In this document: positions 1 through 64,000 of the stretch, piece after piece | Layout of the letters: every line of letters starts with the position of its first letter | How positions within the stretch are numbered: the stretch's first letter is position 1 | DNA from: an uncultured Clostridia bacterium | Lineage (GTDB): Bacteria > Bacillota > Clostridia > Oscillospirales > Acutalibacteraceae | DNA length: 64,000 nucleotides | Direction: 5' to 3' | Assembly: GCA_945874765.1 (NCBI GenBank) | Contig: CAMCHQ010000010.1 | Coordinates: 1 to 64,000, forward strand | Made by a program: the position numbers and the translations under genes | The notes under the pieces: model-generated | Told to the model about the DNA's origin: nothing | The model's database searches: none | What the model saw: the letters and a program-made list of their open reading frames with translations, nothing else

Positions 1-60
1 TAGGCGGCCCTTATAGGGCCTGTGCAAACCACCAGTTCAACTGGTGGTTATGATTCTTTA
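1..60. repeat. Two adjacent hairpins, possible mobile-element end
   Basis: Two perfect inverted repeats stand side by side. GGCCC at 6-10 pairs with GGGCC at 16-20. AACCACCAGT at 27-36 pairs with ACTGGTGGTT at 40-49 around a 3-nt loop. No U-run follows the larger stem, so it does not look like a simple terminator. Adjacent hairpins of this kind occur at the ends of IS200/IS605-type elements and in REP-like repeats, but no transposase is in view because the window starts here. The assignment is tentative. Confidence 0.35.
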
Positions 61-780
61 CTAAATATTCATTTTAATATAATCGCAATAAAGTTTTATT
101 ATGTCGATATCCGTTTTGTCATATACCATTCTTGCGCCGACGGTGTCCTCAATTTCGTTGAATATCAAATGACCGTCATCAAAGAGAAAATCAATTCCGA
201 TATAATCACTTTCAACAAGGCTCAAAATTCTTTTTACAAGGCTTCTTTCATCTTCATTCATTTTATAGGGGGTTGCACTGCCGCCGAGGCAGAAATTAGA
301 ACGAAAATCGGTATCGCTTTGTCTTAAAATCGACGTAATAATTTCTCCGCCTATTGCCCAAACACGTAAATCTTTGCCGAGAGTGTTGCACGGTTTTTGA
401 TAAACAAATCCGTTTTCAAACTTTTCTTTTTTGTTTATCATTATAACGCCCTGTCCGCCGTGACCGTCGACCGGTTTTTTAACTGCCGGTACTTCTTTGT
501 AGTTTATCGGCAAAATTTCAATGCCTTTTTTCTCCATAAATTCGTAGCAAAGCTGCTTGTTATTTGCAAGTTTTGAGAGGGCGGAGGGGTTGAAAACACG
601 TATTCCTTTTTTCTCGAATTTTTCCGCAATTTTGTAATTATTTGTTCTGTTGATTATAAAATCAGCCGTGTCGTCATAATCGTCAATTGCAAGCGTTACG
701 CCAAGCTCTTCTTTGAATTTATTTATTGCAAAGGTGTTGCGCTTCACTTCTTTTTCGCTGTAAATTAATACTCCGCTCAT
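61..780 (-). CDS. RimK-like ATP-grasp ligase, short form
   Basis: A 239-residue protein of the ATP-grasp fold, the second of two overlapping ATP-grasp genes. A glycine-rich ATP-binding segment (VDGHGGQGVIMI) lies near residue 107. The RimK-type core follows as ILRQSDTDFRSNFCLGG, and a C-terminal metal-binding segment NEIEDTVGAR is present. ATP-grasp ligases join a carboxylate to an amine through an acyl phosphate; RimK relatives add glutamate or similar residues to peptides or small molecules. The start codon overlaps the stop of the upstream gene (ATGA), so the two are probably translated together. The protein has only about 100 residues before the ATP-binding domain, so it may act as half of a heteromeric enzyme. 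The substrate cannot be told from the sequence. Confidence 0.7.
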   Translation of the reverse strand: MSGVLIYSEKEVKRNTFAINKFKEELGVTLAIDDYDDTADFIINRTNNYKIAEKFEKKGIRVFNPSALSKLANNKQLCYEFMEKKGIEILPINYKEVPAVKKPVDGHGGQGVIMINKKEKFENGFVYQKPCNTLGKDLRVWAIGGEIITSILRQSDTDFRSNFCLGGSATPYKMNEDERSLVKRILSLVESDYIGIDFLFDDGHLIFNEIEDTVGARMVYDKTDIDIIKLYCDYIKMNI

Positions 781-1595
781 TTGATTTTTTCCTTAATTGT
801 TTCAAAAATATACGGCGCAATGTCGATTTTAGTAGAATTCATAATGTTAATTATATGTGCATTTGAATTTACCTCACATACACTGCCGTCATCGAGAATA
901 TCAACTCCGCCAAATGTTAAACCGAGTGCGTTGCAAGCTTTTATTGCCGTTTCAATTTCCTTTTCGGTCGGTTTGCAGGGTGTCATTGTGCCGCCGTTTG
1001 TAACATTTGAACGAAAATCACTTTTGTTTTCTCTTTCTGCCGCACAAATATATTTTCCGCCGATTATTTCAATTCTTTTGTCGTGCCCTTTGCTTTCGCC
1101 GATAAATTTTTGAAGAATAAACGGCTTTTCGCTTATGTGAGAAAAAATTTCCTCTTTTGTATTGCATAAAAAAACCTGTGCACCGAACGAGCCGAACGAC
1201 TCTTTGAAAACAAGCGGAAAGGTGAGAATCGATATCGCTTTTTCAACAAATTCGCTCATATCCGATTTAAAATAGCATTTTGGTGCGATAAGTGTTTTAG
1301 GTTGAGGCACAATGCCGTCAAGCTCAATATATGTTCTGCCTTTATCATCGCATTTTTCAATTGAATCGGCAGAGTTGAAAACGGGAATACCGCTTTTTTC
1401 AATTCTTCTTGCAAGGTTAATGTCCTTATCCCAAAAAAGTACAAAATCAGCCTGCGCCTTTTCGGTTGCAAGCTCCAAATTTGTTTTTATATTAAGATTA
1501 ATACCGCATTTTTTTGCCGAATTTACAAGATGATTGTGGAGTGTATCGTATTTTTCACCTTTTAAAAAATGATTTACTGTCAATATGCCGTTCAT
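777..1595 (-). CDS. RimK-like ATP-grasp ligase
   Basis: A 272-residue ATP-grasp protein, the first gene of a two-gene operon. The glycine-rich loop FKESFGSFGAQVF, the RimK signature AERENKSDFRSNVTNGG and the terminal Glu-x-Asn pair in EVNSNA can all be seen. This is the order found in RimK and LysX-type amino acid ligases. AAGGTGAT lies 5 nt upstream of the ATG, supporting the start. It shares architecture with the downstream gene, but that copy is shorter and has a different metal-binding end, so they look like old, diverged duplicates. A role in adding amino acids to a peptide or metabolite is an inference from the family. Confidence 0.72.
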   Translation of the reverse strand: MNGILTVNHFLKGEKYDTLHNHLVNSAKKCGINLNIKTNLELATEKAQADFVLFWDKDINLARRIEKSGIPVFNSADSIEKCDDKGRTYIELDGIVPQPKTLIAPKCYFKSDMSEFVEKAISILTFPLVFKESFGSFGAQVFLCNTKEEIFSHISEKPFILQKFIGESKGHDKRIEIIGGKYICAAERENKSDFRSNVTNGGTMTPCKPTEKEIETAIKACNALGLTFGGVDILDDGSVCEVNSNAHIINIMNSTKIDIAPYIFETIKEKIK

Positions 1596-1697
1596 TTTGT
1601 ATCACCTTGAATTATTGTATCATTCTCTATTGCATTTTTCAATGTAATGGTATAAAATATTAACCTAAATTATAAATTACTGAAAGGTGATGTAAAG

Positions 1698-2873
1698 ATG
1701 ACAGAGTATAAGCTTAAATACGGTTGTAACCCTAACCAAAACCCTGCAAGAATTCATATGGACGGTAAAGAACTTCCGTTTGAAATTTTGAACGGTGCGG
1801 CAGGTTACATCAATCTTCTCGACGCATTCAATTCCTGGCAGCTTGTTAAGGAACTTAAAGAGGCAACAGGTCTTGCCAGTGCCGCTTCATTCAAGCACGT
1901 TTCTCCTGCCGGTGCGGCAGTTGCTCAACCGCTCAGCGACGTTGACCGTAAAGTATGTATGGTGCCTGATGATTTAGAACTTTCACCTATTGCTCAGGCT
2001 TATGTTCGTGCAAGGGGTTGTGACAGAGTTTCTTCATTCGGTGATTTTGCCGCTTTGAGTGATGAATGTGACGCAAGCGTTGCAAAATTCCTTGTTAAAG
2101 AGGTAAGCGACGGTATTATTGCTCCGTCATATACCGATGAGGCTCTTGAAATTCTCAAGTCTAAGAGAAGAGGCAACTATCTTATCATTAAGATGGACCC
2201 TGATTATCAGCCTGAAGAAATGGAAACAAAGCAGGTATTCGGTATTAAGTTTGAGCAAAAGAGAAATGACGCTAAGCTTACTATGTCACTTTTTGACGAT
2301 ATGCCGACTAAGGTTAAGGATATTCCCGAGATTGCAAAGATTGACCTTCTTATTTCGCTTATCACTCTTAAATATACTCAGTCAAATTCAGTTTGCTACG
2401 CTTCGGGCGGTCAGACTATCGGTGTAGGTGCAGGTCAGCAAAGTCGTATCCATTGCACTCGCCTTGCAGGTAATAAGGCTGATAATTTCTGGCTTCGTCA
2501 TAATGAAAAGGTGCTCAATCTTCCTTTCATTGACGGTCTTCGTAAGTGTGAAGCCGATAACGCTATTGACCTTTACATTTCGGATGAATATGAGGATTTA
2601 CTCAAAGACGGCGTATGGCAAAGATATTTCACCTCTTGCCCTGAACCTTTCACTGCTGAGGAAAAGAAAGCTTGGCACGAGAAGATGACAAATGTTGCTC
2701 TCGGCTCCGACGCATTCTTCCCGTTTGAGGATAATATTGAGCGTGCGGCTCGTTCGGGTGTTAAGTATATTGCACAACCGGGCGGCTCTGTTCGTGACGG
2801 CGCTGTTATTGATTGCTGCGACAGCTTCGGTATCGCAATGGCTATGACAGGTATCCGTCTTTTCCATCACTAA
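1698..2873 (+). CDS. purH: Stand-alone AICAR transformylase (purine synthesis)
   Basis: A 391-residue phosphoribosylaminoimidazolecarboxamide formyltransferase. It transfers a formyl group from 10-formyltetrahydrofolate to AICAR to give FAICAR, the penultimate step of IMP synthesis. The catalytic Lys-His motif is present as FKHVSPAGAAV near residue 66, and the later glycine-rich segment SGGQTIGVGAGQQSR near residue 237 binds substrate. The IMP cyclohydrolase domain that normally forms the N-terminal 200 residues of bifunctional PurH is absent, so cyclisation must be done by another protein. Such stand-alone versions occur in Clostridia and are sometimes named purV. SD AAAGGTGAT precedes the ATG. 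No other purine gene is adjacent. Confidence 0.9.
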   Translation: MTEYKLKYGCNPNQNPARIHMDGKELPFEILNGAAGYINLLDAFNSWQLVKELKEATGLASAASFKHVSPAGAAVAQPLSDVDRKVCMVPDDLELSPIAQAYVRARGCDRVSSFGDFAALSDECDASVAKFLVKEVSDGIIAPSYTDEALEILKSKRRGNYLIIKMDPDYQPEEMETKQVFGIKFEQKRNDAKLTMSLFDDMPTKVKDIPEIAKIDLLISLITLKYTQSNSVCYASGGQTIGVGAGQQSRIHCTRLAGNKADNFWLRHNEKVLNLPFIDGLRKCEADNAIDLYISDEYEDLLKDGVWQRYFTSCPEPFTAEEKKAWHEKMTNVALGSDAFFPFEDNIERAARSGVKYIAQPGGSVRDGAVIDCCDSFGIAMAMTGIRLFHH

Positions 2874-2889
2874 TATAAATTTTATGTAT

Positions 2890-2914
2890 GGGCGACCGCT
2901 GTGTCGCCCGTTTT
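2890..2914 (+). terminator. Hairpin after purH
   Basis: GGGCGAC at 2890-2896 pairs with GTCGCCC at 2903-2909 and is followed by GTTTT. It sits just before the next start codon, so it may act as a weak terminator or attenuator. It resembles other GGGCGA hairpins in the window (about 3945 and 11318). Confidence 0.45.
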
Positions 2915-2927
2915 GATAGGTAACACT

Positions 2928-3698
2928 ATGAATATTTTAACTTGCCCTGTTTGCGGTGAAAAATTAAATATTTTCGGCAAAACGCTTAAATGTGAAAATA
3001 ATCATTCCTTTGATTTTGCAAAGCAGGGATATGTTAATCTTTTGCTGACTTCTAAAAGCGGCGATAAAAAGGGCGACAGCAGGGAATCTGCCCACGCAAG
3101 ACGTGATTTTTTGCAAAAGGGATATTATTCGTTTTTGAGAGATTATGTCACTACAAAATTAGACGGTACCGTTCTTGATATCTGCTGCGGCGAGGGATAT
3201 TATGACGAATATTCGGATGAACTTTACGGCTTTGATATCAGTAAAGAAATGGTGCGCCTTGCCGCAACGGCACGAAAAGAGCATAACTATTTTGTGGCAA
3301 ACCTTGCCCATATTCCGATTTGTGATAATTCTATCGATACGGCTATGCACCTTTTTGCTCCGTTTAACGAAAAGGAATTTTACCGTGTTGTAAAACCCGG
3401 CGGCAGGCTTTTGAGCGTTATTCCCGGTGATAATCATTTGATTGAGCTTAAAAATATTCTTTATGATACACCTTATCTTAATGATGAAAAAGCGCCTGAC
3501 ACTTCGCTTTTTACTTTAAAATCTAAAAACAAAATTTCAAATACATTTGATATTTCAAGAGATGATTTAAAAACGCTGTTTTCTATGACGCCTTATTTTT
3601 ACAGGACAAGCGACAGCGATAAGGCAAAGCTTGAAAAAGCGGAAAATATTAAGTTGACAGCGTCATTCGTTGTTTTGGAATATGTGAAAGAGGGATAA
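2928..3698 (+). CDS. rlmA: 23S rRNA (guanine-N1)-methyltransferase, RlmA type
   Basis: A 256-residue SAM-dependent methyltransferase of the RlmA family, which methylates N1 of a guanine in helix 35 of 23S rRNA. The N-terminal zinc site typical of the family is complete: Cys6, Cys9, Cys22 and His26 (CPVC ... CENNH). The SAM-binding motif VLDICCGEGYYDE and the family phrase FDFAKQGYVNLL are visible. The ATG at 2928 is preferred over an in-frame GTG at 2901, because the extra residues would encode the terminator hairpin and because AGG lies upstream. Members of this family can confer resistance to some ribosome-targeting antibiotics, depending on the exact guanine; that cannot be decided here. 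Confidence 0.85.
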   Translation: MNILTCPVCGEKLNIFGKTLKCENNHSFDFAKQGYVNLLLTSKSGDKKGDSRESAHARRDFLQKGYYSFLRDYVTTKLDGTVLDICCGEGYYDEYSDELYGFDISKEMVRLAATARKEHNYFVANLAHIPICDNSIDTAMHLFAPFNEKEFYRVVKPGGRLLSVIPGDNHLIELKNILYDTPYLNDEKAPDTSLFTLKSKNKISNTFDISRDDLKTLFSMTPYFYRTSDSDKAKLEKAENIKLTASFVVLEYVKEG

Positions 3699-3700
3699 AT

Positions 3701-3880
3701 TTGGATTTATTGTGTGAAAAATGCTGGTATAACGAGTACGACGAGGAAACGGACGAATGTTTTTGCTCGCTTGTTCTTGACGAGGACGAATATGTCCGTT
3801 TTTGCGAAGAACAAAACAAAACGTGCAGATATTTTCGACCGAGCGGCTCGGAATATGATATAGTAAGAAAGCAGAATTGA
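3701..3880 (+). CDS. Small Cys-rich acidic protein (DUF6472-like)
   Basis: A 59-residue protein starting at TTG, 2 nt after the stop of rlmA, with GAGGG 6 nt before the start. The composition is strongly acidic, with four paired cysteines in CEKC, CFC and a later TCRYFRP segment. The order is a CxxC start, a YDEETDE stretch, LDEDEYVRF, a Cys before YFRP, and an EYDIVRKQN end. This pattern matches a small conserved clostridial family that I recall as DUF6472. The function is unknown. The paired cysteines suggest metal binding. The short length and the TTG start make it easy to miss in automated annotation. Confidence 0.7.
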   Translation: MDLLCEKCWYNEYDEETDECFCSLVLDEDEYVRFCEEQNKTCRYFRPSGSEYDIVRKQN

Positions 3881-3944
3881 TATGTTTTCGTAGAGGCGAA
3901 CTCGTCTAAACTACGTATTGCTCGATATCTTTTGACACCGTAGG

Positions 3945-3971
3945 GGCGAACTGTGTTCGCCTTTATTTTTT
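3945..3971 (+). terminator. Rho-independent terminator before csoR
   Basis: GGCGAAC at 3945-3951 pairs with GTTCGCC at 3955-3961, followed by TTTATTTTTTT. It closes the rlmA transcript. The stem belongs to a small family of GTAGGGGCGA repeats, with another copy at about 11314. Confidence 0.65.
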
Positions 3972-3982
3972 TCGAAATTTTC

Positions 3983-4032
3983 TTGACAAATACCCCGTTA
4001 GGGTATATAATCAAGATACCCCGTGAGGGTAT
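3983..4032 (+). promoter_or_regulatory. Copper-responsive promoter with two CsoR operators
   Basis: TTGACA at 3983-3988 and TATAAT at 4006-4011 are separated by 17 nt, an ideal sigma-A promoter. Two near-identical 17-nt palindromes of the form ATACCCCGTKAGGGTAT lie at 3990-4006, filling the spacer, and at 4016-4032, over the expected transcription start. They match the TACCCYRYRGGGTA pattern of CsoR operators. CsoR should block the promoter without copper and release it when Cu(I) binds. Confidence 0.92.
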
Positions 4033-4045
4033 AAGGAGTGATTTA

Positions 4046-4366
4046 ATGGAAACTAATGATAATAAAAAAGACTGTTTCTGTTGCCACGGTAAAACAAAGC
4101 ACAGAACAGATGAAGAGCAAAAGGCGCTTATCAATCGACTTAACAGAATCGAGGGTCAAATAAGAGGAATTAAGCGTATGCTCGAAGAAGATGCGTATTG
4201 TACTGATATTATTACTCAGGTTGCGGCGGCAAATGCGGCACTTAATTCTTTTAATAAAGAGCTTCTTTCCACGCATATTAAAACGTGCGTTACAGATGAT
4301 ATTAAGGCAGGGAAAACCGAAACGGTTGATGACCTTTTAAAAACTCTTCAAAAATTAATGAAATAG
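4046..4366 (+). CDS. csoR: Copper-sensing repressor CsoR
   Basis: A 106-residue all-helical CsoR/RcnR-family repressor. The Cu(I) ligands of CsoR are present with the usual spacing: Cys52, His77 and Cys81 (HIKTC). The family core [19 protein letters not shown] is intact. The N-terminus carries an extra [10 protein letters not shown] segment (Cys10, Cys12, Cys13, His14) that could bind metal too. The ATG at 4046 has AAGGAG upstream and lies just after the second operator. It sits 16 nt before copA, so the two form an autoregulated operon. The twin operators directly upstream support a copper rather than nickel role. Confidence 0.92.
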
Positions 4367-4382
4367 TTTTGAGGTGATTTAT

Positions 4383-6902
4383 TTGACGCAATATAATGTA
4401 ACGGGTATGAGTTGCGCCGCTTGCAGTGCAAGGGTAGAAAAGGCGGTTAATGCTGTTGACGGTGTAACAAACTGTGCCGTAAGCCTGCTTACAAATTCAA
4501 TGGGCGTTGAGGGAACGGCAAGCAGTGAAGCAATAATTGCCGCTGTCGAAAAGGCAGGATACGGTGCAAGCGTTAAAGGACATGATAAAAAGGCGGAAAG
4601 TGTATCGAGTGACGAGCTTAAAGATACCGAAACGCCTAAAATCAGAAACAGACTTATTTGGTCGGTAATATTCCTTATCCCGCTTATGTATATCTCTATG
4701 GGGCATATGATGTGGGGCTGGAAATTGCCGTCATTTTTAGAGAATAATCATATTGCTATGGGTTTGGCTGAACTTTTGCTGACTGTAATAATTATGGTTA
4801 TTAACCAAAAATTCTTCATTAACGGCTTCAAAGGCATAATTCATAAAAGTCCGAATATGGATACACTTGTGGCGCTCGGCTCTGCCGCATCTTTTGCCTA
4901 CAGTACGGTTCAGCTTTTTCTTATGACTTCTGCGCAGCTTGCAGGTGACGGTAAAAGAGTTATGAGCCTTATGCACGAGTTCTATTTTGAATCGGCGGCA
5001 ATGATATTAACCCTTATTACCGTCGGCAAAATGCTTGAAGCGTATTCAAAGGGTAAAACAACAGATGCGCTTAAATCTTTAATGAATTTAGCACCGAAAA
5101 ATGCAACGCTTATCAAAGACGGCAAAGAGATTGTCGTGCCGGTGGCTGATGTTTCGATTAACGATATTTTTGTCGTAAAACCGGGTGAGAGTATTCCTGT
5201 TGACGCTGTGATTGTTGACGGCGAAACGGCTGTTGACGAATCGGCGCTTACCGGTGAGAGTATTCCTGTCGATAAGGCTGTCGGCGATAAAGTATCGGGT
5301 GCAACAATTAATCAGTCGGGCTTTATTAAATGCCGTGCTACTGCCGTCGGTGAGGATACAACGCTTTCACAAATTATTAAAATGGTCAGTGATGCGGCGG
5401 CTACAAAAGCACCGATTGCTAAGATTGCGGATAAGGTATCGGGTGTGTTTGTTCCGTGCGTAATAGTTATTGCGCTTATTGCTCTTTGCGTTTGGCTGTT
5501 TGTCGGTCAAAGCTTTGGCTATGCGCTTGCACGTGGCATATCGGTTCTTGTAATCAGCTGTCCGTGTGCTCTCGGTCTTGCAACTCCTGTTGCCGTAATG
5601 GTCGGTAACGGTAAAGGCGCTAAGTCCGGTATTCTTTTCAAAACTGCGGCATCGCTTGAAGAAACAGGCAGAGTTCAAATTGTTGCTCTTGATAAAACGG
5701 GTACAATCACTAAAGGTGAGCCTAAGGTTACCGACGTTATCCCATTCGGTGATGAAAACAAACTGTTGTCGCTTGCTTATTCAATTGAAAAAAAGAGTGA
5801 GCATCCGCTTGCAAAGGCTGTTTGCGAATATGCCGAGGAAAAGTCGGTTAAGTTTGTTGATACAAGTGATTTTAAGGCACTTGCAGGTAACGGCTTGTCG
5901 GCAAATGTCGAAGGTAAAACAGTTGTCGGCGGAAGTGTGAAATATATTTCGAGCCAAATTGATATTGACAGTAATGTTAAAGCTCAGGCACAAAAACTTG
6001 CACAAAACGGCAAAACTCCGCTTTTGTTTATGAGTGATAATAAACTTCTCGGTATAATTGCCGTGGCTGACGTTATTAAAGAGGACAGTCCCAAGGCAAT
6101 TAAAGAACTTCAAAATATGGGTATTCGTGTTGTTATGCTTACGGGCGATAACGAAAAAACGGCTAAGGCAATCGGAAAGCAGGTCGGTGTTGATACTGTT
6201 ATTTCCGACGTTCTCCCTGACGGCAAGGAAAGCGTTATTAAGGAACTTATGAATTACGGCAAGGTAGCAATGGTCGGTGACGGTATAAACGACGCACCGG
6301 CGCTTACACGTGCCGATGTGGGTATTGCAATCGGTGCGGGTACGGATGTAGCGGTGGACGCCGCAGACGTTGTGCTTATGAACAGTAAACTTACAGATGT
6401 ATCGGGCGCAATCAGGCTCAGCAGAAAAACACTTACAAATATCCACGAAAATCTTTTCTGGGCGTTTATTTATAACGTTATCGGTATTCCGCTTGCAGCA
6501 GGCGTGTGGATTCCGATATTCGGCTGGACGCTTAATCCGATGTTCGGTGCGGCGGCAATGAGCCTTTCAAGTTTCTGCGTTGTTACAAATGCGCTTAGAC
6601 TTAATCTTGTTAAAGTTCATTCGCCGAAACACGATAAAAAGAAAAAAGCGGTTGATATTAAGCTTAATATCGCCGCAGAAAATAAGGAGGAAAAAATTAT
6701 GACAAAAACAATTAAGGTTGAGGGAATGATGTGCCCGCACTGCGAGGCAACCGTTAAAAAAGCTCTTGAGGCAATCGACGGTGTTAAAGAGGCAAGCGCA
6801 AGCCACGAAAAAGGCGAGGCGGTAGTTTCTCTTGAAAAAGACGTTGATTTATCGACTCTCGAAAAAGCAATAACCGACGCAGGATATAAGGTTATAAAAT
6901 AA
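4383..6902 (+). CDS. copA: Copper-exporting P-type ATPase with C-terminal chaperone domain
   Basis: An 839-residue P1B ATPase that pumps Cu(I) out of the cell. An N-terminal HMA domain carries GMSCAAC (Cys11, Cys14). Membrane helices follow, with the metal-transport motif [11 protein letters not shown] near residue 392, the phosphorylation motif DKTGT at about 437, SEHPLAKA in the nucleotide domain, and [10 protein letters not shown] near 631. A second HMA domain ([10 protein letters not shown]) forms the last 67 residues, after a Lys-rich linker. TTG 4383 is chosen because GAGGTG lies 6 nt upstream; GTG 4374 lies inside that SD. A C-terminal HMA is unusual for CopA and appears to be a fused CopZ. 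Confidence 0.93.
6699..6902 (+). CDS. copZ: Possible internal start yielding a free CopZ-like chaperone
   Basis: Within copA, in the same frame, AAGGAGG at 6684-6690 lies 8 nt before ATG 6699. The reading frame from there encodes 67 residues with the HMA fold and a CPHC copper site, the size and sequence of a normal CopZ chaperone. A ribosome starting here would make a free chaperone while ribosomes from the main start make the fused ATPase. The SD could also be a leftover of an ancestral copA-copZ gene pair that lost its stop codon. The site is visible; use of it is an inference. Confidence 0.5.
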
Positions 6903-6918
6903 AAGATAAATAAAAATG

Positions 6919-6956
6919 ATAGCTGTCACGCACAAGTGTGACAGCTATTTGACTTT
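6919..6956. terminator. Terminator between convergent copA and the small gene
   Basis: A perfect 11-bp stem: ATAGCTGTCAC at 6919-6929 pairs with GTGACAGCTAT at 6938-6948 around an 8-nt loop, followed by a T-rich stretch. It lies between convergent genes and may serve both strands. Confidence 0.7.
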
Positions 6957-7141
6957 TACAACTTATTTTCTTCTTCATATTCCTTTGAATATTCAACATT
7001 TTGCGTATCGGGGATGGGTACGCCCATTTCAGTCTTTGTGTCTGGCTGAACGGTCGGATTTGTGATGGAAGTTAAATATTTATTTGTTAAATCCGTATCT
7101 TTGTTTAATTGATATTTTTTCCTGTATTTATCGTCTTTCAT
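6956..7141 (-). CDS. Small hydrophilic protein of unknown function
   Basis: A 61-residue polar protein with no membrane segment or cysteine. It starts MKDDKYRKKYQLN and ends with a Glu-rich tail. AGAGGTGA lies 4 nt upstream of its ATG, and it sits 23 nt downstream of hemW on the same strand, so it is probably the last gene of that transcript. I do not recognise the family. The proper ribosome binding site and position support a real gene, but the short length keeps confidence modest. Confidence 0.5.
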   Translation of the reverse strand: MKDDKYRKKYQLNKDTDLTNKYLTSITNPTVQPDTKTEMGVPIPDTQNVEYSKEYEEENKL

Positions 7142-7164
7142 AAACTCACCTCTAAGGCTATTGT

Positions 7165-8199
7165 TTACAAAAGTTCACTGATTATTAAATTTGAAACGAG
7201 CATTCCCTCACTTGTGAGTGCAATTTTATTTTCGCTTTCTTTCATAAGTCCCATTTTTACAAAGCGTGAGAAGTCTTTTTTTACAAGCGATTTGTCAATT
7301 CCCCGATTTAATCTTAAACCGAGCATTATTCTCTCTTCTTCAAGGTCGACTTTTCCCTCACTTTTAAGCGACCAATCGGTATCGTAATAAAATCTTTTGC
7401 CGCCCCAAAAGGAATGTGCGCTTTTTCCCAATCCTAAATAATCGTCTAAAATCCAATATTTTGTATTATGCCTGCTTTCAAATGACGGCTTTGCAAAGTT
7501 GCTGATTTCGTATTGATTAAAGCCGAGAGATTTAAGGGATTTGACAGTCTTTAGGTACATTTCGCAAACTGTATCCTCGTCGGGAAGATTTAGCCTGTCT
7601 TTAAGGTCAAAAAATCGTGTGCCCTCTTCTATTTTAAGCATATATGCGCTGATGTGGGTAACGTTCATTTTGTCGATAAACTCAAATGTTTCGTCAAGAG
7701 AGGAGAGCGTTTGCTTGGGAGTGCCGAGCATAACGTCAAGGCTGATGTTATTTATTCCCGCTTTTTTTGCGTCGTTTACAGATTTTGCAACTTCCGTTTG
7801 CCCTGCGCTTCTGCCGAGTGCAAAACGTTCTTCGTCTCTTGCGCTTTGCATACCTATGCTCACTCTGTTAATTCCGTATTTTGAATAGTCGTAAAAATCT
7901 TTTTCAAGGTCTTTTGACGGATTGCATTCTATAGTTATTTCTGAATTTTTATCTATATCAAAATGTTCTTTTGCCGAGGATAAAATTTTGCCTATTAAAT
8001 CACTTTCCAAAATTGACGGAGTGCCGCCGCCGAAATATACCGTGTCAAATTCTCCCGAATAATCATTCATTGTTTTGATTAATTCATTGGCATATTTTTC
8101 ACTTAGCGCCCTGTCATATTTTACACTGTAAAAATCGCAATAAGGACATTTCGATTTGCAAAAGGGGATATGGATATATAATCCTGCTTTGTTATTCAT
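7165..8199 (-). CDS. hemW: HemW-like radical SAM protein
   Basis: A 344-residue radical SAM protein of the HemN/HemW family. The cluster motif is FCKSKCPYCDF (Cys14, Cys18, Cys21), followed by YFGGGTPS and IECNPS, the SAM-binding elements of the family. HemW proteins handle haem or act as haem chaperones, and are often misnamed coproporphyrinogen oxidases. The protein is slightly shorter than the usual 375 residues, mostly in the C-terminal domain. AGGTGA precedes the ATG. No haem synthesis genes are nearby, which fits HemW better than HemN. Confidence 0.85.
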   Translation of the reverse strand: MNNKAGLYIHIPFCKSKCPYCDFYSVKYDRALSEKYANELIKTMNDYSGEFDTVYFGGGTPSILESDLIGKILSSAKEHFDIDKNSEITIECNPSKDLEKDFYDYSKYGINRVSIGMQSARDEERFALGRSAGQTEVAKSVNDAKKAGINNISLDVMLGTPKQTLSSLDETFEFIDKMNVTHISAYMLKIEEGTRFFDLKDRLNLPDEDTVCEMYLKTVKSLKSLGFNQYEISNFAKPSFESRHNTKYWILDDYLGLGKSAHSFWGGKRFYYDTDWSLKSEGKVDLEEERIMLGLRLNRGIDKSLVKKDFSRFVKMGLMKESENKIALTSEGMLVSNLIISELL

Positions 8200-8258
8200 T
8201 TAATCACCTAAAAAATATGGGCAAGCATTGCTCACCCATACTGTAGTTTTTATAAAAT

Positions 8259-9071
8259 TTACTCGTCTGCCTCTGTTGAAAGAAGAACACGGTCGTTGTC
8301 AAATTCTTCTCCGCCAGAGGTAACCTTGAATTTTGCAAGAAGGTCTGCAGTGGTAAGGTTTTTCTTTTCCTCACCCGATACGTCATAAATAATCTTGCCT
8401 TCGTTCATCATAATAAGACGATTACCTATATTAATAGCGTCTTTCATATTATGCGTAATCATAATTGTTGTAAGATTATCCCTTGCAACGATTTTTTCTG
8501 TAAGGTCCAGCACCTTTTTTGCAGTCTTAGGGTCAAGCGCCGCAGTGTGCTCGTCAAGAAGCAAAATCTTAGGCTTTTTGAGTGTAGCCATAAGAAGCGT
8601 AACAGCCTGCCTTTGACCGCCTGAAAGAAGACCTACCTTAGATGTAAGCCTTGTTTCAAGTCCTAAATCAAGACTTTTGAGGATATCAACATATTCTTCC
8701 TTTTCCTTTTTTGTAACGCCGAATGCCAATCCTCTGTGCTGACCTCTTCTCTTTGCAAGAGCAAGGTTTTCAAGAATTTGCATATCTGCGGCAGTTCCGT
8801 TCATAGGGTCTTGGAAAACTCTGCCGATATATTTGGCTCTTTTATGCTCGGGAAGCTTAGTGACGTCAATGCCGTCAACCTTGATAGTTCCGCAGTCAAC
8901 AGGGTAAACGCCGGCAATCATATTAAGCATAGTTGATTTACCTGCGCCGTTACCGCCGATAACTGTTACGAAATCACCCTCGTTGAGCACTAAATCAATG
9001 CCACGAAGAGCCTTTTTTTCATTAATTGTGTTAGGATTAAACGTTTTGTGAACATTCTTAATTTCAAGCAT
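8259..9071 (-). CDS. ABC transporter ATPase, TrpXYZ-type system
   Basis: A 270-residue ABC ATPase. Walker A is GGNGAGKST at residues 39-47. The signature is LLSGGQRQA, and Walker B ILLLDEHTAALD follows. The unusual Asp-Glu-His in place of Asp-Glu-Pro is typical of the family that pairs with tryptophan/tyrosine-type solute receptors. It directly follows the permease gene (start and stop overlap by 1 nt) and the binding-protein gene, completing an uptake system. The substrate could be an aromatic amino acid or another small molecule. Confidence 0.88.
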   Translation of the reverse strand: MLEIKNVHKTFNPNTINEKKALRGIDLVLNEGDFVTVIGGNGAGKSTMLNMIAGVYPVDCGTIKVDGIDVTKLPEHKRAKYIGRVFQDPMNGTAADMQILENLALAKRRGQHRGLAFGVTKKEKEEYVDILKSLDLGLETRLTSKVGLLSGGQRQAVTLLMATLKKPKILLLDEHTAALDPKTAKKVLDLTEKIVARDNLTTIMITHNMKDAINIGNRLIMMNEGKIIYDVSGEEKKNLTTADLLAKFKVTSGGEEFDNDRVLLSTEADE

Positions 9072-9970
9072 TATTTGTTACCCTCCTTCATCTTGATATG
9101 CTTTTGAGCATATTGACTTTTGAGGTAAGGAATACCGAGGAATATGGCAACAATAGCGGCAGTAAGAAGCTTGAGGTCATCTGTATTGAGACCGAGGCTG
9201 ATAACAAACTGCATTACTACATAGTAAATAATTCCGCCGAAAGCAACTGCAAGAAGTCTGAGTGCGAAGTTTTTGAAAATCTTGCCGAAAATAACTTCAC
9301 CGATAATAACTGCGGCAAGACCGATAACGATAGCACCTCTGCCCATATTAACGTCTGCGAAGCCCTGATACTGAGCGAGAAGTCCGCCTGAAAGAGCAAC
9401 AAGACCGTTAGAAAGAACAAGCGCTACAATCTTTGTGAATTTAATGTTGATACCGTTTGCACGTGACATATTTTGGTTGCAGCCCGTAGCACGGATTGAA
9501 TGACCGAGTTCGGTATCAAAGAACCAATAAAGAATTGCAATGATTGCAACAACAAATATTGCTACAATAATAATTGCCTTTGTAATGTTCGTCATACTTG
9601 CGATAACGTGATATTTATAAACCGAAAGCGCCTGATTCGATTTGCCGAGTATTCTTAAGTTTACCGAATAAAGCGCAAGCTGAGTTAAAATACCCGCAAG
9701 TATAGCCGGTATGCCAAGTAAAGTGTTAAGCACGCCCGTAACAAAACCTGCAATACATCCTGCAACAAAAGCAAGCAAAAGCGCAAGATAAACATTTACT
9801 CCGTTCATCATTGCTACAACAAGCACTGCACCGCCTGTTGCAAGCGTTCCGTCAACTGTTAAATCGGCAAAATCAAGCACTCTGAAAGTGATATAAACGC
9901 CGATAGCCATTATACCCCAAATAAGACCAAGTCCTATTGCTCCGGGAATGGCGCTGATAAAAGCTCCCAT
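9071..9970 (-). CDS. ABC transporter permease, TrpXYZ-type system
   Basis: A 299-residue integral membrane protein with about eight hydrophobic segments, of the branched-chain/ribose permease fold (COG4120 type). It forms the membrane channel for the ATPase encoded directly downstream and the receptor encoded upstream. The ATG at 9970 (MGAFISAIPG) is preferred, because the longer TTG start at 9988 overlaps the sequence that supplies the SD GAAAGG. It has its own promoter and a stem-loop leader between it and the receptor gene. Confidence 0.87.
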   Translation of the reverse strand: MGAFISAIPGAIGLGLIWGIMAIGVYITFRVLDFADLTVDGTLATGGAVLVVAMMNGVNVYLALLLAFVAGCIAGFVTGVLNTLLGIPAILAGILTQLALYSVNLRILGKSNQALSVYKYHVIASMTNITKAIIIVAIFVVAIIAILYWFFDTELGHSIRATGCNQNMSRANGINIKFTKIVALVLSNGLVALSGGLLAQYQGFADVNMGRGAIVIGLAAVIIGEVIFGKIFKNFALRLLAVAFGGIIYYVVMQFVISLGLNTDDLKLLTAAIVAIFLGIPYLKSQYAQKHIKMKEGNK

Positions 9971-10000
9971 AATTTCGTAACCTTTCAATAAAAAGTAATT

Positions 10001-10034
10001 TAAAGAGCAACAAGTTAAAACTCATTGCTCTTTA
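10001..10034 (-). promoter_or_regulatory. Stem-loop between receptor and permease genes
   Basis: TAAAGAGCAA and its complement TTGCTCTTTA at 10001-10010 and 10025-10034 form a 10-bp hairpin. It probably limits read-through or protects the receptor mRNA end, giving more receptor than permease, a common arrangement in ABC operons. Confidence 0.6.
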
Positions 10035-10047
10035 TTTATTTGACACT

Positions 10048-10076
10048 ATTATACTTTAAACTGTTAAATTAGTCAA
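10048..10076 (-). promoter_or_regulatory. Internal promoter for permease and ATPase
   Basis: On the minus strand TTGACT (10076-10071) and TATAAT (10053-10048) are 17 nt apart, a near-ideal sigma-A promoter in the gap between receptor and permease genes. It would start just before the 10001-10034 stem-loop. Confidence 0.65.
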
Positions 10077-10087
10077 TAGGCTATTAA

Positions 10088-11116
10088 TTATTCTGCATTG
10101 CTGAAATCATATGCCTTGTAGTTGTCAGGAATGTTAGCCTTAAACTTCTTAGCCTTGTCGGCATTGTAGTAGTAAGTAAGTTCGTCTGACTGCTGAATGT
10201 TCATTGTTGCAGGGTCAGTACCCTTTGTAAGAATTTCATAAGCCATTGCGCCTGCTTTTTGACCGAGGTTGTAGAATGAAATCGAAAGAGTTGCAACAGC
10301 GTTTGTTGACTTGAAGATACCCTCTTCACCTGCGATGATAGGTACATTTGCTGCTTCGCATGCTGCGTCGATTACACTGCCGTTAGATGCTGCTGTGTTA
10401 TCTGTAGGAATGTAGATAACGTCTGACTCGCTTGCAGCTTTTTTAGCAACAGATGAGATATCGTTTGAGTCTGCGAATGAATAGAATGTGCAGCTGACGC
10501 CCTTCTTTTCAAGCGCTTCTTTAATGCCGTCAACCTGATACTGTGAGTTAGCCTCTGCCGAGCAGTAAATTGCACCGACTTTCTTTGTGTTAGGGAAGAG
10601 GTCGAGAATCATCTGTGCCTGGTCTGCAAGAGGTGCAAGGTCAGATGTACCTGTAACATTAATGCCTGTTGCGTCTGTAGGATTCATTTTAATGTCAAGC
10701 GCTGTGCCGTAATCTGTTACAGATGTGCCGACTACAGGAATTTTGCTTGCAGCTGTTGCGGTTGCCGCTGCCTGAAGAGCAGGTGTTGCATTGGCTAAAA
10801 TAAGGTCATCGCCTGCCGATACGAACTGGTTTACGATTGTAGCGCAGTTTGCAGAATCGTTAGATGCGTTTTGGTAATCAAACTTAATTGTTTTGCCGTC
10901 AGCTTTTGCAAGTTCGTTGAGCTTGTCCTCAAAGCCCTTTGTTGCACTGTCAAGTGCGGTATGCTGTGTAAGCTGGCAAATACCGATTGTGTAACTGCTT
11001 TTGTCTGCGCTCTTTTTGTCAGAGTTTCCCGAGTTGCTTGAACAGCCTGCAAATACACTGCCTACCATAAGTGCAGAAAGTGCTACTGCCGCAACCTTTT
11101 TTACTGTTTTGTTCAT
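10088..11116 (-). CDS. ABC transporter substrate-binding lipoprotein, TrpX type
   Basis: A 342-residue solute receptor of the ABC_sub_bind (COG2984) family. A signal peptide ends in the lipobox VFAGC with Cys25, followed by a Ser/Asn/Lys-rich linker, so it is a lipid-anchored surface protein. The two-lobed periplasmic-binding fold is indicated by segments such as YTIGICQLTQHTALD, PVVGTSVTDYG and VGAIYCSAEANSQYQVDGI. It delivers substrate to the permease and ATPase encoded downstream. Family members bind tryptophan, tyrosine or other small ligands; the exact one cannot be read from the sequence. GAGAGG precedes the ATG. Confidence 0.88.
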   Translation of the reverse strand: MNKTVKKVAAVALSALMVGSVFAGCSSNSGNSDKKSADKSSYTIGICQLTQHTALDSATKGFEDKLNELAKADGKTIKFDYQNASNDSANCATIVNQFVSAGDDLILANATPALQAAATATAASKIPVVGTSVTDYGTALDIKMNPTDATGINVTGTSDLAPLADQAQMILDLFPNTKKVGAIYCSAEANSQYQVDGIKEALEKKGVSCTFYSFADSNDISSVAKKAASESDVIYIPTDNTAASNGSVIDAACEAANVPIIAGEEGIFKSTNAVATLSISFYNLGQKAGAMAYEILTKGTDPATMNIQQSDELTYYYNADKAKKFKANIPDNYKAYDFSNAE

Positions 11117-11160
11117 AAAATATTTTTTCCTCTCTAATTTTATTTTAATTTTGATATTAC

Positions 11161-11223
11161 TTTAGCACCTAAAAGTGTTAAAGTTTATGTTGATAGTTTA
11201 GCACCTAAAAGCGTTAAAGTCAA
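11161..11223 (-). promoter_or_regulatory. Twin palindromic operators over the ABC transporter promoter
   Basis: Two copies of an imperfect palindrome, TTTAGCAC-N6-GYGTTAAA, lie at 11161-11184 and 11197-11220, exactly 36 bp apart. On the minus strand TTGACT (11223-11218) and TAAACT (11200-11195) with a 17-nt spacer make a promoter, so the upstream palindrome fills the promoter and the other covers the start of the transcript. This layout suits a dimeric repressor. The regulator is not identified. Confidence 0.7.
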
Positions 11224-11311
11224 TAGAAAGAATATTTTTTGTTAAAGAGTAACAAAAAGCAAGCCGTATTTTAGTGCATAGTTACTATATCGGCTTTGAG
11301 TGAAATTACTT

Positions 11312-11340
11312 TTCCGTAGGGGCGAGCGTCGGTCACCTGA
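11312..11340. repeat. Degenerate GTAGGGGCGA repeat
   Basis: CCGTAGGGGCGA here matches the start of the hairpin near 3938-3961, but the second arm (GGTCACC) is only partly complementary. It seems to be a decayed copy of the same small palindromic repeat. Confidence 0.4.
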
Positions 11341-11360
11341 TTGCCGTTTATTAAAAAACA

Positions 11361-11392
11361 AAAAGCAGTATCAAAATTTGATACTGCTTTTT
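11361..11392 (-). terminator. Terminator after tRNA-Arg
   Basis: A long AT-rich stem, AAAGCAGTATCAAA with its complement TTTGATACTGCTTT, is flanked by A and T runs. It lies directly downstream of tRNA-Arg on the minus strand. Confidence 0.8.
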
Positions 11393-11469
11393 TGGCGTCC
11401 CAGAAGGGAGTCGAACCCCCGACCTTTCGCTTAGGAGGCGAACGCTCTATCCAGCTGAGCTACTGAGAC
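11393..11469 (-). tRNA. tRNA-Arg (anticodon CCT)
   Basis: The minus strand folds as a 77-nt tRNA with acceptor arms GTCTCAG and CTGGGAC, D-stem GCTC/GAGC, anticodon loop CTCCTAA closed by TTCGC/GCGAA, a GTTCGAC T-loop and an encoded CCA end. The anticodon CCT reads the AGG codon. Confidence 0.95.
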
Positions 11470-11497
11470 ATTTGTTTATTTTAATAATATTGACAGC

Positions 11498-11526
11498 AAA
11501 AAAGACACCGTTTAGGTGTCTTTTTT
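11498..11526 (-). terminator. Terminator after tRNA-Glu
   Basis: AAAAAAGACACC at 11498-11509 pairs with GGTGTCTTTTTT at 11515-11526. It ends the tRNA-Met/tRNA-Glu transcript and separates it from tRNA-Arg. Confidence 0.85.
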
Positions 11527-11527
11527 A

Positions 11528-11602
11528 TGGTGACCCGGACGGGAATCGAACCCGTGTTACCGCCGTGAAAGGGCGGTGTCTTAACCGCTTGACCACCGGG
11601 CC
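11528..11602 (-). tRNA. tRNA-Glu (anticodon TTC)
   Basis: A 75-nt cloverleaf on the minus strand with acceptor GGCCCGG/CCGGGTC, anticodon loop CTTTCAC closed by CCGCC/GGCGG, T-loop GTTCGAT and an encoded CCA. It lies 2 nt downstream of tRNA-Met, so both come from one precursor. Confidence 0.95.
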
Positions 11603-11604
11603 GT

Positions 11605-11681
11605 TGGTGGCTTTAACTGGATTCGAACCAGTGACACTGCGGGTATGAACCGCATGCTCTAGCCAACTGAGCTATAAAGCC
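11605..11681 (-). tRNA. tRNA-Met (anticodon CAT), elongator type
   Basis: A 77-nt cloverleaf with acceptor GGCTTTA/TAAAGCC, D-stem GCTC/GAGC, anticodon loop TTCATAC closed by TGCGG/CCGCA and an encoded CCA. The fully paired acceptor end and the lack of three G-C pairs in the anticodon stem argue against initiator tRNA. A tRNA-Ile with modified CAT is less likely given the TTCATAC loop. Confidence 0.88.
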
Positions 11682-11826
11682 ATACAGCATTAAAACACTT
11701 ATGACTTAAGTGCAAGCAAGATTATAACGTATAAGTTGTCATTTGTCAAGCATTTTTTTATTTATTTTTAACTTTATTTTAAAATGACAAAAATCGGGGC
11801 TTTACGACAATTTTTGACAAAATGTA

Positions 11827-11866
11827 TGCACAAATGTTTGACTTGAATATCTATTAATGTTATTAT
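11827..11866 (+). promoter_or_regulatory. lexA promoter with candidate SOS box
   Basis: TTGACT at 11838-11843 and TATTAT at 11861-11866 are 17 nt apart. The 14 nt at 11827-11840 match the Gram-positive LexA box (CGAAC-N4-GTTYG) at about 10 of 14 positions on the reverse strand and overlap the -35. Autorepression of lexA is normal, but this box is degenerate. Confidence 0.5.
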
Positions 11867-11915
11867 TATATTACAAAATGACCGGGCTTTATACCAATTA
11901 TATTAAGGAGTGCCT

Positions 11916-12503
11916 ATGGAAAAAATTAATAAAAGACAAAAAGCTATATACGATTTTATAAAGGAAAGAATAAACGAAAAGGGGATTGCTCCGTCTGTCA
12001 GGGAAATCGGCGAGGCGGTGGGGCTTCGTTCAACCTCTTCCGTTCAGTATAATCTCAATGCTCTTGAGCAGGCGGGATATATTACACGTGACGCTAATTT
12101 GAAGCGCACAGTTCGTGTTGTCGGTGCGGCAAAGGGAGTTAATCATATTCCTCTTGTCGGTACCGTTACTGCCGGTATGCCTATTTTGGCGACGGAAATT
12201 ATTGAGGATTATATTGCAATTTCGGGCGTCAGCGGAAATAATCTTTTTGCTTTGAGAGTTAAGGGCGAATCTATGATTAATGCCGGAATACTTGACGGGG
12301 ATATTGTTGTTGTCGAACAGTGCCCGACTGCGCAAAACGGCGATATTGTTGTTGCCCTTGTAGGTGAAGAGGCGACAGTTAAGCGCTTTTACAAAGAGGA
12401 CGGCCATTTCAGGCTTCAGCCGGAAAATGATAAATTTGAGCCGATAATTGTTGACGAGTGCGCAATTGCGGGAAAAGTTAAGGCGCTTATTCGCAACTAT
12501 TGA
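11916..12503 (+). CDS. lexA: SOS repressor LexA
   Basis: A 195-residue LexA. The winged helix-turn-helix covers residues 1-65 (PSVREIGEAVGLRSTSSVQYNLNAL segment). The self-cleavage bond is Ala86-Gly87 in TAGMP. The catalytic Ser119 (GESM) and Lys156 (VKRF) of the S24 peptidase are in place. After DNA damage, RecA filaments trigger self-cleavage and open the SOS genes. The ATG at 11916 is chosen over GTG 11910, because AAGGAG at 11905-11910 must lie upstream of it. It heads a run of same-strand genes but probably has its own transcript. Confidence 0.96.
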   Translation: MEKINKRQKAIYDFIKERINEKGIAPSVREIGEAVGLRSTSSVQYNLNALEQAGYITRDANLKRTVRVVGAAKGVNHIPLVGTVTAGMPILATEIIEDYIAISGVSGNNLFALRVKGESMINAGILDGDIVVVEQCPTAQNGDIVVALVGEEATVKRFYKEDGHFRLQPENDKFEPIIVDECAIAGKVKALIRNY

Positions 12504-12582
12504 TATTTTTTACACAATGTGTTAAAATTCTCAATAAATATATTGTATATAATATTATAAAATAATAATTTAGGTGATTAAA

Positions 12583-13404
12583 ATGAGCGAATGTACTCAC
12601 GACTGTTCTTCCTGCGGTGAAAACTGCGCTTCAAGGAAGCAAGATAAAAAAGACTTTTTAAAGCCTATGAATAAATACTCGAATATTAAAAAGGTTATCG
12701 GTGTTGTCAGCGGTAAGGGCGGCGTCGGCAAGAGCCTTGTAAGTTGTCTTCTTGCGTCAAAGTGTGCAAAAGCAGGGCTTAAAGTAGGTATTCTTGACGC
12801 AGATATTACAGGTCCGTCTGTTCCAAAATCTTTTGGCATTAACGAACGTGCCATGCAAGACGGGGAATGCTTGCTTCCGGCTGTAACAAGTGACGGAATT
12901 AAACTTATGAGCATTAATTTGCTTTTAGAGGATGTTAATTCTCCGGTGGTTTGGAGAGGTCCGGTAATCAGCGGTGTTATTGAGCAGTTTTGGAGTGATG
13001 TTCGCTGGGGTGAACTTGACTATTTGTTTGTCGATATGCCTCCGGGAACGGGTGATGTTGCTTTGACGGTTTTCCAAAGCTTGCCGATTGACGGTATTGT
13101 TATTGTTTCAACTCCGCAGGATTTGGTTAAAATGATTGTAAATAAGGCTTACAATATGGCGAAGATGATGAATGTTCCCGTTTTAGGTCTTGTTGAAAAT
13201 ATGAGTTATTATGTTTGCCCTAATTGTAATGAGAAAATCAATATTTTCGGCAAATCAAAAATTGATGAAACGGCGGCGGAACTCGGCTTACCTGTTCTTG
13301 CAAAGCTTCCTGTCAACCCTGAGATAAATGCGCTTGTCGACGAGGGCAGAATAAGCGAAGTTAAGGCTGAAGAACTTGACGATTTTGTTGAGCTTTTAAA
13401 ATAA
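12583..13404 (+). CDS. mrp: Mrp/NBP35-type P-loop ATPase, Fe-S carrier
   Basis: A 273-residue ATPase of the Mrp/ApbC family, which carries Fe-S clusters to target proteins. The deviant Walker A GKGGVGKS lies near residues 44-51. The family phrase DADITGPSVPKSFGI and the C-terminal CPNC cluster site are present. Four N-terminal cysteines (Cys4, Cys8, Cys11, Cys15) add a ferredoxin-like site, as in NBP35. AGGTGA lies 5 nt before ATG 12583; the in-frame GTG at 12574 falls in that SD. Confidence 0.9.
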   Translation: MSECTHDCSSCGENCASRKQDKKDFLKPMNKYSNIKKVIGVVSGKGGVGKSLVSCLLASKCAKAGLKVGILDADITGPSVPKSFGINERAMQDGECLLPAVTSDGIKLMSINLLLEDVNSPVVWRGPVISGVIEQFWSDVRWGELDYLFVDMPPGTGDVALTVFQSLPIDGIVIVSTPQDLVKMIVNKAYNMAKMMNVPVLGLVENMSYYVCPNCNEKINIFGKSKIDETAAELGLPVLAKLPVNPEINALVDEGRISEVKAEELDDFVELLK

Positions 13405-13426
13405 ATAATTTCAAGTGGTGGTAATT

Positions 13427-13924
13427 ATGTCTAAAAGAAACGATTATATCAGCTGGGATGAATATTTTATGGGTGTTGCGCTTCTTGCCTCACAAAGAAG
13501 TAAGGACCCGAGCACGCAGGTGGGTGCCTGCATTGTAAATGATGATAACAGAATTATGAGCGTAGGCTATAACGGCTTTCCGAGGGGCTGCAGTGATGAT
13601 GAATTTCCTTGGGAACGTGAGGGTGATAAGTCTACTCTTACAAAATATCCTTATGTTTGCCACGCCGAACTTAATGCAATATTAAATGCAGGCGGCAACA
13701 GTCTTAAAGGGTGCAGGATTTATGTTGCTCTTTTCCCTTGCAATGAATGTGCAAAAGCAATTATCCAGTGCGGAATTAAAGAAGTTGTCTACATAAGCGA
13801 TAAATATAAGGATACGGATAACGTTAAGGCAAGTAAAAAAATGTTTGAGTATGCAGGAGTTAAGCTTACTCATTTCGAGTCGAATAAAAAACTCACAATT
13901 GATTTCAACGTCGACACTATTTAA
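13427..13924 (+). CDS. comEB: dCMP deaminase
   Basis: A 165-residue zinc deaminase that converts dCMP to dUMP for thymidylate synthesis. The zinc site is His79 with catalytic Glu81 (CHAELNAI) plus Cys105 and Cys108 (PCNEC). The DPSTQVGACIV start is typical. ATG 13427 is favoured over GTG 13415, since GTGGTGG acts as the SD. The next gene starts 20 nt later, so it is probably cotranscribed. Confidence 0.92.
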   Translation: MSKRNDYISWDEYFMGVALLASQRSKDPSTQVGACIVNDDNRIMSVGYNGFPRGCSDDEFPWEREGDKSTLTKYPYVCHAELNAILNAGGNSLKGCRIYVALFPCNECAKAIIQCGIKEVVYISDKYKDTDNVKASKKMFEYAGVKLTHFESNKKLTIDFNVDTI

Positions 13925-13944
13925 CTCGCTTTTTGGGAGGAATG

Positions 13945-14532
13945 ATGAAAGAGATAGATATTTACGATTTCGATAAAACGATAGTGCCGTTTGACAGCGG
14001 TTCGCTTTTTTGGGGATATTCGCTTCTTCATTATCCTTGGATAATTCTTTTTATTCCCTTTCAGGCACTTCTCGCCATTCTTATGGTGTTAAAAATTATT
14101 GATTTTACCAAGTTTAAAAAATATTTTTTCTGCTTCGTTATGCTTATTCCGCTTGAAAGCGCAGTTAAAGGCTTTTGGGATAAGCACGAGCGTCAGGTAC
14201 ATAAATGGTTTTTAAATCGCAAAAGGTGTGCCGTTGTTATAAGTGCTTCTCCTGATTTTCTTCTTAAAGAAATTCAAAAAAGGCTCGGTTTTGAAGATTT
14301 AATTTGCACAAAGCATAATAAAAAAACAGGTGCAATTATAGGTCAAAACTGCCGTGACGGGGAAAAGGTTAAAAGGCTTTTTGAACTTTACAATAAAAAT
14401 GATGTCAAAATTATTGATGTTTATTCGGATTCGTTAAAGCACGACAAGCCGATTTTTTCTCTCGGCGAAAATTGCTACCATATTGTTAAGGGCAAGAAAA
14501 TCCCTTTTAAATTTAAAGATATTTACGGATGA
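13945..14532 (+). CDS. HAD-superfamily phosphatase, phosphoserine-phosphatase-like
   Basis: A 195-residue HAD-IB hydrolase. The nucleophile motif is DFDKT (residues 7-11), the second motif is VISASP, and the Lys/Asp motif is near YSDSLKHDKP. The cap region holds a strongly hydrophobic stretch (YPWIILFIPFQALLAILMV), so the protein may sit at the membrane. GGGAGG supports ATG 13945; an ATG 3 nt earlier is too close to it. Related proteins remove phosphate from serine, lipids or sugars. The substrate is unknown. Confidence 0.8.
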   Translation: MKEIDIYDFDKTIVPFDSGSLFWGYSLLHYPWIILFIPFQALLAILMVLKIIDFTKFKKYFFCFVMLIPLESAVKGFWDKHERQVHKWFLNRKRCAVVISASPDFLLKEIQKRLGFEDLICTKHNKKTGAIIGQNCRDGEKVKRLFELYNKNDVKIIDVYSDSLKHDKPIFSLGENCYHIVKGKKIPFKFKDIYG

Positions 14533-14538
14533 TAAATT

Positions 14539-15852
14539 ATGAAATATTTTGCTAAAGTTTGCATTGTACTTCTTGTTGCGGTGGGAATAGTTTTCGGCTT
14601 TTCCTATTATTACAGGCAAAAGAAAAACAATGAAAATATTGTTCTTACAACGCAGATTATTACAACTACAAAGCCTAATGAAAGCACAACTGCCAAAGCC
14701 GATACGGTTTATTATGACGATAACGGTTTTAAACTTTTCATTGACAGTAAAAACAAGGCATATATCGAGTATAATTCGGTAAGAAAGGAACTTATAGGCT
14801 TTGACTGGGTATTAAAGCAGACACCGGTCGATTTTTATTACGATGATTACAATAACGATAAGGAAAAAGAACTTCTTGTTTTGTATTCTTCACCGGCAAA
14901 CGATTTAAACAATTCGCTCATTGCCGCAGACAAACTTGATTTTAAAAGTTTTCACAGATATGCCGCATTAATCAAGCCTGTTACAAACAGCGCCGGCAAG
15001 CAGGATTTCAATATTGTTTATGCCGACCAAAACACTTGGAAAAAGCCGTTTGAGCAGGCAATCAACGCAAAAATGAACCAGCTTAAAAATTGTGACAAAT
15101 ATCTTCAGTTTGTTATGGACGATAATGACGTTGAGTTGAAGTATGATAAAAAAACGGGCATTTCGCCAAATAAGTACGTTTATTATGCCAAAGCGCTGAA
15201 TAACGATAACAAAGACGGTTATAAAAAATTTGTTAAATGGAGCAAGGGCGAGGGCAATTATTATGTTGACAAAAACGGCTCTCTCCAACTTAAAATTATG
15301 GTGCTTGCATATTATGACGATTCAAACAAAGCTCAGTATGTAGGTGACATTCATACAGGAGTGAGCATTAATAAAAAAGGCAGCTTTACAATAACTCCGA
15401 AAACAATTGAGTTTATTCCGAAAGATAAGTATGTAATGCCCGATATCAGAAATAATAATCCTGAAAAGTTCACTTATACTTTGAATAACACTTCGTCAAA
15501 TACTATCACCACTAACGATAATTTAATTGACTGGATAAATGCAAGTTTTGAAATTCAAAACGGTGTTAATGAACAAAGCGTTTCATTCGGCGAGCTTGAT
15601 TCGCAAATCAAATGCGTCGATAAAGTTAAAATAACGCAGACAAGCATTGTTTTGACTGCCAAAGAGGGCTTTGTATTTTCCGACAGAGTGGTAAACGGCG
15701 GCGATTACAGTGTCGTAATCGGAAATGATAACGATATTACCTATAAGGCGGAAATTTTAAAAAGAGATTCAAGAAGTGTATTAAAAATCACTTATGACAA
15801 AAAATACAGCAGAGAAGAACTTAAAAACGTTCAGCTTAAATTCGGCGCATAA
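14539..15852 (+). CDS. Membrane-anchored extracellular protein, unknown
   Basis: A 437-residue protein with one N-terminal membrane helix (about residues 5-24), a Thr-rich linker (TTQIITTTKPNESTT) and a long extracellular part. The linker is typical of Gram-positive surface proteins. The C-terminal 100 residues look like a beta-sandwich (IKCVDKVKITQTSIVLTAKEG and similar). I recognise no enzyme motif. It starts 6 nt after the HAD gene, so the two are probably transcribed together. Confidence 0.65.
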   Translation: MKYFAKVCIVLLVAVGIVFGFSYYYRQKKNNENIVLTTQIITTTKPNESTTAKADTVYYDDNGFKLFIDSKNKAYIEYNSVRKELIGFDWVLKQTPVDFYYDDYNNDKEKELLVLYSSPANDLNNSLIAADKLDFKSFHRYAALIKPVTNSAGKQDFNIVYADQNTWKKPFEQAINAKMNQLKNCDKYLQFVMDDNDVELKYDKKTGISPNKYVYYAKALNNDNKDGYKKFVKWSKGEGNYYVDKNGSLQLKIMVLAYYDDSNKAQYVGDIHTGVSINKKGSFTITPKTIEFIPKDKYVMPDIRNNNPEKFTYTLNNTSSNTITTNDNLIDWINASFEIQNGVNEQSVSFGELDSQIKCVDKVKITQTSIVLTAKEGFVFSDRVVNGGDYSVVIGNDNDITYKAEILKRDSRSVLKITYDKKYSREELKNVQLKFGA

Positions 15853-15965
15853 TATTATTAAATAAGGCTAAACTAATTTATCAAGATATTGAACATAGGT
15901 CTATTTTGTGATATACTTTTTTAACAGTAAACACAAAAGTGTTAATTTAATTTTAAGGTGTATTT

Positions 15966-16820
15966 ATGAAAGAAGTAGTTATTACAGCGGATTCCACCTG
16001 TGATTTACCAAAAAGCATAATTGAAAAAAATAATATCGTAATAACACCGTTGTCAATTCTTTTGGGTGAGGATACGTTTTCGGACGGCGTTGATGTTTTT
16101 CCTAAAAATATTTATGAATTTGTTGCAAAAACAGGTACTCTTCCAAAAACTGCGGCAGTTACTCCGGCTCAATATTTTGATTTGTTTGATAAAATTACCA
16201 AGCAGGGAAAGGCGATTGTTCATATCAGTCTTTCGTCGGCTATTTCTTCGAGCTATCAAAATGCATGCCTTGCGGCTTCGGACTTTGATGATGTTTATGT
16301 TGTCGATTCTAAAAGTCTTTGCACGGCTATGGGGCTTCTTGTGCTTAAAGCTTGCGATTTCAGGGCAAAGGGTTTTGACGCAAGGAAAATTGCAAACAGA
16401 GTTAATTCCATAGTACCGAAAGTAAGTACAACTTTTGTGCTTGATACTCTTGAATATCTCCACAAAGGCGGCAGGTGTTCGGGCGTTGCAAAATTCAGCG
16501 CAAATGTTTTGGGAATAAGACCGAGTATTGCGGTTGACCCTAAAACAGGTGCACTTGATGTTGTTAAAAAATACCGTGGCAAGATGGAAAACGTCTATAA
16601 GCAATATGCAGAGGATTGTCTTAAAAATGTAGGCAAAATCGATACTTCACGTATCGCCGTGGCAGACAGCGGAGGAATATCCGGGGAAGTGCTCAGTTAT
16701 ACTTTGGGTCTTATTGAGGGAAAGGCAAAATTTGATGAAATAATCAGAGCGGACGCAGGATGTACCATTTCATCTCATTGCGGACCTAAGACTTTGGCAA
16801 TTTTCTATATTAAAAAATAG
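15966..16820 (+). CDS. DegV family fatty-acid-binding protein
   Basis: A 284-residue DegV (FakB-like) protein. The DegV start ITADSTCDLP, the conserved loop HISLSSAISSSYQNA and the phrase YLHKGGRCSG are all visible. Family members bind a fatty acid and present it to the kinase FakA, allowing use of external fatty acids for phospholipids. No fakA gene is nearby. SD AAGGTG lies before the ATG. Confidence 0.9.
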   Translation: MKEVVITADSTCDLPKSIIEKNNIVITPLSILLGEDTFSDGVDVFPKNIYEFVAKTGTLPKTAAVTPAQYFDLFDKITKQGKAIVHISLSSAISSSYQNACLAASDFDDVYVVDSKSLCTAMGLLVLKACDFRAKGFDARKIANRVNSIVPKVSTTFVLDTLEYLHKGGRCSGVAKFSANVLGIRPSIAVDPKTGALDVVKKYRGKMENVYKQYAEDCLKNVGKIDTSRIAVADSGGISGEVLSYTLGLIEGKAKFDEIIRADAGCTISSHCGPKTLAIFYIKK

Positions 16821-16901
16821 ATTTTATAATTAAGGCAGGATAATTTTCCTGCCTGTTATTTTGAAATATTTGTAAACTTGAATATGAGAGGGGCGTTTAC
16901 A

Positions 16902-17843
16902 ATGTCAACTAAAGATGAGGTTTTATCCCGACTTTTGAAAGCCGATGATTATGTCAGCGGTGAGGAACTTGCAAAGGAAATCGGTGTAAGCCGTGCGGCA
17001 ATATGGAAAGCGATTAAATCCCTTGAAAAAAGCGGATACGATATTGAGGGTGTTACAAAATGCGGTTATAAACTTAGGCAAAATAACCGTTTGGTTACTG
17101 CCGAAAGCGTTAAGGCACTTCTTGAAAATGATATAGAAGTAACTCATTTTGATACTATTGATTCAACCAATACATACTGCAAAAGGCTTTTGGCTGACGG
17201 CAAGCAGGGCGAATTTCTTGTTACAGCCGATAAGCAGACGGCAGGCAGAGGCAGGCAGGGCAAAAGCTTTTATTCTCCGAGTGAAACGGGAATATATTTT
17301 TCTCTTGTTATCCGTCCCGATACTTCACTTCAAAATGCTGTTACCGCCACCACCGCCGCTTCTGTTGCAGTGTGCAAAGCGATTGAAAAAATCACTGATT
17401 TAAAGCCGAAGATTAAATGGGTAAACGACGTCTATTTAAACGGCAAAAAAGTTTGCGGAATTTTGACCGAAGCAACAACGGATTTTGAATCGGGAACGGT
17501 TGACAGCGTTATAATAGGTATAGGTATTAATATCAGCACTACAAAATTTCCGAGTGACGTTCAGGGAGCAGGTTGTCTTGACGTTGATGTAAACCGCAGT
17601 GCACTTATTGCCGAAACGGTTAATGAACTTATGAAAATTGCCGGCGGTGATTATGCAAGTTTTATTGATTATTATCGCAGTCACTCTATGGTAATAGGCG
17701 AAAAGATTAAATTTATCCAAAACGGTGCAACAACTTATGCAACAGCGACTGCCATTGACGAACGTGGCGGACTTGAAGTTGAACTTGAAAACGGAGAAAA
17801 AAAGGTTTTGCGTTCGGGTGAAATAACAGTAAGAAAAGTTTAA
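16902..17843 (+). CDS. birA: BirA bifunctional biotin ligase and repressor
   Basis: A 313-residue BirA. The N-terminal 60 residues form a winged helix (VSGEELAKEIGVSRAAIWKAI). The ligase core has the biotinyl-AMP loop GRGRQGKSFYSP and KWVNDVYLNGKKVCGILTE. A C-terminal SH3-like domain follows. It activates biotin with ATP and attaches it to carboxylases, and should repress biotin genes. GAGAGGGG at 16886-16893, 8 nt before ATG 16902, decides the start. A repeat element begins just after the stop. Confidence 0.93.
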   Translation: MSTKDEVLSRLLKADDYVSGEELAKEIGVSRAAIWKAIKSLEKSGYDIEGVTKCGYKLRQNNRLVTAESVKALLENDIEVTHFDTIDSTNTYCKRLLADGKQGEFLVTADKQTAGRGRQGKSFYSPSETGIYFSLVIRPDTSLQNAVTATTAASVAVCKAIEKITDLKPKIKWVNDVYLNGKKVCGILTEATTDFESGTVDSVIIGIGINISTTKFPSDVQGAGCLDVDVNRSALIAETVNELMKIAGGDYASFIDYYRSHSMVIGEKIKFIQNGATTYATATAIDERGGLEVELENGEKKVLRSGEITVRKV

Positions 17844-17845
17844 CA

Positions 17846-18070
17846 GACTTTGACAAAGTGGCTAAAACGCACCGAATATAATAAATAAACATTTTTGCCT
17901 CCCTTGCAAAGGGAGGTGGGTGCAACTTGTTGCACTCAGAGGGATTGGAAAAATGGCAAGGACATCGAGTCCTTGCCATTTTTGGCGCTTTCCGTCTTTT
18001 GCTCGGGGGCAGTACCCACGTACAGCACCCGCTCGCAAAATACGAAATTTATCTCACTTTCTCGAAGTCT
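17846..18070. repeat. Small inverted-repeat element, copy A (MITE-like)
   Basis: A 225-bp non-coding element related to the one at 51686-51977. Its ends are imperfect inverted repeats (AGACTTTGACAAAGTG on the left, CACTTTCTCGAAGTCT on the right). It holds a CCTCCCTTGCAAAGGGAGG palindrome and a stem around TGGCAAGGAC/GTCCTTGCCA. About 150 nt match copy B closely. It begins 3 nt after the birA stop. No transposase is present, so it would need one in trans. Confidence 0.8.
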
Positions 18071-18354
18071 GACAGCTTATAAAATTTATTGTTAGACTTT
18101 TTTAAAAGCTGATAAAGACGTCTTTATTTTTTTTGAGAAATTATAATTTTCTTTAAATGATAAATAATAGAAATGTTAGGCTTGTGTTAAACTAAATGAA
18201 GAAAAGGTTAAATTAAAATTAATGATATTTATCGTGATTTTATCGGAATTTTAACCGTATTTTTGGGGTTTTTTAATATGGCGGGTGTATTCTTTGAATG
18301 TACCTTGATAAAGGTATTTACACAAACACTTGTATTTTGGAAAGGATTAAGAAA
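18071..18354 (+). promoter_or_regulatory. Upstream region of pstS with candidate Pho-box repeats
   Basis: This AT-rich stretch precedes pstS. TTTATCG, TTTAACC and TTTTTGG start at 18239, 18250 and 18261, an 11-bp period like PhoP boxes. TAATAT at 18274-18279 could be the -10. The match is weaker than at the 32.8-kb transporter. Confidence 0.4.
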
Positions 18355-19245
18355 ATGACAAAGAAAAGTATAATCATAAGTGTAATTTCGGTTATTTGCC
18401 TTGTAGGCATAGTATCATTTGCAATGTACGGCTGTTCATCAAACGGCAAGGAAAAAGAAGAAAAATCAGGCGTGACAGGTCAAATTACGGTTATCAGCCG
18501 TGAGGAAGGTTCGGGAACAAGAGACGCATTTGTTGAACTTATGGGTATCACAGATGAAAAAGGCAACGATATCACAACAGACAGCGCCGAACTTACAAAT
18601 TCAACTTCTGTTATGATGTCAACCGTAAAGGGCAATAAAAACGCAATCGGCTACGTATCATTAGGCTCACTTTCAAGTGACGTTAAAGCGGTTAAACTTG
18701 ACGGCGTTGCTCCCTCAACAGATACCGTTAAAGACGGAAGTTATAAACTCCAAAGACCTTTTAAAATTGCTTATATCGATTCAAAACTTACCGATATCGA
18801 TAAAGATTTCATTTCGTTTATCACTTCAAAACAGGGTGAGGCAATCATAGCAAAAGAGGGCTATATTTCGTCAGAAGCTAAAGAGGATTACGCCGCTTCG
18901 GGCAAAAAAGGTACAATCACAATTGCAGGTTCAACCTCGGTTGCTCCCGTTATGAACGTTCTTGCGGACGAATATAAAAAACTTAACCCCGACGTTAAAA
19001 TCGAAATTCAGGAATCGGGTTCTTCCGCAGGTATTGAATCGGCAATGCAGGGCGCAGTTGAAATTGCTATGAGTTCAAGAGAACTTAAAGATGACGAGGC
19101 AAAAACACTTAAAGCGCAGACAATTGCTCTTGACGGTATTGCAGTTATCGTAAACAGCGCAAACACTTTGGACAACTTGACAAGCGAGCAGGTTAAAAAT
19201 ATTTTTGCGGGAAACGTGTCAACTTGGGAAGAGGTTACAAAATAA
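18355..19245 (+). CDS. pstS: Phosphate-binding lipoprotein PstS, permuted order
   Basis: A 296-residue phosphate receptor with a signal peptide ending at Cys27. The two halves of PstS appear in swapped order. The segment ISREEGSGTRDAF, normally in the middle, comes first (about residues 47-60). The segment IAGSTSVAPVMNVLADEY, normally at the start, comes after residue 200, followed by ESGSSAGIESA, SSRELKD and LDGIAVIVN. The chain ends at NIFAGNVSTWEEV, where a normal PstS would continue into the first segment. The same fold can arise by circular permutation. GGAAAGGA at 18339-18346 supports ATG 18355 over 18298. Confidence 0.88.
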   Translation: MTKKSIIISVISVICLVGIVSFAMYGCSSNGKEKEEKSGVTGQITVISREEGSGTRDAFVELMGITDEKGNDITTDSAELTNSTSVMMSTVKGNKNAIGYVSLGSLSSDVKAVKLDGVAPSTDTVKDGSYKLQRPFKIAYIDSKLTDIDKDFISFITSKQGEAIIAKEGYISSEAKEDYAASGKKGTITIAGSTSVAPVMNVLADEYKKLNPDVKIEIQESGSSAGIESAMQGAVEIAMSSRELKDDEAKTLKAQTIALDGIAVIVNSANTLDNLTSEQVKNIFAGNVSTWEEVTK

Positions 19246-19246
19246 C

Positions 19247-20098
19247 TTGAAAAAATTTAAAGAAATTGCAATGCGTATAGTTTTTTTGCTATGCGCATTT
19301 CTGTCGGTAGTGGCCGTCGTTTTTGTATGCAAATTCATTTTTGAAAACGGCATTCCGGCAATTAAGGAAATAGGATTTAAAAATTTCATATTGGGCAAAA
19401 CGTGGAAACCGAAGCAGGAAATTTTCGGCATTTTTCCTATGATACTCGGCAGTATTTATGTTACGGCAGGTGCAATTATTATCGGTGTGCCTATCGGTGT
19501 TCTTACGGCGGTATTTCTTGCATTTTATTGTCCGAAAAAACTTTATTCGATTATGAAACCTGTAGTAAATCTTCTCGCAGGTATTCCGTCAATCGTTTAC
19601 GGCTTTTTCTGCCTTGTTGCGGTTGTGCCGATTATTCAAAAGCTGACAAATACAAGCGGTAAGGGCGTTTTGACTGCTTCAATACTTTTGGGAATTATGA
19701 TACTTCCGACGATTATTAATACTTGCGAATCATCACTGAGAAGCGTTGCTCCGTCTTATTACGAAGGCTCTCTCGCACTCGGTGCGACAAAGGAATACAG
19801 CATATTCAAAGCGGTTTTTCCCGTTGCAAAATCGGGTATAGTCAGCGGAATAATTCTCGGTATCGGCAGAGCGGTCGGTGAAACTATGGCTGTTGTAATG
19901 ATTGCGGGCAATCAGGCGATTATTCCGAAATCAATCACTTCGGGTGTACGTACGCTTACAGGCAATATTGTGCTTGAAATGGCTTATGCTTCGGGGCTTC
20001 ACAGACGTGCGCTTATTGCAACGGCGGCAGTACTTTTTGTGTTTGTTTTGATAATCAATTTGTGCTTCTCTCTTGCCGTTCATAAAAAGGAGGGGTGA
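19247..20098 (+). CDS. pstC: Phosphate ABC transporter permease PstC
   Basis: A 283-residue inner-membrane permease with about six helices, in the high-affinity phosphate transporter. The conserved AGIPSIVYGFF loop and the EAA-like segment YEGSLALGATKEYSIFKAVFP contact the PstB ATPase. The start is probably TTG 19247, just after the pstS stop, with GAGG upstream; ATG 19271 is the alternative. It follows pstS and precedes pstA in one operon. Confidence 0.92.
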   Translation: MKKFKEIAMRIVFLLCAFLSVVAVVFVCKFIFENGIPAIKEIGFKNFILGKTWKPKQEIFGIFPMILGSIYVTAGAIIIGVPIGVLTAVFLAFYCPKKLYSIMKPVVNLLAGIPSIVYGFFCLVAVVPIIQKLTNTSGKGVLTASILLGIMILPTIINTCESSLRSVAPSYYEGSLALGATKEYSIFKAVFPVAKSGIVSGIILGIGRAVGETMAVVMIAGNQAIIPKSITSGVRTLTGNIVLEMAYASGLHRRALIATAAVLFVFVLIINLCFSLAVHKKEG

Positions 20099-20100
20099 AT

Positions 20101-20937
20101 ATGAGAAAATTAAAAGAATATCTCAAAAAGCCTTTGTCTTTTGTAATGCTTTTGCTTATTATAATCAGCACGGTTATAACGGCACTTACGGTTGTTTTTA
20201 TTATAGGCTATATTCTTATAAAAGGCGTACCTAATCTTTCCCCACAGCTTTTTTCTCTTAAATATTCATCGTCTAATCAGTCAATGCTCCCGTCGATTAT
20301 AAATACGGTTTATCTGACTGCGCTTACACTCATTTTAGCTGTTCCCATCGGCATTTTTTCGGCGATTTATTTGGCGGAATATTCAAGGAAAAATTCGCTT
20401 TTTGTAAAAATAATCAATGTTGCAAACGAAACTCTGTCGGGTATTCCGTCAATCGTTTACGGTTTATTTGGCTTTCTTGCATTTGTTATCTCAAAAAAGT
20501 GGGGCTATTCGCTTTTGGCTGGTGTAATCACTCTCGCAATTATGGTTTTGCCGCTTATTATCAGAACGTCACAAGAGGCAATGCTCGGCGTCGATAACAG
20601 CTTTCGTGAAGCGTCTTACGGTCTCGGAGCAGGCAAGCTTCGCACTGTTTTTAAAATAGTTTTACCGTCTGCAATGCCGGGCATTCTCTCCGGTATAATT
20701 TTGGCAATAGGCAGAATAGTCGGCGAAACGGCGGCGCTCATTTATACTGCAGGAACGGTACCGGAGGTTGCAACAAAACTTACTTCCTCTTCCCGTACAA
20801 TATCCGTTCACCTTTATTGTCTTTTAAACGAGGGACTTTATACCGAACAGGCTTATGCAACTGCGGTTGTGCTTATTATTTTTGTTGTGATAATAAATGC
20901 ACTTTCAAATGCGCTTGCAAAGAAAATTATGAAATAA
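20101..20937 (+). CDS. pstA: Phosphate ABC transporter permease PstA
   Basis: A 278-residue permease, the partner of PstC. It shows the matching loop SGIPSIVYGLFGF and the segment REASYGLGAGKLRTVFKIVLP that docks on PstB. AAAGGAGGGG ends 6 nt before ATG 20101; the GTG at 20095 lies within that SD. It starts 2 nt after the pstC stop. Confidence 0.93.
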   Translation: MRKLKEYLKKPLSFVMLLLIIISTVITALTVVFIIGYILIKGVPNLSPQLFSLKYSSSNQSMLPSIINTVYLTALTLILAVPIGIFSAIYLAEYSRKNSLFVKIINVANETLSGIPSIVYGLFGFLAFVISKKWGYSLLAGVITLAIMVLPLIIRTSQEAMLGVDNSFREASYGLGAGKLRTVFKIVLPSAMPGILSGIILAIGRIVGETAALIYTAGTVPEVATKLTSSSRTISVHLYCLLNEGLYTEQAYATAVVLIIFVVIINALSNALAKKIMK

Positions 20938-20946
20938 GGATATGAA

Positions 20947-21693
20947 ATGAATAAATTTGAAATTGAAAATTTAGAGCTTTATTACGGCGATTTTAAAGCT
21001 TTGAAAAATATAAATATGAATATCTCACCAAATGAGATAACAGCTTTTATAGGTCCGTCGGGCTGCGGCAAATCAACCCTTTTGAAAACTCTTGACAGAA
21101 TGAATGACCTTGTGGATACCTGTAAAATAAACGGCAGCGTCAAATATGACGGCAAGGATATTTATTCTTATGATATTAACGAACTTCGCAAAAACGTCGC
21201 AATGGTTTTCCAAAAACCGAACCCTTTTGCAATGAGCATTTACGATAACGTTGCCTACGGTCCTAAAACTCACGGCATTCGTTCTAAAAAGGAACTTGAC
21301 GAGATAGTTGAAAAATCGCTTAAACAGGCGGCGCTTTGGGACGAGGTCGGCGATAAGCTTAAAAAGAGTGCGCTTGCTCTTTCGGGCGGTCAACAGCAAA
21401 GGCTTTGCATTGCACGTACTCTTGCGGTTAATCCCGATGTTATTCTTATGGACGAGCCTACTTCCGCACTCGACCCCATTTCAACGTCAAAAATAGAGGA
21501 ACTTGCGCTTGAACTGAAAAAGGATTATACAATCATAATTGTTACTCATTCTATGCAGCAGGCAAAGCGTATTTCAAATAAGACGGCATTTTTCCTTTTG
21601 GGTGAAGTTATTGAATTTGACGAAACCGAGAAGATTTTTTCAAATCCACGTGATGAGCGCACCGACGCATATATAAACGGCAGATTCGGATAA
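20947..21693 (+). CDS. pstB: Phosphate ABC transporter ATPase PstB
   Basis: A 248-residue ABC ATPase. Walker A is GPSGCGKST, the Q-loop is [12 protein letters not shown] (typical of PstB), the signature is LSGGQQQR and Walker B is [13 protein letters not shown]. It powers phosphate import. No phoU follows; the only PhoU-like sequence in the window is the C-terminal part of the Na/Pi transporter at 33-34.7 kb. Confidence 0.95.
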
Positions 21694-21695
21694 AA

Positions 21696-21738
21696 AATAA
21701 TCCCCCGTAAGCGCTAAACCTACGAGGGATTATTGTGT
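21696..21738. terminator. Terminator after pst operon
   Basis: AATAATCCCCCGTA at 21696-21709 pairs with TACGAGGGATTATT at 21721-21734, followed by TGTGTTT. It lies between convergent genes and may serve both. Confidence 0.75.
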
Positions 21739-21745
21739 TTTATAT

Positions 21746-22012
21746 TTATTTTTCAAGAAGGTTGTTGTCTTCGAGCATTTTTATGAATTTTTCAATATCT
21801 CGTCTTGCCGTTTCTTCGTCGATGTCATATTCTTCAAGAACTTTTTTGATAACCTCTTCTTCAGTCGTATCGTTTACCATTGAATCCCAAAAAAACGAAC
21901 CCGAATCATTGAGCGTAATCATTCCGTTAAAATCCTTTGTGGCAGAGCCTACTGGAACTACTATATTTGAACCGGCAATTTTTCTTTTTGCAAAGCCGCT
22001 TTTGATTTTCAT
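21746..22012 (-). CDS. Orphan PqqD-family protein
   Basis: An 88-residue protein of the PqqD fold. The typical segments LNDSGSFFWDSM and EEYDIDEETARRDIEKFIKML are visible. PqqD-like proteins bind a precursor peptide and hand it to a radical SAM enzyme during RiPP synthesis. No radical SAM partner or precursor is next to it here. Orphan copies are common in Clostridia. It is a single-gene transcript. Confidence 0.75.
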   Translation of the reverse strand: MKIKSGFAKRKIAGSNIVVPVGSATKDFNGMITLNDSGSFFWDSMVNDTTEEEVIKKVLEEYDIDEETARRDIEKFIKMLEDNNLLEK

Positions 22013-22140
22013 ATTACTTTTTTTCCTTTCAAATGCTGAATTTTAGTATTAATATTGTACCAAAATTGAATGATTTTTTCAAGTTTTCTTATAATAGTAT
22101 CTAAATCATAAAAGTTTTGACAAAAAATTAGCATTTACTC

Positions 22141-22169
22141 TTGAAGATAGACAGGCAATTGGGTATAAT
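22141..22169 (+). promoter_or_regulatory. Promoter of the NifU-like/GGGtGRT operon
   Basis: TTGAAG at 22141-22146 and TATAAT at 22164-22169 with a 17-nt spacer, about 70 nt before the first ATG. Confidence 0.6.
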
Positions 22170-22239
22170 ATTTGTGATAATTTTATAAATTATTATTTTT
22201 GGCAATATTAAAAGCTAAAATATGGAAGGAGTAATTCAA

Positions 22240-22932
22240 ATGATTTATTCACATGAAGTTGAAACAATGTGTCCTGTAGCACAGGGCGTTGCTCACGGTG
22301 CTGCTCCGATTCCGGAGGAAGCAAAATGGGTAAAGGCAAAAGAAATTAAAGATATTTCAGGCTTCACACACGGTGTAGGTTGGTGTGCACCTCAGCAGGG
22401 TACCTGTAAGCTCAGCCTTAACATTAAGGGCGGTGTTATTCAGGAAGCTCTTGTTGAGACAGTAGGTTGCTCAGGTATGACTCACTCAGCTGCTATGGCT
22501 GCTGAAATTCTTCCGGGCAGAACTATTCTTGAAGCTCTTAACACAGACCTTGTTTGTGACGCTATTAACACAGCTATGAGAGAGCTTTTCCTCCAGATCG
22601 TTTACGGTCGTTCACAGAGTGCTTTCTCTGATGACGGTCTTGCAATCGGTGCAGGTCTTGAGGACCTCGGTAAAGGTCTTCGTTCACAGGTTGGTACGAT
22701 GTACGGTACTCTTGCAAAGGGTCCTCGTTACCTTGAAATGACAGACGGTTATGTAACAGGTATTGCTCTTGATGCCGACAACGAAATCATCGGTTACAAG
22801 TTCGTAAACTTCGGCAAGATGATGGACTTCATTAAGGCTGGCGACGATGCTAACACAGCATTTGAGAAGGCTCAGGGTCAGTACGGCAGAGTTGATGATG
22901 CAGTTAAGATTATCGACCCAAGAAAAGAATAA
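22240..22932 (+). CDS. NifU-like scaffold protein paired with GGGtGRT protein
   Basis: A 230-residue protein related to the NifU/IscU Fe-S scaffold. Cysteines sit in METMCP, GWCAPQQGTCKL and the scaffold-type loop VETVGCSGMTHSAAMAAEIL. The segment LSLNIKGGVIQEALVETVGC mirrors the IscU core. It is longer than IscU (about 130), with extra C-terminal sequence. AAGGAG 8 nt upstream supports ATG 22240. Codons are strongly biased to GCT, GGT, CTT and AAG, as in highly expressed genes. It forms an operon with the GGGtGRT gene, a pairing I recall as conserved. The role is unknown. Confidence 0.75.
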   Translation: MIYSHEVETMCPVAQGVAHGAAPIPEEAKWVKAKEIKDISGFTHGVGWCAPQQGTCKLSLNIKGGVIQEALVETVGCSGMTHSAAMAAEILPGRTILEALNTDLVCDAINTAMRELFLQIVYGRSQSAFSDDGLAIGAGLEDLGKGLRSQVGTMYGTLAKGPRYLEMTDGYVTGIALDADNEIIGYKFVNFGKMMDFIKAGDDANTAFEKAQGQYGRVDDAVKIIDPRKE

Positions 22933-22946
22933 GGAGGAAAAAGACA

Positions 22947-23942
22947 ATGGCTTTATTTGAATCATATGAAAGAAGAGAGAAACAAATTCTTGATGTTCTC
23001 GCTCAGTACGATATTAAATCAATTGAAGAGTGCAGAGAAATCTGTCAGGCTAAAGGCTTTGATCCTTATAAAATCGTTGAGGGTATTCAGCCAATCTGCT
23101 TTGAAAACGCAAAGTGGGCTTATACTGTAGGCTGCGCAATCGCTCTTAAGAAGGGTGTTAAGACTGCTGCCGAGGCTGCTGCTGCAATCGGTGAGGGTCT
23201 TCAGTCATTCTGTATTCCGGGTTCGGTTGCTGACCAGAGAAAAGTAGGTCTTGGCCACGGTAACCTCGGTAAGATGCTTCTTGAAGAGGAAACAGAGTGC
23301 TTCGCATTCCTTGCAGGTCACGAATCATTCGCTGCTGCCGAAGGCGCTATCGGTATCGCTGAAAAGGCTAACAAGGTTAGAAAAAAACCTCTTCGTGTTA
23401 TTCTTAACGGTCTTGGTAAAGACGCAGCTCAGATTATCGCAAGAATCAACGGCTTCACATATATTGAAACCGAAATGGATTATTATACAGGCGAGGTTAA
23501 GGAAGTATTCCGCAAGGCTTACTCTGACGGACTTCGTTCAAAGGTTAACTGCTACGGCGCTAACGACGTAACAGAAGGCGTTGCTATTATGTGGAAGGAA
23601 AATGTTGACGTTTCTATCACAGGTAACTCAACTAACCCAACACGTTTCCAGCATCCTGTTGCAGGCACATATAAGAAGGAACGTCTTGAAGCCGGCAAGA
23701 AGTATTTCTCAGTTGCATCAGGCGGCGGCACAGGCCGTACTCTTCATCCTGATAATATGGCAGCAGGTCCTGCTTCATACGGTATGACAGATACTATGGG
23801 CAGAATGCACTCAGACGCTCAGTTCGCAGGTTCATCTTCAGTTCCTGCTCATGTTGAGATGATGGGTCTTATCGGTATGGGTAACAACCCGATGGTCGGC
23901 GCAACCGTAGCATGTGCTGTTGCAGTTGCAGAGGCTCTTTAA
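22947..23942 (+). CDS. GGGtGRT family protein
   Basis: A 331-residue protein of the GGGtGRT family, named for its motif, seen here as SVASGGGTGRTLHPDN near residue 267. The C-terminal part has many Gly and Met residues (YGMTDTMGRMHSDAQFAGSS), and five cysteines are spread through the chain. AAGGAGG lies 7 nt before the ATG, and the gene follows the NifU-like gene by 14 nt. Both share the same high-expression codon bias. No catalytic role is established to my knowledge. An Fe-S or redox function is a guess from the partner. Confidence 0.85.
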   Translation: MALFESYERREKQILDVLAQYDIKSIEECREICQAKGFDPYKIVEGIQPICFENAKWAYTVGCAIALKKGVKTAAEAAAAIGEGLQSFCIPGSVADQRKVGLGHGNLGKMLLEEETECFAFLAGHESFAAAEGAIGIAEKANKVRKKPLRVILNGLGKDAAQIIARINGFTYIETEMDYYTGEVKEVFRKAYSDGLRSKVNCYGANDVTEGVAIMWKENVDVSITGNSTNPTRFQHPVAGTYKKERLEAGKKYFSVASGGGTGRTLHPDNMAAGPASYGMTDTMGRMHSDAQFAGSSSVPAHVEMMGLIGMGNNPMVGATVACAVAVAEAL

Positions 23943-24166
23943 TCGATAACTTAATAAGACGAAAGTGTTGGCGGTTGCGCCGACACGAGTGTCCAAAATA
24001 TGCAGCGTTTCGCAAGAAACGCTGTTTTATTTTGGTAGAAAAGGTCCGGTGGACCTTTTCGCAACTGAGTGATGTCACACGTTTTAATGCGTAGTGATAA
24101 TTCATTTTTTGGTGCGGTAGTTGCAGTTGCAGAGGCTCTTTAATCGAAAGCTTTAATAAGACGAAA
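23919..24166. repeat. Direct repeat of the GGGtGRT gene end around an insert
   Basis: A 46-bp sequence that includes the last codons and stop of the GGGtGRT gene (23919-23964) recurs at 24120-24166 with one gap and few mismatches. The first 27 nt are identical. The 155 bp between hold three hairpins: GTGTTGGCG/CGCCGACAC, CAGCGTTTC/GAAACGCTG and AAAAGGTCC/GGACCTTTT. The natural terminator lies after the second copy. Nothing in the insert looks like a gene. Confidence 0.8.
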
Positions 24167-24172
24167 ATTAAT

Positions 24173-24207
24173 AAAACCGATGTTTTGTAAAGAACATCGG
24201 TTTTTTG
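24173..24207 (+). terminator. Terminator of the GGGtGRT operon
   Basis: AAAACCGATGTT at 24173-24184 pairs with AACATCGGTTTT at 24193-24204, followed by more T. Confidence 0.85.
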
Positions 24208-24226
24208 TATATATAATAGTATTTAA

Positions 24227-24637
24227 TTATATTTCTTTTTTCATCCATTGGTGGGGGCAGTCCTCGTCAAAATCACGTTCGTCGAACGGGATATAGCCTT
24301 GCTTTTGGTAAAACGGCATTGCCTGTACTTGGGAATGAAGTCTTATTTCCCTGCCGCCTTTTTTTTTAATCAGTTTTTCTGCTTCGTTTACGATTTTTGC
24401 ACCCAAGTGATGACTGCGATATTCTTTCAATACGGCAAGCCTGCCGATATAGTAAATACCGTTTTGCTCATAAAATCTTACGGTTGCACATGGTTTGTCG
24501 TCGTCAAAAGTGACAAGGTGAGTTGATACTTTGTCAAGTTCGTCAAATTCATCTTTAAATCCCTGTTCACTCATAAACACGTTTATTCTTATATCCTTTG
24601 CGCCCTGCGGCAAGGTATCGTAGCTTTCAGTAGTCAA
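24227..24637 (-). CDS. GNAT N-acetyltransferase
   Basis: A 136-residue GNAT protein. The acetyl-CoA binding segment is RLAVLKEYRSHHLGAKIVNEAEKLI, and the C-terminal AMPFYQKQGYIP is characteristic. It resembles the YjcF/ElaA branch. The likely start is TTG 24637 with GGGGTG upstream. The acceptor substrate is unknown. It lies alone, convergent to the GGGtGRT operon. Confidence 0.83.
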   Translation of the reverse strand: MTTESYDTLPQGAKDIRINVFMSEQGFKDEFDELDKVSTHLVTFDDDKPCATVRFYEQNGIYYIGRLAVLKEYRSHHLGAKIVNEAEKLIKKKGGREIRLHSQVQAMPFYQKQGYIPFDERDFDEDCPHQWMKKEI

Positions 24638-24832
24638 TTAAAACACCCCAAATCAATCCTATTTTATCAAATTTGCTCTGTTATTGTCAAGAAAGTGCAG
24701 ATAAGCGAAAAAGGTTTGTGAAATATCAACAAAATATCAGCAATATTTTTTATATTGTGCTTTATTGCAAAATTAAACATTATGGTATAAAATATATTTT
24801 ATACTACAATAGTTTATTAAAGGGGTGTCACT

Positions 24833-25483
24833 ATGAGTGAAGAAAAAACAGTTTATACAATAACATCCGACAGAAATGAACGTGTATTTATTCACGCAAT
24901 GCCGGGTCATTTTGTTTCAAGCTCTTCTCATATTAATTTTTATATAGGAACGTCGGACATTAAGCATAACCACGATGTTTCGGTTGATGCTGCAATGATG
25001 CTTGCAAGCTATTATCACGAGAGAGGAATTGAGGTTGACACTGTTTTGTGCCTTTATGAAACTCAGGCTCTCGGCGCTTATCTTGCTCACGAACTTCAAC
25101 GTGCAAATATGCTCAATCCAAATCCCGACAGAACTGTTTATGTTCTCGGTCCCGAATATGACGCTCAGGGAAATATTATTTTCCGTGATAATCTTCGCAA
25201 ACTTATTACAGACAAAAAGGTTTTGCTTCTCATTTCCTGTATCACAAGCGGTAAAACGATTGACAGAGCAATGGAAAGCGTTAATTATTACGGCGGTGAA
25301 ACAGTCGGAATTTCTGCTGTTTTCTCTGCAATTGATGAAGTTGACGGCGTCAGTGTAAACAGTATATTTACTAAAGACGACGTACCGGGATATGAAGCAT
25401 ATCCTGCTCACGATTGTCCGCTTTGCCGTGAAAACAAAAAGGTTGACGCTATTACAAACGGCTACGGCTATTCTCTTCTTTAA
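24833..25483 (+). CDS. Phosphoribosyltransferase-fold protein, orotate-PRTase-like
   Basis: A 216-residue protein of the type I phosphoribosyltransferase fold. The PRPP-binding strand is KVLLLISCITSGKTIDRA near residue 127; the usual acidic pair is replaced by Ser-Cys before ITSGKT. A CPLC pair near the C-terminus (HDCPLCREN) is unusual and may bind metal. GGGGTG lies before the ATG. The altered acidic pair leaves enzymatic activity uncertain; a binding or regulatory role is possible. Confidence 0.72.
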   Translation: MSEEKTVYTITSDRNERVFIHAMPGHFVSSSSHINFYIGTSDIKHNHDVSVDAAMMLASYYHERGIEVDTVLCLYETQALGAYLAHELQRANMLNPNPDRTVYVLGPEYDAQGNIIFRDNLRKLITDKKVLLLISCITSGKTIDRAMESVNYYGGETVGISAVFSAIDEVDGVSVNSIFTKDDVPGYEAYPAHDCPLCRENKKVDAITNGYGYSLL

Positions 25484-25490
25484 AAATATC

Positions 25491-25518
25491 TTGACAAATT
25501 GTTTTAATTTGTTATAAT
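25491..25518 (+). promoter_or_regulatory. Promoter of the leucine operon
   Basis: TTGACA at 25491-25496 and TATAAT at 25513-25518, spacer 16 nt, just upstream of the T-box leader. Confidence 0.8.
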
Positions 25519-25524
25519 AGATTT

Positions 25525-25804
25525 ACAAATTAATAGTACCCAAACAAAGACTGTGAAGCAGAAAAAGACCTTCTATTTCGGTTTAAGAGAGTTGACGGGT
25601 GGTGCAAGTCAATACAGGTAAAAGGTGTATAGCTCTCTGCTAAGTTGCTGTTCTGAATAGAAATCAATAGGAACAGACGGTTTGCCTCGTTATTGGCAGA
25701 GGCATTGATTGATGCTAAAGGGCAGGGGCTTAACCTTGCTGAAGTAGGGTGGTACAGCGTGATATTAACGCCCCTATACTCTTTGTGTAGGGGCTTATTT
25801 TTTT
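25525..25804 (+). promoter_or_regulatory. T-box leader, leucine type
   Basis: The leader has the T-box sequence AGGGTGGTACAGCG at 25746-25759, a Stem I distal segment starting AGAGAGTTGACGG near 25587, and a terminator stem GCCCCTATAC/GTGTAGGGGC at 25770-25794 followed by T-rich sequence. A CTC triplet around 25633-25637, in the 3' side of Stem I, is the likely leucine specifier. Uncharged tRNA-Leu should pair with it, stabilise the antiterminator and allow leuA transcription. Confidence 0.92.
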
Positions 25805-25837
25805 GCTCCTGTGCAAAAACGAAAGGAGATTAACATT

Positions 25838-27574
25838 ATGAAAAAGGGTTACGAAAAATACAGAGGCTTTAAGCCAATCAACATTCCCGACCGTACTTGG
25901 CCTGACAAAACTATTACAAAAGCGCCGACTTGGTGCTCGGTTGACCTTCGTGACGGCAACCAAGCGCTTGTTGACCCTATGAATTTGCAGGAAAAGCTTG
26001 AATTCTTTAAAACTCTTGTAAATATCGGTTTTAAAGAAATTGAAGTTGGATTCCCGTCAGCAAGTGAAACAGAATATGAAATTTTAAGAACACTTATCGA
26101 GGGTAATTATATACCCGATGACGTTACAATTCAGGTACTCGTTCAGGCAAGAGAGCACCTTATCAGAAAAACATTTGAAGCAATCGACGGCGCTAAAAAC
26201 GTTATCGTTCATTTCTATAATTCAACCTCTACTCTTCAGCGTAAAGTTGTATTTAAAACAGATATGCAGGGCGTAATCGACATTGCAATCGACGGCGCAA
26301 AGCTTATCTATAAGCTTACAGAAGAGGAAAAGAAAAAGAATCCCGATATGAATATCCGTTTTGAATACAGTCCCGAGAGTTTTACAGGTACTGAAATGGA
26401 TAATGCCGTTGAGATTTGCCGTCAGGTTATGGAGGAACTTCATATTACTAAGGAAAATCCTATTATCCTTAACCTTCCGTCAACTGTTGAAGGCTCAACT
26501 CCTAACGGTTATGCAGACCAAATTGAGTATTTTTGCCGTCATCTTCCAAACCGTGACGCAGCTATTATTTCACTTCATCCTCATAATGACAGAGGTACAG
26601 GTGTTGCCGCAGCCGAACTCGGACTTCTCGCAGGTGCAGACAGAATTGAGGGCACACTCTTCGGCAACGGTGAGAGAACAGGTAATGTCGATATTGTCAC
26701 TTTGGCACTTAATATGTGGACACAGGGCGTTGACCCTAAGCTTGACTTCCACGATATCAATAAGATTAAAGGCGTTTATGAAAGAGCAACAAAGATGGTA
26801 GTGCCTCCACGTCATCCGTACGCAGGTGAACTTGTATTTACTGCTTTCTCAGGCTCTCATCAGGACGCTATCAATAAAGGTAAGATTTATATGGAAGAGC
26901 ACGGCGGAGATTATTGGGATATTCCGTATCTTCCTATTGACCCTGCCGATGTCGGCCGTGAATATGAACCGATTATTCGTATCAATTCTCAAAGCGGTAA
27001 GGGCGGTATGGCATATATTCTTGCTAACGATTACGGAATTAAGATGCCTAAGGCTATGCAAAGCGAGTTTAGTGCAGTAGTTCAAAAAGCTTGCGATGAA
27101 AGCGGTAAGGAAATTCAGCCTGAAGAGGTATTTGATATTTTCCAAAAGGAATACAGAAACGTTTGCGGCCCTTACAAGCTTCTTAATTATAAAATCACCG
27201 AAGAAAAGAACGAAAAAGATTATCTTACTGCCGTTCATTTCACAGGTGAACTTAAATATAAAGATAATGAGCCGGTTAAAATTTCAGGCGACGGCTCCGG
27301 TCCTATCGGCGCTTTCTGCGAGGCTATGAACAAGGCGGGTCTTTCCGATTATGAGTTTGTAGACTACAGCGAGCACGCAATTTCAGTCGGCAGTGACTCA
27401 AAGGCTATAAGCTATATTCATATTAAGAATCCTGAGGGAAAAGACATATTCGGTATCGGCGTAAGCCACAATATCGGCTATGCTTCAATGAAGGGTATTA
27501 TCTGCGCTATTAACCGTGACCAAAAGGACACAATGCGTGATGATACAATGCCCGGAATATTCGACCAATGTTAA
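25838..27574 (+). CDS. leuA: 2-isopropylmalate synthase
   Basis: A 578-residue LeuA, first enzyme of leucine synthesis. It joins acetyl-CoA and 2-ketoisovalerate. The motif SVDLRDGNQAL and the metal-binding HPHNDRGTG are present, and the long C-terminal domain (from about residue 440) is the leucine-sensing part. This is the long LeuA branch starting with GYEKYRGFKPINIPDRTWP. AAAGGAG at 25822-25828 supports ATG 25838; a GTG at 25811 falls before the SD. It is controlled by the T-box upstream. Confidence 0.95.
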   Translation: MKKGYEKYRGFKPINIPDRTWPDKTITKAPTWCSVDLRDGNQALVDPMNLQEKLEFFKTLVNIGFKEIEVGFPSASETEYEILRTLIEGNYIPDDVTIQVLVQAREHLIRKTFEAIDGAKNVIVHFYNSTSTLQRKVVFKTDMQGVIDIAIDGAKLIYKLTEEEKKKNPDMNIRFEYSPESFTGTEMDNAVEICRQVMEELHITKENPIILNLPSTVEGSTPNGYADQIEYFCRHLPNRDAAIISLHPHNDRGTGVAAAELGLLAGADRIEGTLFGNGERTGNVDIVTLALNMWTQGVDPKLDFHDINKIKGVYERATKMVVPPRHPYAGELVFTAFSGSHQDAINKGKIYMEEHGGDYWDIPYLPIDPADVGREYEPIIRINSQSGKGGMAYILANDYGIKMPKAMQSEFSAVVQKACDESGKEIQPEEVFDIFQKEYRNVCGPYKLLNYKITEEKNEKDYLTAVHFTGELKYKDNEPVKISGDGSGPIGAFCEAMNKAGLSDYEFVDYSEHAISVGSDSKAISYIHIKNPEGKDIFGIGVSHNIGYASMKGIICAINRDQKDTMRDDTMPGIFDQC

Positions 27575-27657
27575 AATATTGTGAATAAGCTGTATATTAT
27601 CGGAATATGGCTTTAGGTATTGTCGGGATTACAGTTAAATAAAAGAGGCGTATTGTT

Positions 27658-28407
27658 TTGGAAACTAAATGGGACGCACAAAATTATACGAATAATTTTA
27701 AATTTGTGCACAAATACGGTGAGGCGGTAACCGAATTGATTACTGCGGATAAAGGCAGTTTCGTTGTTGATGTCGGCTGCGGAAACGGCGCTTTGACAAA
27801 AGTTCTTTGCGATAAAGGTTATGACGTTATCGGCATTGATTCCAATGCGCAAATGCTTGAAAAGGCAAGCTCACTTTATCCCGATATTAATTTTATGCTT
27901 TGCGACGCAACCGAATTTGAGTTGTCAAAAAAGGCTGATGTTATCTTTTCAAATGCTGTTTTTCATTGGATAGACAATCAGGACAAACTTGTTGAAAATT
28001 TGGCGGATAATCTTAAAAACGGCGGTCAGCTTGTGTTTGAATTCGGCGGTAAAGGTTGTGCCAAAACGGTTCACGCTTCACTTGAAAAAGCATTTTCCGA
28101 TTATGGCTTGACGTATCATAACGATTTCAATTTCAAATCAATAGGCGAATTTGCCCCTATTCTTGAAAAGCACGGTTTTCGGGTTGAATTTGCAACTCTT
28201 TTTGACAGACCGACAGCTCAAATCGGCGATAACGGGCTTGAAAATTGGATTAATATGTTTTGCGATAAAGCATTTGAAAATGTTGACAAAGATACGAAAA
28301 ATAATATAATTAAAAATGCAGTTGAGCTTTGCAAGCCGAGTTTGTATAAAGACGGCACTTGCTATGTCGATTATGTAAGGCTTCGTATGAAAGCTGTTAA
28401 AATTTAA
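27658..28407 (+). CDS. SAM methyltransferase in the leucine operon (trans-aconitate type)
   Basis: A 249-residue class I methyltransferase. The SAM motif is VVDVGCGNGALTKVL, followed by VIGIDSNAQMLEKA. The segment IFSNAVFHWIDNQ is the mark of the trans-aconitate methyltransferase (Tam) branch. It lies between leuA and leuB with gaps of 83 and 46 nt on the same strand, and uses TTG with GAGG upstream. Yeast Tmt1, from the same group, methylates both trans-aconitate and 3-isopropylmalate. The location suggests a leucine-pathway acid as substrate. That is an inference. Confidence 0.8.
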   Translation: METKWDAQNYTNNFKFVHKYGEAVTELITADKGSFVVDVGCGNGALTKVLCDKGYDVIGIDSNAQMLEKASSLYPDINFMLCDATEFELSKKADVIFSNAVFHWIDNQDKLVENLADNLKNGGQLVFEFGGKGCAKTVHASLEKAFSDYGLTYHNDFNFKSIGEFAPILEKHGFRVEFATLFDRPTAQIGDNGLENWINMFCDKAFENVDKDTKNNIIKNAVELCKPSLYKDGTCYVDYVRLRMKAVKI

Positions 28408-28453
28408 TAAATAATTTCTTTCGGCGCAAGCCGATACAGAGAAAGGTTAAAAT

Positions 28454-29524
28454 ATGAAAAATTATAAAATTACAGTTTTAAAGGGTGACGGAATCGGCCC
28501 TGAAATCGTAGATGAATGTATTAAAGTTCTTGATAAGGCGGGCGAAAAATTCGGCTTTGCCTTTGATTATGATTATGAGCTTTTAGGCGGCTCGGCTATT
28601 GATGAGACGGGTGTTCCTTATCCTGAAAAAACCGCAAAGGCTTGTAAGGCTTCAGACGCAGTTCTTCTCGGTGCCGTAGGCGGCCCTAAGTGGGACAGTC
28701 AGCCGGGTAACAACCGTCCTGAAAAGGGACTTCTTGCTATTCGTGAGGATTTGGGACTTTTTGCAAATCTCCGTCCGGCAAAGATTTTTGCACCTCTTAA
28801 ATCCGCTTCTCCTATCAAAGAGGAAATTATAGGCGACGGACTTGATATTCTTATTGTTCGTGAGCTTACAGGCGGTATCTATTTCGGCGACCGTGGAACT
28901 TATGAGGAAAACGGCGTTGTAGGCGCATACGATACCGAGCGTTATACATATCCTGAGATTAAGAGAATTGTTAAAGCAGGCTTTGAATATGCAATGAAGC
29001 GTGAGAAAAAGCTTACTTGTGTTGATAAGGCAAATGTTCTTGATACTTCAAGACTTTGGAGAAAAGTTATGGAGGAAACCGCTGAGGATTATCCCGAAGT
29101 TGAGGTTTCTTATATGTATGTTGATAACTGTGCAATGCAGCTCGTTCGTAACCCTAACCAGTTTGATACTATCGTAACTTCTAATATTTTCGGCGATATT
29201 CTTTCGGATGAGGCTTCAATGATTTCTGGCTCAATCGGTATGCTTGCTTCCGCTTCTCTTGCAGAGGGCACATTCGGTCTTTATGAGCCTATCCACGGTT
29301 CTGCTCCCGATATCGCAGGTCAGGGCAAAGCTAACCCTCTTGCAACCATTCTTTCCGGTGCAATGATGCTTCGCTACACATTCGGTGAGGCTGAGGCTGC
29401 CGACGCTATTGAAAATGCGGTTGACGTTGCACTTACCAAGGCAAGGACACCCGATATTTATGAGGAAGGTTTTGAGGCAGTTAATACTTCTCAAATGGGC
29501 GACCTCGTCGCAAGTCTTTTATAA
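28454..29524 (+). CDS. leuB: 3-isopropylmalate dehydrogenase
   Basis: A 356-residue LeuB that oxidises and decarboxylates 3-isopropylmalate with NAD. The start [15 protein letters not shown], the [19 protein letters not shown]-like loop ([12 protein letters not shown]), YFGDRG and the NAD segment [19 protein letters not shown] are present. leuC and leuD are not here, so the isomerase must be encoded elsewhere. Confidence 0.96.
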
Positions 29525-29540
29525 TTTCAATATATAAATT

Positions 29541-29575
29541 AAGACGGTAACTCTTTTTGAGTTACCGTCTTTTCT
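29541..29575. terminator. Terminator after leuB
   Basis: AAGACGGTAACTC at 29541-29553 pairs with GAGTTACCGTCTT at 29559-29571 around five T, followed by TTC. It separates convergent genes. Confidence 0.85.
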
Positions 29576-30426
29576 TATGCTAATTCAATCGAATCGCCGG
29601 TGTCTTTAATTTCAATAAATTTAGGGTGTTCCTGTCCGTTCGTATTTGGTGTATGGAATGAGAGATAAAGTTTATTCTCTGCCTTGAAAATCATTCCGTG
29701 CCCGCCGTCGTTATCAATCAAAAGAGGTAAATGCTCAAATACTCCGTTTAATTCATTGTCACTTGAACGTGCAACGCACTGGCAATATTTGTGATTAACA
29801 AATGTAGACCAAATAAGAAGAAGTTTGCCTTTGCTTGTGCGATACATAAACGGACCGTCGGTTATGTAGTGCTCACCGTCGGGTTTATTGTCTGCCCAAT
29901 ATGGTGAGGAAGCGGCAAAAATCTTAGTCGGCAGGCTTATTGCGGCGTTAAGTTCCTTGTTAAGCTTGATAAAGCAGATTTCACCGTCTATAATTTGCGT
30001 GTGTTCGTGGCAAAATACGAGATACGGCTCGCCCGATTTTGAAACGTAAAGCGTAGCGTCAAGGCACTCCCATTCTTCGGGGGTGAGTGCACCGTCACTG
30101 TACGGCTCAAACTGACCGAGTGGATTGTCCGCTTTTAAAATATATGAACCTCTCAGTCCGTTTTCCTGAGTAAAGGTTGCAATCATATAGTAGTCGCCCT
30201 TGTATTTATGTACCTCGGGTGCCCAATTGACTTCTTTGTTTAAACCGTATTTTTCACTGTTAAAACATTCTGTCGGCTCACTCCAGTTGATAAGGTCATT
30301 TGATGTATAAACGTCAAAGCCTTCCGTATGGCAACCGAAATCTTTTGCCCTTGTTCCGTATAGATAATATACCCCGTCCTCACTTAAAACAAAAGGGTCT
30401 CTGATATTAATATCTTCTAATTTCAT
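29575..30426 (-). CDS. Glycoside hydrolase family 43 protein
   Basis: A 283-residue five-bladed propeller of GH43, which hydrolyses arabinose- or xylose-containing glycans. The base motif NIRDPFVL (Asp10), WAPEVHKYKGDYYM and the middle LDATLYV are present. The acid motif, usually a Glu in EGP, reads ITDGPFMYR here. There is no signal peptide, so it should act in the cytoplasm on imported oligosaccharides. AAAGGTGA lies before the ATG. It follows the PI-PLC-like gene by 9 nt. Confidence 0.85.
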   Translation of the reverse strand: MKLEDINIRDPFVLSEDGVYYLYGTRAKDFGCHTEGFDVYTSNDLINWSEPTECFNSEKYGLNKEVNWAPEVHKYKGDYYMIATFTQENGLRGSYILKADNPLGQFEPYSDGALTPEEWECLDATLYVSKSGEPYLVFCHEHTQIIDGEICFIKLNKELNAAISLPTKIFAASSPYWADNKPDGEHYITDGPFMYRTSKGKLLLIWSTFVNHKYCQCVARSSDNELNGVFEHLPLLIDNDGGHGMIFKAENKLYLSFHTPNTNGQEHPKFIEIKDTGDSIELA

Positions 30427-30435
30427 ATTTCACCT

Positions 30436-31317
30436 TTAAAAATTTGTATTGATTATTTTAGATGTAAGTTCTTTCGTAGGAAAATCCATATAAATTGTTC
30501 CGTAATAAAAGTCCTTTTTTAATTCATATGATAAAAATTTAGGATTAATGTATTTTGAATTGTTATAAGGACCTTTAAGACCGCCGGCAGTTGAAAGATA
30601 ATTGATTATGTATGCTCCGTCCCATTTGTTCATACTGTCAAGAAACGGTTTTATACATTCATTCCACCTCGGCTCGGGCTTGTACTTGAATCTATCCTGA
30701 ATAATGAATTTTATTTCATATTCACCCGATGTGTTAAGCGTCAACGGCTCGGGTACGGCTGTTTTCTGCTCTACCCAATTTGAAAAGTCAATTCCCGTTT
30801 TGCCGATATCGTAGCCTTTCGTTGTGTCCATTTTACAGCGGCGGATAAATATAATTTTACCTCTTGCCTCGTCAAGATACGGGCTTCTGTTATCCGTATA
30901 CCACTTTTTCGGATTTTTATTAATGTAATTATTAAGCATTAAATCAAAACAACGCTCCATTTCCTTTGCGCTGTCATTTTTGAACTGAAAAACGATTGTC
31001 TCACTCGGATTTTCGTCAAGGAAACGGTAGCAGTGCGCCAAAACGTCTGCCATATCCATTTGCTTTGAAAAATGATTTCTTGTATTAAAAGCCTTTGCAA
31101 TGCCGTGCACCATTTTAAGCCTGTCGCCGTTTGACTCAACTCTGATATCAAGCGCACGAACACCCAAGCAAAGCTGCTCGTATATATTCATATTTTGACA
31201 TTTTGAAATGTGAGAAAATTGAACAAATTGAGTAACGCAATCGTGAGTTCCCGGGATATTAAGCCTTAAAACTTCGTTTTTGCCGTCAATTTTACTCATC
31301 CAGCTTTTTAACTCCAT
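30436..31317 (-). CDS. PI-PLC-like phosphodiesterase
   Basis: A 293-residue protein with the X domain of bacterial phosphatidylinositol phospholipase C. The catalytic His25 lies in NIPGTHDCV, Asp57 in ALDIRV, and the second His71 in MVHGIAK. No signal peptide is seen, whereas classical PI-PLCs are secreted, so the target may be cytoplasmic. GGTGA lies 7 nt before ATG 31317; the upstream in-frame start at 31455 has no SD and would cover the promoter. It forms a pair with the GH43 gene. Confidence 0.82.
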   Translation of the reverse strand: MELKSWMSKIDGKNEVLRLNIPGTHDCVTQFVQFSHISKCQNMNIYEQLCLGVRALDIRVESNGDRLKMVHGIAKAFNTRNHFSKQMDMADVLAHCYRFLDENPSETIVFQFKNDSAKEMERCFDLMLNNYINKNPKKWYTDNRSPYLDEARGKIIFIRRCKMDTTKGYDIGKTGIDFSNWVEQKTAVPEPLTLNTSGEYEIKFIIQDRFKYKPEPRWNECIKPFLDSMNKWDGAYIINYLSTAGGLKGPYNNSKYINPKFLSYELKKDFYYGTIYMDFPTKELTSKIINTNF

Positions 31318-31423
31318 AATTATCACCAAAAACACTATAACATTTTTAGTGAATAATATCAATTGAAAATATTTACATTTTATTTTATAATTAGAATAGT
31401 ATATACACAAATGAGGTGCAAAT

Positions 31424-31864
31424 ATGGTATTACTTAATAAAACAGGCAAAATCACATTGGATGATAATAAAACAAATATTGTTTTGCCTTTTGAAATAAA
31501 GGATAATTTTAAATCCTTAAAAATTAAATTTGAATATTCTCCGAAAACTTTGGAAAATAAAGAAAAGGAAATAAAAATTGCCGAGGACTGCCTTAAAAAG
31601 TATGACGAGGTGCAGGAGGGAAATATCGAAAGCTATTTGCCGATTAAAAATCTTGTTACCTTATCACTTGATTCAAGCAGGGAGTATCTCGGTGCGGCGC
31701 ACAGGCAAAGTAATAAGCAAGAGCATATTATTTCTCCCGATTTTTCATCAAACGGATTTTTCAAAACGGATATTGCAAAGGGTGAATGGAAAATAATGCT
31801 TAATGTCCATTCGGTAAGCTGTGACGTTGATTATAAAATAACTGTTGAGGGGGAGGAAAAATAA
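31424..31864 (+). CDS. Unknown protein preceding a PHP hydrolase
   Basis: A 146-residue soluble protein rich in Lys and Glu. A beta-rich pattern such as LDDNKTNIVLPFEIKD and NVHSVSCDVDYKITVEGEE suggests a small sandwich domain. GAGGTG lies before the ATG. Its stop overlaps the start of the PHP gene (TAATG), so translation is coupled and the two probably work together. I do not recognise the family. Confidence 0.65.
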   Translation: MVLLNKTGKITLDDNKTNIVLPFEIKDNFKSLKIKFEYSPKTLENKEKEIKIAEDCLKKYDEVQEGNIESYLPIKNLVTLSLDSSREYLGAAHRQSNKQEHIISPDFSSNGFFKTDIAKGEWKIMLNVHSVSCDVDYKITVEGEEK

Positions 31865-32811
31865 TGAGCTATTTACCTTGTGAGCTTCATTGCCATACTG
31901 TTCATTCAGACGGAGATTTCACAGTTGCCGAGCTTCAAAAGGCGGCGGCAGACGACCATCTTGCAATAATGGCTTTGACCGACCATAACACTTTCTCGGG
32001 TTGGGACGAACTTGACGATAATATTATTCCGACAATCAGAGGCATTGAATGGACAACCTATTTCGGTCATATGCTCGTTTTAGGCGCTAACGATTTTGTT
32101 GATTGGCGTGACGCAAAGCCCGATAATATTGATGAAAAAATCAAGCAGGTTAAGGCGGTCGGCGGTCTTGTCGGCATTGCTCATCCTTTTCAGCTCGGTT
32201 CTCCTCTTTGCACAGGCGGACGTTGGGAATTTAATGTGAGGGATTGGCGAAATGTCGATTATATCGAGGTTTGGCACCAAAATCTCTATTCCGCAAAAAG
32301 GGAGAACGAAAGAGCACTTGAACTTTGGACTTCTCTTCTTGATAAGGGTTATAAAATTGCGGCAACCTACGGCAGGGATTGGCACAGAGAGGAAACCTCG
32401 GGCCACTACGGCTGTACTTATATTGATGTAGACGATATCAGTGCAAAATCAGCTATGCGTGCAATAAGGCTCGGCAAAACGGTTATTTCCCACGGCGCAA
32501 AATTCATATTCAGAGTTCACCGCCACGGTATTACAAGCGGTATCGGCGATACTGTTAAAAAAGGCAACTATACTTTCAGCTTCTTTACCGATTTGCATTC
32601 AAGAGCTAAAGACGCAGGCGACGAGGACATAGTATATAAAGAAATAAAAATAGTCACAAACGGCGGAAAATGCGTGCTTGAAACAAGATATGACGAAAGG
32701 CACGTTCGCTTAAGACTTGACAGCGGATGTTGGTACCGTGCAGAGCTTTGGGGTACTGTTGACGGGGAGAAAAAACCGCTTGCAATCACTTCTCCTATCT
32801 ATTGCGAATGA
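31864..32811 (+). CDS. PHP-domain metallohydrolase, CehA/McbA type
   Basis: A 315-residue PHP protein. Metal ligands are visible at the start (CELHCHTVHSDGDF, His9 and His11) and in MALTDHNTF, IRGIEWT, IAHPF and GRDWHRE. Members hydrolyse phosphoesters or phosphotriesters with bound metal ions. The N-terminal 220 residues hold the domain; a beta-rich tail follows. It is translationally coupled to the gene before it. The substrate is unknown. Confidence 0.82.
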   Translation: MSYLPCELHCHTVHSDGDFTVAELQKAAADDHLAIMALTDHNTFSGWDELDDNIIPTIRGIEWTTYFGHMLVLGANDFVDWRDAKPDNIDEKIKQVKAVGGLVGIAHPFQLGSPLCTGGRWEFNVRDWRNVDYIEVWHQNLYSAKRENERALELWTSLLDKGYKIAATYGRDWHREETSGHYGCTYIDVDDISAKSAMRAIRLGKTVISHGAKFIFRVHRHGITSGIGDTVKKGNYTFSFFTDLHSRAKDAGDEDIVYKEIKIVTNGGKCVLETRYDERHVRLRLDSGCWYRAELWGTVDGEKKPLAITSPIYCE

Positions 32812-32814
32812 TAA

Positions 32815-32848
32815 TTTAACGTAAATTTAACATAAACTATATTATAAT
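32815..32848 (+). promoter_or_regulatory. Pho box and promoter of the Na/Pi transporter operon
   Basis: TTTAACG at 32815-32821 and TTTAACA at 32826-32832 repeat with an 11-bp period, as in PhoP binding sites. TATAAT at 32843-32848 is the -10. No good -35 is present, which fits an activator-dependent promoter. The PhoP homologue encoded downstream is the likely activator. Confidence 0.75.
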
Positions 32849-32920
32849 TTAATCGACTGCATATAATATCTACTTGTATATTTTTGTGTAATATTTTTGT
32901 GTAATTATGAGGAAAAGGGT

Positions 32921-34684
32921 ATGACTATTTATAATTTTTTAACTCTTGTCGGCGGGCTTGCAATGTTCCTGTTCGGTATGGACGTTATGGGAAAAAGTCT
33001 TGAAAAAATGGGCGGCAGCAAGCTCGGTACGATTCTTGAAAAGATGACCGACAGCAGAATTAAGGGCGTATTGCTCGGCCTTTTCGTTACGGCTGTTATT
33101 CAGTCGTCGGGTGCTGTTACGGTTATGGCAGTCGGTTTTGTAAACAGCGGAATTATGGCGCTTAGGCAGGTTATCGGTATTATTATGGGTGCAAATATCG
33201 GTACTACCGTTACTGCGTGGATTCTTTCGCTTGCGGGTATTGAGGGTTCAAATGTGTTTATCAATCTTTTGAAACCGAGTTCCTTTGCTCCCGTTCTTGC
33301 TTTTATAGGCATTATTCTTGTTATGTTTTGCAAGAGTGAGAAAAAGCATAATGTCGGCTATATCATTTTAGGCTTCGGTCTTTTGATGATTGGTATGACA
33401 ACTATGAGCGATTCAATGGCAGGTCTTAAAGATGTGCCGCAGTTTACAAGCATTTTAACTAAGTTTTCCAATCCTATTTTGGGTATTTTGGCAGGCGCTT
33501 TCCTTACTACTGCGCTTCAAAGTTCGTCTGCCTCTGTCGGTATTTTGCAGGCGCTTTCAACTACGGGTTCTATTACCGTATCCGCCGCATTTCCTATTAT
33601 TTTAGGCCAAAATATCGGTTCTTGCACAACGGTTCTTATTTCCTCAATCGGTGCAAGCAAGAACGCTAAAAGAGCGGCTTATGCCCACCTTACGTTTAAT
33701 GTAATAGGCGTAATTATTGCAATGATTCTTTTCTACGGCTCAAATGCAATTTTCGGCTTGCCTTTCTTTAACGATAACGTTACTCCGGCAACTATTGCCG
33801 TTATCCATTCTCTTTTCAATATCTTTTCGACAATTATTCTCTTCCCGTTCGGCAAGCAGCTTGAAAAGCTTATGTATGTCCTTATCAGGGACGGCAAAGA
33901 CGACAAGGAAGAAAAGAAGGACGAAAACGGTCTTGTTGAGGAGCGTTTCCTTATCAATCCGGGTTTTGCTCTTGATAAGGTTAAGGACAAGTGTGACGAA
34001 ATGGCAACGCTTGCACAAACAAATATATCGCAAAGTATAGAATTTATAAAAAGTTACAGTCGTAAAAAGGATGAAACCATAAAGGTTAACGAGAAAAAGC
34101 TTGACGATTATGAGGACCAGCTTGAAACATATCTTGTTAAAATCAGCTCAATGGATTTGAATGTGTCCGATACAATGCGACTTAATAATTATTCGCACGC
34201 TATCGGTAACTTTGAGCGTATGGGTGACTACGGCTACAATATTCTTAAAATCAAGAGAAAAATGCATCAGGATAAAATTCATTTTTCCGAAGAGGCAAAC
34301 AGAGAACTTGAAATTATGGGCAGGGCTGTTACCGAAATTATTGAAAATTCAACAAAAGCGTTTATTGATGATAACGTTGAACTTGCAATGACTGTTGAAC
34401 CGCTTGAACAGGTAATAGATAATCTTAAGGAAGAACTTCGTGCACGTCACTCAAAGCGTATGGAGCAGGGTGAATGCACATTTGAAAACGGAATTTTATT
34501 CTTTGATATAGTTAATTCATTTGAGCGTATAGCAGACCACTGCTCAAATCTTGCAGTATGTATAATTGAATTTTCACAAGGTCATTATCAAACTCACAGC
34601 TATCTTAAGGGAGTTAAAAATTCAAATAATAAAACATTTATGGAACAGTTTGAAACATATTTAAACAAGTATGCGGTTAGATAA
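32921..34684 (+). CDS. Na/phosphate cotransporter with PhoU-like domain
   Basis: A 587-residue transporter of the NptA family. The two inverted repeats each carry the QSSS-type motif (VIQSSGAVTVMA and LQSSSASVGIL). Membrane helices fill the first 310 residues. The C-terminal 200 residues are helical and PhoU-like, with NNYSHAIGNFERMGDYGYNI and FDIVNSFERIADHCSNL repeats. It imports phosphate with sodium; the PhoU part may sense phosphate and signal to the histidine kinase. ATG 32921 is set by GAGG at 32909-32912. phoP follows by 10 nt. Confidence 0.9.
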   Translation: MTIYNFLTLVGGLAMFLFGMDVMGKSLEKMGGSKLGTILEKMTDSRIKGVLLGLFVTAVIQSSGAVTVMAVGFVNSGIMALRQVIGIIMGANIGTTVTAWILSLAGIEGSNVFINLLKPSSFAPVLAFIGIILVMFCKSEKKHNVGYIILGFGLLMIGMTTMSDSMAGLKDVPQFTSILTKFSNPILGILAGAFLTTALQSSSASVGILQALSTTGSITVSAAFPIILGQNIGSCTTVLISSIGASKNAKRAAYAHLTFNVIGVIIAMILFYGSNAIFGLPFFNDNVTPATIAVIHSLFNIFSTIILFPFGKQLEKLMYVLIRDGKDDKEEKKDENGLVEERFLINPGFALDKVKDKCDEMATLAQTNISQSIEFIKSYSRKKDETIKVNEKKLDDYEDQLETYLVKISSMDLNVSDTMRLNNYSHAIGNFERMGDYGYNILKIKRKMHQDKIHFSEEANRELEIMGRAVTEIIENSTKAFIDDNVELAMTVEPLEQVIDNLKEELRARHSKRMEQGECTFENGILFFDIVNSFERIADHCSNLAVCIIEFSQGHYQTHSYLKGVKNSNNKTFMEQFETYLNKYAVR

Positions 34685-34694
34685 GAGGTAGAGT

Positions 34695-35375
34695 ATGAGT
34701 GATAAACAATCGGTTTATATTGTAGAGGACGACGCATCAATCAGAGAGCTTGAAATATATGCTCTTAAAAATTCGGAATTTGAAGTAACGGGTTTTGAAA
34801 GCGGAAAAAGCTTAATGGCACAGTTGGAAATTAAAGTGCCGGATATTATTTTGCTTGATATTATGCTTCCCGAGGAAGACGGTCTTACCATTTTGAATAC
34901 AATCAGGCAGACGGGCGCTTATGCCGATATTCCCGTTATTATGGTTACGGCAAAGACAAGTGAGATTGACGCTGTAAAAGGGCTTGATTTGGGCGCTGAC
35001 GACTATATTACAAAGCCGTTCGGCGTTATGGAACTTGTATCGAGAGTTAAAGCCGTTTTAAGAAGAACCGCCAAGAAAGTCAAGACTGTTCTTGTATATA
35101 AAAATATAGAACTTGACGAAAATAAACATACGGTTTTGGTTGACGGTGCAGAAGTTGACCTTACATATAAGGAATATGAAATTCTTAAGCATTTAATCAG
35201 GAATAAGGGAATTGTTCTTACCCGTGACAGGCTTATGGAAATCGTTTGGGGCTATAATTTTGAGCAGGGCAACAGAACGGTTGACGTTCATATTCAGTCG
35301 CTTCGTAAAAAGCTCGGCTCGGCAGGCGAACATATTAAGACTATAAGAAATGTCGGCTACAAGGTCGGTGAATAA
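34695..35375 (+). CDS. phoP: Response regulator PhoP/PhoB
   Basis: A 226-residue OmpR-family regulator. The phospho-acceptor Asp lies in IILLDIMLPEEDG, and the conserved Lys in DYITKPFG. The winged-helix DNA-binding domain ends the protein (VDVHIQSLRKKLG, IRNVGYKV). It lies after the phosphate transporter and before a histidine kinase, and should bind Pho boxes such as the one at 32.8 kb. Confidence 0.92.
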   Translation: MSDKQSVYIVEDDASIRELEIYALKNSEFEVTGFESGKSLMAQLEIKVPDIILLDIMLPEEDGLTILNTIRQTGAYADIPVIMVTAKTSEIDAVKGLDLGADDYITKPFGVMELVSRVKAVLRRTAKKVKTVLVYKNIELDENKHTVLVDGAEVDLTYKEYEILKHLIRNKGIVLTRDRLMEIVWGYNFEQGNRTVDVHIQSLRKKLGSAGEHIKTIRNVGYKVGE

Positions 35376-35379
35376 TTAA

Positions 35380-36702
35380 GTGACTAAAAAGACTTTATAT
35401 AAAATATTCGCTTTCGGCGTATCGGTAATTACAATTACCGCTGTGCTTATATTGTCCGTTTTTTATTCTTACAGTGATAAACAGCTTAAAGAGCAGCTGC
35501 GAGTTATCGAAAATGTTGTTGAAACTCAGCTTGCTCAGGACGATAATACAGATTTTATTTCAAATCATATTGATAAAAATATAAGAATTACACTTGTTGC
35601 AAAAGACGGCACTGTTATTGCGGACAGTTGGGAGAGTGCTTCCAAACTTGATAACCACCTTCAAAGGCAGGAGATACAGCAGGCAATAAAAAACGGTGAG
35701 GCAACGGTGACGAGACATTCCGATACCCAAGGGCAAAAGGTATATTATTTTGCAAAACAGCTTAGTAACGGTAATATTTTGCGTGTGTCAACCGAAGCTA
35801 AAAGTATCGGCAGATTTTTCTCGGATTATATAATTTATATCCTTTTGTGCATCATTGTTGTAATTGTTGCGGCGGTGTTTGTAAGTATCGGAATTACAAA
35901 AAGTATTGTCAAGCCTATTACCCAGCTCGGGCAGAGCCTTGATAATATTGATAAATTCAAATCGGACGAGGAATTAAAACCGCTTGTCAATGCACTTTTG
36001 CAGCAGAAGAAAAAGCAAAAAATGCTTGATAAGCAGAAAAAGCAGTTTACAGCCAACGTTTCGCACGAGCTTAAAACTCCGCTTACTTCCATCGCAGGCT
36101 ATGCAGAACTTATTGAAACGGGTATGGCAAAGCCGGAAGATATTAAGCCGTTTGCCGGTGTTATTCGTAAGCAGGCGCTAAGGCTTGTAAGTTTAAGCGA
36201 GGATATCATTCAGCTTTCTCAACTTGAAGAAAGTGATGATGAGGATATGAGCTTTGAATCTGTTAATCTTTATGAAATTGCGCAAAGATGTGTCGAGGCA
36301 CTTAATATCAATGCAATTAATAAAGGAGTTACGCTCAGTCTTGCCGGTGAGGAATGTTATATAAGAGGCAAGGCTCAGCTTGTCGAGGAACTTGTTTATA
36401 ATCTTTGTGATAACGCAATCAGATATAATAAAGAAAACGGCAGTGTAACCGTAACCGTTACCCCTCTTGAAAAAGCTGCAAGCGTAAGCGTCAAAGATAC
36501 AGGCATCGGTATTCCTAAAAAATATCAGGAAAGAATTTTTGAAAGATTTTTCAGAGTTGATAAGAGCAGAAGCAAGGCGACGGGCGGTACGGGTCTCGGT
36601 CTTGCGATAGTAAAACATATCACTCAGCTTCACGACGCAAAGCTTGAAATTAACAGCGAAGAGGGTAAAGGAACAGAGATAATTGTTACTTTTAAAGACT
36701 AA
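35380..36702 (+). CDS. phoR: Phosphate sensor histidine kinase PhoR
   Basis: A 440-residue kinase with two membrane helices (about residues 7-27 and 150-172) around an extracellular domain. The phosphorylated His is in SHELKTPLTSIAGYAE. The ATP-binding motifs are LCDNAIRYNKENG, DTGIGIP and GGTGLGLAIVKHI. It should phosphorylate the regulator encoded 4 nt upstream. The start is GTG 35380. Confidence 0.92.
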   Translation: MTKKTLYKIFAFGVSVITITAVLILSVFYSYSDKQLKEQLRVIENVVETQLAQDDNTDFISNHIDKNIRITLVAKDGTVIADSWESASKLDNHLQRQEIQQAIKNGEATVTRHSDTQGQKVYYFAKQLSNGNILRVSTEAKSIGRFFSDYIIYILLCIIVVIVAAVFVSIGITKSIVKPITQLGQSLDNIDKFKSDEELKPLVNALLQQKKKQKMLDKQKKQFTANVSHELKTPLTSIAGYAELIETGMAKPEDIKPFAGVIRKQALRLVSLSEDIIQLSQLEESDDEDMSFESVNLYEIAQRCVEALNINAINKGVTLSLAGEECYIRGKAQLVEELVYNLCDNAIRYNKENGSVTVTVTPLEKAASVSVKDTGIGIPKKYQERIFERFFRVDKSRSKATGGTGLGLAIVKHITQLHDAKLEINSEEGKGTEIIVTFKD

Positions 36703-36780
36703 ATTAAAAAAACAGTTGAAATATTTTTCGTTTTAGTATATTATAAGAGAGTAACAATATATTCAAAGGGGAATTTTTGT

Positions 36781-37701
36781 ATGAAAAGAAAATCCGGATT
36801 AAGTAAATTCAACGGTTTTTTAGCAATCGTTTTAGTAATTTGCGTTGTAGCAACTGCTATTGTAATTAACAAATATCCTAAAATTGAAGCTGCCGATGCA
36901 AACGGCGGTGCCGAAGCTAAGGACGTAGCTGTTATTGACGAGTTCAAGGCAGGCACATACGGCGGCAAGGAATTCAAGACTCAGGAAGATGTAGTTAATT
37001 ATTATAAAGAGTGCTATGATTATACTAAAACTCTTACTGCTGAGTATAAAACCGATTCAAATGGAAAACAAACCTACTATAAGATGCTCGGTACAGAAAC
37101 ACTTGATGTTCAAAACCTTCTTGTTGAGGGCAAGTCAAACGATATCATCAACAAGCTTGTTCCCGGTATCGTAGGCGGTCTTTTCAAGGGCGGTTCAAAC
37201 GGTCTCTCACCTTCAGTTAACAGAGATCCTAAGGGTGATACAAGAAACGACGGTAAGATGGACTGCACAAAGTCACTTATCACTGCTGATGATATTCTTG
37301 CAGCTAACGTAAAGGATAACGGCGACGGTACTATCACAATGGTTCTTCAGCCGAAAGAAGCTATCCTTTCAATGCCGGGCGAGGACTCACAGGGTAGATT
37401 CTTCAATTCACTCGGTGACATTTCATCTGTTGTAAACTCAATTTCTGTTCTTTCATTCTCACAGGGTACTGTTGACGATAACTTTGTAGTTGACTATAAG
37501 GGCGGTACAGGTACTGTTGTTATTGATACAAAGACTAACGAGATTACTAAAGCAGATTACATAATGCTTGTTCATGTTGACGTTCAGCACGCTAACGTAG
37601 CTGTACTTAAAGATAAGAGTGCTTCTCTTGATATTAAGTATGAATGTCAGTATCCTGCTTCTGATGATTATCTTGCTAACCTCGGTATAACAAGAGCATA
37701 A
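36781..37701 (+). CDS. Secreted or anchored protein, unknown
   Basis: A 306-residue protein with an N-terminal hydrophobic helix (residues 12-29), then an extracellular part with no lipobox. The Gly-rich segment LVPGIVGGLFKGGSNGL is flanked by regular polar sequence. The codon bias is like that of highly expressed genes (GGT, GCT, CTT frequent), so it may be abundant. I recognise no motif. AAAGGGG lies upstream. It is a single-gene unit with a good terminator. Confidence 0.68.
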   Translation: MKRKSGLSKFNGFLAIVLVICVVATAIVINKYPKIEAADANGGAEAKDVAVIDEFKAGTYGGKEFKTQEDVVNYYKECYDYTKTLTAEYKTDSNGKQTYYKMLGTETLDVQNLLVEGKSNDIINKLVPGIVGGLFKGGSNGLSPSVNRDPKGDTRNDGKMDCTKSLITADDILAANVKDNGDGTITMVLQPKEAILSMPGEDSQGRFFNSLGDISSVVNSISVLSFSQGTVDDNFVVDYKGGTGTVVIDTKTNEITKADYIMLVHVDVQHANVAVLKDKSASLDIKYECQYPASDDYLANLGITRA

Positions 37702-37716
37702 TAAAAATGATTTTAT

Positions 37717-37752
37717 AAAGGACTTGTAATTTTACAAGTCCTTTATTTTTTG
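37717..37752 (+). terminator. Terminator after the secreted unknown
   Basis: AAAGGACTTGTA at 37717-37728 pairs with TACAAGTCCTTT at 37733-37744, followed by ATTTTTT. Confidence 0.85.
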
Positions 37753-37846
37753 TCTATTTTCTTTTAGAAGTCTTTTAATATCATTTTAAATGTTATATAA
37801 TAAAATCAGCATTTTTATATTCATTTGAACATTAGGGGGTAATAGT

Positions 37847-39313
37847 GTGAAGGTGCTTTATGTTATTCTTATTGTGCTTGCGGCATTTATTGTGCTCACG
37901 CTGATAAGAGCGATTTTCTTTAAGGCAAAGCCTGTAAAGAGGGAAGTCTTTGAAGAGGAAAACGTTAATTCAAAACGTGTTGAGGAGCATTTGTGCGACG
38001 CAATAAGAATTAAAACCATATCTCACGAAAATGAGGATGAAACCGATTGGGCGGAATTTGACAGATTTCACGAATTTTTGAAAAAATCTTTTCCGCTTGT
38101 TTATGAAAATTTGAGCGTTGAGGATGTGTCAAAAGCAAGCTTGCTTTATTTTTGGCAGGGAAGTGATACTTCTCTTGACCCTATTGCTTTTTTGGCTCAT
38201 CAGGACGTTGTTCCTGTCAGTGAGGGAACTGAAAAAGATTGGGTTCACCCTGCTTTTGACGGAGTAAATGACGGTGAATTTATCTGGGGCAGAGGCGCTC
38301 TTGATATGAAAAATCATCTTATTTGCCTTTTGGAAAGCGTTGAAACTTTGCTTGAAGAGGGCTATCAGCCGAAAAGAAGCGTTTATTTGTGCTTAGGTCA
38401 TAATGAGGAAATTGTATCGGGAGGAAATAACGGCGCAAGAGAACTTGCAAAAACTCTTGAAAGCCGAGGCGTTCACCTTGACAGCGTTATTGATGAAGGC
38501 GGCGCAATGCTTCCTGCAAAGGTCAAGGGCATACTTGACGCTAATTTAACAGGTATCGGCGTTGCGGAAAAAGGATATGCCGATTTTAAAATAACCGTTA
38601 AATCTAAGGGCGGTCATTCGTCTCAACCGCCTAAGCATACGGCTCTCGGTATTCTTTCAAAGAAGGTTGAAGCACTTGAAAATCATCAGTTCAAGGCAAG
38701 AATATTACCTTTCGTGTATAATCTTTTTACTAAGATAGGTAAAAGAACTTCGTATATCGGCAGAGTTGTTTTTTGCAATCTTTGGCTTTTAAAGCCTGTT
38801 TTGCTTGCGGTTATGAAAAAAATTCCGCCTGCCGCTTCTCTTGTACGTACCACCACCGCTGTAACTATGAGCTGCGCCTCACCTGCGGCAAATGTTCTTC
38901 CGCAAAAGGCAAGTGTCACGGTTAATTTCAGAATTATGCCGGGTGAGACTATTGAGGACGTAAGACATCATATTGAAAAATATATGGGCGGAGAAAATGT
39001 TGAAATTGAATTTATCAAGGGTAAAGAACCGAGTATTGTTTCACCGACCGATACAAGAGCGTTTAAAACTCTTTCAAGGCTTTCGGTTGCACTTGATGAA
39101 AAAAATATTGTTGCACCTTATCTTGTAATGGGCGGAACAGACGCATATAACTACGAAAATGTATGTGAAAATATTTATCGTTTTGCACCGTTCACGGTCG
39201 ACACCGAGCTTTTGCTTACAACTCATTCGACTAATGAGCGTATTCCTGTTGAGCAGCTTACTCAGGGTGTGGCATTTTTCAAGCGATATATCAGAATTAT
39301 GACAAAGGAGTAA
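37847..39313 (+). CDS. Membrane-anchored M20 metallopeptidase
   Basis: A 488-residue M20 peptidase with an N-terminal membrane helix. Zinc-site motifs are in order: FLAHQDVVPVSEG, WGRGALDMKNHL and LGHNEEIVSGGNNGA. The middle holds the dimer lid with a GGHSSQPPKH loop. It resembles carboxypeptidase S/PM20D1 enzymes that split dipeptides or N-acyl amino acids. The start is GTG 37847 with AGGGGG upstream. Two membrane protein genes follow closely, so it may feed a transporter. Confidence 0.85.
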   Translation: MKVLYVILIVLAAFIVLTLIRAIFFKAKPVKREVFEEENVNSKRVEEHLCDAIRIKTISHENEDETDWAEFDRFHEFLKKSFPLVYENLSVEDVSKASLLYFWQGSDTSLDPIAFLAHQDVVPVSEGTEKDWVHPAFDGVNDGEFIWGRGALDMKNHLICLLESVETLLEEGYQPKRSVYLCLGHNEEIVSGGNNGARELAKTLESRGVHLDSVIDEGGAMLPAKVKGILDANLTGIGVAEKGYADFKITVKSKGGHSSQPPKHTALGILSKKVEALENHQFKARILPFVYNLFTKIGKRTSYIGRVVFCNLWLLKPVLLAVMKKIPPAASLVRTTTAVTMSCASPAANVLPQKASVTVNFRIMPGETIEDVRHHIEKYMGGENVEIEFIKGKEPSIVSPTDTRAFKTLSRLSVALDEKNIVAPYLVMGGTDAYNYENVCENIYRFAPFTVDTELLLTTHSTNERIPVEQLTQGVAFFKRYIRIMTKE

Positions 39314-39317
39314 TGCT

Positions 39318-40088
39318 ATGAATTTTAAAGAAGATTCGTTTATGGTGGCTATTGCTCTTTGCGTTGTTTTCTTTGTTGTGGCACAAGCGGTATTTTTCCT
39401 TGTGCGTGCGGTAAAAAGAGCCAAAGAGCTCGGAATAGCAAATCAAACTATTAAAAATACAATCGTTTCATCATCACTTTTCACTATTGCACCGGCTATA
39501 GGCATTGTTGCAACGGTACTTACTCTGTCGGCAGGTCTCGGCTACGTTTTGCCGTGGATAAGACTTACTGTTATAGGTAACATTTCTTATGAGGTTACGG
39601 CGGCTACTAATGCGGTTGAAGCGTTCGGTCTTGTAGGCGGAATATCTCAGCCGATTGAAAATAAAGAAGTTTTCGCAACTGTTGCGTGGGTTATGACTCT
39701 CGGTTCGATTATGCCGCTTGTACTTGTTCCTATTTTTCTTAAAAAGGTGCAAAGTAAAATGAATAAGGCGGCATCTAAAAACAGTGCACTTTCAAGTGTG
39801 CTCAGTGCTGCAGCATTTATCGGTCTTATTTCTGCCTTTGTTGCAAGGGCGATTGCCGGCAAGGGTGACGCTCATATTATCGGCGACGGCGCAGGCGTGC
39901 TTTCATTAACGGCGCTTGTATCGTCAATAATTCTTATGCTCATAATGCAAAAGCTTGCGAGTTTTGAAAAGCTGAAATGGCTTGAAAGTTTCGCAATGCC
40001 GTTTGCAATGATTGGCGCTATGGGAATAGTTATGCTTATGGCACAAATTCTTCCTGCCGATATTGCATTTTTGGAATGGAGGGGATAG
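39318..40088 (+). CDS. Polytopic membrane protein (DUF5058-like)
   Basis: A 256-residue protein with about six or seven membrane helices. The first cytoplasmic loop (RAVKRAKELGIANQTIKNTI) is basic, and Gly-rich helices follow. I recall the family as DUF5058, found mainly in Firmicutes, with no known role. It starts 4 nt after the M20 gene and is followed by a second membrane protein, so the two may form a transporter for the peptidase products. Confidence 0.7.
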   Translation: MNFKEDSFMVAIALCVVFFVVAQAVFFLVRAVKRAKELGIANQTIKNTIVSSSLFTIAPAIGIVATVLTLSAGLGYVLPWIRLTVIGNISYEVTAATNAVEAFGLVGGISQPIENKEVFATVAWVMTLGSIMPLVLVPIFLKKVQSKMNKAASKNSALSSVLSAAAFIGLISAFVARAIAGKGDAHIIGDGAGVLSLTALVSSIILMLIMQKLASFEKLKWLESFAMPFAMIGAMGIVMLMAQILPADIAFLEWRG

Positions 40089-40089
40089 T

Positions 40090-40749
40090 ATGAACAGTAA
40101 ATATATTAATAAAACTCATACATACGGCAAAATTTGGATGCTTGTAACCCTCTGCCTGTTTTTGAGTATTCCTGCACTCATATGCGTCCATCTCGGCGTG
40201 TCTCCTAAAATTAATATGATTGCAAAGGGACTTTCAACCGTGGCGCTTGTGTTTTATCCGACGGCAGTGCTTGAAGTGCTTACATATTCACCGCTTTTGG
40301 GCACGGGAGGTACATATCTCGGCTTTGTAACCGGTAATATTACAAATTTGAAATTGCCTGTCGCTTTAAGCGCTATGGAAAGTGCGGAAGTTGAGCCTAC
40401 AAGTGAGGAGGGCGAAGTTATATCGACTATTTCGATTGCCGTGTCCTCAATTGTAACCACGGTTATTATCGCTGTTTGCGTGCTTGCATTTTTCCCGATT
40501 TTACATAATATAACAGACCCTGATTCGGTATTTGCTCCTGCGTTTGAACAGGTAACCCCGGCGCTTTTTGGCTCTCTTTGCGCTTCGTATCTTGCAAAGC
40601 ATTGGAAAATATCAATTCTTCCCATTGCCGTTTTGTCGTTTATTCTGATTTTCAACGGTACGCTCGGTACAGGCGTTTTAATTCCTATCGGCGTTGTTGT
40701 ATCGGTTTTGGGTGCATTTGTAATGTTTAAAAAGGGAATAGTAAAGTAA
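40090..40749 (+). CDS. Polytopic membrane protein, partner of the previous gene
   Basis: A 219-residue protein with about six helices and a polar loop (ESAEVEPTSEEGEVIST) in the middle. GGAGGGG at 40078-40084 supports ATG 40090, 1 nt after the previous stop. I do not recognise the family. The tight linkage with the preceding gene and the M20 peptidase suggests a complex. Confidence 0.7.
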   Translation: MNSKYINKTHTYGKIWMLVTLCLFLSIPALICVHLGVSPKINMIAKGLSTVALVFYPTAVLEVLTYSPLLGTGGTYLGFVTGNITNLKLPVALSAMESAEVEPTSEEGEVISTISIAVSSIVTTVIIAVCVLAFFPILHNITDPDSVFAPAFEQVTPALFGSLCASYLAKHWKISILPIAVLSFILIFNGTLGTGVLIPIGVVVSVLGAFVMFKKGIVK

Positions 40750-40753
40750 AAAG

Positions 40754-40790
40754 AAAGACGTTAGAGAAACAAATCTCTAACGTCTTATTT
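40754..40790. terminator. Terminator between convergent genes
   Basis: AAGACGTTAGAGA and TCTCTAACGTCTT form a 13-bp stem around ACAAA, followed by ATTTC. It closes the peptidase operon and possibly the DUF218 gene. Confidence 0.8.
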
Positions 40791-41567
40791 CTATTGTGCT
40801 AAAAATATTTGATAAATTATTCCGAAAATTTCTCTTGTTGCAAACGGCATATATCCGTTCCACGGTGTTTTGCTCGGATACCTGAGCGGCGTAAAACCGT
40901 TTTGTTTGGCAAATCGACTTGCTCTGTATTCGTGAAAATCATTGGTAATAATCGTGATTTTTCTTGTTTTTATTCCGCTTTTTTCAATCAGTTCTTTTGA
41001 ATATTCGAAATTCTCTCTTGTCGAGGTTGATTTATCTTCAATCAAAAGCCTGCTTTTATCAATTCCCATTTGGGTAAGGGAGTTGAACATACACTTCGCT
41101 TCGCTTATATTTTCGCCGTTTCCCTGACCGCCGCTTAAAATTGCGATTGCCTTTGGATTTTCGTTAAGATATTTATAAGCGGCATTTATTCGTCCCTTTA
41201 AAAATATTCCCGGTTTGTCCCCGTTTACAACACACCCCAAAACTATTGCGACGTCGCTTTTTTCTTCGCTTTTAAAACTACAGGACAAAACATTACAAAA
41301 CGCTACTCCGCCGAGCAGTATGCAAAAGCAAAGAACAGCAGAAATTATTTTGAGTACTATATTGCCGACTTTTTTCTTGTTAATATTCTTTATAAGCAAA
41401 TTAATTTTATTAAAAAATATTATATAAATGAGCAACAGAAAATCAAAGCCCAATCCTGCGATTATGCCCAAATTATATTCACCCACGGTGATAACGGGAC
41501 CTATGTAAAGTAAAAATATCGCAACAAATAAAACGGATAAAATCACTCTTATAATTTTGTTTTTCAT
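40791..41567 (-). CDS. DUF218 (YdcF-like) membrane protein
   Basis: A 258-residue protein with about three N-terminal helices, followed by a DUF218 domain. Typical segments are VAIVLGCVVNGDKPG, AIAILSGGQGNGENISEA, IEDKSTSTRENFEYS and ITNDFHEYRASR. Members act in cell-envelope metabolism, but activity is poorly defined. The SD AAAGGGG lies 8 nt upstream, inside a terminator stem, so translation may be limited by that structure. Confidence 0.82.
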   Translation of the reverse strand: MKNKIIRVILSVLFVAIFLLYIGPVITVGEYNLGIIAGLGFDFLLLIYIIFFNKINLLIKNINKKKVGNIVLKIISAVLCFCILLGGVAFCNVLSCSFKSEEKSDVAIVLGCVVNGDKPGIFLKGRINAAYKYLNENPKAIAILSGGQGNGENISEAKCMFNSLTQMGIDKSRLLIEDKSTSTRENFEYSKELIEKSGIKTRKITIITNDFHEYRASRFAKQNGFTPLRYPSKTPWNGYMPFATREIFGIIYQIFLAQ

Positions 41568-41570
41568 AAA

Positions 41571-41618
41571 AAATACCCCTTTCTTAATGATATCGTATCA
41601 TATGGGAAAGGGGTATTT
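41571..41618 (-). terminator. Terminator of the deo operon, overlapping the DUF218 RBS
   Basis: AAATACCCCTTTC at 41571-41583 pairs with GAAAGGGGTATTT at 41606-41618, and TTT follows before the next ATG. The downstream arm contains the SD of the DUF218 gene, so folding would both stop transcription and hide that site. Confidence 0.7.
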
Positions 41619-41635
41619 GTGAACTTAAAGTAAAT

Positions 41636-42556
41636 TTAGTAGGAAAGGGAACTGTTGCCGATAAATTCACGCTCAAATGCGTCACTCGGTATGGTTTTAT
41701 CATCAAGCCCTTCAACCTCGTCAAGCGCATTGACAATATCTTTAATATCACTGAATTTTTGCGCAAGCGCACTTAAATCATCATAAAGATAATTTTTATA
41801 AATGCAAGGCTCATATTCAATAAAGGTGTTTATGTTGAAATGTGCCCTGTTTTTATACGGCATAATAAATTGATTTTCGCCACGCTGAACCTTAGGGAAA
41901 AGACGTATTGTTTCCTCATATGTTCTTCCTCTGTAGAGCTTATCTCTAATCATTCTGCGGCAAAGCCTGATTTTGCAAGGGTGCAATTTGTCGCCGTTTG
42001 AATCAACAACTCTTGTTCTTACACTTACGTAAATCCTGTTTGTCACATCGTCGTTTTCACCCAAAATCATCGGATTTAATGCGTGGATACCCTCGATTAT
42101 AACAAAGCCGCCGTTTTTTGAAAGCTTAGTTTGGCTTAGCGTTCTCTTATTTGTCAAAAAGTCATAATTCGGCAAATAAATTTCTCCGCCGTTTAAAAGC
42201 GTGTCAATGTCTTTGTTTAGATATTCTGCGTCTACTCTGTCGGGAGATTCAAGGTCAAGTTTGTTGAGCTTTTTAAGCGCACGTTCCTCTTCACTGAAGT
42301 TTTTAAAATATTTATCCATCGATATGTAGCAAACGTCGGCGCCGTGACCTCGAAGCATTTTTGCAAGTTTAATAGCCGTTGTCGTTTTGCTGCTTCCCGA
42401 CGGACCGGATATTAAAATTATAGGCTTTGAGTCCTTTAGAGGCAAAATTTTCTTTGCACATTCGTCAATCTGATTTAAAATTTTGTTTTCGCTTGATAGC
42501 AAAAATTCATTTGGATTTTTTAATTTTTCGTTTATTTCGTTTGTATGTATTACCAT
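41636..42556 (-). CDS. Uridine-kinase-like P-loop kinase
   Basis: A 306-residue kinase of the uridine kinase/phosphoribulokinase family. Walker A is GPSGSSKTT near residue 51. Further family segments are YISMDKYFK, LDLESPDRVD, FVIIEGIHALNP and the lid CRRMIRDKLYRGRTYEET. It probably phosphorylates a nucleoside or sugar. It is the last gene of the deo operon, 10 nt after the beta-CASP gene. Confidence 0.82.
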   Translation of the reverse strand: MVIHTNEINEKLKNPNEFLLSSENKILNQIDECAKKILPLKDSKPIILISGPSGSSKTTTAIKLAKMLRGHGADVCYISMDKYFKNFSEEERALKKLNKLDLESPDRVDAEYLNKDIDTLLNGGEIYLPNYDFLTNKRTLSQTKLSKNGGFVIIEGIHALNPMILGENDDVTNRIYVSVRTRVVDSNGDKLHPCKIRLCRRMIRDKLYRGRTYEETIRLFPKVQRGENQFIMPYKNRAHFNINTFIEYEPCIYKNYLYDDLSALAQKFSDIKDIVNALDEVEGLDDKTIPSDAFEREFIGNSSLSY

Positions 42557-42566
42557 AATTTCACCG

Positions 42567-44183
42567 TCAGTCTTGTTTGTATTTTTCTATAAGCGCTGTA
42601 ATCTGGTCGGTCAGCTTGCTCAAATCCTTGTTGGGAACACCTTTTGACGCTTCAATAACAGACATAAGATTTTGACCTGCAAGATAAAGCCTGTCATAAA
42701 CCGTGTTGTTTCTGTCAATTTTATGAAGTTTTTTGTCATAGAGCTTACGTGGACCGATGTCAATCTGCCTTACAACGTCGCCGAGTTCAAATCCGTCACC
42801 CGAATACGGTGCAAGTGCCGATATTTCAAGTTCGTTTTCAATTGATTTTGCAAATTCGTCGCAAACCGTGTCGTGACCGTGGTTTACAAAAACAACTTTT
42901 GGTTTTTGCGGTATGCTTGCAAGCCAGGATAAAAGCATATTTTTGTCGGCGTGACCGCTGATACCCTGCATTTTTTCAATGCTTGCATTTACCTGCACTT
43001 CTTCACCGAAAAGATTTACTTTTTTCGCACCCTCGATAATCTTTCTGCCGAGTGTTCCTTCTGCCTGATATCCTACGAATAAAACAGTACATTCCTCTCG
43101 CCATAAATTATGCTTTAAATGGTGCCTGATTCGTCCCGCTTCGCACATTCCGCTTGCAGAAAGGATAATCTTCGGCGTCGGGTCATCGTTTATCATTCTT
43201 GACTCGTCACTTGTTACGGCAAGTTTAAGATTGTCGAATTTAATAGGATTAATGCCGTTGTTGATAAGTTCAAGCGTATCGGCGTCAAAATATCTTCTCA
43301 AATTCTTGTCATCATAAATTTCCGTCGCTTCAACAGCCAGCGGACTGTCCACCCAAACAGGGAAGTTTGCGTGATTTTTAATAAGCCCTTTTTCCTTGAT
43401 TATTCTGATTAAATAAAGAAGTTCCTGCGTTCTGCCGACTGCAAAAGACGGAATAACCACGTTGCCGCCACGGTCAAATGTTGACTGAATAATTCCCGTA
43501 AGCTGTAAAACGTAATCCGGTCTGTCGCCGTGAAGCCTGTTGCCGTAGGTCGATTCGATAATAACGTAGTCCGCTTTTTCAACCGGCGGCTTTTGCGGGT
43601 CTTTTATAAGCGGTCTGTTGATATTTCCTATATCGCCCGAGAAAAGAATGGTTTTTGTAACTCCGTTTTCAGTCACTTTAATTTCTATTGACGCACTTCC
43701 CAAAAGATGACCTGCATCAATAAATCTTATTTCTATTCCGTCAAAAATCTGATAGCTTTCTTCATATTCGCACGGCGTAAAATATTTAAGCGCATTTTGT
43801 ACGTCTTGCGTGGTGTAAAGCGGTTCAATCGGCTCTTTACCGCTGCGCTTGTTTTTCCTGTTCTTCCATTCTGCCTCAAATTCCTGAATGTGAGCAGAGT
43901 CCATAAGCATAATTTTGCAAAGCCTGTCAGTCGCACTTGTTGTATAAATCGGCGCAGAAAATCCGTTAGCCGATACAAACGGAATGTGACCTGAGTGGTC
44001 AATGTGAGCGTGTGTTAAAAGCATTGCGTCAATATCGTTTGGCGATACGGGCAGTTCAACGTTTTCATAAACATTTTCACCTTGCTCCATACCGCAGTCA
44101 ATCATTATTTTTTTGCCGCAAGCGTAAAGTATCGTGCAAGAGCCGGTTACCTCGTGCGCCGCACCAACAAAATACAGTTTCAT
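42567..44183 (-). CDS. Beta-CASP metallo-beta-lactamase-fold hydrolase
   Basis: A 538-residue protein with the metal motif LTHAHIDHSGH near residue 56, a central beta-CASP domain (FAVGRTQELLYLI, SASGMCEAGRIRHH) and a C-terminal RMMBL piece (GISGHADKN). It belongs to the CPSF/Ysh1-like nuclease group. It probably cuts RNA. It lies in the nucleoside operon, 16 nt after deoA, where it could supply nucleotides by RNA decay. That is an inference. Confidence 0.87.
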   Translation of the reverse strand: MKLYFVGAAHEVTGSCTILYACGKKIMIDCGMEQGENVYENVELPVSPNDIDAMLLTHAHIDHSGHIPFVSANGFSAPIYTTSATDRLCKIMLMDSAHIQEFEAEWKNRKNKRSGKEPIEPLYTTQDVQNALKYFTPCEYEESYQIFDGIEIRFIDAGHLLGSASIEIKVTENGVTKTILFSGDIGNINRPLIKDPQKPPVEKADYVIIESTYGNRLHGDRPDYVLQLTGIIQSTFDRGGNVVIPSFAVGRTQELLYLIRIIKEKGLIKNHANFPVWVDSPLAVEATEIYDDKNLRRYFDADTLELINNGINPIKFDNLKLAVTSDESRMINDDPTPKIILSASGMCEAGRIRHHLKHNLWREECTVLFVGYQAEGTLGRKIIEGAKKVNLFGEEVQVNASIEKMQGISGHADKNMLLSWLASIPQKPKVVFVNHGHDTVCDEFAKSIENELEISALAPYSGDGFELGDVVRQIDIGPRKLYDKKLHKIDRNNTVYDRLYLAGQNLMSVIEASKGVPNKDLSKLTDQITALIEKYKQD

Positions 44184-44199
44184 AAATTTACCCCTTTTC

Positions 44200-45498
44200 T
44201 TAAAGCTGCTTTAAAATAATATCGTTACAAGCAGGCTTTTTGTCGCTTATTTCAAATGAATTTAATGCAAGTTCTTTCGCTTGCTTAAGTTTATTTTCAT
44301 CATTTGAATAAAGCGTCATAACAGTATCGCCGCTGTTTATATAATCGCCTTTTTGACAGCTTAAAAGTATTCCGGCTTTGGAATCTATACTGTCTGTTTT
44401 CACATTTCGTCCCGCACCCAAAATCACACATATATTGCCGATTTTTTGTGCGTCGATATTTGAAATATATCCCTGCTTTTCAGCTTTGATTTCAGTTTTG
44501 TATTCGTCAAAGCCGAACTTATTTTCATCGTCGATATAACTTACGTCGCCGCCTTGAGCCTTAACCATTTCTTTTAACTTTTCAAGCGCCTTACCCGATT
44601 TAATCATTTCTTTAGCTTCGTTTTCGGCTTCTTTTAAATCAACTTGTTTTGTAAGACTTATCATATTCGCCGCAAGAGCAATACAAAGCTTTGTCAAACG
44701 TGGAATATTCTCGCCTTTAAGTATTTTTATCGCTTCCGCCACTTCTAAGCTGTTGCCTACGGCGTAACCTAAAGGACAACTCATATCCGTAATAAGTGCT
44801 CTTACGTTTCTTTGGCAATGCCTGCCTATATTAACCATTTCACTTGCAAGAAGAGCAGCGCTTTGAATATCTTTCATAAACGCACCCTCACCGCATTTTA
44901 CGTCAAGAACTATGTTTTTAGCCCCTGCGGCAAGTTTCTTGCTCATAATTGATGATGCGATAAGTGGCATACAGTCAACAGTTGCGGTAACATCTCTTAA
45001 TGCATATAATTTTTTGTCGCAAGGCGCCATATTTCCTGTTTGACCTGCAACAACCAAGCCTATATCTCTTGCCTGATTTTTAAAACTTTCGGGGCTCATT
45101 GCCGTGCAAAAGCCAGGTATCGCTTCAAGTTTGTCAATCGTACCGCCTGTAAAACCTAAGCCTCTGCCGCTCATTTTTGCAACCGTGCACCCTGCCGCTG
45201 CCGCAATAGGAGCTACAACAAGAGTTGTTTTGTCACCTACACCGCCTGAAGAGTGTTTGTCAACGGTCAAATTTTTAAATTCGCTTAAATCGAGCATATC
45301 ACCGCTTTTTGCCATTTCAAGTGTAAGCGTGGCGGTTTCCTCGTTCGTCATTTTGTTAAAATAAATTGCCATTGCAAGCGCCGACGCCTGATAATCGGGG
45401 ATATCGCCTTTGGTATAGCCTTTAACAAAAAACTCGATTTCCTCACCCGTCAGCTTTAAACCTTGCTTTTTGTGCTCAATAATATCTGTCATTCGCAT
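44200..45498 (-). CDS. deoA: Pyrimidine-nucleoside phosphorylase
   Basis: A 432-residue family II nucleoside phosphorylase. The phosphate-binding signature DKHSSGGVGDKTTL near residue 81 is typical, followed by MSGRGLGFTGGTIDKLE. It splits uridine, thymidine or deoxyuridine into base and (deoxy)ribose 1-phosphate, which DeoB then handles. It is closely followed by the beta-CASP gene. Confidence 0.93.
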   Translation of the reverse strand: MRMTDIIEHKKQGLKLTGEEIEFFVKGYTKGDIPDYQASALAMAIYFNKMTNEETATLTLEMAKSGDMLDLSEFKNLTVDKHSSGGVGDKTTLVVAPIAAAAGCTVAKMSGRGLGFTGGTIDKLEAIPGFCTAMSPESFKNQARDIGLVVAGQTGNMAPCDKKLYALRDVTATVDCMPLIASSIMSKKLAAGAKNIVLDVKCGEGAFMKDIQSAALLASEMVNIGRHCQRNVRALITDMSCPLGYAVGNSLEVAEAIKILKGENIPRLTKLCIALAANMISLTKQVDLKEAENEAKEMIKSGKALEKLKEMVKAQGGDVSYIDDENKFGFDEYKTEIKAEKQGYISNIDAQKIGNICVILGAGRNVKTDSIDSKAGILLSCQKGDYINSGDTVMTLYSNDENKLKQAKELALNSFEISDKKPACNDIILKQL

Positions 45499-45511
45499 AA
45501 TGTATGCCTCT

Positions 45512-45898
45512 TTATTTATCTAATTTGAATGAATAGGGGAGAAGTTCGTCTAAAGAAAATCTTTTGATTTCTTTTCCTTTTTCCAAGATTATTACAAAAT
45601 CTTTGCCGCAAAATTCACTCATAACCTGCCTGCAAGCTCCGCATGGAAAGCAAAAATTGTCACCCGAACCTGAAATTGCGATTTTTTCAAATTCCTTTTC
45701 GCCCTCGCTTATCGCCTTGAAAAAAGCCACTCTCTCAGCGCATACAGTTAAAGGAAAAGACGAATTTTCAATATTTGCACCCTCATATATTTTGCCGTCT
45801 TTTGTTAAAAGTGCTGCACCGACCTTGAATTTTGAATAAGGGGAATAGCTTTTTTGCCTTGCGTTTTCGGCAAGATACATTAATTCTCTGTCTTCCAT
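45512..45898 (-). CDS. cdd: Cytidine deaminase
   Basis: A 128-residue zinc deaminase converting cytidine or deoxycytidine to uridine forms. The catalytic VCAERVAFF and zinc pair PCGACRQVM are present. It starts 13 nt after deoB and feeds substrate to the phosphorylase gene downstream. Confidence 0.94.
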   Translation of the reverse strand: MEDRELMYLAENARQKSYSPYSKFKVGAALLTKDGKIYEGANIENSSFPLTVCAERVAFFKAISEGEKEFEKIAISGSGDNFCFPCGACRQVMSEFCGKDFVIILEKGKEIKRFSLDELLPYSFKLDK

Positions 45899-45911
45899 TT
45901 TTATTATCCTT

Positions 45912-47069
45912 TTACTTGATTAAATCGATTACGTTTTTACCTTCAAGCTGTTCGTCTATTCCGAAAAGTGAAAGTGCCGTGTTGCAGACAACTCCGAAGC
46001 CGTCTATAGTCTTTAAGTTTACGTTTTTAAGTGATTTTGAATATATAATCAGCGGTACATATTCTCTTGTGTGGTCCGTACCTTTATATCCCGGGTCACA
46101 GCCGTGGTCCGCCGTAATCATTAAAAAGTCGTCGTCTTTAAGATTTTTGCAAAGTTCGGGCAAACACTTGTCAAATTCGCTTATAGCCTTTGCATAACCG
46201 TCAATATCTCTCCTATGGCCGTAAAGCATATCGCAGTCAACAAGATTTGTGTAGCAAAGACCGTCAAAATCTCTTTTTACCATTTCAAGCGTTTTGGCAA
46301 TACCCTGCGTGTTGCCTGTTGTGAAATAATGCTCGCTCATTGCTCTGTGGGCAAAAATGTCATAAATCTTACCTACGGCTATAGTGTCCCTGCCGTGTTT
46401 TTGAAGTACGTCGAGAAGTGTATCTTTTGGCGGTTCAAGTGAAAAATCGTGACGTCTCGGAGTTCTGACAAAATTGCCGTTTTCGTCTTTAATAAACGGT
46501 CTTGCAATAACTCTGCCCACGCCGTATTTGCCTTTGAGTATTTTTCTTGCGATTTTGCAATAATTGTATAATTCGTCATCACTTACTATGTCCTCGCAAG
46601 CTGCAATCTGGAATACGCTGTCAGCCGAAGTGTAAACAATCAAAGCGCCTGTTTTGATATGCTCGTCGCCGTAATCTTTAATGACTTGTGTGCCCGAATA
46701 CGGCTTGTTTACAATAACTTTTCTGCCGCACTTCTTTTCAAATTCGTCAATAACCTCACTCGGAAAACCGTTTGGAAATGTAGGCAAAGCCTTTTTTGAA
46801 ACTATTCCTGCCATTTCCCAGTGACCCGTTGTGGTGTCTTTGCCGATTGAAAGTTCTCTCAGCCTGCCGTATGACGCATTGTGTTCTTTTGAATTGTCAA
46901 GATTTACGCCGTCAATAGCAAGAAGCCCCATTTTTTTCATATTCGGGGTGTTAAAATATTTGGATTTCGATATTGTTTTTATTGTGCTTGCACCCTCGTC
47001 GCCGAAAGCCTTTGCATCTGGAGCCTCACCTACGCCGAAGGAGTCGAGAACGATTATAAAACCACGCAT
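45912..47069 (-). CDS. deoB: Phosphopentomutase
   Basis: A 385-residue metal-dependent mutase that interconverts ribose 1- and 5-phosphate (and deoxy forms). The start IIVLDSFGVGEAPDA, the middle GKDTTTGHWEM and the end ITADHGCDPGYKGTDHTREYVP carry the metal ligands and phospho-Thr. It links DeoA to DeoC. Confidence 0.95.
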   Translation of the reverse strand: MRGFIIVLDSFGVGEAPDAKAFGDEGASTIKTISKSKYFNTPNMKKMGLLAIDGVNLDNSKEHNASYGRLRELSIGKDTTTGHWEMAGIVSKKALPTFPNGFPSEVIDEFEKKCGRKVIVNKPYSGTQVIKDYGDEHIKTGALIVYTSADSVFQIAACEDIVSDDELYNYCKIARKILKGKYGVGRVIARPFIKDENGNFVRTPRRHDFSLEPPKDTLLDVLQKHGRDTIAVGKIYDIFAHRAMSEHYFTTGNTQGIAKTLEMVKRDFDGLCYTNLVDCDMLYGHRRDIDGYAKAISEFDKCLPELCKNLKDDDFLMITADHGCDPGYKGTDHTREYVPLIIYSKSLKNVNLKTIDGFGVVCNTALSLFGIDEQLEGKNVIDLIK

Positions 47070-47073
47070 ATTG

Positions 47074-47721
47074 TTATCTCTCTTTCATAATTTTGACAAG
47101 TCTGCTTGTGCCGAGTCTGTCAGCGCCTAATGAGATGAATTTTTCACCGTCGGCAAACGATTTTATTCCGCCTGCCGCCTTGATTTTTTTACCTTTGATG
47201 TGCTCTTTCATAAGTTTGATATCGTCAAATGTTGCACCGCCAGATGAAAAACCGGTTGACGTTTTTATAAAATCCGCATTCGAGTTTGAGACGATTTCGC
47301 ACATTTTTACTTTTTCATCATCACTTAGTAAGCACGTTTCGATAATTACCTTTAAAAGTCTGCCGTCGCACGCTTTTTTAATTTCGTTTATTTCATTTAA
47401 TAATTCATCATATTTTTTATCTTTTAAAAGCCCGATATTTATTACCATATCAATTTCGTCTGCACCGTTTTTTACGGCGTCGCTTGTTTCAAAACATTTT
47501 ACGGCTGTGGTGTTATATCCGTTTGGAAAGCCGATAACGGTGCAAATTTTAATCTTATCATTAACATAAGCCTTTGCCGCTTTTACATATGACGGAGGAA
47601 TACAAACGCTTGCACAACCGTATTTTATGCCGTCGTCGCAAATTTCCTTTATTTCCTCCCACGCAGCGCCCTGCGCCAATAATGTATGGTCAACTTTTGA
47701 CAGTATTTCTTTCTTGTTCAT
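47074..47721 (-). CDS. deoC: Deoxyribose-phosphate aldolase
   Basis: A 215-residue aldolase that cuts deoxyribose 5-phosphate to acetaldehyde and glyceraldehyde 3-phosphate. The Schiff-base Lys lies in DFIKTSTGF, with the second Lys in IKAAGGIKSF. GAGG upstream supports ATG 47721; the longer start has no SD. It is the first gene of the deo operon. Confidence 0.94.
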   Translation of the reverse strand: MNKKEILSKVDHTLLAQGAAWEEIKEICDDGIKYGCASVCIPPSYVKAAKAYVNDKIKICTVIGFPNGYNTTAVKCFETSDAVKNGADEIDMVINIGLLKDKKYDELLNEINEIKKACDGRLLKVIIETCLLSDDEKVKMCEIVSNSNADFIKTSTGFSSGGATFDDIKLMKEHIKGKKIKAAGGIKSFADGEKFISLGADRLGTSRLVKIMKER

Positions 47722-47767
47722 ATATATAACCTCTTTTTGAGTTTTAAGATAAAATTTCTCTAACTTA

Positions 47768-47795
47768 ATTATATCACTTTGACCTTTCATTTCAA
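47768..47795 (-). promoter_or_regulatory. Promoter of the deo operon
   Basis: On the minus strand TTGAAA (47795-47790) and TATAAT (47773-47768) are 16 nt apart, about 46 nt upstream of deoC. No repressor site is obvious. Confidence 0.6.
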
Positions 47796-47949
47796 TAACT
47801 AAAAATAAACATTTCCTTAACTTTTTGACATATGAATAAAATTGACTTAACCTATTTATTACAAAATCGCCGTTTTGTTGCAAATGATTTTTAAATATGT
47901 TAAAATTAATAAGTATGTAATTTTAGTTTAATCTCATTTGGAGGTAAAA

Positions 47950-50900
47950 ATGGGCATATCTGCAAAAATACAAAGAATTATTAAAAAGATACTTAAATAT
48001 ATTTCACGTATGTTTTCAAAAACCCCGAAAAGAAAGTTCTATTTCGGTATGTATTATAAGCACTGCAAGGTTAAGAATAATGTGATTTTGGTCGAGTCGT
48101 TTCACGGCTCCAATATCTCCGACTCAACACTTGCGCTTGTTCGCCAAATTCTTAAATCCTACCCCGGTAAATATAAAATTTATTACGGCACGGAAAATAA
48201 GAAAAAGCACGAGGAGTTTATTAAAGAAATCGGTCTTGACGTTAAACTTATTGACGTTACCACGTTTAAATATACTAAAATTCTTGCAAGTGCAAAATAT
48301 CTTATAAACAACAGCTCATTCCCGGTTTATTTTGTTAAAAAGCCCGAGCAGGTTTATATCCAAACTTGGCACGGCACACCTCTTAAAACACTCGGCAAAA
48401 AGATGCGTCTCGGTATTGAGTCAATGTATAACGTTCAGCATAATTTTCTTCAGGCTGATTATATCACATTTCCTAATGATTTCACCCGTGACGTTATGAT
48501 GGAGGATTATAACCTTAATGACCTTTATACAGGCAAGGTTGTTATGGCGGGTTATCCGAGAAATGAAATCTTCTTCAAAAAAGAAGAGGGCGAGGCGCTT
48601 AAAGCAAAACTCGGCTTAGAGGGTAAAACCGTTTATGCCTATATGCCGACTTGGAGAGGCACAAGTAACCACGATATCAACACCGCTTCTTATGAAAGCA
48701 AGGTTAAAGAAATATTTAAGGTTATTGATAAAAAGCTCAGCGATGACCAAGTATTCTTTGTAAATTTCCACCCGATTTTAAAGGATTCGATTTCACTTAG
48801 TAAGTATAAGCATATCAAACCGTTTCCAAAGGGTGTCGATAACTACAGCTTTTTAAATTGTGCCGACGCACTTATAACAGACTATTCATCTGTATTTTTC
48901 GATTATTCAATCACTCAAAAGCCGATTATCCTCTTTATGTATGACTATGATGAGTATATGCACGATAGGGGAATGTATTTGGACGTTGCAACGCTTCCTT
49001 TCCGCAAGATTTATGATGAAAAAGAGCTTGCAAGGGTACTCGGCGACGAGAGTTTTATGAGCGATTCCTACACCGATACAGAGTATTTCAAAACATTCTT
49101 TAAGTATGACGCACCCGATATCAGCCAAAAACTTCTTAATCTCTTGTTTACAGGGGAAAGCGACGGTCTTGAAATTAAGGATTATTCCTTTAATAAGGAA
49201 AAAAGATATAAGGTTATTCACCCTGAAATTGTCAAGGAATATGCTCATCTTAATTCTATTTCAAAAATTGCAAATGACGATACAATCGTTTGCTTTGAAA
49301 AGAAATGGTTTAAGGGTGAGGTAGGTCCTGCTCTTTACGATAATTTCAACGATATGTTCAAATATGTTGTTATCACAATGACAACGCCGAGAACGTATAT
49401 TGAGGATATGCTGTGTCATTTAGGCGTTAAAAGTGTTAAAGACGCAGTTCACAAAAGGGAAATTCAGCGTACTTTCCCTAATCTTAACATTGACCCTAAG
49501 TTTATCGACGATATCAGCGCATTTGATGAAAACTGTTTTGTTGACGAGCGTGATATTGTTAAGTGCAATACTAAAAACGTTGCAAACGGTAATAAGAAAA
49601 TTGCAATATCTCTTAATGCAAAGGGATATGAATTTGAGCAAATCGCCGTTTTAAACAATAAGCGTGTTATTCAAAAAACGCTTCCTTTAAGTGAGGAAAA
49701 CAAGAAAACAAAAAGTTTTGAAATTCCGCTTGATATTCTTATTGAAAAACTTGTTGTTTACAATAAACAAAGATACAATGTCGGCATAATTGCACTTGAT
49801 AAGAAAAAAGGCAAAAAGTGTATTGTAATGCCGTCAATCAAAAAGGCTAAAGACGGCGATATTTCAAAGAGATTTTGCGAGCCTCTTTTTGCTTCTTATA
49901 CTCTTCCCAAGTCTTATTTTGATACCGACCTTAAAAAACTTGTTGACGCAAATAACGAGAGAACAAAGAAGATGTTAAAACTTTACGATTTAACGCCTAC
50001 CTCTTATGAAGTTGCAACAAGTCCGTTTTATGATGATAAAAGAGAGTTTACTCTTTATTTCGGCAAGAAAGATGACGCACTTGAAGCGATTTATCCGCCT
50101 TGCAAGCTCACTTCTCTTAAAACAAAGGGCAACCGTCTTGAACTGTCGTTCAATATTCCAAATGACCAAAACGCTAAGTTTGACGGTCTTGTTCTTAAAT
50201 ACAGGAGCGTTATTGAGGATATTCAAATTCCGTTTGACTGCAAGTTAGAGAAAAAGGAGGGCTTTACAAGGGTAAATGCCGTTCTTGAATTTAAAGGCGA
50301 TATGCCCCTTAAAGAAATTTTCTGGGATGTCAGAGCGGTAGTTGAAAAATACGGCGCAAAGCAGTATGTTAAACTCGGCTATAACGGTATTGCAATCAAG
50401 CAAAAACTGTATTTTACCAATGTTCAGTGCGACGTTGATGATGAACATATCATTTTCCCTTATTTCACCAAAAAAGGAATTATTAATTTCTGCTTTAGGG
50501 AAAGGAGCGAATATGATACAGCCGAGGTTAAGCGCAAAGAGGTTTTGGCATATATTCTTTATATCCTCTCGGGTCTTTTCCTAAGCCGTAAAAACATTTG
50601 GATTGTTTATGAAAAATTCTGCAAAATGGCGCAGGACAACGGCTACTATTTCTTCAAGTATTGTATGGAAAATCTTGATGAAAAAGAGAAAAAGAATATC
50701 TATTATGTAATTGATAAGCGTACCGAAGAATATAAAAACGTGGAAAAATACGGCAAGCACGTAATTGATTTTATGAGTGTTAAGCATATGCTTTACATTA
50801 TGTCAATGTCGATTTGTATTTCAAGCGACTCGAAATCTCACCTTTACGCATGGAGAACTAAGCCGAGCCTTGTTAAGCGTGCAATCGGTAAGAAAAAGGA

Positions 50901-51687
50901 ACTTTTCCTTCAGCACGGCGTAACCGCACTTAAGCAGGTTCATCAGCTCTTTGGCAAAAAGGGTACAAGCTCAATGGAATACTTTGTCACGACAGGCAGG
51001 GTTGAGCAGGAAATTGCAATTAATGAACTTGGCTATAATGAAAAGACGGCGCCTATTACCGGTTTTGCACGTTGGGACGTTCTTGAGGATAAGCAAAGCG
51101 ATAAGGAAAAGTTTATTCTCCTTATGCCTACTTGGCGTTCTTGGCTTGAAGAGGTCAGCGATAATCAATTCCTTGCAAGTGATTATTATAAAAAATATTC
51201 CTCTCTTCTCCAAAGCCCACGCCTTAACCAAATTCTCAAGGATACAAATACCCGCCTTATTTTCTATATTCACCCTAAATTTGCAGGATATATTGATAAT
51301 TTCAAGGCGTCTGTCAGCAGCAGGGTAGCGTATATCCCGTTCGGCAAAATTCCTCTTAATGAGCTTATGATGCGCTGCTCAATGCTTATTACGGATTATT
51401 CAAGCGTTTGTTGGGACGTTTATTATATGGATAAGCCGGTGCTTTTCTATCAGTTTGACTATGATATGTATAATCAGGCACACGGCTCGTATATCAATAT
51501 GGAAACCGACCTTTTCGGCAACCGTTCAACTACCGAGGACGCACTCTTGAACGACGTCGAGTATTTTGCAAACAACGGCTTTGTTGAAAATGAAAAGGAC
51601 CGCCTTGCCGCTCCTAAATACTTTGAATACCGTGATAACAACAATTCAAAGAGAATATACGATTTCTTAAAAAATAACGGATTTTAG
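47950..51687 (+). CDS. tagF: Two-domain CDP-glycerol glycerophosphotransferase (TagF-like)
   Basis: A 1245-residue protein of the teichoic acid polymerase type. It holds two Glyphos_transf domains in tandem. The N-terminal one has QTWHGTPLKTLGK (about residue 137) and LITDYSSVFFDY; the C-terminal one has LFLQHGVTALKQVH (about 983) and LITDYSSVCWDVYYM. A central region of about 400 residues separates them. Both copies keep the catalytic His. Such enzymes add glycerol phosphate units or start and extend the polymer. GGAGG at 47940-47944 fixes ATG 47950. No other tag genes are adjacent. Confidence 0.85.
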   Translation: MGISAKIQRIIKKILKYISRMFSKTPKRKFYFGMYYKHCKVKNNVILVESFHGSNISDSTLALVRQILKSYPGKYKIYYGTENKKKHEEFIKEIGLDVKLIDVTTFKYTKILASAKYLINNSSFPVYFVKKPEQVYIQTWHGTPLKTLGKKMRLGIESMYNVQHNFLQADYITFPNDFTRDVMMEDYNLNDLYTGKVVMAGYPRNEIFFKKEEGEALKAKLGLEGKTVYAYMPTWRGTSNHDINTASYESKVKEIFKVIDKKLSDDQVFFVNFHPILKDSISLSKYKHIKPFPKGVDNYSFLNCADALITDYSSVFFDYSITQKPIILFMYDYDEYMHDRGMYLDVATLPFRKIYDEKELARVLGDESFMSDSYTDTEYFKTFFKYDAPDISQKLLNLLFTGESDGLEIKDYSFNKEKRYKVIHPEIVKEYAHLNSISKIANDDTIVCFEKKWFKGEVGPALYDNFNDMFKYVVITMTTPRTYIEDMLCHLGVKSVKDAVHKREIQRTFPNLNIDPKFIDDISAFDENCFVDERDIVKCNTKNVANGNKKIAISLNAKGYEFEQIAVLNNKRVIQKTLPLSEENKKTKSFEIPLDILIEKLVVYNKQRYNVGIIALDKKKGKKCIVMPSIKKAKDGDISKRFCEPLFASYTLPKSYFDTDLKKLVDANNERTKKMLKLYDLTPTSYEVATSPFYDDKREFTLYFGKKDDALEAIYPPCKLTSLKTKGNRLELSFNIPNDQNAKFDGLVLKYRSVIEDIQIPFDCKLEKKEGFTRVNAVLEFKGDMPLKEIFWDVRAVVEKYGAKQYVKLGYNGIAIKQKLYFTNVQCDVDDEHIIFPYFTKKGIINFCFRERSEYDTAEVKRKEVLAYILYILSGLFLSRKNIWIVYEKFCKMAQDNGYYFFKYCMENLDEKEKKNIYYVIDKRTEEYKNVEKYGKHVIDFMSVKHMLYIMSMSICISSDSKSHLYAWRTKPSLVKRAIGKKKELFLQHGVTALKQVHQLFGKKGTSSMEYFVTTGRVEQEIAINELGYNEKTAPITGFARWDVLEDKQSDKEKFILLMPTWRSWLEEVSDNQFLASDYYKKYSSLLQSPRLNQILKDTNTRLIFYIHPKFAGYIDNFKASVSSRVAYIPFGKIPLNELMMRCSMLITDYSSVCWDVYYMDKPVLFYQFDYDMYNQAHGSYINMETDLFGNRSTTEDALLNDVEYFANNGFVENEKDRLAAPKYFEYRDNNNSKRIYDFLKNNGF

Positions 51688-51977
51688 ACTTCGAGAAAGT
51701 GGCTAAACCGCGCCGTGTGAAATTCAATATACCTTTTTGCCTCCCTTGTAAAGGGTGCGGGTCTCCGGTGGAGACCTCTGCACTTTAGTGCAGAAGTACC
51801 GACCGACCCGACAGGCGAGACGGTGGGTGCAACTTGTTGCACTCAGAGGGATTGGAAAAGGGTCAAGGACTTGATGTCCTTGACCCTTTTGGCGCTTTCC
51901 GTCTTTTGCTCGGGGGCAGTACCCACGTACAGCACCCGTTCGCAAAATACGAAATTTATCTCACTTTCTCGAAGTCT
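51686..51977. repeat. Small inverted-repeat element, copy B (MITE-like)
   Basis: A 292-bp element with near-perfect ends, AGACTTCGAGAAAGTG and CACTTTCTCGAAGTCT. About 150 nt match copy A at 17846-18070. Copy B holds roughly 65 extra nt (near 51755-51820), including TCTCCGGTGGAGA and CTGCACTTTAGTGCAG hairpins. It lies between convergent genes; its first bases form the stop codon of tagF. No gene is inside. Confidence 0.85.
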
Positions 51978-51978
51978 A

Positions 51979-52755
51979 TTATCTTCTATTTTTCCTTGCG
52001 ACAAAAAATACTCTCGGCATTTTGAGTATTACGTTGCCGTTTGACTGTGTAGGATATTTTTCTCTGATTACCGAAAGAAGGTCCGATATAAATTCTTGCC
52101 TTTCTTCATCACTTTCAAGCGCTTCAAGGTAAGGTCTTAAACCGCTTCCTTTGTACCAATCAATAATTCCCTCGTGTGACGAAACCGTGTGGTAATATGT
52201 AGTCTGCCAAATATCAAAATCAAATCCGAGTTCGTTTAAAAGGTCATAATATTCCTCGGGCATAAGATTGTGAAAATTTTTGATTGACGAAAGTTTATGC
52301 CATTTTTCGTCAACCGATTTATATAGTATTTTATAAAACGGTGCATTTTGAATAAAAGGAATTTGAACGGCAAGTATTCCACCGTCGCTTAGCTTGTCAC
52401 GGCACTTTGTTAAAAGCTCTCTCTGCTTTGGTATCCAGTGAATACAGGCGTTAGAGAATATCAAATCGAATTTGCCGTTTATATTGTCTAAACCGTTTGG
52501 CAAAAAGCATTTTTTAAATTCAAGGTCATTGTGCTCTTTTCTCGCCTTTTCAAGCATATTGTCAGATGCGTCAACGCCGATAATTTCACTTTCTTTAAAT
52601 TTGGATTTGAGCGCATATGTGCTGTTGCCCGGTCCGCAGCCAAGGTCGAGAATACGGGAAAAATTCATATCTTCAATTCTTGAAATTAAATCCTTTGACG
52701 GCTGTGTTCTTTCCCGTTCGAATTTCATATATTGATTGCTGTTCCAGTCAGACAT
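51979..52755 (-). CDS. tam: Trans-aconitate-2-methyltransferase-like
   Basis: A 258-residue SAM methyltransferase of the Tam branch. The SAM motif ILDLGCGPGNSTYAL, IIGVDASDNMLEKA and the mark SNACIHWIPKQRELL are visible, with a C-terminal WYKGSGLRPYLEAL segment typical of Tam. It would methyl-esterify trans-aconitate or a similar acid. AAGGAG supports ATG 52755. The stop lies 1 nt past the repeat element. A second, diverged member lies at 27658-28407. Confidence 0.85.
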   Translation of the reverse strand: MSDWNSNQYMKFERERTQPSKDLISRIEDMNFSRILDLGCGPGNSTYALKSKFKESEIIGVDASDNMLEKARKEHNDLEFKKCFLPNGLDNINGKFDLIFSNACIHWIPKQRELLTKCRDKLSDGGILAVQIPFIQNAPFYKILYKSVDEKWHKLSSIKNFHNLMPEEYYDLLNELGFDFDIWQTTYYHTVSSHEGIIDWYKGSGLRPYLEALESDEERQEFISDLLSVIREKYPTQSNGNVILKMPRVFFVARKNRR

Positions 52756-52825
52756 AATAATCACTCCTTTTTTGTGATTATATCACTTTAAACTTTAGTT
52801 GACAATATAATTTGAGGGTGATATT

Positions 52826-53962
52826 ATGAAATTAAAGAATATTGAAAGGGTTGATTTTATGAAAAAAGTAAGTTGTATTTTTCTGTCAATCGTAATGGCA
52901 TTTACTGCTATGTTTGCTTTTTCGATTGATGCATATGCTGCACAGACGGTCTATTTGTCACAAAGCGGTCAGATTTCGGATAATGATGAAGAAATATTTG
53001 ACTTCTATTTGGAAAAACCGAGATATGTTTCGCTTAGTTTTTCAAGTTCGTCTGCTTTGGATATCAGTATCGAAAATATCGACCTTGATACAGATTGGTC
53101 AAAGTCGGTTGTTACAAGTTATTACACAACCTTATATTGTCCTGAGGGTGAATACGAGGTTAAATTGAGCGGCGAAAACTTGTATGATTATTCATATGAA
53201 GGCAATGATATAAGTTATTCAATCAGCATTGTTGATTCAACCGTTGCTCCTTCAAAACTGACTCCGTCAAAGAAAACAGTGAAACTCGGAATTTATGACA
53301 GCAGATATTTGGATTATACCTGTTCTCCCGAAAATTCACTTGTTGATAAAGAAACGTGGTCATCTTCTAATAAAAAAGTTGCCACAGTGAGCAAGGGCGG
53401 ATATGTCGTACCTAAATCTCTCGGCACGACTACGGTAACCGTAAAAGCAAACGGCGGTGCGTCTGCTAAATTTAATGTTGTTGTCAATTGGAATTATATA
53501 GGAATTTTCTCCGGCAGCTCGAGAAACGCGCCTACTGTAAACGGCAAGAACGTCAAATGGAAAATAAGTAATAAAAAAATTGCTTCAATCAAAGGTAATA
53601 AGATTTATGCCAAAAAAGCAGGCAATACTACCTTGAAATGTAAAAAAGGTAAAATCACATATACGGTTAAACTTCATATTGTCAGCTATAATACGCTTTT
53701 AAAGAAAACAAAGTCTAAACTTAAGGATTCGCTTAAAGACCCTGATTCATTGAAAATTTATCATGTTTGGAAAGGCTACAGCAGTGAAAGTGACCCGACG
53801 ATTGTAATAGATTACGGCGCTAAAAACAGTTACGGCGCAATGGTAAGAGACGATTATTGCGTAGGCTATTCTTATTATAATGCAAAAAAGAACAAAACAC
53901 TTTATTCCGCTTATTCAAGCGAGTCAAAGCCTAAGCTTAAATCTATGAAAAAAGTATTTTAA
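52826..53962 (+). CDS. Secreted protein with BIG2-like domain
   Basis: A 378-residue exported protein. The signal peptide (KKVSCIFLSIVMAFTAMFAFSIDAYA) is cleaved after AYA. Residues about 150-235 resemble a bacterial Ig-like (BIG2) domain (SSSNKKVATVSKGGYVVPKSLGTTTVTVKA), and a similar segment follows. The C-terminal 90 residues are Lys- and Tyr-rich. GAGG supports ATG 52826; ATG 52859 also has a weak SD and would make a shorter signal peptide. Its function is unknown. Confidence 0.75.
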   Translation: MKLKNIERVDFMKKVSCIFLSIVMAFTAMFAFSIDAYAAQTVYLSQSGQISDNDEEIFDFYLEKPRYVSLSFSSSSALDISIENIDLDTDWSKSVVTSYYTTLYCPEGEYEVKLSGENLYDYSYEGNDISYSISIVDSTVAPSKLTPSKKTVKLGIYDSRYLDYTCSPENSLVDKETWSSSNKKVATVSKGGYVVPKSLGTTTVTVKANGGASAKFNVVVNWNYIGIFSGSSRNAPTVNGKNVKWKISNKKIASIKGNKIYAKKAGNTTLKCKKGKITYTVKLHIVSYNTLLKKTKSKLKDSLKDPDSLKIYHVWKGYSSESDPTIVIDYGAKNSYGAMVRDDYCVGYSYYNAKKNKTLYSAYSSESKPKLKSMKKVF

Positions 53963-53972
53963 TTATAAGTAT

Positions 53973-54015
53973 AAAAAATCTCCTGCAAGTATTAATTACC
54001 TACAGGAGATTTTTT
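53973..54015. terminator. Terminator between convergent genes
   Basis: AAAAAATCTCCTG at 53973-53985 pairs with CAGGAGATTTTTT at 54003-54015 around a 17-nt loop. The A and T runs allow use from either side. Confidence 0.8.
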
Positions 54016-54024
54016 ATTATCTGT

Positions 54025-55998
54025 TTATTTATTCTTTATTTTACCGATATGAAGTGCTCTGAGTGAGTTTGCGATTGCAATAAGGCAAACGCCGACGTCG
54101 CCGAATACCGCAAGCCACATTGCATTTTCGTTAAATATACCTATCGCACAGCCGATAATGATTAAAAGTTTTACGGCTATTGCAAAAATAATGTTTTCAT
54201 AAACTATGTGAATTGTTTTCTTTGCGGCTTTTTTACCGATTGCAAGTTTTGAAAGTGAGTCGCCCATAATAACCATATCAGCCGCTTCAACTGCGATATC
54301 CGAGCCGGCGCCTCCCATAGCAACACCTACATCTGCCTGCGACAAAACAGGTGCGTCGTTAATTCCGTCACCGGTGTAAACAACAGTCTTACCGCTTTTT
54401 TGAAGCTCACTTACTATATTTGCCTTTTCGTCAGGCATAAGACGGGAGTAAACGGTGTCAATACCGGCTTTTTTGGCAATATCTTTTGCTATTACTTCCT
54501 TGTCGCCTGTCATCATAATTGTCTCTTTAATTCCGAGTTTTCTAAGGTTTTTAAGTGCGTCTTTGCTGTCTTGTTTAATTATATCGGCAAATACAATGTC
54601 ACCCATAAAGCCTTTTTCACTGCAACAGTAAATCGCTGTTCCTATAACGCTTGTTTCTTTAAAATCGTCGCAGTGCTCACGCATAAGTTTTTCGTTTCCG
54701 ACAAAGTATTTTACACCGTCAACTACTGCCGAAACACCGAGACCTGCATAAGTTTTTGAATCCTTAACCTCACATTCGTCTGCATAGTGACCGAATGCAA
54801 CATTAATACTTTTTGCGATAGGATGAGTTGAATATCTTTCACAGGCGGCAATGATTTTTAAAAGTTCTCTATGTTTGTTGTCCTTGCAATGGCAATGGTT
54901 GTGCTCGCAAGTTACAAATTCAAATTTGCCGTTTGTAAGCGTACCTGTTTTGTCAAATACACCCGTATCCGCTTTTGCAAGCGCTTCAAGATAATTTCCG
55001 CCTTTAACGAGTATTCCCTCACGTGAACAAGCACCGATTCCCGCAAAAAAGCTTAAAGGAATTGAAATAACAAGTGCGCACGGGCAGGAAACAACGAGTG
55101 CGGAAAGACCTCTGTAAAGCCATTCGTGCCACTGACCGCCGAAGAAAAGGGGAGGCACAACCATAATAAGCACGGCAATTAAGCATACAATAGGGGTATA
55201 AATTCTTGCAAAACGGGTGATGAATTTTTGAGCGTGGCTCTTTTTATCCTGCGATTTTTCAAGCATATCAAGTATTCTTGAAACGGTTGAATCTTTATAT
55301 TCTTTTTCAGCCTTAACAGTTACCGTGCCGTCAAGACTTACCGAGCCGGCAAGAACGCTGTCACCGACTGTTTTTGTAATCGGGATTGTTTCGCCCGTAA
55401 GCGATTTCATATCAAATTGCGACGTGCCCTCGATTATCCTGCCGTCAATATCAATCTTTTCACCGGGACGTATAACCATTAAATCTCCGATTTTAACATC
55501 TTCCGGCTTAACCGTCTGCTCCTTGCCGTCGACTAAAACATTAACCTCTTCCGTTTTAGCTTGGAGCATATTTTTAATCGATTTTCTGCTTTTTTCAAGC
55601 GCAAGGCCTTGCAGATATTCGCCTATGGTAAACAGAAATACCACCATACAGCCCTCGCTGTACTCACCGACTGCAAATGCACCGATTGAAGCAATCGTCA
55701 TAAGCAAATTTTCGTTGAATATATCTTTGTGCATTACACCCTCGACAGCTTCTTTGATTATGTCAAAGCCGACGATTAAATATGAAAGCATAAAGCATAC
55801 AAGATATGTGAATTTAGGCAAATCAATAACGCCTTTTTCGGCAATTTCATTTAATATGTAGCCGGCAATGAGGAAAAATCCACCGCCGATTAATTTGAAT
55901 AAAAATTGACCTTTATCTATATCCTCGTGTGAATGTTCACAGCCGCAATCGTGGTCGTGGCAACATTCATCATTTGTGTGTTCGTGAATATGAGCCAT
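54025..55998 (-). CDS. Zn/Cd-type P-type ATPase, His-rich N-terminus
   Basis: A 657-residue P1B ATPase. Instead of an HMA domain, the N-terminus is a His/Cys string (HDHDCGCEHSHED). The membrane motif SCPCALVISIP marks the Zn/Cd/Pb branch. DKTGTLTNG, STHPIAKS and [10 protein letters not shown] complete the core. A second His/Cys cluster (CEHNHCHCKDNKH) sits in the nucleotide domain shortly after DKTGT. It should export divalent metals. AGAGGCG before ATG 55998 sets the start. Confidence 0.9.
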   Translation of the reverse strand: MAHIHEHTNDECCHDHDCGCEHSHEDIDKGQFLFKLIGGGFFLIAGYILNEIAEKGVIDLPKFTYLVCFMLSYLIVGFDIIKEAVEGVMHKDIFNENLLMTIASIGAFAVGEYSEGCMVVFLFTIGEYLQGLALEKSRKSIKNMLQAKTEEVNVLVDGKEQTVKPEDVKIGDLMVIRPGEKIDIDGRIIEGTSQFDMKSLTGETIPITKTVGDSVLAGSVSLDGTVTVKAEKEYKDSTVSRILDMLEKSQDKKSHAQKFITRFARIYTPIVCLIAVLIMVVPPLFFGGQWHEWLYRGLSALVVSCPCALVISIPLSFFAGIGACSREGILVKGGNYLEALAKADTGVFDKTGTLTNGKFEFVTCEHNHCHCKDNKHRELLKIIAACERYSTHPIAKSINVAFGHYADECEVKDSKTYAGLGVSAVVDGVKYFVGNEKLMREHCDDFKETSVIGTAIYCCSEKGFMGDIVFADIIKQDSKDALKNLRKLGIKETIMMTGDKEVIAKDIAKKAGIDTVYSRLMPDEKANIVSELQKSGKTVVYTGDGINDAPVLSQADVGVAMGGAGSDIAVEAADMVIMGDSLSKLAIGKKAAKKTIHIVYENIIFAIAVKLLIIIGCAIGIFNENAMWLAVFGDVGVCLIAIANSLRALHIGKIKNK

Positions 55999-56037
55999 AT
56001 TTACGCCTCTTTTTCTTTTAATCATACATAATATAAT

Positions 56038-56709
56038 TTAATAAGTCGTAATTGTCAACTGTTTATTTTCGTCGATACTTGCAAGCGCAATTTCAGATAT
56101 CTTAATTTCTCTTCCGGCAATCATCTTTTTAAGCTCACTTTTATCAATAGGGGATTTGTCAATTTCCTTTTCTGCAAACTGACCGTCTAATATGACGTCG
56201 TATGAAAGCCCTTCTCTCATCGGCGCAAAATTGAAATCCTTTGGGTTTAACGGTCTTTTAAGCGGCGTTGGCATAAAGCTGATATTACCCGTTATTTCCA
56301 TAATCGCACAGTCAATGTCCGCAAGCGAAAAATATCCGCCGGCTCTCGCACTTGCGATTAAATCGTCAATGTCAAGCTTTGCTTTTTTCATATTTTTCTT
56401 GATTATTTTGCCTTTTTGCATAATGATAATCGGCTCACCCGAGATGAAACGCCTTGCCTTAATGCTTTTTTGAGTTATGACGGAAAGTAAAACGCCTATT
56501 ACAGCCCAAACTGCCATTGCCGTTATGCCCTTCCACCATTCAAGGTCTATGTTTGTTGACATTTCCGCTGCAATTGAGCCGATAGTTATTCCGATAACAT
56601 AGTCAAAAAAACTCATTTCGCTTATCTGCCTGAACCCCATTAACTTAGTTAATAAAAATAATACAATCATTGAGACAACGGATAATATAATTATTTGAAA
56701 AAATTCCAT
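56038..56709 (-). CDS. DUF421 membrane protein (YetF-like)
   Basis: A 223-residue protein with three N-terminal helices (LTKLMGFRQISEMSFFDYVIGITIGS is typical), then a cytoplasmic DUF421 domain (LISGEPIIIMQKGKI-like FISGEPIIIMQKGKIIK). Family members are linked to spore or stress resistance but lack a defined activity. It lies 39 nt upstream of the P-ATPase start on the same strand and may share its transcript. Confidence 0.82.
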   Translation of the reverse strand: MEFFQIIILSVVSMIVLFLLTKLMGFRQISEMSFFDYVIGITIGSIAAEMSTNIDLEWWKGITAMAVWAVIGVLLSVITQKSIKARRFISGEPIIIMQKGKIIKKNMKKAKLDIDDLIASARAGGYFSLADIDCAIMEITGNISFMPTPLKRPLNPKDFNFAPMREGLSYDVILDGQFAEKEIDKSPIDKSELKKMIAGREIKISEIALASIDENKQLTITTY

Positions 56710-56764
56710 AATATCACCGTTACTATTTTGCGCAGTTGATTTTGTTTTATAAAATATAATTTAT

Positions 56765-56800
56765 ACGATTAAGCCTTCTCCCTTGAGGGGAAGGCTTAAT
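56765..56800. repeat. REP-like palindrome
   Basis: TTAAGCCTTC pairs with GAAGGCTTAA around TCCCTTGAGGG. It resembles the short palindromic core seen in copies A and B of the repeat element, but without the inverted ends. Confidence 0.45.
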
Positions 56801-56808
56801 TACAAACA

Positions 56809-56838
56809 AAAAACGGCAGGTTACAAACCCACCGTTTT
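56809..56838 (-). terminator. Terminator after pduL
   Basis: On the minus strand AAAACGGTGGGT pairs with ACCTGCCGTTTT, followed by TTTGTTTG, about 15 nt after the pduL stop. Confidence 0.75.
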
Positions 56839-56852
56839 GATAAATTTCAATC

Positions 56853-57431
56853 TTATTTAATGATTGTACCGATTGTGTTAGGAGCCATACCTGCGGCATT
56901 AGCCTCGTCGGTGTCAATGTGCATTGTAAGAGCATAAGAATCGGATACTCTTACCACAACGTCGCCGAATGTAAGATTTCTTTCGTTTGATGTAGGAATT
57001 TCAACCGAAACGATTTGACCGTTTGTAAGTCCCATTTTTTCAGCGTCTGCCGTTGTTGCGTGGATATGTCTTTTAGCGGCAATAACACCCTTAGTAATTT
57101 CAATTTCACCTGCAGGGCCTACAAGTTTGCAGCTTCCTGAACCTTCAAGGTCGCCGCTCTCTCTTACAGGAGCAGTAACGCCGATTGAACGTGCGTCTGT
57201 GAGGGATAACTCAACCTGAGTTTCCTTTCTGCAAGGACCGAGGATTGAAACAGCAGGAAATTCGCTTTTGGCGCCGACTACTCTTACTCTTTCGTTACTT
57301 GCAAACTGTCCCGGCTGAGAAAGTTCTTTTTTAACAGTAAGCTCATATCCTTGTCCGAAAAGTGTTTCCAAATCTTTTTTTGAAAGGTGAACGTGTCTTG
57401 CTGAAATTTCAACTAAAACTTTGTTTTCCAT
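56853..57431 (-). CDS. pduL: Phosphotransacylase PduL
   Basis: A 192-residue PduL-type phosphotransacylase, unrelated to Pta. The zinc motif ARHVHLSKKD near residue 12 and AAKRHIHAT in the second half are visible. It interconverts acyl-CoA and acyl phosphate, for acetate or propionate production. No microcompartment genes are near, and there is no encapsulation peptide, so it probably replaces Pta in the cytosol. Confidence 0.9.
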   Translation of the reverse strand: MENKVLVEISARHVHLSKKDLETLFGQGYELTVKKELSQPGQFASNERVRVVGAKSEFPAVSILGPCRKETQVELSLTDARSIGVTAPVRESGDLEGSGSCKLVGPAGEIEITKGVIAAKRHIHATTADAEKMGLTNGQIVSVEIPTSNERNLTFGDVVVRVSDSYALTMHIDTDEANAAGMAPNTIGTIIK

Positions 57432-57553
57432 ATGTAAATCTCCTTAAATCATACACATATATAAAGTGCATTTTAATATCTTGTATTTATTTTATACCTA
57501 TTTTGATTGTATTTCAACCATAAATTTGATATAATAGCGTCGGTGATGAAAAA

Positions 57554-58117
57554 ATGACATTAGACGAACTTGAAATTAAATGTAAAAATTGCACAAAATG
57601 CGACTTGTGCGAGGGCAGAACGAACCTTGTTTTCGGCGTTGGCAAAAAAGATGCGGATATTATGCTTATAGGCGAGGGCCCCGGTGAAAACGAGGATTTG
57701 CAAGGTCAGCCGTTTGTGGGAAGAAGCGGTCAGCTTCTCGATAAATTTCTTGCAAGCGTTGACCTTTCAAGAGATAAAAACGTTTATATCGCAAATATGG
57801 TTAAATGCCGTCCTCCTAAAAACCGTGACCCTAAGCCGGAGGAGCAGGATATGTGCATTAATTGGCTTAGAGAACAGTTTAAAATTATTAAGCCGAAAAT
57901 TATTGTCTGCGTCGGCAGAATTTCAGCCCAAAGGCTTATTGATAAAAACTTCAAAGTTACTCAACAACACGGTGAATTTATTGATAAAAACGGTACTCTC
58001 TTTATGGGAACGTATCACCCTGCCGCAATTTTGAGAAATCCTAATAATAAGGAAGCGGCATTCGGCGATTGGCTTGCATTGAGAGATAAAATTAACGAAT
58101 TGGGAATCGAGATATAA
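57554..58117 (+). CDS. Uracil-DNA glycosylase, family 4
   Basis: A 187-residue Fe-S uracil-DNA glycosylase. The cluster cysteines start in CKNCTKC; the active-site motif GEGPGENEDLQGQPFVGRSG is typical of family 4. The HPAAILRNP motif lies near the end. It removes uracil from DNA. GGTGA lies before the ATG. Confidence 0.92.
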   Translation: MTLDELEIKCKNCTKCDLCEGRTNLVFGVGKKDADIMLIGEGPGENEDLQGQPFVGRSGQLLDKFLASVDLSRDKNVYIANMVKCRPPKNRDPKPEEQDMCINWLREQFKIIKPKIIVCVGRISAQRLIDKNFKVTQQHGEFIDKNGTLFMGTYHPAAILRNPNNKEAAFGDWLALRDKINELGIEI

Positions 58118-58120
58118 TGT

Positions 58121-58160
58121 AAAATGACGATTACACATTGATTTTGTGCAATCGTCATTT
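58121..58160. terminator. Terminator between UDG and flavoprotein genes
   Basis: AAAATGACGATT and AATCGTCATTTT arms, at 58121-58132 and 58149-58160, form a long stem flanked by A and T runs. It can work in both directions. Confidence 0.8.
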
Positions 58161-58162
58161 TT

Positions 58163-59302
58163 TTATTTTAATATTTCATCTGCAAGTGCTTCAAGGGCTT
58201 TTATGTCGTTTTCTTTTACGGTCGTTTTGATTGTAACCGTGTTTTCGATTAAATCAATATTTTTCATACCCTCAAATTCCGCTTTCATAGCCTTAACGGC
58301 ACTCGGTGCCCAAGATGCGTTTTCAACAAGCGCAACTCTTCTGTTTTGATAAAGCTTTGTTTTCAAGCGGTGAATAAAATCAGCCATAGGAGTAAACACC
58401 GTGCCGTCATAACTCGGTGCCATACATAAAAGTGTGCCGTATCTGAAAGCGTCTGCAACATTTTGCGCCATATCGCTTCTTGAAAGGTCGGATATTGTGA
58501 CTTTTGCACCCTTTTCTTCAAGAATTTCTTTCGTTTTGTGCGCCGCCTCGGCTGTGTTGCCGTGCATTGAAGCATAAGCGATAAATACGCCGTTTTCTTC
58601 AGGCTCATATGATGACCAAGTTGTATAAAGTTTTAAAACTTCAGGGACAGTGTCGGTCAATATCGGACCGTGAAGGGGATAAATTGTCTTAATATCAAGA
58701 GCACTTGCCTTTTTCAAAAGATTTGTTACCGGTAAGCCGTATTTTCCTACAATGTTGAAATAATATCTTCTTGCCTCGTCGCTCCAGCTTTCGTCAACGT
58801 CAAGCGCACCGAATTTTCCGAATGCGTCGGCGGAGAAAAGTGCTTTTTCACTTTCTTCATAAGTTACCATAACTTCCGGCCAGTGAACCATAGGCGCAAG
58901 AATGAATTTAAGCGTGTGATTTCCGAGTGATAATTCGTCACCCTCTTTAACAGTCATAACGTTTTCAGCCTTGATGTCAAACTGTTCAAGCATTGTTTTT
59001 GCCTTAGCCGTGCAAACAAGAGTAATGCTCGGATACATTTTTAAAAGAGTGTTGATATTTCCCGAATGGTCAGGCTCTAAATGCTCAAGTACAAGATATG
59101 TCGGCTCTTTTCCGTCAAGTGCTTTTTTGAGATTATCAAGCCACTTGTCAGTAACAATCTTGTCGACAGTGTCAATAATTGCGATTTTTTCATCGTCAAT
59201 CACATATGAATTGTAAGCCATTCCGTTTGAAATTGAATATTGACCTTCAAATAAATCAAGGTCATGCGTGCTTGCACCGATATATTTAATGCTTTCAGCC
59301 AT
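58163..59302 (-). CDS. fprA: A-type flavoprotein (flavodiiron protein)
   Basis: A 379-residue protein with an N-terminal beta-lactamase-type domain and a C-terminal flavodoxin. The diiron motif is LEHLEPDHSGN, with MVHWPEV and YPLHGP as further ligands. The flavodoxin has FIAYASMHGNTAEAA. Such proteins reduce oxygen or nitric oxide and protect anaerobes. A partner rubredoxin is not encoded beside it. Confidence 0.92.
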   Translation of the reverse strand: MAESIKYIGASTHDLDLFEGQYSISNGMAYNSYVIDDEKIAIIDTVDKIVTDKWLDNLKKALDGKEPTYLVLEHLEPDHSGNINTLLKMYPSITLVCTAKAKTMLEQFDIKAENVMTVKEGDELSLGNHTLKFILAPMVHWPEVMVTYEESEKALFSADAFGKFGALDVDESWSDEARRYYFNIVGKYGLPVTNLLKKASALDIKTIYPLHGPILTDTVPEVLKLYTTWSSYEPEENGVFIAYASMHGNTAEAAHKTKEILEEKGAKVTISDLSRSDMAQNVADAFRYGTLLCMAPSYDGTVFTPMADFIHRLKTKLYQNRRVALVENASWAPSAVKAMKAEFEGMKNIDLIENTVTIKTTVKENDIKALEALADEILK

Positions 59303-59367
59303 AATATATTACTCCTTAAATTTAGTAGTTAAATTATACCATAATATAAGAAAATGTTCAATACGGC

Positions 59368-60576
59368 TTAATTACCGTTAGAATTAATATATGAATCTAT
59401 ATCGCTGTATGAAATTGATTTATGATTTGTAAATTCTATACTGTTTGTTAAATATGCAAATTTGTAATCGCTTTTTTCATAACCGTAGCATTCGGTTGTG
59501 CTGTATTTTGTGCCGTTTTCATCTGTTAAGGTGTATTTTGCACAGAGTATTTTGCCGGCATTTTTCTTGAAGAATTTTTTGCCGTATTCTTTTGAAAAAT
59601 CGTCAATTTTGCACTTTGTTCCAAATTCGTCTGTCACAACAGAACATTTATTGGTGAAAAACGGTTTTTCCTGTTCAAAATAAAATTCAATTTCGCCATC
59701 TTTGATTTTGATATTTTTATTAAGCGAAAACTCAGGTTGAGAAGTTCCATAGAAAACAAGATTTTTAGAATTTCTTGTTATTGCTCCCAAACCGTTTGCG
59801 GTGAAATAGCAGGATATAATTGCCGACTTGATATCGTCGCTTATATCTGCCGTTTTGGTTGTTGCGTCGTCTTTTGCATAAATTATACAATTCGTTTCGT
59901 CAATTGCGTCAAGTTGCACATCAAGTATAAATTCATCGTCTTTTCGGGCAAAATTATAGCTTTTTGTTTTGCCGTCTGCCTGAGTTACTTCAAGAGTTAA
60001 TTTTAAATCATTTTTGAAAGTTTTGGCAAAATATGTTATTTCTACATTTGCAAGCCACGGCTTTTCACTGTCAAATCCAAGCGAGGAATAGTCGATATAA
60101 TCTTTCAGCGAGGAATCCATTTTATCATTGTGAATAGCAATATCAATCATAGTTGGAATGTGATTTGATAAATAGTTATAATTTGTGTTAAGGTTACTGT
60201 AATTATCTGCCAATGTATAAATCGCAATTGACGTTGCTGTCAACAAAACTAAAAATGCAGCAATCCATTTTTTATTTATTGATTTAATCTTGTTTTGCAT
60301 TGTCTCGTTTTGAAGATTTAAAATTTCATTTATGTATTCCTTGTCGCTTTTTTCTGTTGCAATTTCGCTTGTGCTGCCGTCTTTGTAGCCCAAAAGCTCA
60401 TCCATAGTTACGCCGAAATATTCGGCAAGCGCATTAAGCTTTTTAAAATCGGGCATAGCCGTGCCGTTTTCCCATTTTGATACTGTTTGGCGGGATACGT
60501 TCATAGCTTCGGCAAGAGCTTCCTGTTTAATGTCCTTGGCTTTTCTTAATCTTCTTAAATTTTCACTGAAATTCAT
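59368..60576 (-). CDS. Membrane-bound XRE-type regulator
   Basis: A 402-residue protein with an N-terminal XRE helix-turn-helix (QEALAEAMNVSRQTVSKWENG), then one membrane helix (about residues 105-122), then an external domain of 270 residues. This build suggests a one-component sensor that binds DNA while anchored in the membrane. The external part shows no known motif. GAGGAGG lies upstream, supporting ATG 60576. It lies alone, and a target gene is not evident. Confidence 0.8.
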   Translation of the reverse strand: MNFSENLRRLRKAKDIKQEALAEAMNVSRQTVSKWENGTAMPDFKKLNALAEYFGVTMDELLGYKDGSTSEIATEKSDKEYINEILNLQNETMQNKIKSINKKWIAAFLVLLTATSIAIYTLADNYSNLNTNYNYLSNHIPTMIDIAIHNDKMDSSLKDYIDYSSLGFDSEKPWLANVEITYFAKTFKNDLKLTLEVTQADGKTKSYNFARKDDEFILDVQLDAIDETNCIIYAKDDATTKTADISDDIKSAIISCYFTANGLGAITRNSKNLVFYGTSQPEFSLNKNIKIKDGEIEFYFEQEKPFFTNKCSVVTDEFGTKCKIDDFSKEYGKKFFKKNAGKILCAKYTLTDENGTKYSTTECYGYEKSDYKFAYLTNSIEFTNHKSISYSDIDSYINSNGN

Positions 60577-60770
60577 AAAGAGCACCTCCTCGGTCGATTT
60601 CTGTAATCATTTTACCAAAGAAGTGCCCTTTATTCAACTTATTTTGAGTTTTCAAAATGTAAACTTAGACTTTACATTTCGTCGTCGCAGACTCAATATC
60701 ACTCAAAATGAGCTTCTTTAATGCATAAGTTTGAAGCTTATTTATCATTCATTTCGTTGCTCTTCCTCTC

Positions 60771-60802
60771 AAAATCTGCCGTACAGTTATGCGGCAGATT
60801 TT
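60771..60802 (-). terminator. Terminator after hpf
   Basis: AAAATCTGCCG at 60771-60781 pairs with CGGCAGATTTT at 60792-60802. The U-run on the minus strand is short, so it is only moderate. The rest of 60586-60844 shows no gene. Confidence 0.6.
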
Positions 60803-60844
60803 GTATTATAATTTTTATCAAAAGTACACGGATAATGCCGTTGC

Positions 60845-61390
60845 TTATTCACAAATCAAAAGACCGTAGCCTTTTTCTCTTTTATAAATAATTTTTGTTT
60901 CGCCGTCAAGACCGAGATAAACGAAAAAGCTGTGACCGAGCATTTCCATTTGAACGATAGCCTCATCGTCTGTCATCATATTGGGAGAAATTGTTTTCTT
61001 TCTCTTAATATCAACACTTGATGCGTCAAATTGGTCAAAATCGTCCATAGTCACATCGTCAAGCGGAGCAACTGCTTTTGCAATTTCATCAATTCCGCCT
61101 TTTCTCTTTTTATCAACGAGGAATGTTTTAAGCTTTCTGAGTTTTCTCTTGAGGTCGTCAACCGCCATATCAACAACCGGCTCAATTCTGTCTGCCCTTG
61201 CTTCACCTCTGATGAATGAACCTACGTTTACTACTGTTATATCGCACTTATAGCCGTCCTTTTTCTTGGCAAGTGTTACGTCAAATTCAGCGGATTCGGG
61301 GAGCATTTTTTCAATTCTTTTAAGCTCCTTTTCAATTCCGTCTTTTGTACCCTGTTTGAGTTCAAATCCTCTTGCTGTAATGTTAATCAT
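60845..61390 (-). CDS. hpf: Ribosome hibernation factor, long form
   Basis: A 181-residue long HPF. The N-terminal RaiA/YfiA domain covers about residues 1-100 (INITARGFELKQGTKDGIEKEL). The C-terminal dimerising domain is VQMEMLGHSFFVYLGLDGETKIIYKREKGYGLL. It ties two ribosomes into inactive 100S dimers in stationary phase. GGAGGT precedes the ATG. Confidence 0.94.
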   Translation of the reverse strand: MINITARGFELKQGTKDGIEKELKRIEKMLPESAEFDVTLAKKKDGYKCDITVVNVGSFIRGEARADRIEPVVDMAVDDLKRKLRKLKTFLVDKKRKGGIDEIAKAVAPLDDVTMDDFDQFDASSVDIKRKKTISPNMMTDDEAIVQMEMLGHSFFVYLGLDGETKIIYKREKGYGLLICE

Positions 61391-61568
61391 AAATTATACC
61401 TCCTGTGTTTAACTTAAGGTGTAGGTCAAAGTTTGCTAAAGATAAATAACCTATCCCTTATCTTAATTATACAACTAAATATTAATAAATTGTAGTATTT
61501 ACATTAAATTATTTTTTTGATATAATTAATTTGTACGCAGTTTTTGACAAATAGGGGATATATAGACT

Positions 61569-63115
61569 ATGTATAAGAAAAAGAGAAATGATATAGATAA
61601 GCTTAAAACGCTTTTTTTCGGCAAGGATTTGAGAGTCAGCGAGGGTGAGGCTTATAAAGAGGTCAGAAAATACGATTTTTCAAGCTATTACCCCGAGGAA
61701 AATTATATAAAAAAGCAAAATAAACCAAGAAAAAATGTTATAGATATCAGGGAATACGGTGCCGATACGCAAAATTCAGACAATGCCCCTTTTATTAACA
61801 AGGCTGTTGAAACGGCAAGTAAAATCGGCGGTGTTGTGCTTGTTGACGGCGGTGATTTTGTAACCACAACCGTAAATCTTTTGTCAAACGTTACTCTTTT
61901 TATCACTAAAAATTCCTCTTTAATATCTAACGAAACAGGCAAGGGGTACGAGGATAAAAAGGCTATTTTATATTCCGAGGGGTGCGAAAATATTACACTT
62001 AAAGGCGGCGGAAAGATAAAGGGCAACGGTCATCTTTTCGGCTTTGAACCTGTTGCTGGAGAGAACAATACCACACCGCCGAAGTATATCGATGTTATTG
62101 AGATGAGGCAGGATTACAGAAGCCAGCTTCGCTTTGCTCACCCGAGCAAATACGGCGGACCGATTTATTTTAAAAACTGCAAAAACATATCTGTTGATAA
62201 TTTCATTATTGAAAACAGCGCTTATTGGAGTTTTAAAATTTCAAATTGCGAAAATGTTGATATTAAAAATTTTGTTATCAATAATAACAGAAACGTTGCA
62301 AATGCAGACGGTATTGACCTTGCAGGAACAAGTAATGTAAATATCAGCCACTGTTTTATTTCCACTGCCGATGACGGATTGTAATTAAAAATGCAAGTTG
62401 GCTCGGCAATACGAAAAGTATGAAAAATATCAGCATAAGTGACTGCGAAATAATCAGCAGAACAAATGCGATTAAGGTCGGCACGGAAACTACATATGAT
62501 ATTTCCGATATTTCAATTAACGATTGCAAACTTTTTATGACCGACCTTTATCCCGGCAGTGTTTCGGGAATTTCTCTTGAAGCGTGCGACGGAACGGTGC
62601 TCAGCAATGTTAATATTGATAATATCACCATGCAACGCTGCACCTGCCCGATATTTATTCGCCTTGCAAACAGAAACCGTGCCGCTTCGGTAAACAGTCA
62701 AAGCGCAAATGCAATTGAGTTTGGTGCAAAGGGCAAAGGAAGAGCCGATTCGGGTGCTTTGAGATTTAATATGCTAAGTGAAATTAAAGATATTAATATT
62801 TCAAACGTTAGGGCAACCGGCGTTGAACTTCCCGTAATTATTGCAGGATATAAGCAGTTTGGAATTATCAAAAGGGTTAAAAATGTTACGCTTAAAAATA
62901 TATTCCTCGATTATTACACTTGCGAGGAAACTGTTGATAAGCGCCGCTTTATTCCCGAGTATGCAAAAACATATCCCGAGGGCTGGAGGTTTAGAAATCT
63001 TCCGTCTTATGCGCTTTGGAGTAGGCATACGCAAAATTTAAGACTTGAAAATTTCAAGTGCAACCACGTTTTGTCGACTTGGAAAAAGGATATAATTCAA
63101 ATAGATAATAAATAA
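61569..63115 (+). pseudogene. GH28 polygalacturonase-like gene with one frameshift
   Basis: The first 271 codons encode the start of a GH28 pectinase-like protein (DIREYGADTQNSDNAPFINKAVETA) and stop after STADDGL. From about 62378 the next frame continues directly (IVIKNASWLGNTKSMKNI) to the stop at 63115. Loss of one base after codon 269 (GG-ATT instead of GGN-ATT) explains the change. The full product would be about 515 residues, right for the family, and the DD catalytic pair sits at the break. There is no homopolymer and no slippery sequence. It is a recent inactivation or a sequence error. Confidence 0.85.
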
Positions 63116-63170
63116 AATAAGCACCGTGCAGATTTACTCTTTCTGTACGGTGCTTTATTGTATTCGTATA

Positions 63171-63644
63171 TTAATCTTCGTCCTCGGCGGTTGGGTATTT
63201 TAAATCTTCTTTTGTCCAGTCCTTGATTACTTCGAGAAATGCTTTTGCTTCCTCTTTAGCCTGCGGAAGATTGTGGTCAAGGCAGTTTCCGCATTCCTTA
63301 GGTGACGCACCCGGAATAACGCCCCAATAATCTGCGATGAACTGAAAAGCTTCTTTGATAAGACCTATTGAATAATTATCGCTGAGGCTTCTTGTAAGAA
63401 AATAAAAGCCTGTCCTGCAGCCCATAGGTCCGAAATAAATAATATTGTCGCCAAACTCGGTGTTTCTTACATATGTTGCAAAAAGGTGCTCGATTGTGTG
63501 CATAGCGGCATTAGTCATAACAGGCTCTCTGTTAGGCTTGCGCATACGGATATCGTAAGTAGTGATATCGTCGTCAATTCTGCTGATGTAAATTCCTTTT
63601 TTAAGTATATTATGGTCTATTTGAAAGCTTGGAATAGTTTTCAT
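63171..63644 (-). CDS. luxS: S-ribosylhomocysteine lyase LuxS
   Basis: A 157-residue metal enzyme that cleaves S-ribosylhomocysteine to homocysteine and the AI-2 precursor. Metal ligands His49 and His53 (HTIEH) and Cys121 (ECGNCLDH), with catalytic Cys76 (GCRTGFY), are intact. Its ATG overlaps the stop of the preceding gene (ATGA), so the two are coupled. Confidence 0.95.
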   Translation of the reverse strand: MKTIPSFQIDHNILKKGIYISRIDDDITTYDIRMRKPNREPVMTNAAMHTIEHLFATYVRNTEFGDNIIYFGPMGCRTGFYFLTRSLSDNYSIGLIKEAFQFIADYWGVIPGASPKECGNCLDHNLPQAKEEAKAFLEVIKDWTKEDLKYPTAEDED

Positions 63645-64000
63645 TTTACTTCAACTCCCGTTAAAAATGATTTGTTTTGTGTAATTTTATATGTGTCCTC
63701 TCCGGCAAAGAACTTATTAATCATATCAATTGCATCTGTTTTTGCAAATTCAAATAAATCTTCAAAGCTGTCGTTTCTTTTCAGCTTTTCGAAAGGGGAG
63801 GACCACGTTCTTCGCTCTATATTACCATATTTTTTCGCATTTTCCAAGTCCTTTGGTCTCATCAATGCGCTAAATTTGAAATTATTTGAAAAAGGTGAGG
63901 TTATGTTGTCAATAACTTTGACAAGCTTTTCCTTTTTGCCGTTTGAATCTGTAGTTAGTTTTTGGATATACTTTAAATCTTTAATTGCTGTTTTTGCGTC
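63641..64000 (-). CDS. Partial protein at right edge, possibly Zn-dependent phospholipase C type
   Basis: The frame is open from the right edge to the stop at 63641, giving at least 119 residues with no start in view. The C-terminal part (ERRTWSSPFEKLKRNDSFEDLFEFAKTDAIDMINKFF) recalls the end of zinc-dependent phospholipase C-like proteins common in Clostridia, but the metal-binding half would be outside the window. The assignment is weak. It overlaps luxS by 4 nt. Confidence 0.45.
   Translation of the reverse strand, partial: DAKTAIKDLKYIQKLTTDSNGKKEKLVKVIDNITSPFSNNFKFSALMRPKDLENAKKYGNIERRTWSSPFEKLKRNDSFEDLFEFAKTDAIDMINKFFAGEDTYKITQNKSFLTGVEVK

Follow-up and report, generated by a model that had tools for sequence, protein, structure and literature searches.

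A NifU-like protein and a GGGtGRT protein, encoded by adjacent genes in the window (the whole 64,000-nucleotide stretch of DNA analysed here), constitute an obligate pair. Our preferred reading, to which we assign a probability of about 0.45, is that the two are the subunits of an iron-sulfur (Fe-S) protein, probably an enzyme, whose cluster would reside on the NifU-like subunit; the physical complex, the cluster type and catalysis are what we infer. Both families are already named and the pair is visible in annotation. The new elements are the quantification of the obligate pairing, the absence of scaffold residues together with the confinement of the invariant cysteines to the NifU-like partner, and the joining of two independent published iron data sets. 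Proteins with these names are reported to be abundant in gut bacteria, without an assigned function and yet named after nitrogen fixation. An obligate pair that lacks the scaffold release residues, combined with two previously unconnected iron data sets, makes the role directly testable and, if the reading is true, many gut bacteria would have an iron sink or iron enzyme that has so far gone unassigned.

The two genes are separated by 14 bases and each is preceded by a Shine-Dalgarno sequence located 8–9 bases 5' of its ATG (Table 1). The NifU-like TAA runs into the AAGGAGG that serves the GGGtGRT gene, and the two genes are translationally coupled. Both genes that the initial annotation had described as tightly coupled are real and lie where it had placed them. 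The start of the NifU-like gene was assigned to the ATG at 22240 and not to position 22222 of the mechanical ORF list because of the location of its AAGGAG. A consensus scan of the region returned 13 promoter-like sites over both strands against 5.2 expected, while a similar −35/−10 pair was recognised by eye in 16 of 17 related upstream regions (that of L018 is cut short). No known RNA family was detected upstream of the pair with Rfam at gathering thresholds.

Table 1. Coordinates of the pair and of associated signals in the window.
Feature	Position	Strand	Basis or remark
Upstream sigma-70-like promoter candidate, TTGAAT-18-TATAAT	22066..22095	+	Consensus scan
Main promoter candidate, TTGAAG-17-TATAAT	22141..22169	+	Consensus scan and related upstream regions
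Ribosome-binding site of NifU-like gene, AAGGAG	22226..22231	+	
NifU-like (IscU-family-derived) protein gene, 230 aa	22240..22932	+	ORF, profile searches, orthologues
Cys49 codon, NifU-like gene	22384..22386	+	Invariant, 162/162 distinct sequences
Cys77 codon, NifU-like gene; aligned with IscU Cys63	22468..22470	+	Invariant
Cys106 codon, NifU-like gene; near IscU Cys106 region	22555..22557	+	Invariant, 162/162 distinct sequences
Ribosome-binding site of GGGtGRT gene, AAGGAGG; overlaps NifU-like stop codon	22931..22937	+	
GGGtGRT protein gene (PF14057), 331 aa	22947..23942	+	643.1 bits
GGGTGRT motif, residues 259-265 of GGGtGRT protein	23721..23741	+	
Direct repeat copy 1, imperfect; covers GGGtGRT 3' end	23919..23964	+	34 nt at 94% and 14 nt at 100%
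Direct repeat copy 2, 201-202 bases downstream; possible attachment-site scar	24120..24166	+	
Intrinsic-terminator-like hairpin, after second repeat copy	24173..24204	+	

Of 249 genomes from the phylum of the window, 16 encode GGGtGRT and the same 16 a pair-type NifU-like protein, with 17 copies of each; the pair-type NifU-like proteins score 361–479 bits and anything else 30.3 bits at most. Similarly, the 201 Bacteroidaceae genomes comprise 150 with GGGtGRT, 150 with the NifU-like protein, 149 with both and 50 with neither, the 149 having been compared by eye and including some genomes in which one of the genes is just a fragment. Each of the two genomes with a single gene (G490 and G473) has it at a contig end. 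Both genes are found in one and the same set of 10 records of the plasmid collection. Co-occurrence, which the initial annotation had proposed as a check, is thus borne out, with one-gene genomes absent from the 249 and from the plasmid records and reduced to two contig-end cases in the 201. The distance matrices of the two protein trees correlate with r 0.78 over 77 pairs, the best of 999 permutations reaching 0.19. One genome (G207) contains two diverged copies of the whole pair (L011 and L017), and its second GGGtGRT scores 526 bits compared with 604–650 for the others in the 249-genome sample.

Gene order and strand are the same in all 17 copies of the 249-genome sample, in 78 of 78 testable loci among 80 named genome loci (L070 and L086 begin too near the gene), in 4 of 4 testable among 6 viral-collection loci and in 71 of 71 testable among 73 further loci (the L160 match is spurious, and the L170 sequence begins within the gene). 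Adjacency in the Bacteroidaceae was scripted for 30 genomes. The genes of G534, G545, G547 and G595 are on different contigs, as judged by eye, and in each of these four genomes one or both genes lie no more than 600 bases from a contig start; for G485 and G505 the position of the GGGtGRT fragment is not listed. The intergenic spacing at the 78 loci is 2–60 bases in 70, less or an apparent overlap in 6 and 147–165 bases in 2. A small ORF lies between the pair genes of Parabacteroides distasonis, and in the Bacteroidaceae locus L155 a 23S rRNA IVP-like ORF (PF05635, 54.4 bits; 1290–1658, minus strand) occupies the same position. No third neighbour family is conserved at more than 14 of 83 loci; the overlap filter of this neighbour comparison retained 73 GGGtGRT and 71 NifU-like loci, and the order counts over 78 loci are the better measure. 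The L160 candidate, a gammaproteobacterial match of 18.5 bits and below the cut-off, was rejected, as the region has no ORF related to either protein; it contains an unrelated ORF of 659 aa and another that is ferredoxin-like.

Profile comparisons soundly place the NifU-like protein as a remote member of the IscU/NifU family that shares its ancestry with canonical NifU. Its score against NifU_N (PF01592) is 17.8 bits, under the curated cut-off of 22, and the two relatives scanned reach 23.0 (L014) and 16.5 bits (L017). Against the Fe-S assembly NifU model TIGR03419 it scores 22.5 bits, under the cut-off of 187.9. Residues 32–102 align with canonical NifU in hhalign with an E of 7.9e-8 and a probability of 94.5%, while the best solved NifU/IscU chains in the PDB match the NifU-like profile with E of 6e-5 to 1e-4. 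The zinc-dependent sulfurtransferase SufU (TIGR01994) gives a weak match within the same fold family, 18.9 bits and far under the cut-off of 92.5, and Collinsella aerofaciens has a distinct sufU gene close to the pair. Weak Pfam matches to SepZ, NeqB_N, Dirigent and HHH_RecD2 were rejected, being below their cut-offs and not common to all members scanned.

The NifU-like protein is not the standard scaffold of the cell. A canonical NifU is encoded elsewhere in the same genome (G000:C9:31450-31812, 176.8 bits), directly 3' of a NifS-like gene, and in all 16 pair-bearing genomes among the 249 the best NifU_N match has an E of 1e-16 or better, which exceeds the reach of pair-type proteins (16.5–23 bits). 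The separate canonical gene was confirmed in place for G000 and for the genomes fetched for canonical NifU. Compared with the IscU/NifU N-terminal scaffold (PF01592; TIGR03419, TIGR01999), the likeness of the NifU-like protein extends over residues ~32–102 and includes the equivalence of Cys77 with IscU Cys63. In contrast, the protein falls below the family cut-offs, lacks the N-terminal DHFxNPRNVG segment as well as the CGD and HC motifs, and has a C-terminal extension of ~120 residues and an obligate partner. At all 11 loci selected by a high PF01592 score, canonical NifU has the C-G-D and H-C motifs; the filter for these loci required both motifs and excluded no candidate. In the 64 rows of pair-type proteins (alignments A2 and A4, with overlapping rows), the C-A-P-x-Q-G loop is always without an Asp and Cys106 is never preceded by a His. 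Alignment A4 holds 47 of the 61 dereplicated NifU-like proteins (from 80) plus that of the window, and its GGGtGRT counterpart A3 holds 44 of 52 (from 83) plus that of the window. D39A and its homologues are reported to stabilise the cluster, D39 being needed for efficient release, and H106A to stabilise it too (PMC13423590). The natural absence of the scaffold Asp and His from the NifU-like protein suggests a protein that would keep its cluster.

Cys49, Cys77 and Cys106 are invariant across 162 distinct NifU-like sequences from 173 loci, while Cys56 is not (157/162). Cys77 aligns firmly with IscU Cys63. Cys49 and Cys106 are displaced by a few residues from IscU Cys37 and Cys106 in the alignments. 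A single site formed by the three cysteines is likely, with the caution that the inexact alignment of Cys49 and Cys106 with IscU means that the three may not meet at one site. The IscU-type Cys loop of the initial annotation is borne out in part: it agrees with Cys77, but Cys49 is a few residues away from the Cys37 position and the loop Asp is gone.

The GGGtGRT protein of the window is a full-length member of PF14057, from which it does not differ, and covers profile positions 1–327 of 327 against a curated cut-off of 27 bits. Its identity to the best 80 of 584 relatives is 79–82% in Bacteroidota (n=15) and 79–95% in Bacillota (n=61), figures that describe near relatives because they come from those best 80; diverged members go down to 61–65%. 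A total of 110 positions are invariant in 150 distinct GGGtGRT sequences, the invariance counts of both proteins omitting L154, L104, L105, ORFs of <150 aa and matches shorter than 215 or 315 residues. The invariant residues comprise four His and many Asp, Glu, Arg, Asn and Gly, and include H104, H125, H236, H302, K158, D159, R233, R264 and D269. No Cys is invariant across the 150 sequences. With the invariant Cys residues confined to the NifU-like protein, it is unlikely that both subunits contribute cysteines to one shared cluster. Searches of solved structures gave a guanylyl cyclase match at chance level (E 0.18–0.19), which disappeared with a more diverse profile and was rejected; the diverse profile found no relative among the solved structures by sequence. 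Read by hand, the sequence might comprise helices followed by a Rossmann-like α/β part, which is a guess. The open-access papers that name the GGGtGRT family assign it no function in the parts that deal with it, and the earlier statement that both proteins lack a known activity agrees with the open-access full text found, where no functional study appears.

In the preferred reading, the NifU-like and GGGtGRT proteins would form one cytosolic enzyme of anaerobic metabolism, abundant when iron is plentiful. The NifU-like subunit would be a descendant of an IscU/NifU scaffold turned permanent cluster holder, with Cys49, Cys77 and Cys106 binding the cluster. Because only three cysteines are invariant, one iron of the cluster would be open or would take a ligand from the partner. 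GGGtGRT would close over the cluster of the NifU-like subunit and supply the substrate site. The neighbour families of the pair include no pathway gene hinting at a substrate. The more specific version, that an IscU-fold scaffold became the cofactor subunit of a new class of Fe-S enzyme in which GGGtGRT is catalytic and the reaction lies outside those of known enzymes, is put forward tentatively and seems the less probable of the two statements.

Codon usage places both proteins among those expected to be abundant. With 19 ribosomal-protein genes of the same genome as reference, the NifU-like and GGGtGRT genes have codon adaptation values of 0.783 and 0.782, the highest and second highest among 60 window ORFs, which were picked mechanically and may include spurious ones; the medians are 0.470 for these 60 ORFs and 0.744 for the ribosomal genes themselves. 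Unrelated bacteria of the chicken caecum are reported to express GGGtGRT at high levels in vivo (PMC11204068; orthology by name). Rumen values for "nitrogen-fixing protein NifU" are 0.28, 1.72 and 1.47% in three cows (PMC6043501 Table 1), where this label is a top-25 family, may include canonical NifU and is given with no mention of GGGtGRT beside it. A GGGtGRT protein and a NifU-domain protein with the consecutive locus tags DFSSTS7063_01431 and DFSSTS7063_01432 decrease together after chemoradiotherapy (PMC12014591). The probable abundance proposed in the initial annotation is supported by these codon ranks and by the published proteomes, the latter matched by name.

The distribution of the pair is uneven. 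With centre genomes counted, it occurs in 39 of 149 Coriobacteriia, 10 of 149 Spirochaetota and 1 of 148 Bacteroidota, that one being the centre genome, and GGGtGRT above the cut-off was found in 1 of 229 Gammaproteobacteria, again the centre genome only. Of 14 control genomes only a Bacteroides has the pair. FastTree nearest-neighbour distances place some spirochaete copies near Bacteroidota, some near Bacillota and some alone, and place the Succinivibrio copies nearest Bacillota (viral loci were left out of the tree). This scattered placement suggests that the pair moved between gut anaerobes by transfer. Vibrio and Persicobacter carry the pair in the plasmid collection, and it is therefore not confined to gut organisms. 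To our knowledge neither genus is regarded as strictly anaerobic, which counts against an enzyme of anaerobic metabolism.

A strong dependence on iron has been published for two phyla, in papers that, where they list these proteins, do not treat the pair as a system (PMC10434189, PMC5395762); the data come from two other species and orthology is taken from the names used there. In Bacteroides thetaiotaomicron BT0173-74 (GGGtGRT and NifU) change by −12.8 to −11-fold under iron depletion (PMC10434189 Table 6), and the authors place NifU under nitrogen metabolism. Decreases at low iron in the same study are 2.7–3-fold for ferritin and rubrerythrin, with 2.7-fold for ferritin itself, 3.6-fold for Hcp and 2.5–3.6-fold for Rnf and hydrogenase, while the operon of the nrf nitrite reductase, a heme-containing cytochrome, responds 30–36-fold and exceeds the pair. 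Since this heme-containing system responds more strongly, a response of such magnitude is not specific to Fe-S proteins. In Clostridium pasteurianum iron raises GGGtGRT 7.1-fold in the early phase and 2.2-fold in the late phase, 7.1 being the largest early Fe+ value in Table 2 of PMC5395762, and the NifU-related protein is 2.4–3.7-fold higher early. Of the Fe-S or redox enzyme with two subunits proposed in the initial annotation, the involvement of iron gains from these two responses, while enzymatic activity is still a guess.

The enzyme reading is weakened because induction by iron and high abundance would be expected of a storage protein just as much. The pair would then act as an iron-sulfur store or buffer, an abundant complex in which iron and sulfide are deposited as clusters at high iron supply and later released, and would be an analogue of ferritin or IssA for anaerobes. 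We consider this unlikely, though it stands ahead of the remaining alternatives. A store would be consistent with an iron response well over that of ferritin and rubrerythrin in B. thetaiotaomicron, the leading early value in C. pasteurianum, ribosomal-like codon usage, and a cassette without conserved pathway neighbours and with a patchy occurrence over several phyla. The pair also adjoins a whole suf gene set in Collinsella aerofaciens, lying 3' of sufC, sufB, sufD, sufS and sufU with a transposase in between. Against a store stands the finding of only three invariant Cys per NifU-like protein and none in GGGtGRT, and the invariant positions of GGGtGRT, many of them polar, probably exceed what a store should need. 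The still larger response of the nrf operon indicates that a strong response does not require storage. The thioferrate storage protein IssA (PMC5524996) is a possible functional analogy, as a case of iron-sulfur storage in an anaerobe, but Pfam at E up to 1 found no IssA-type domain, of the NifB/NifX type (IPR003731), in either protein.

The loss of the two scaffold residues, Asp and His, also bears on a NifU-like protein dedicated to making or delivering a cluster for one client, GGGtGRT. IscU-family homology and obligate pairing would agree with such an assembly or carrier protein, but without these two residues, with no invariant Cys in GGGtGRT to receive the cluster and with an equally high codon adaptation of both genes, which would fit equal amounts, it is somewhat less probable than a store. 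Least probable is an IscU-like fold with zinc, as in SufU, or with no metal, in a pair that handles sulfur or an unrelated metabolite under indirect iron regulation: SufU is among the weak relatives of the NifU-like protein, and rumen NifU and GGGtGRT are reported to fall after feeding with cysteine synthase and O-acetylhomoserine thiol-lyase (PMC7035244), but in two phyla the pair responds to iron more than several known iron proteins measured alongside it.

Mobile elements integrate at the 3' end of the GGGtGRT gene, as seen at loci L098–L102, L156, L157 and L158. Genes of the phage-integrase family lie directly 3' of GGGtGRT in 5 of 6 viral-collection contigs and in a Bacteroides element. 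At the far side lies a direct repeat of the gene end, 210 bases long in the Bacteroides element and 242 bases in L156; no integrase was seen at the latter locus. The repeat of the window itself may be the scar of an integration event. A second PF14057 match occurs in 14 of 150 Bacteroidaceae genomes, some of which may be contig splits. In the vicinity of the pair, the window encodes a PqqD-family ORF upstream (PF05402, 65.5 bits; 21746–22012, minus strand) and contains a T-box leader at 25544–25778 (104.8 bits) before a 587-aa gene at 25811, which we take to be 2-isopropylmalate synthase. The neighbourhood of the pair in P. distasonis (L152, 5409–9957) is redox-flavoured, with a TlpA-type disulfide reductase, an OsmC protein and a nitroreductase family protein flanking the two genes.
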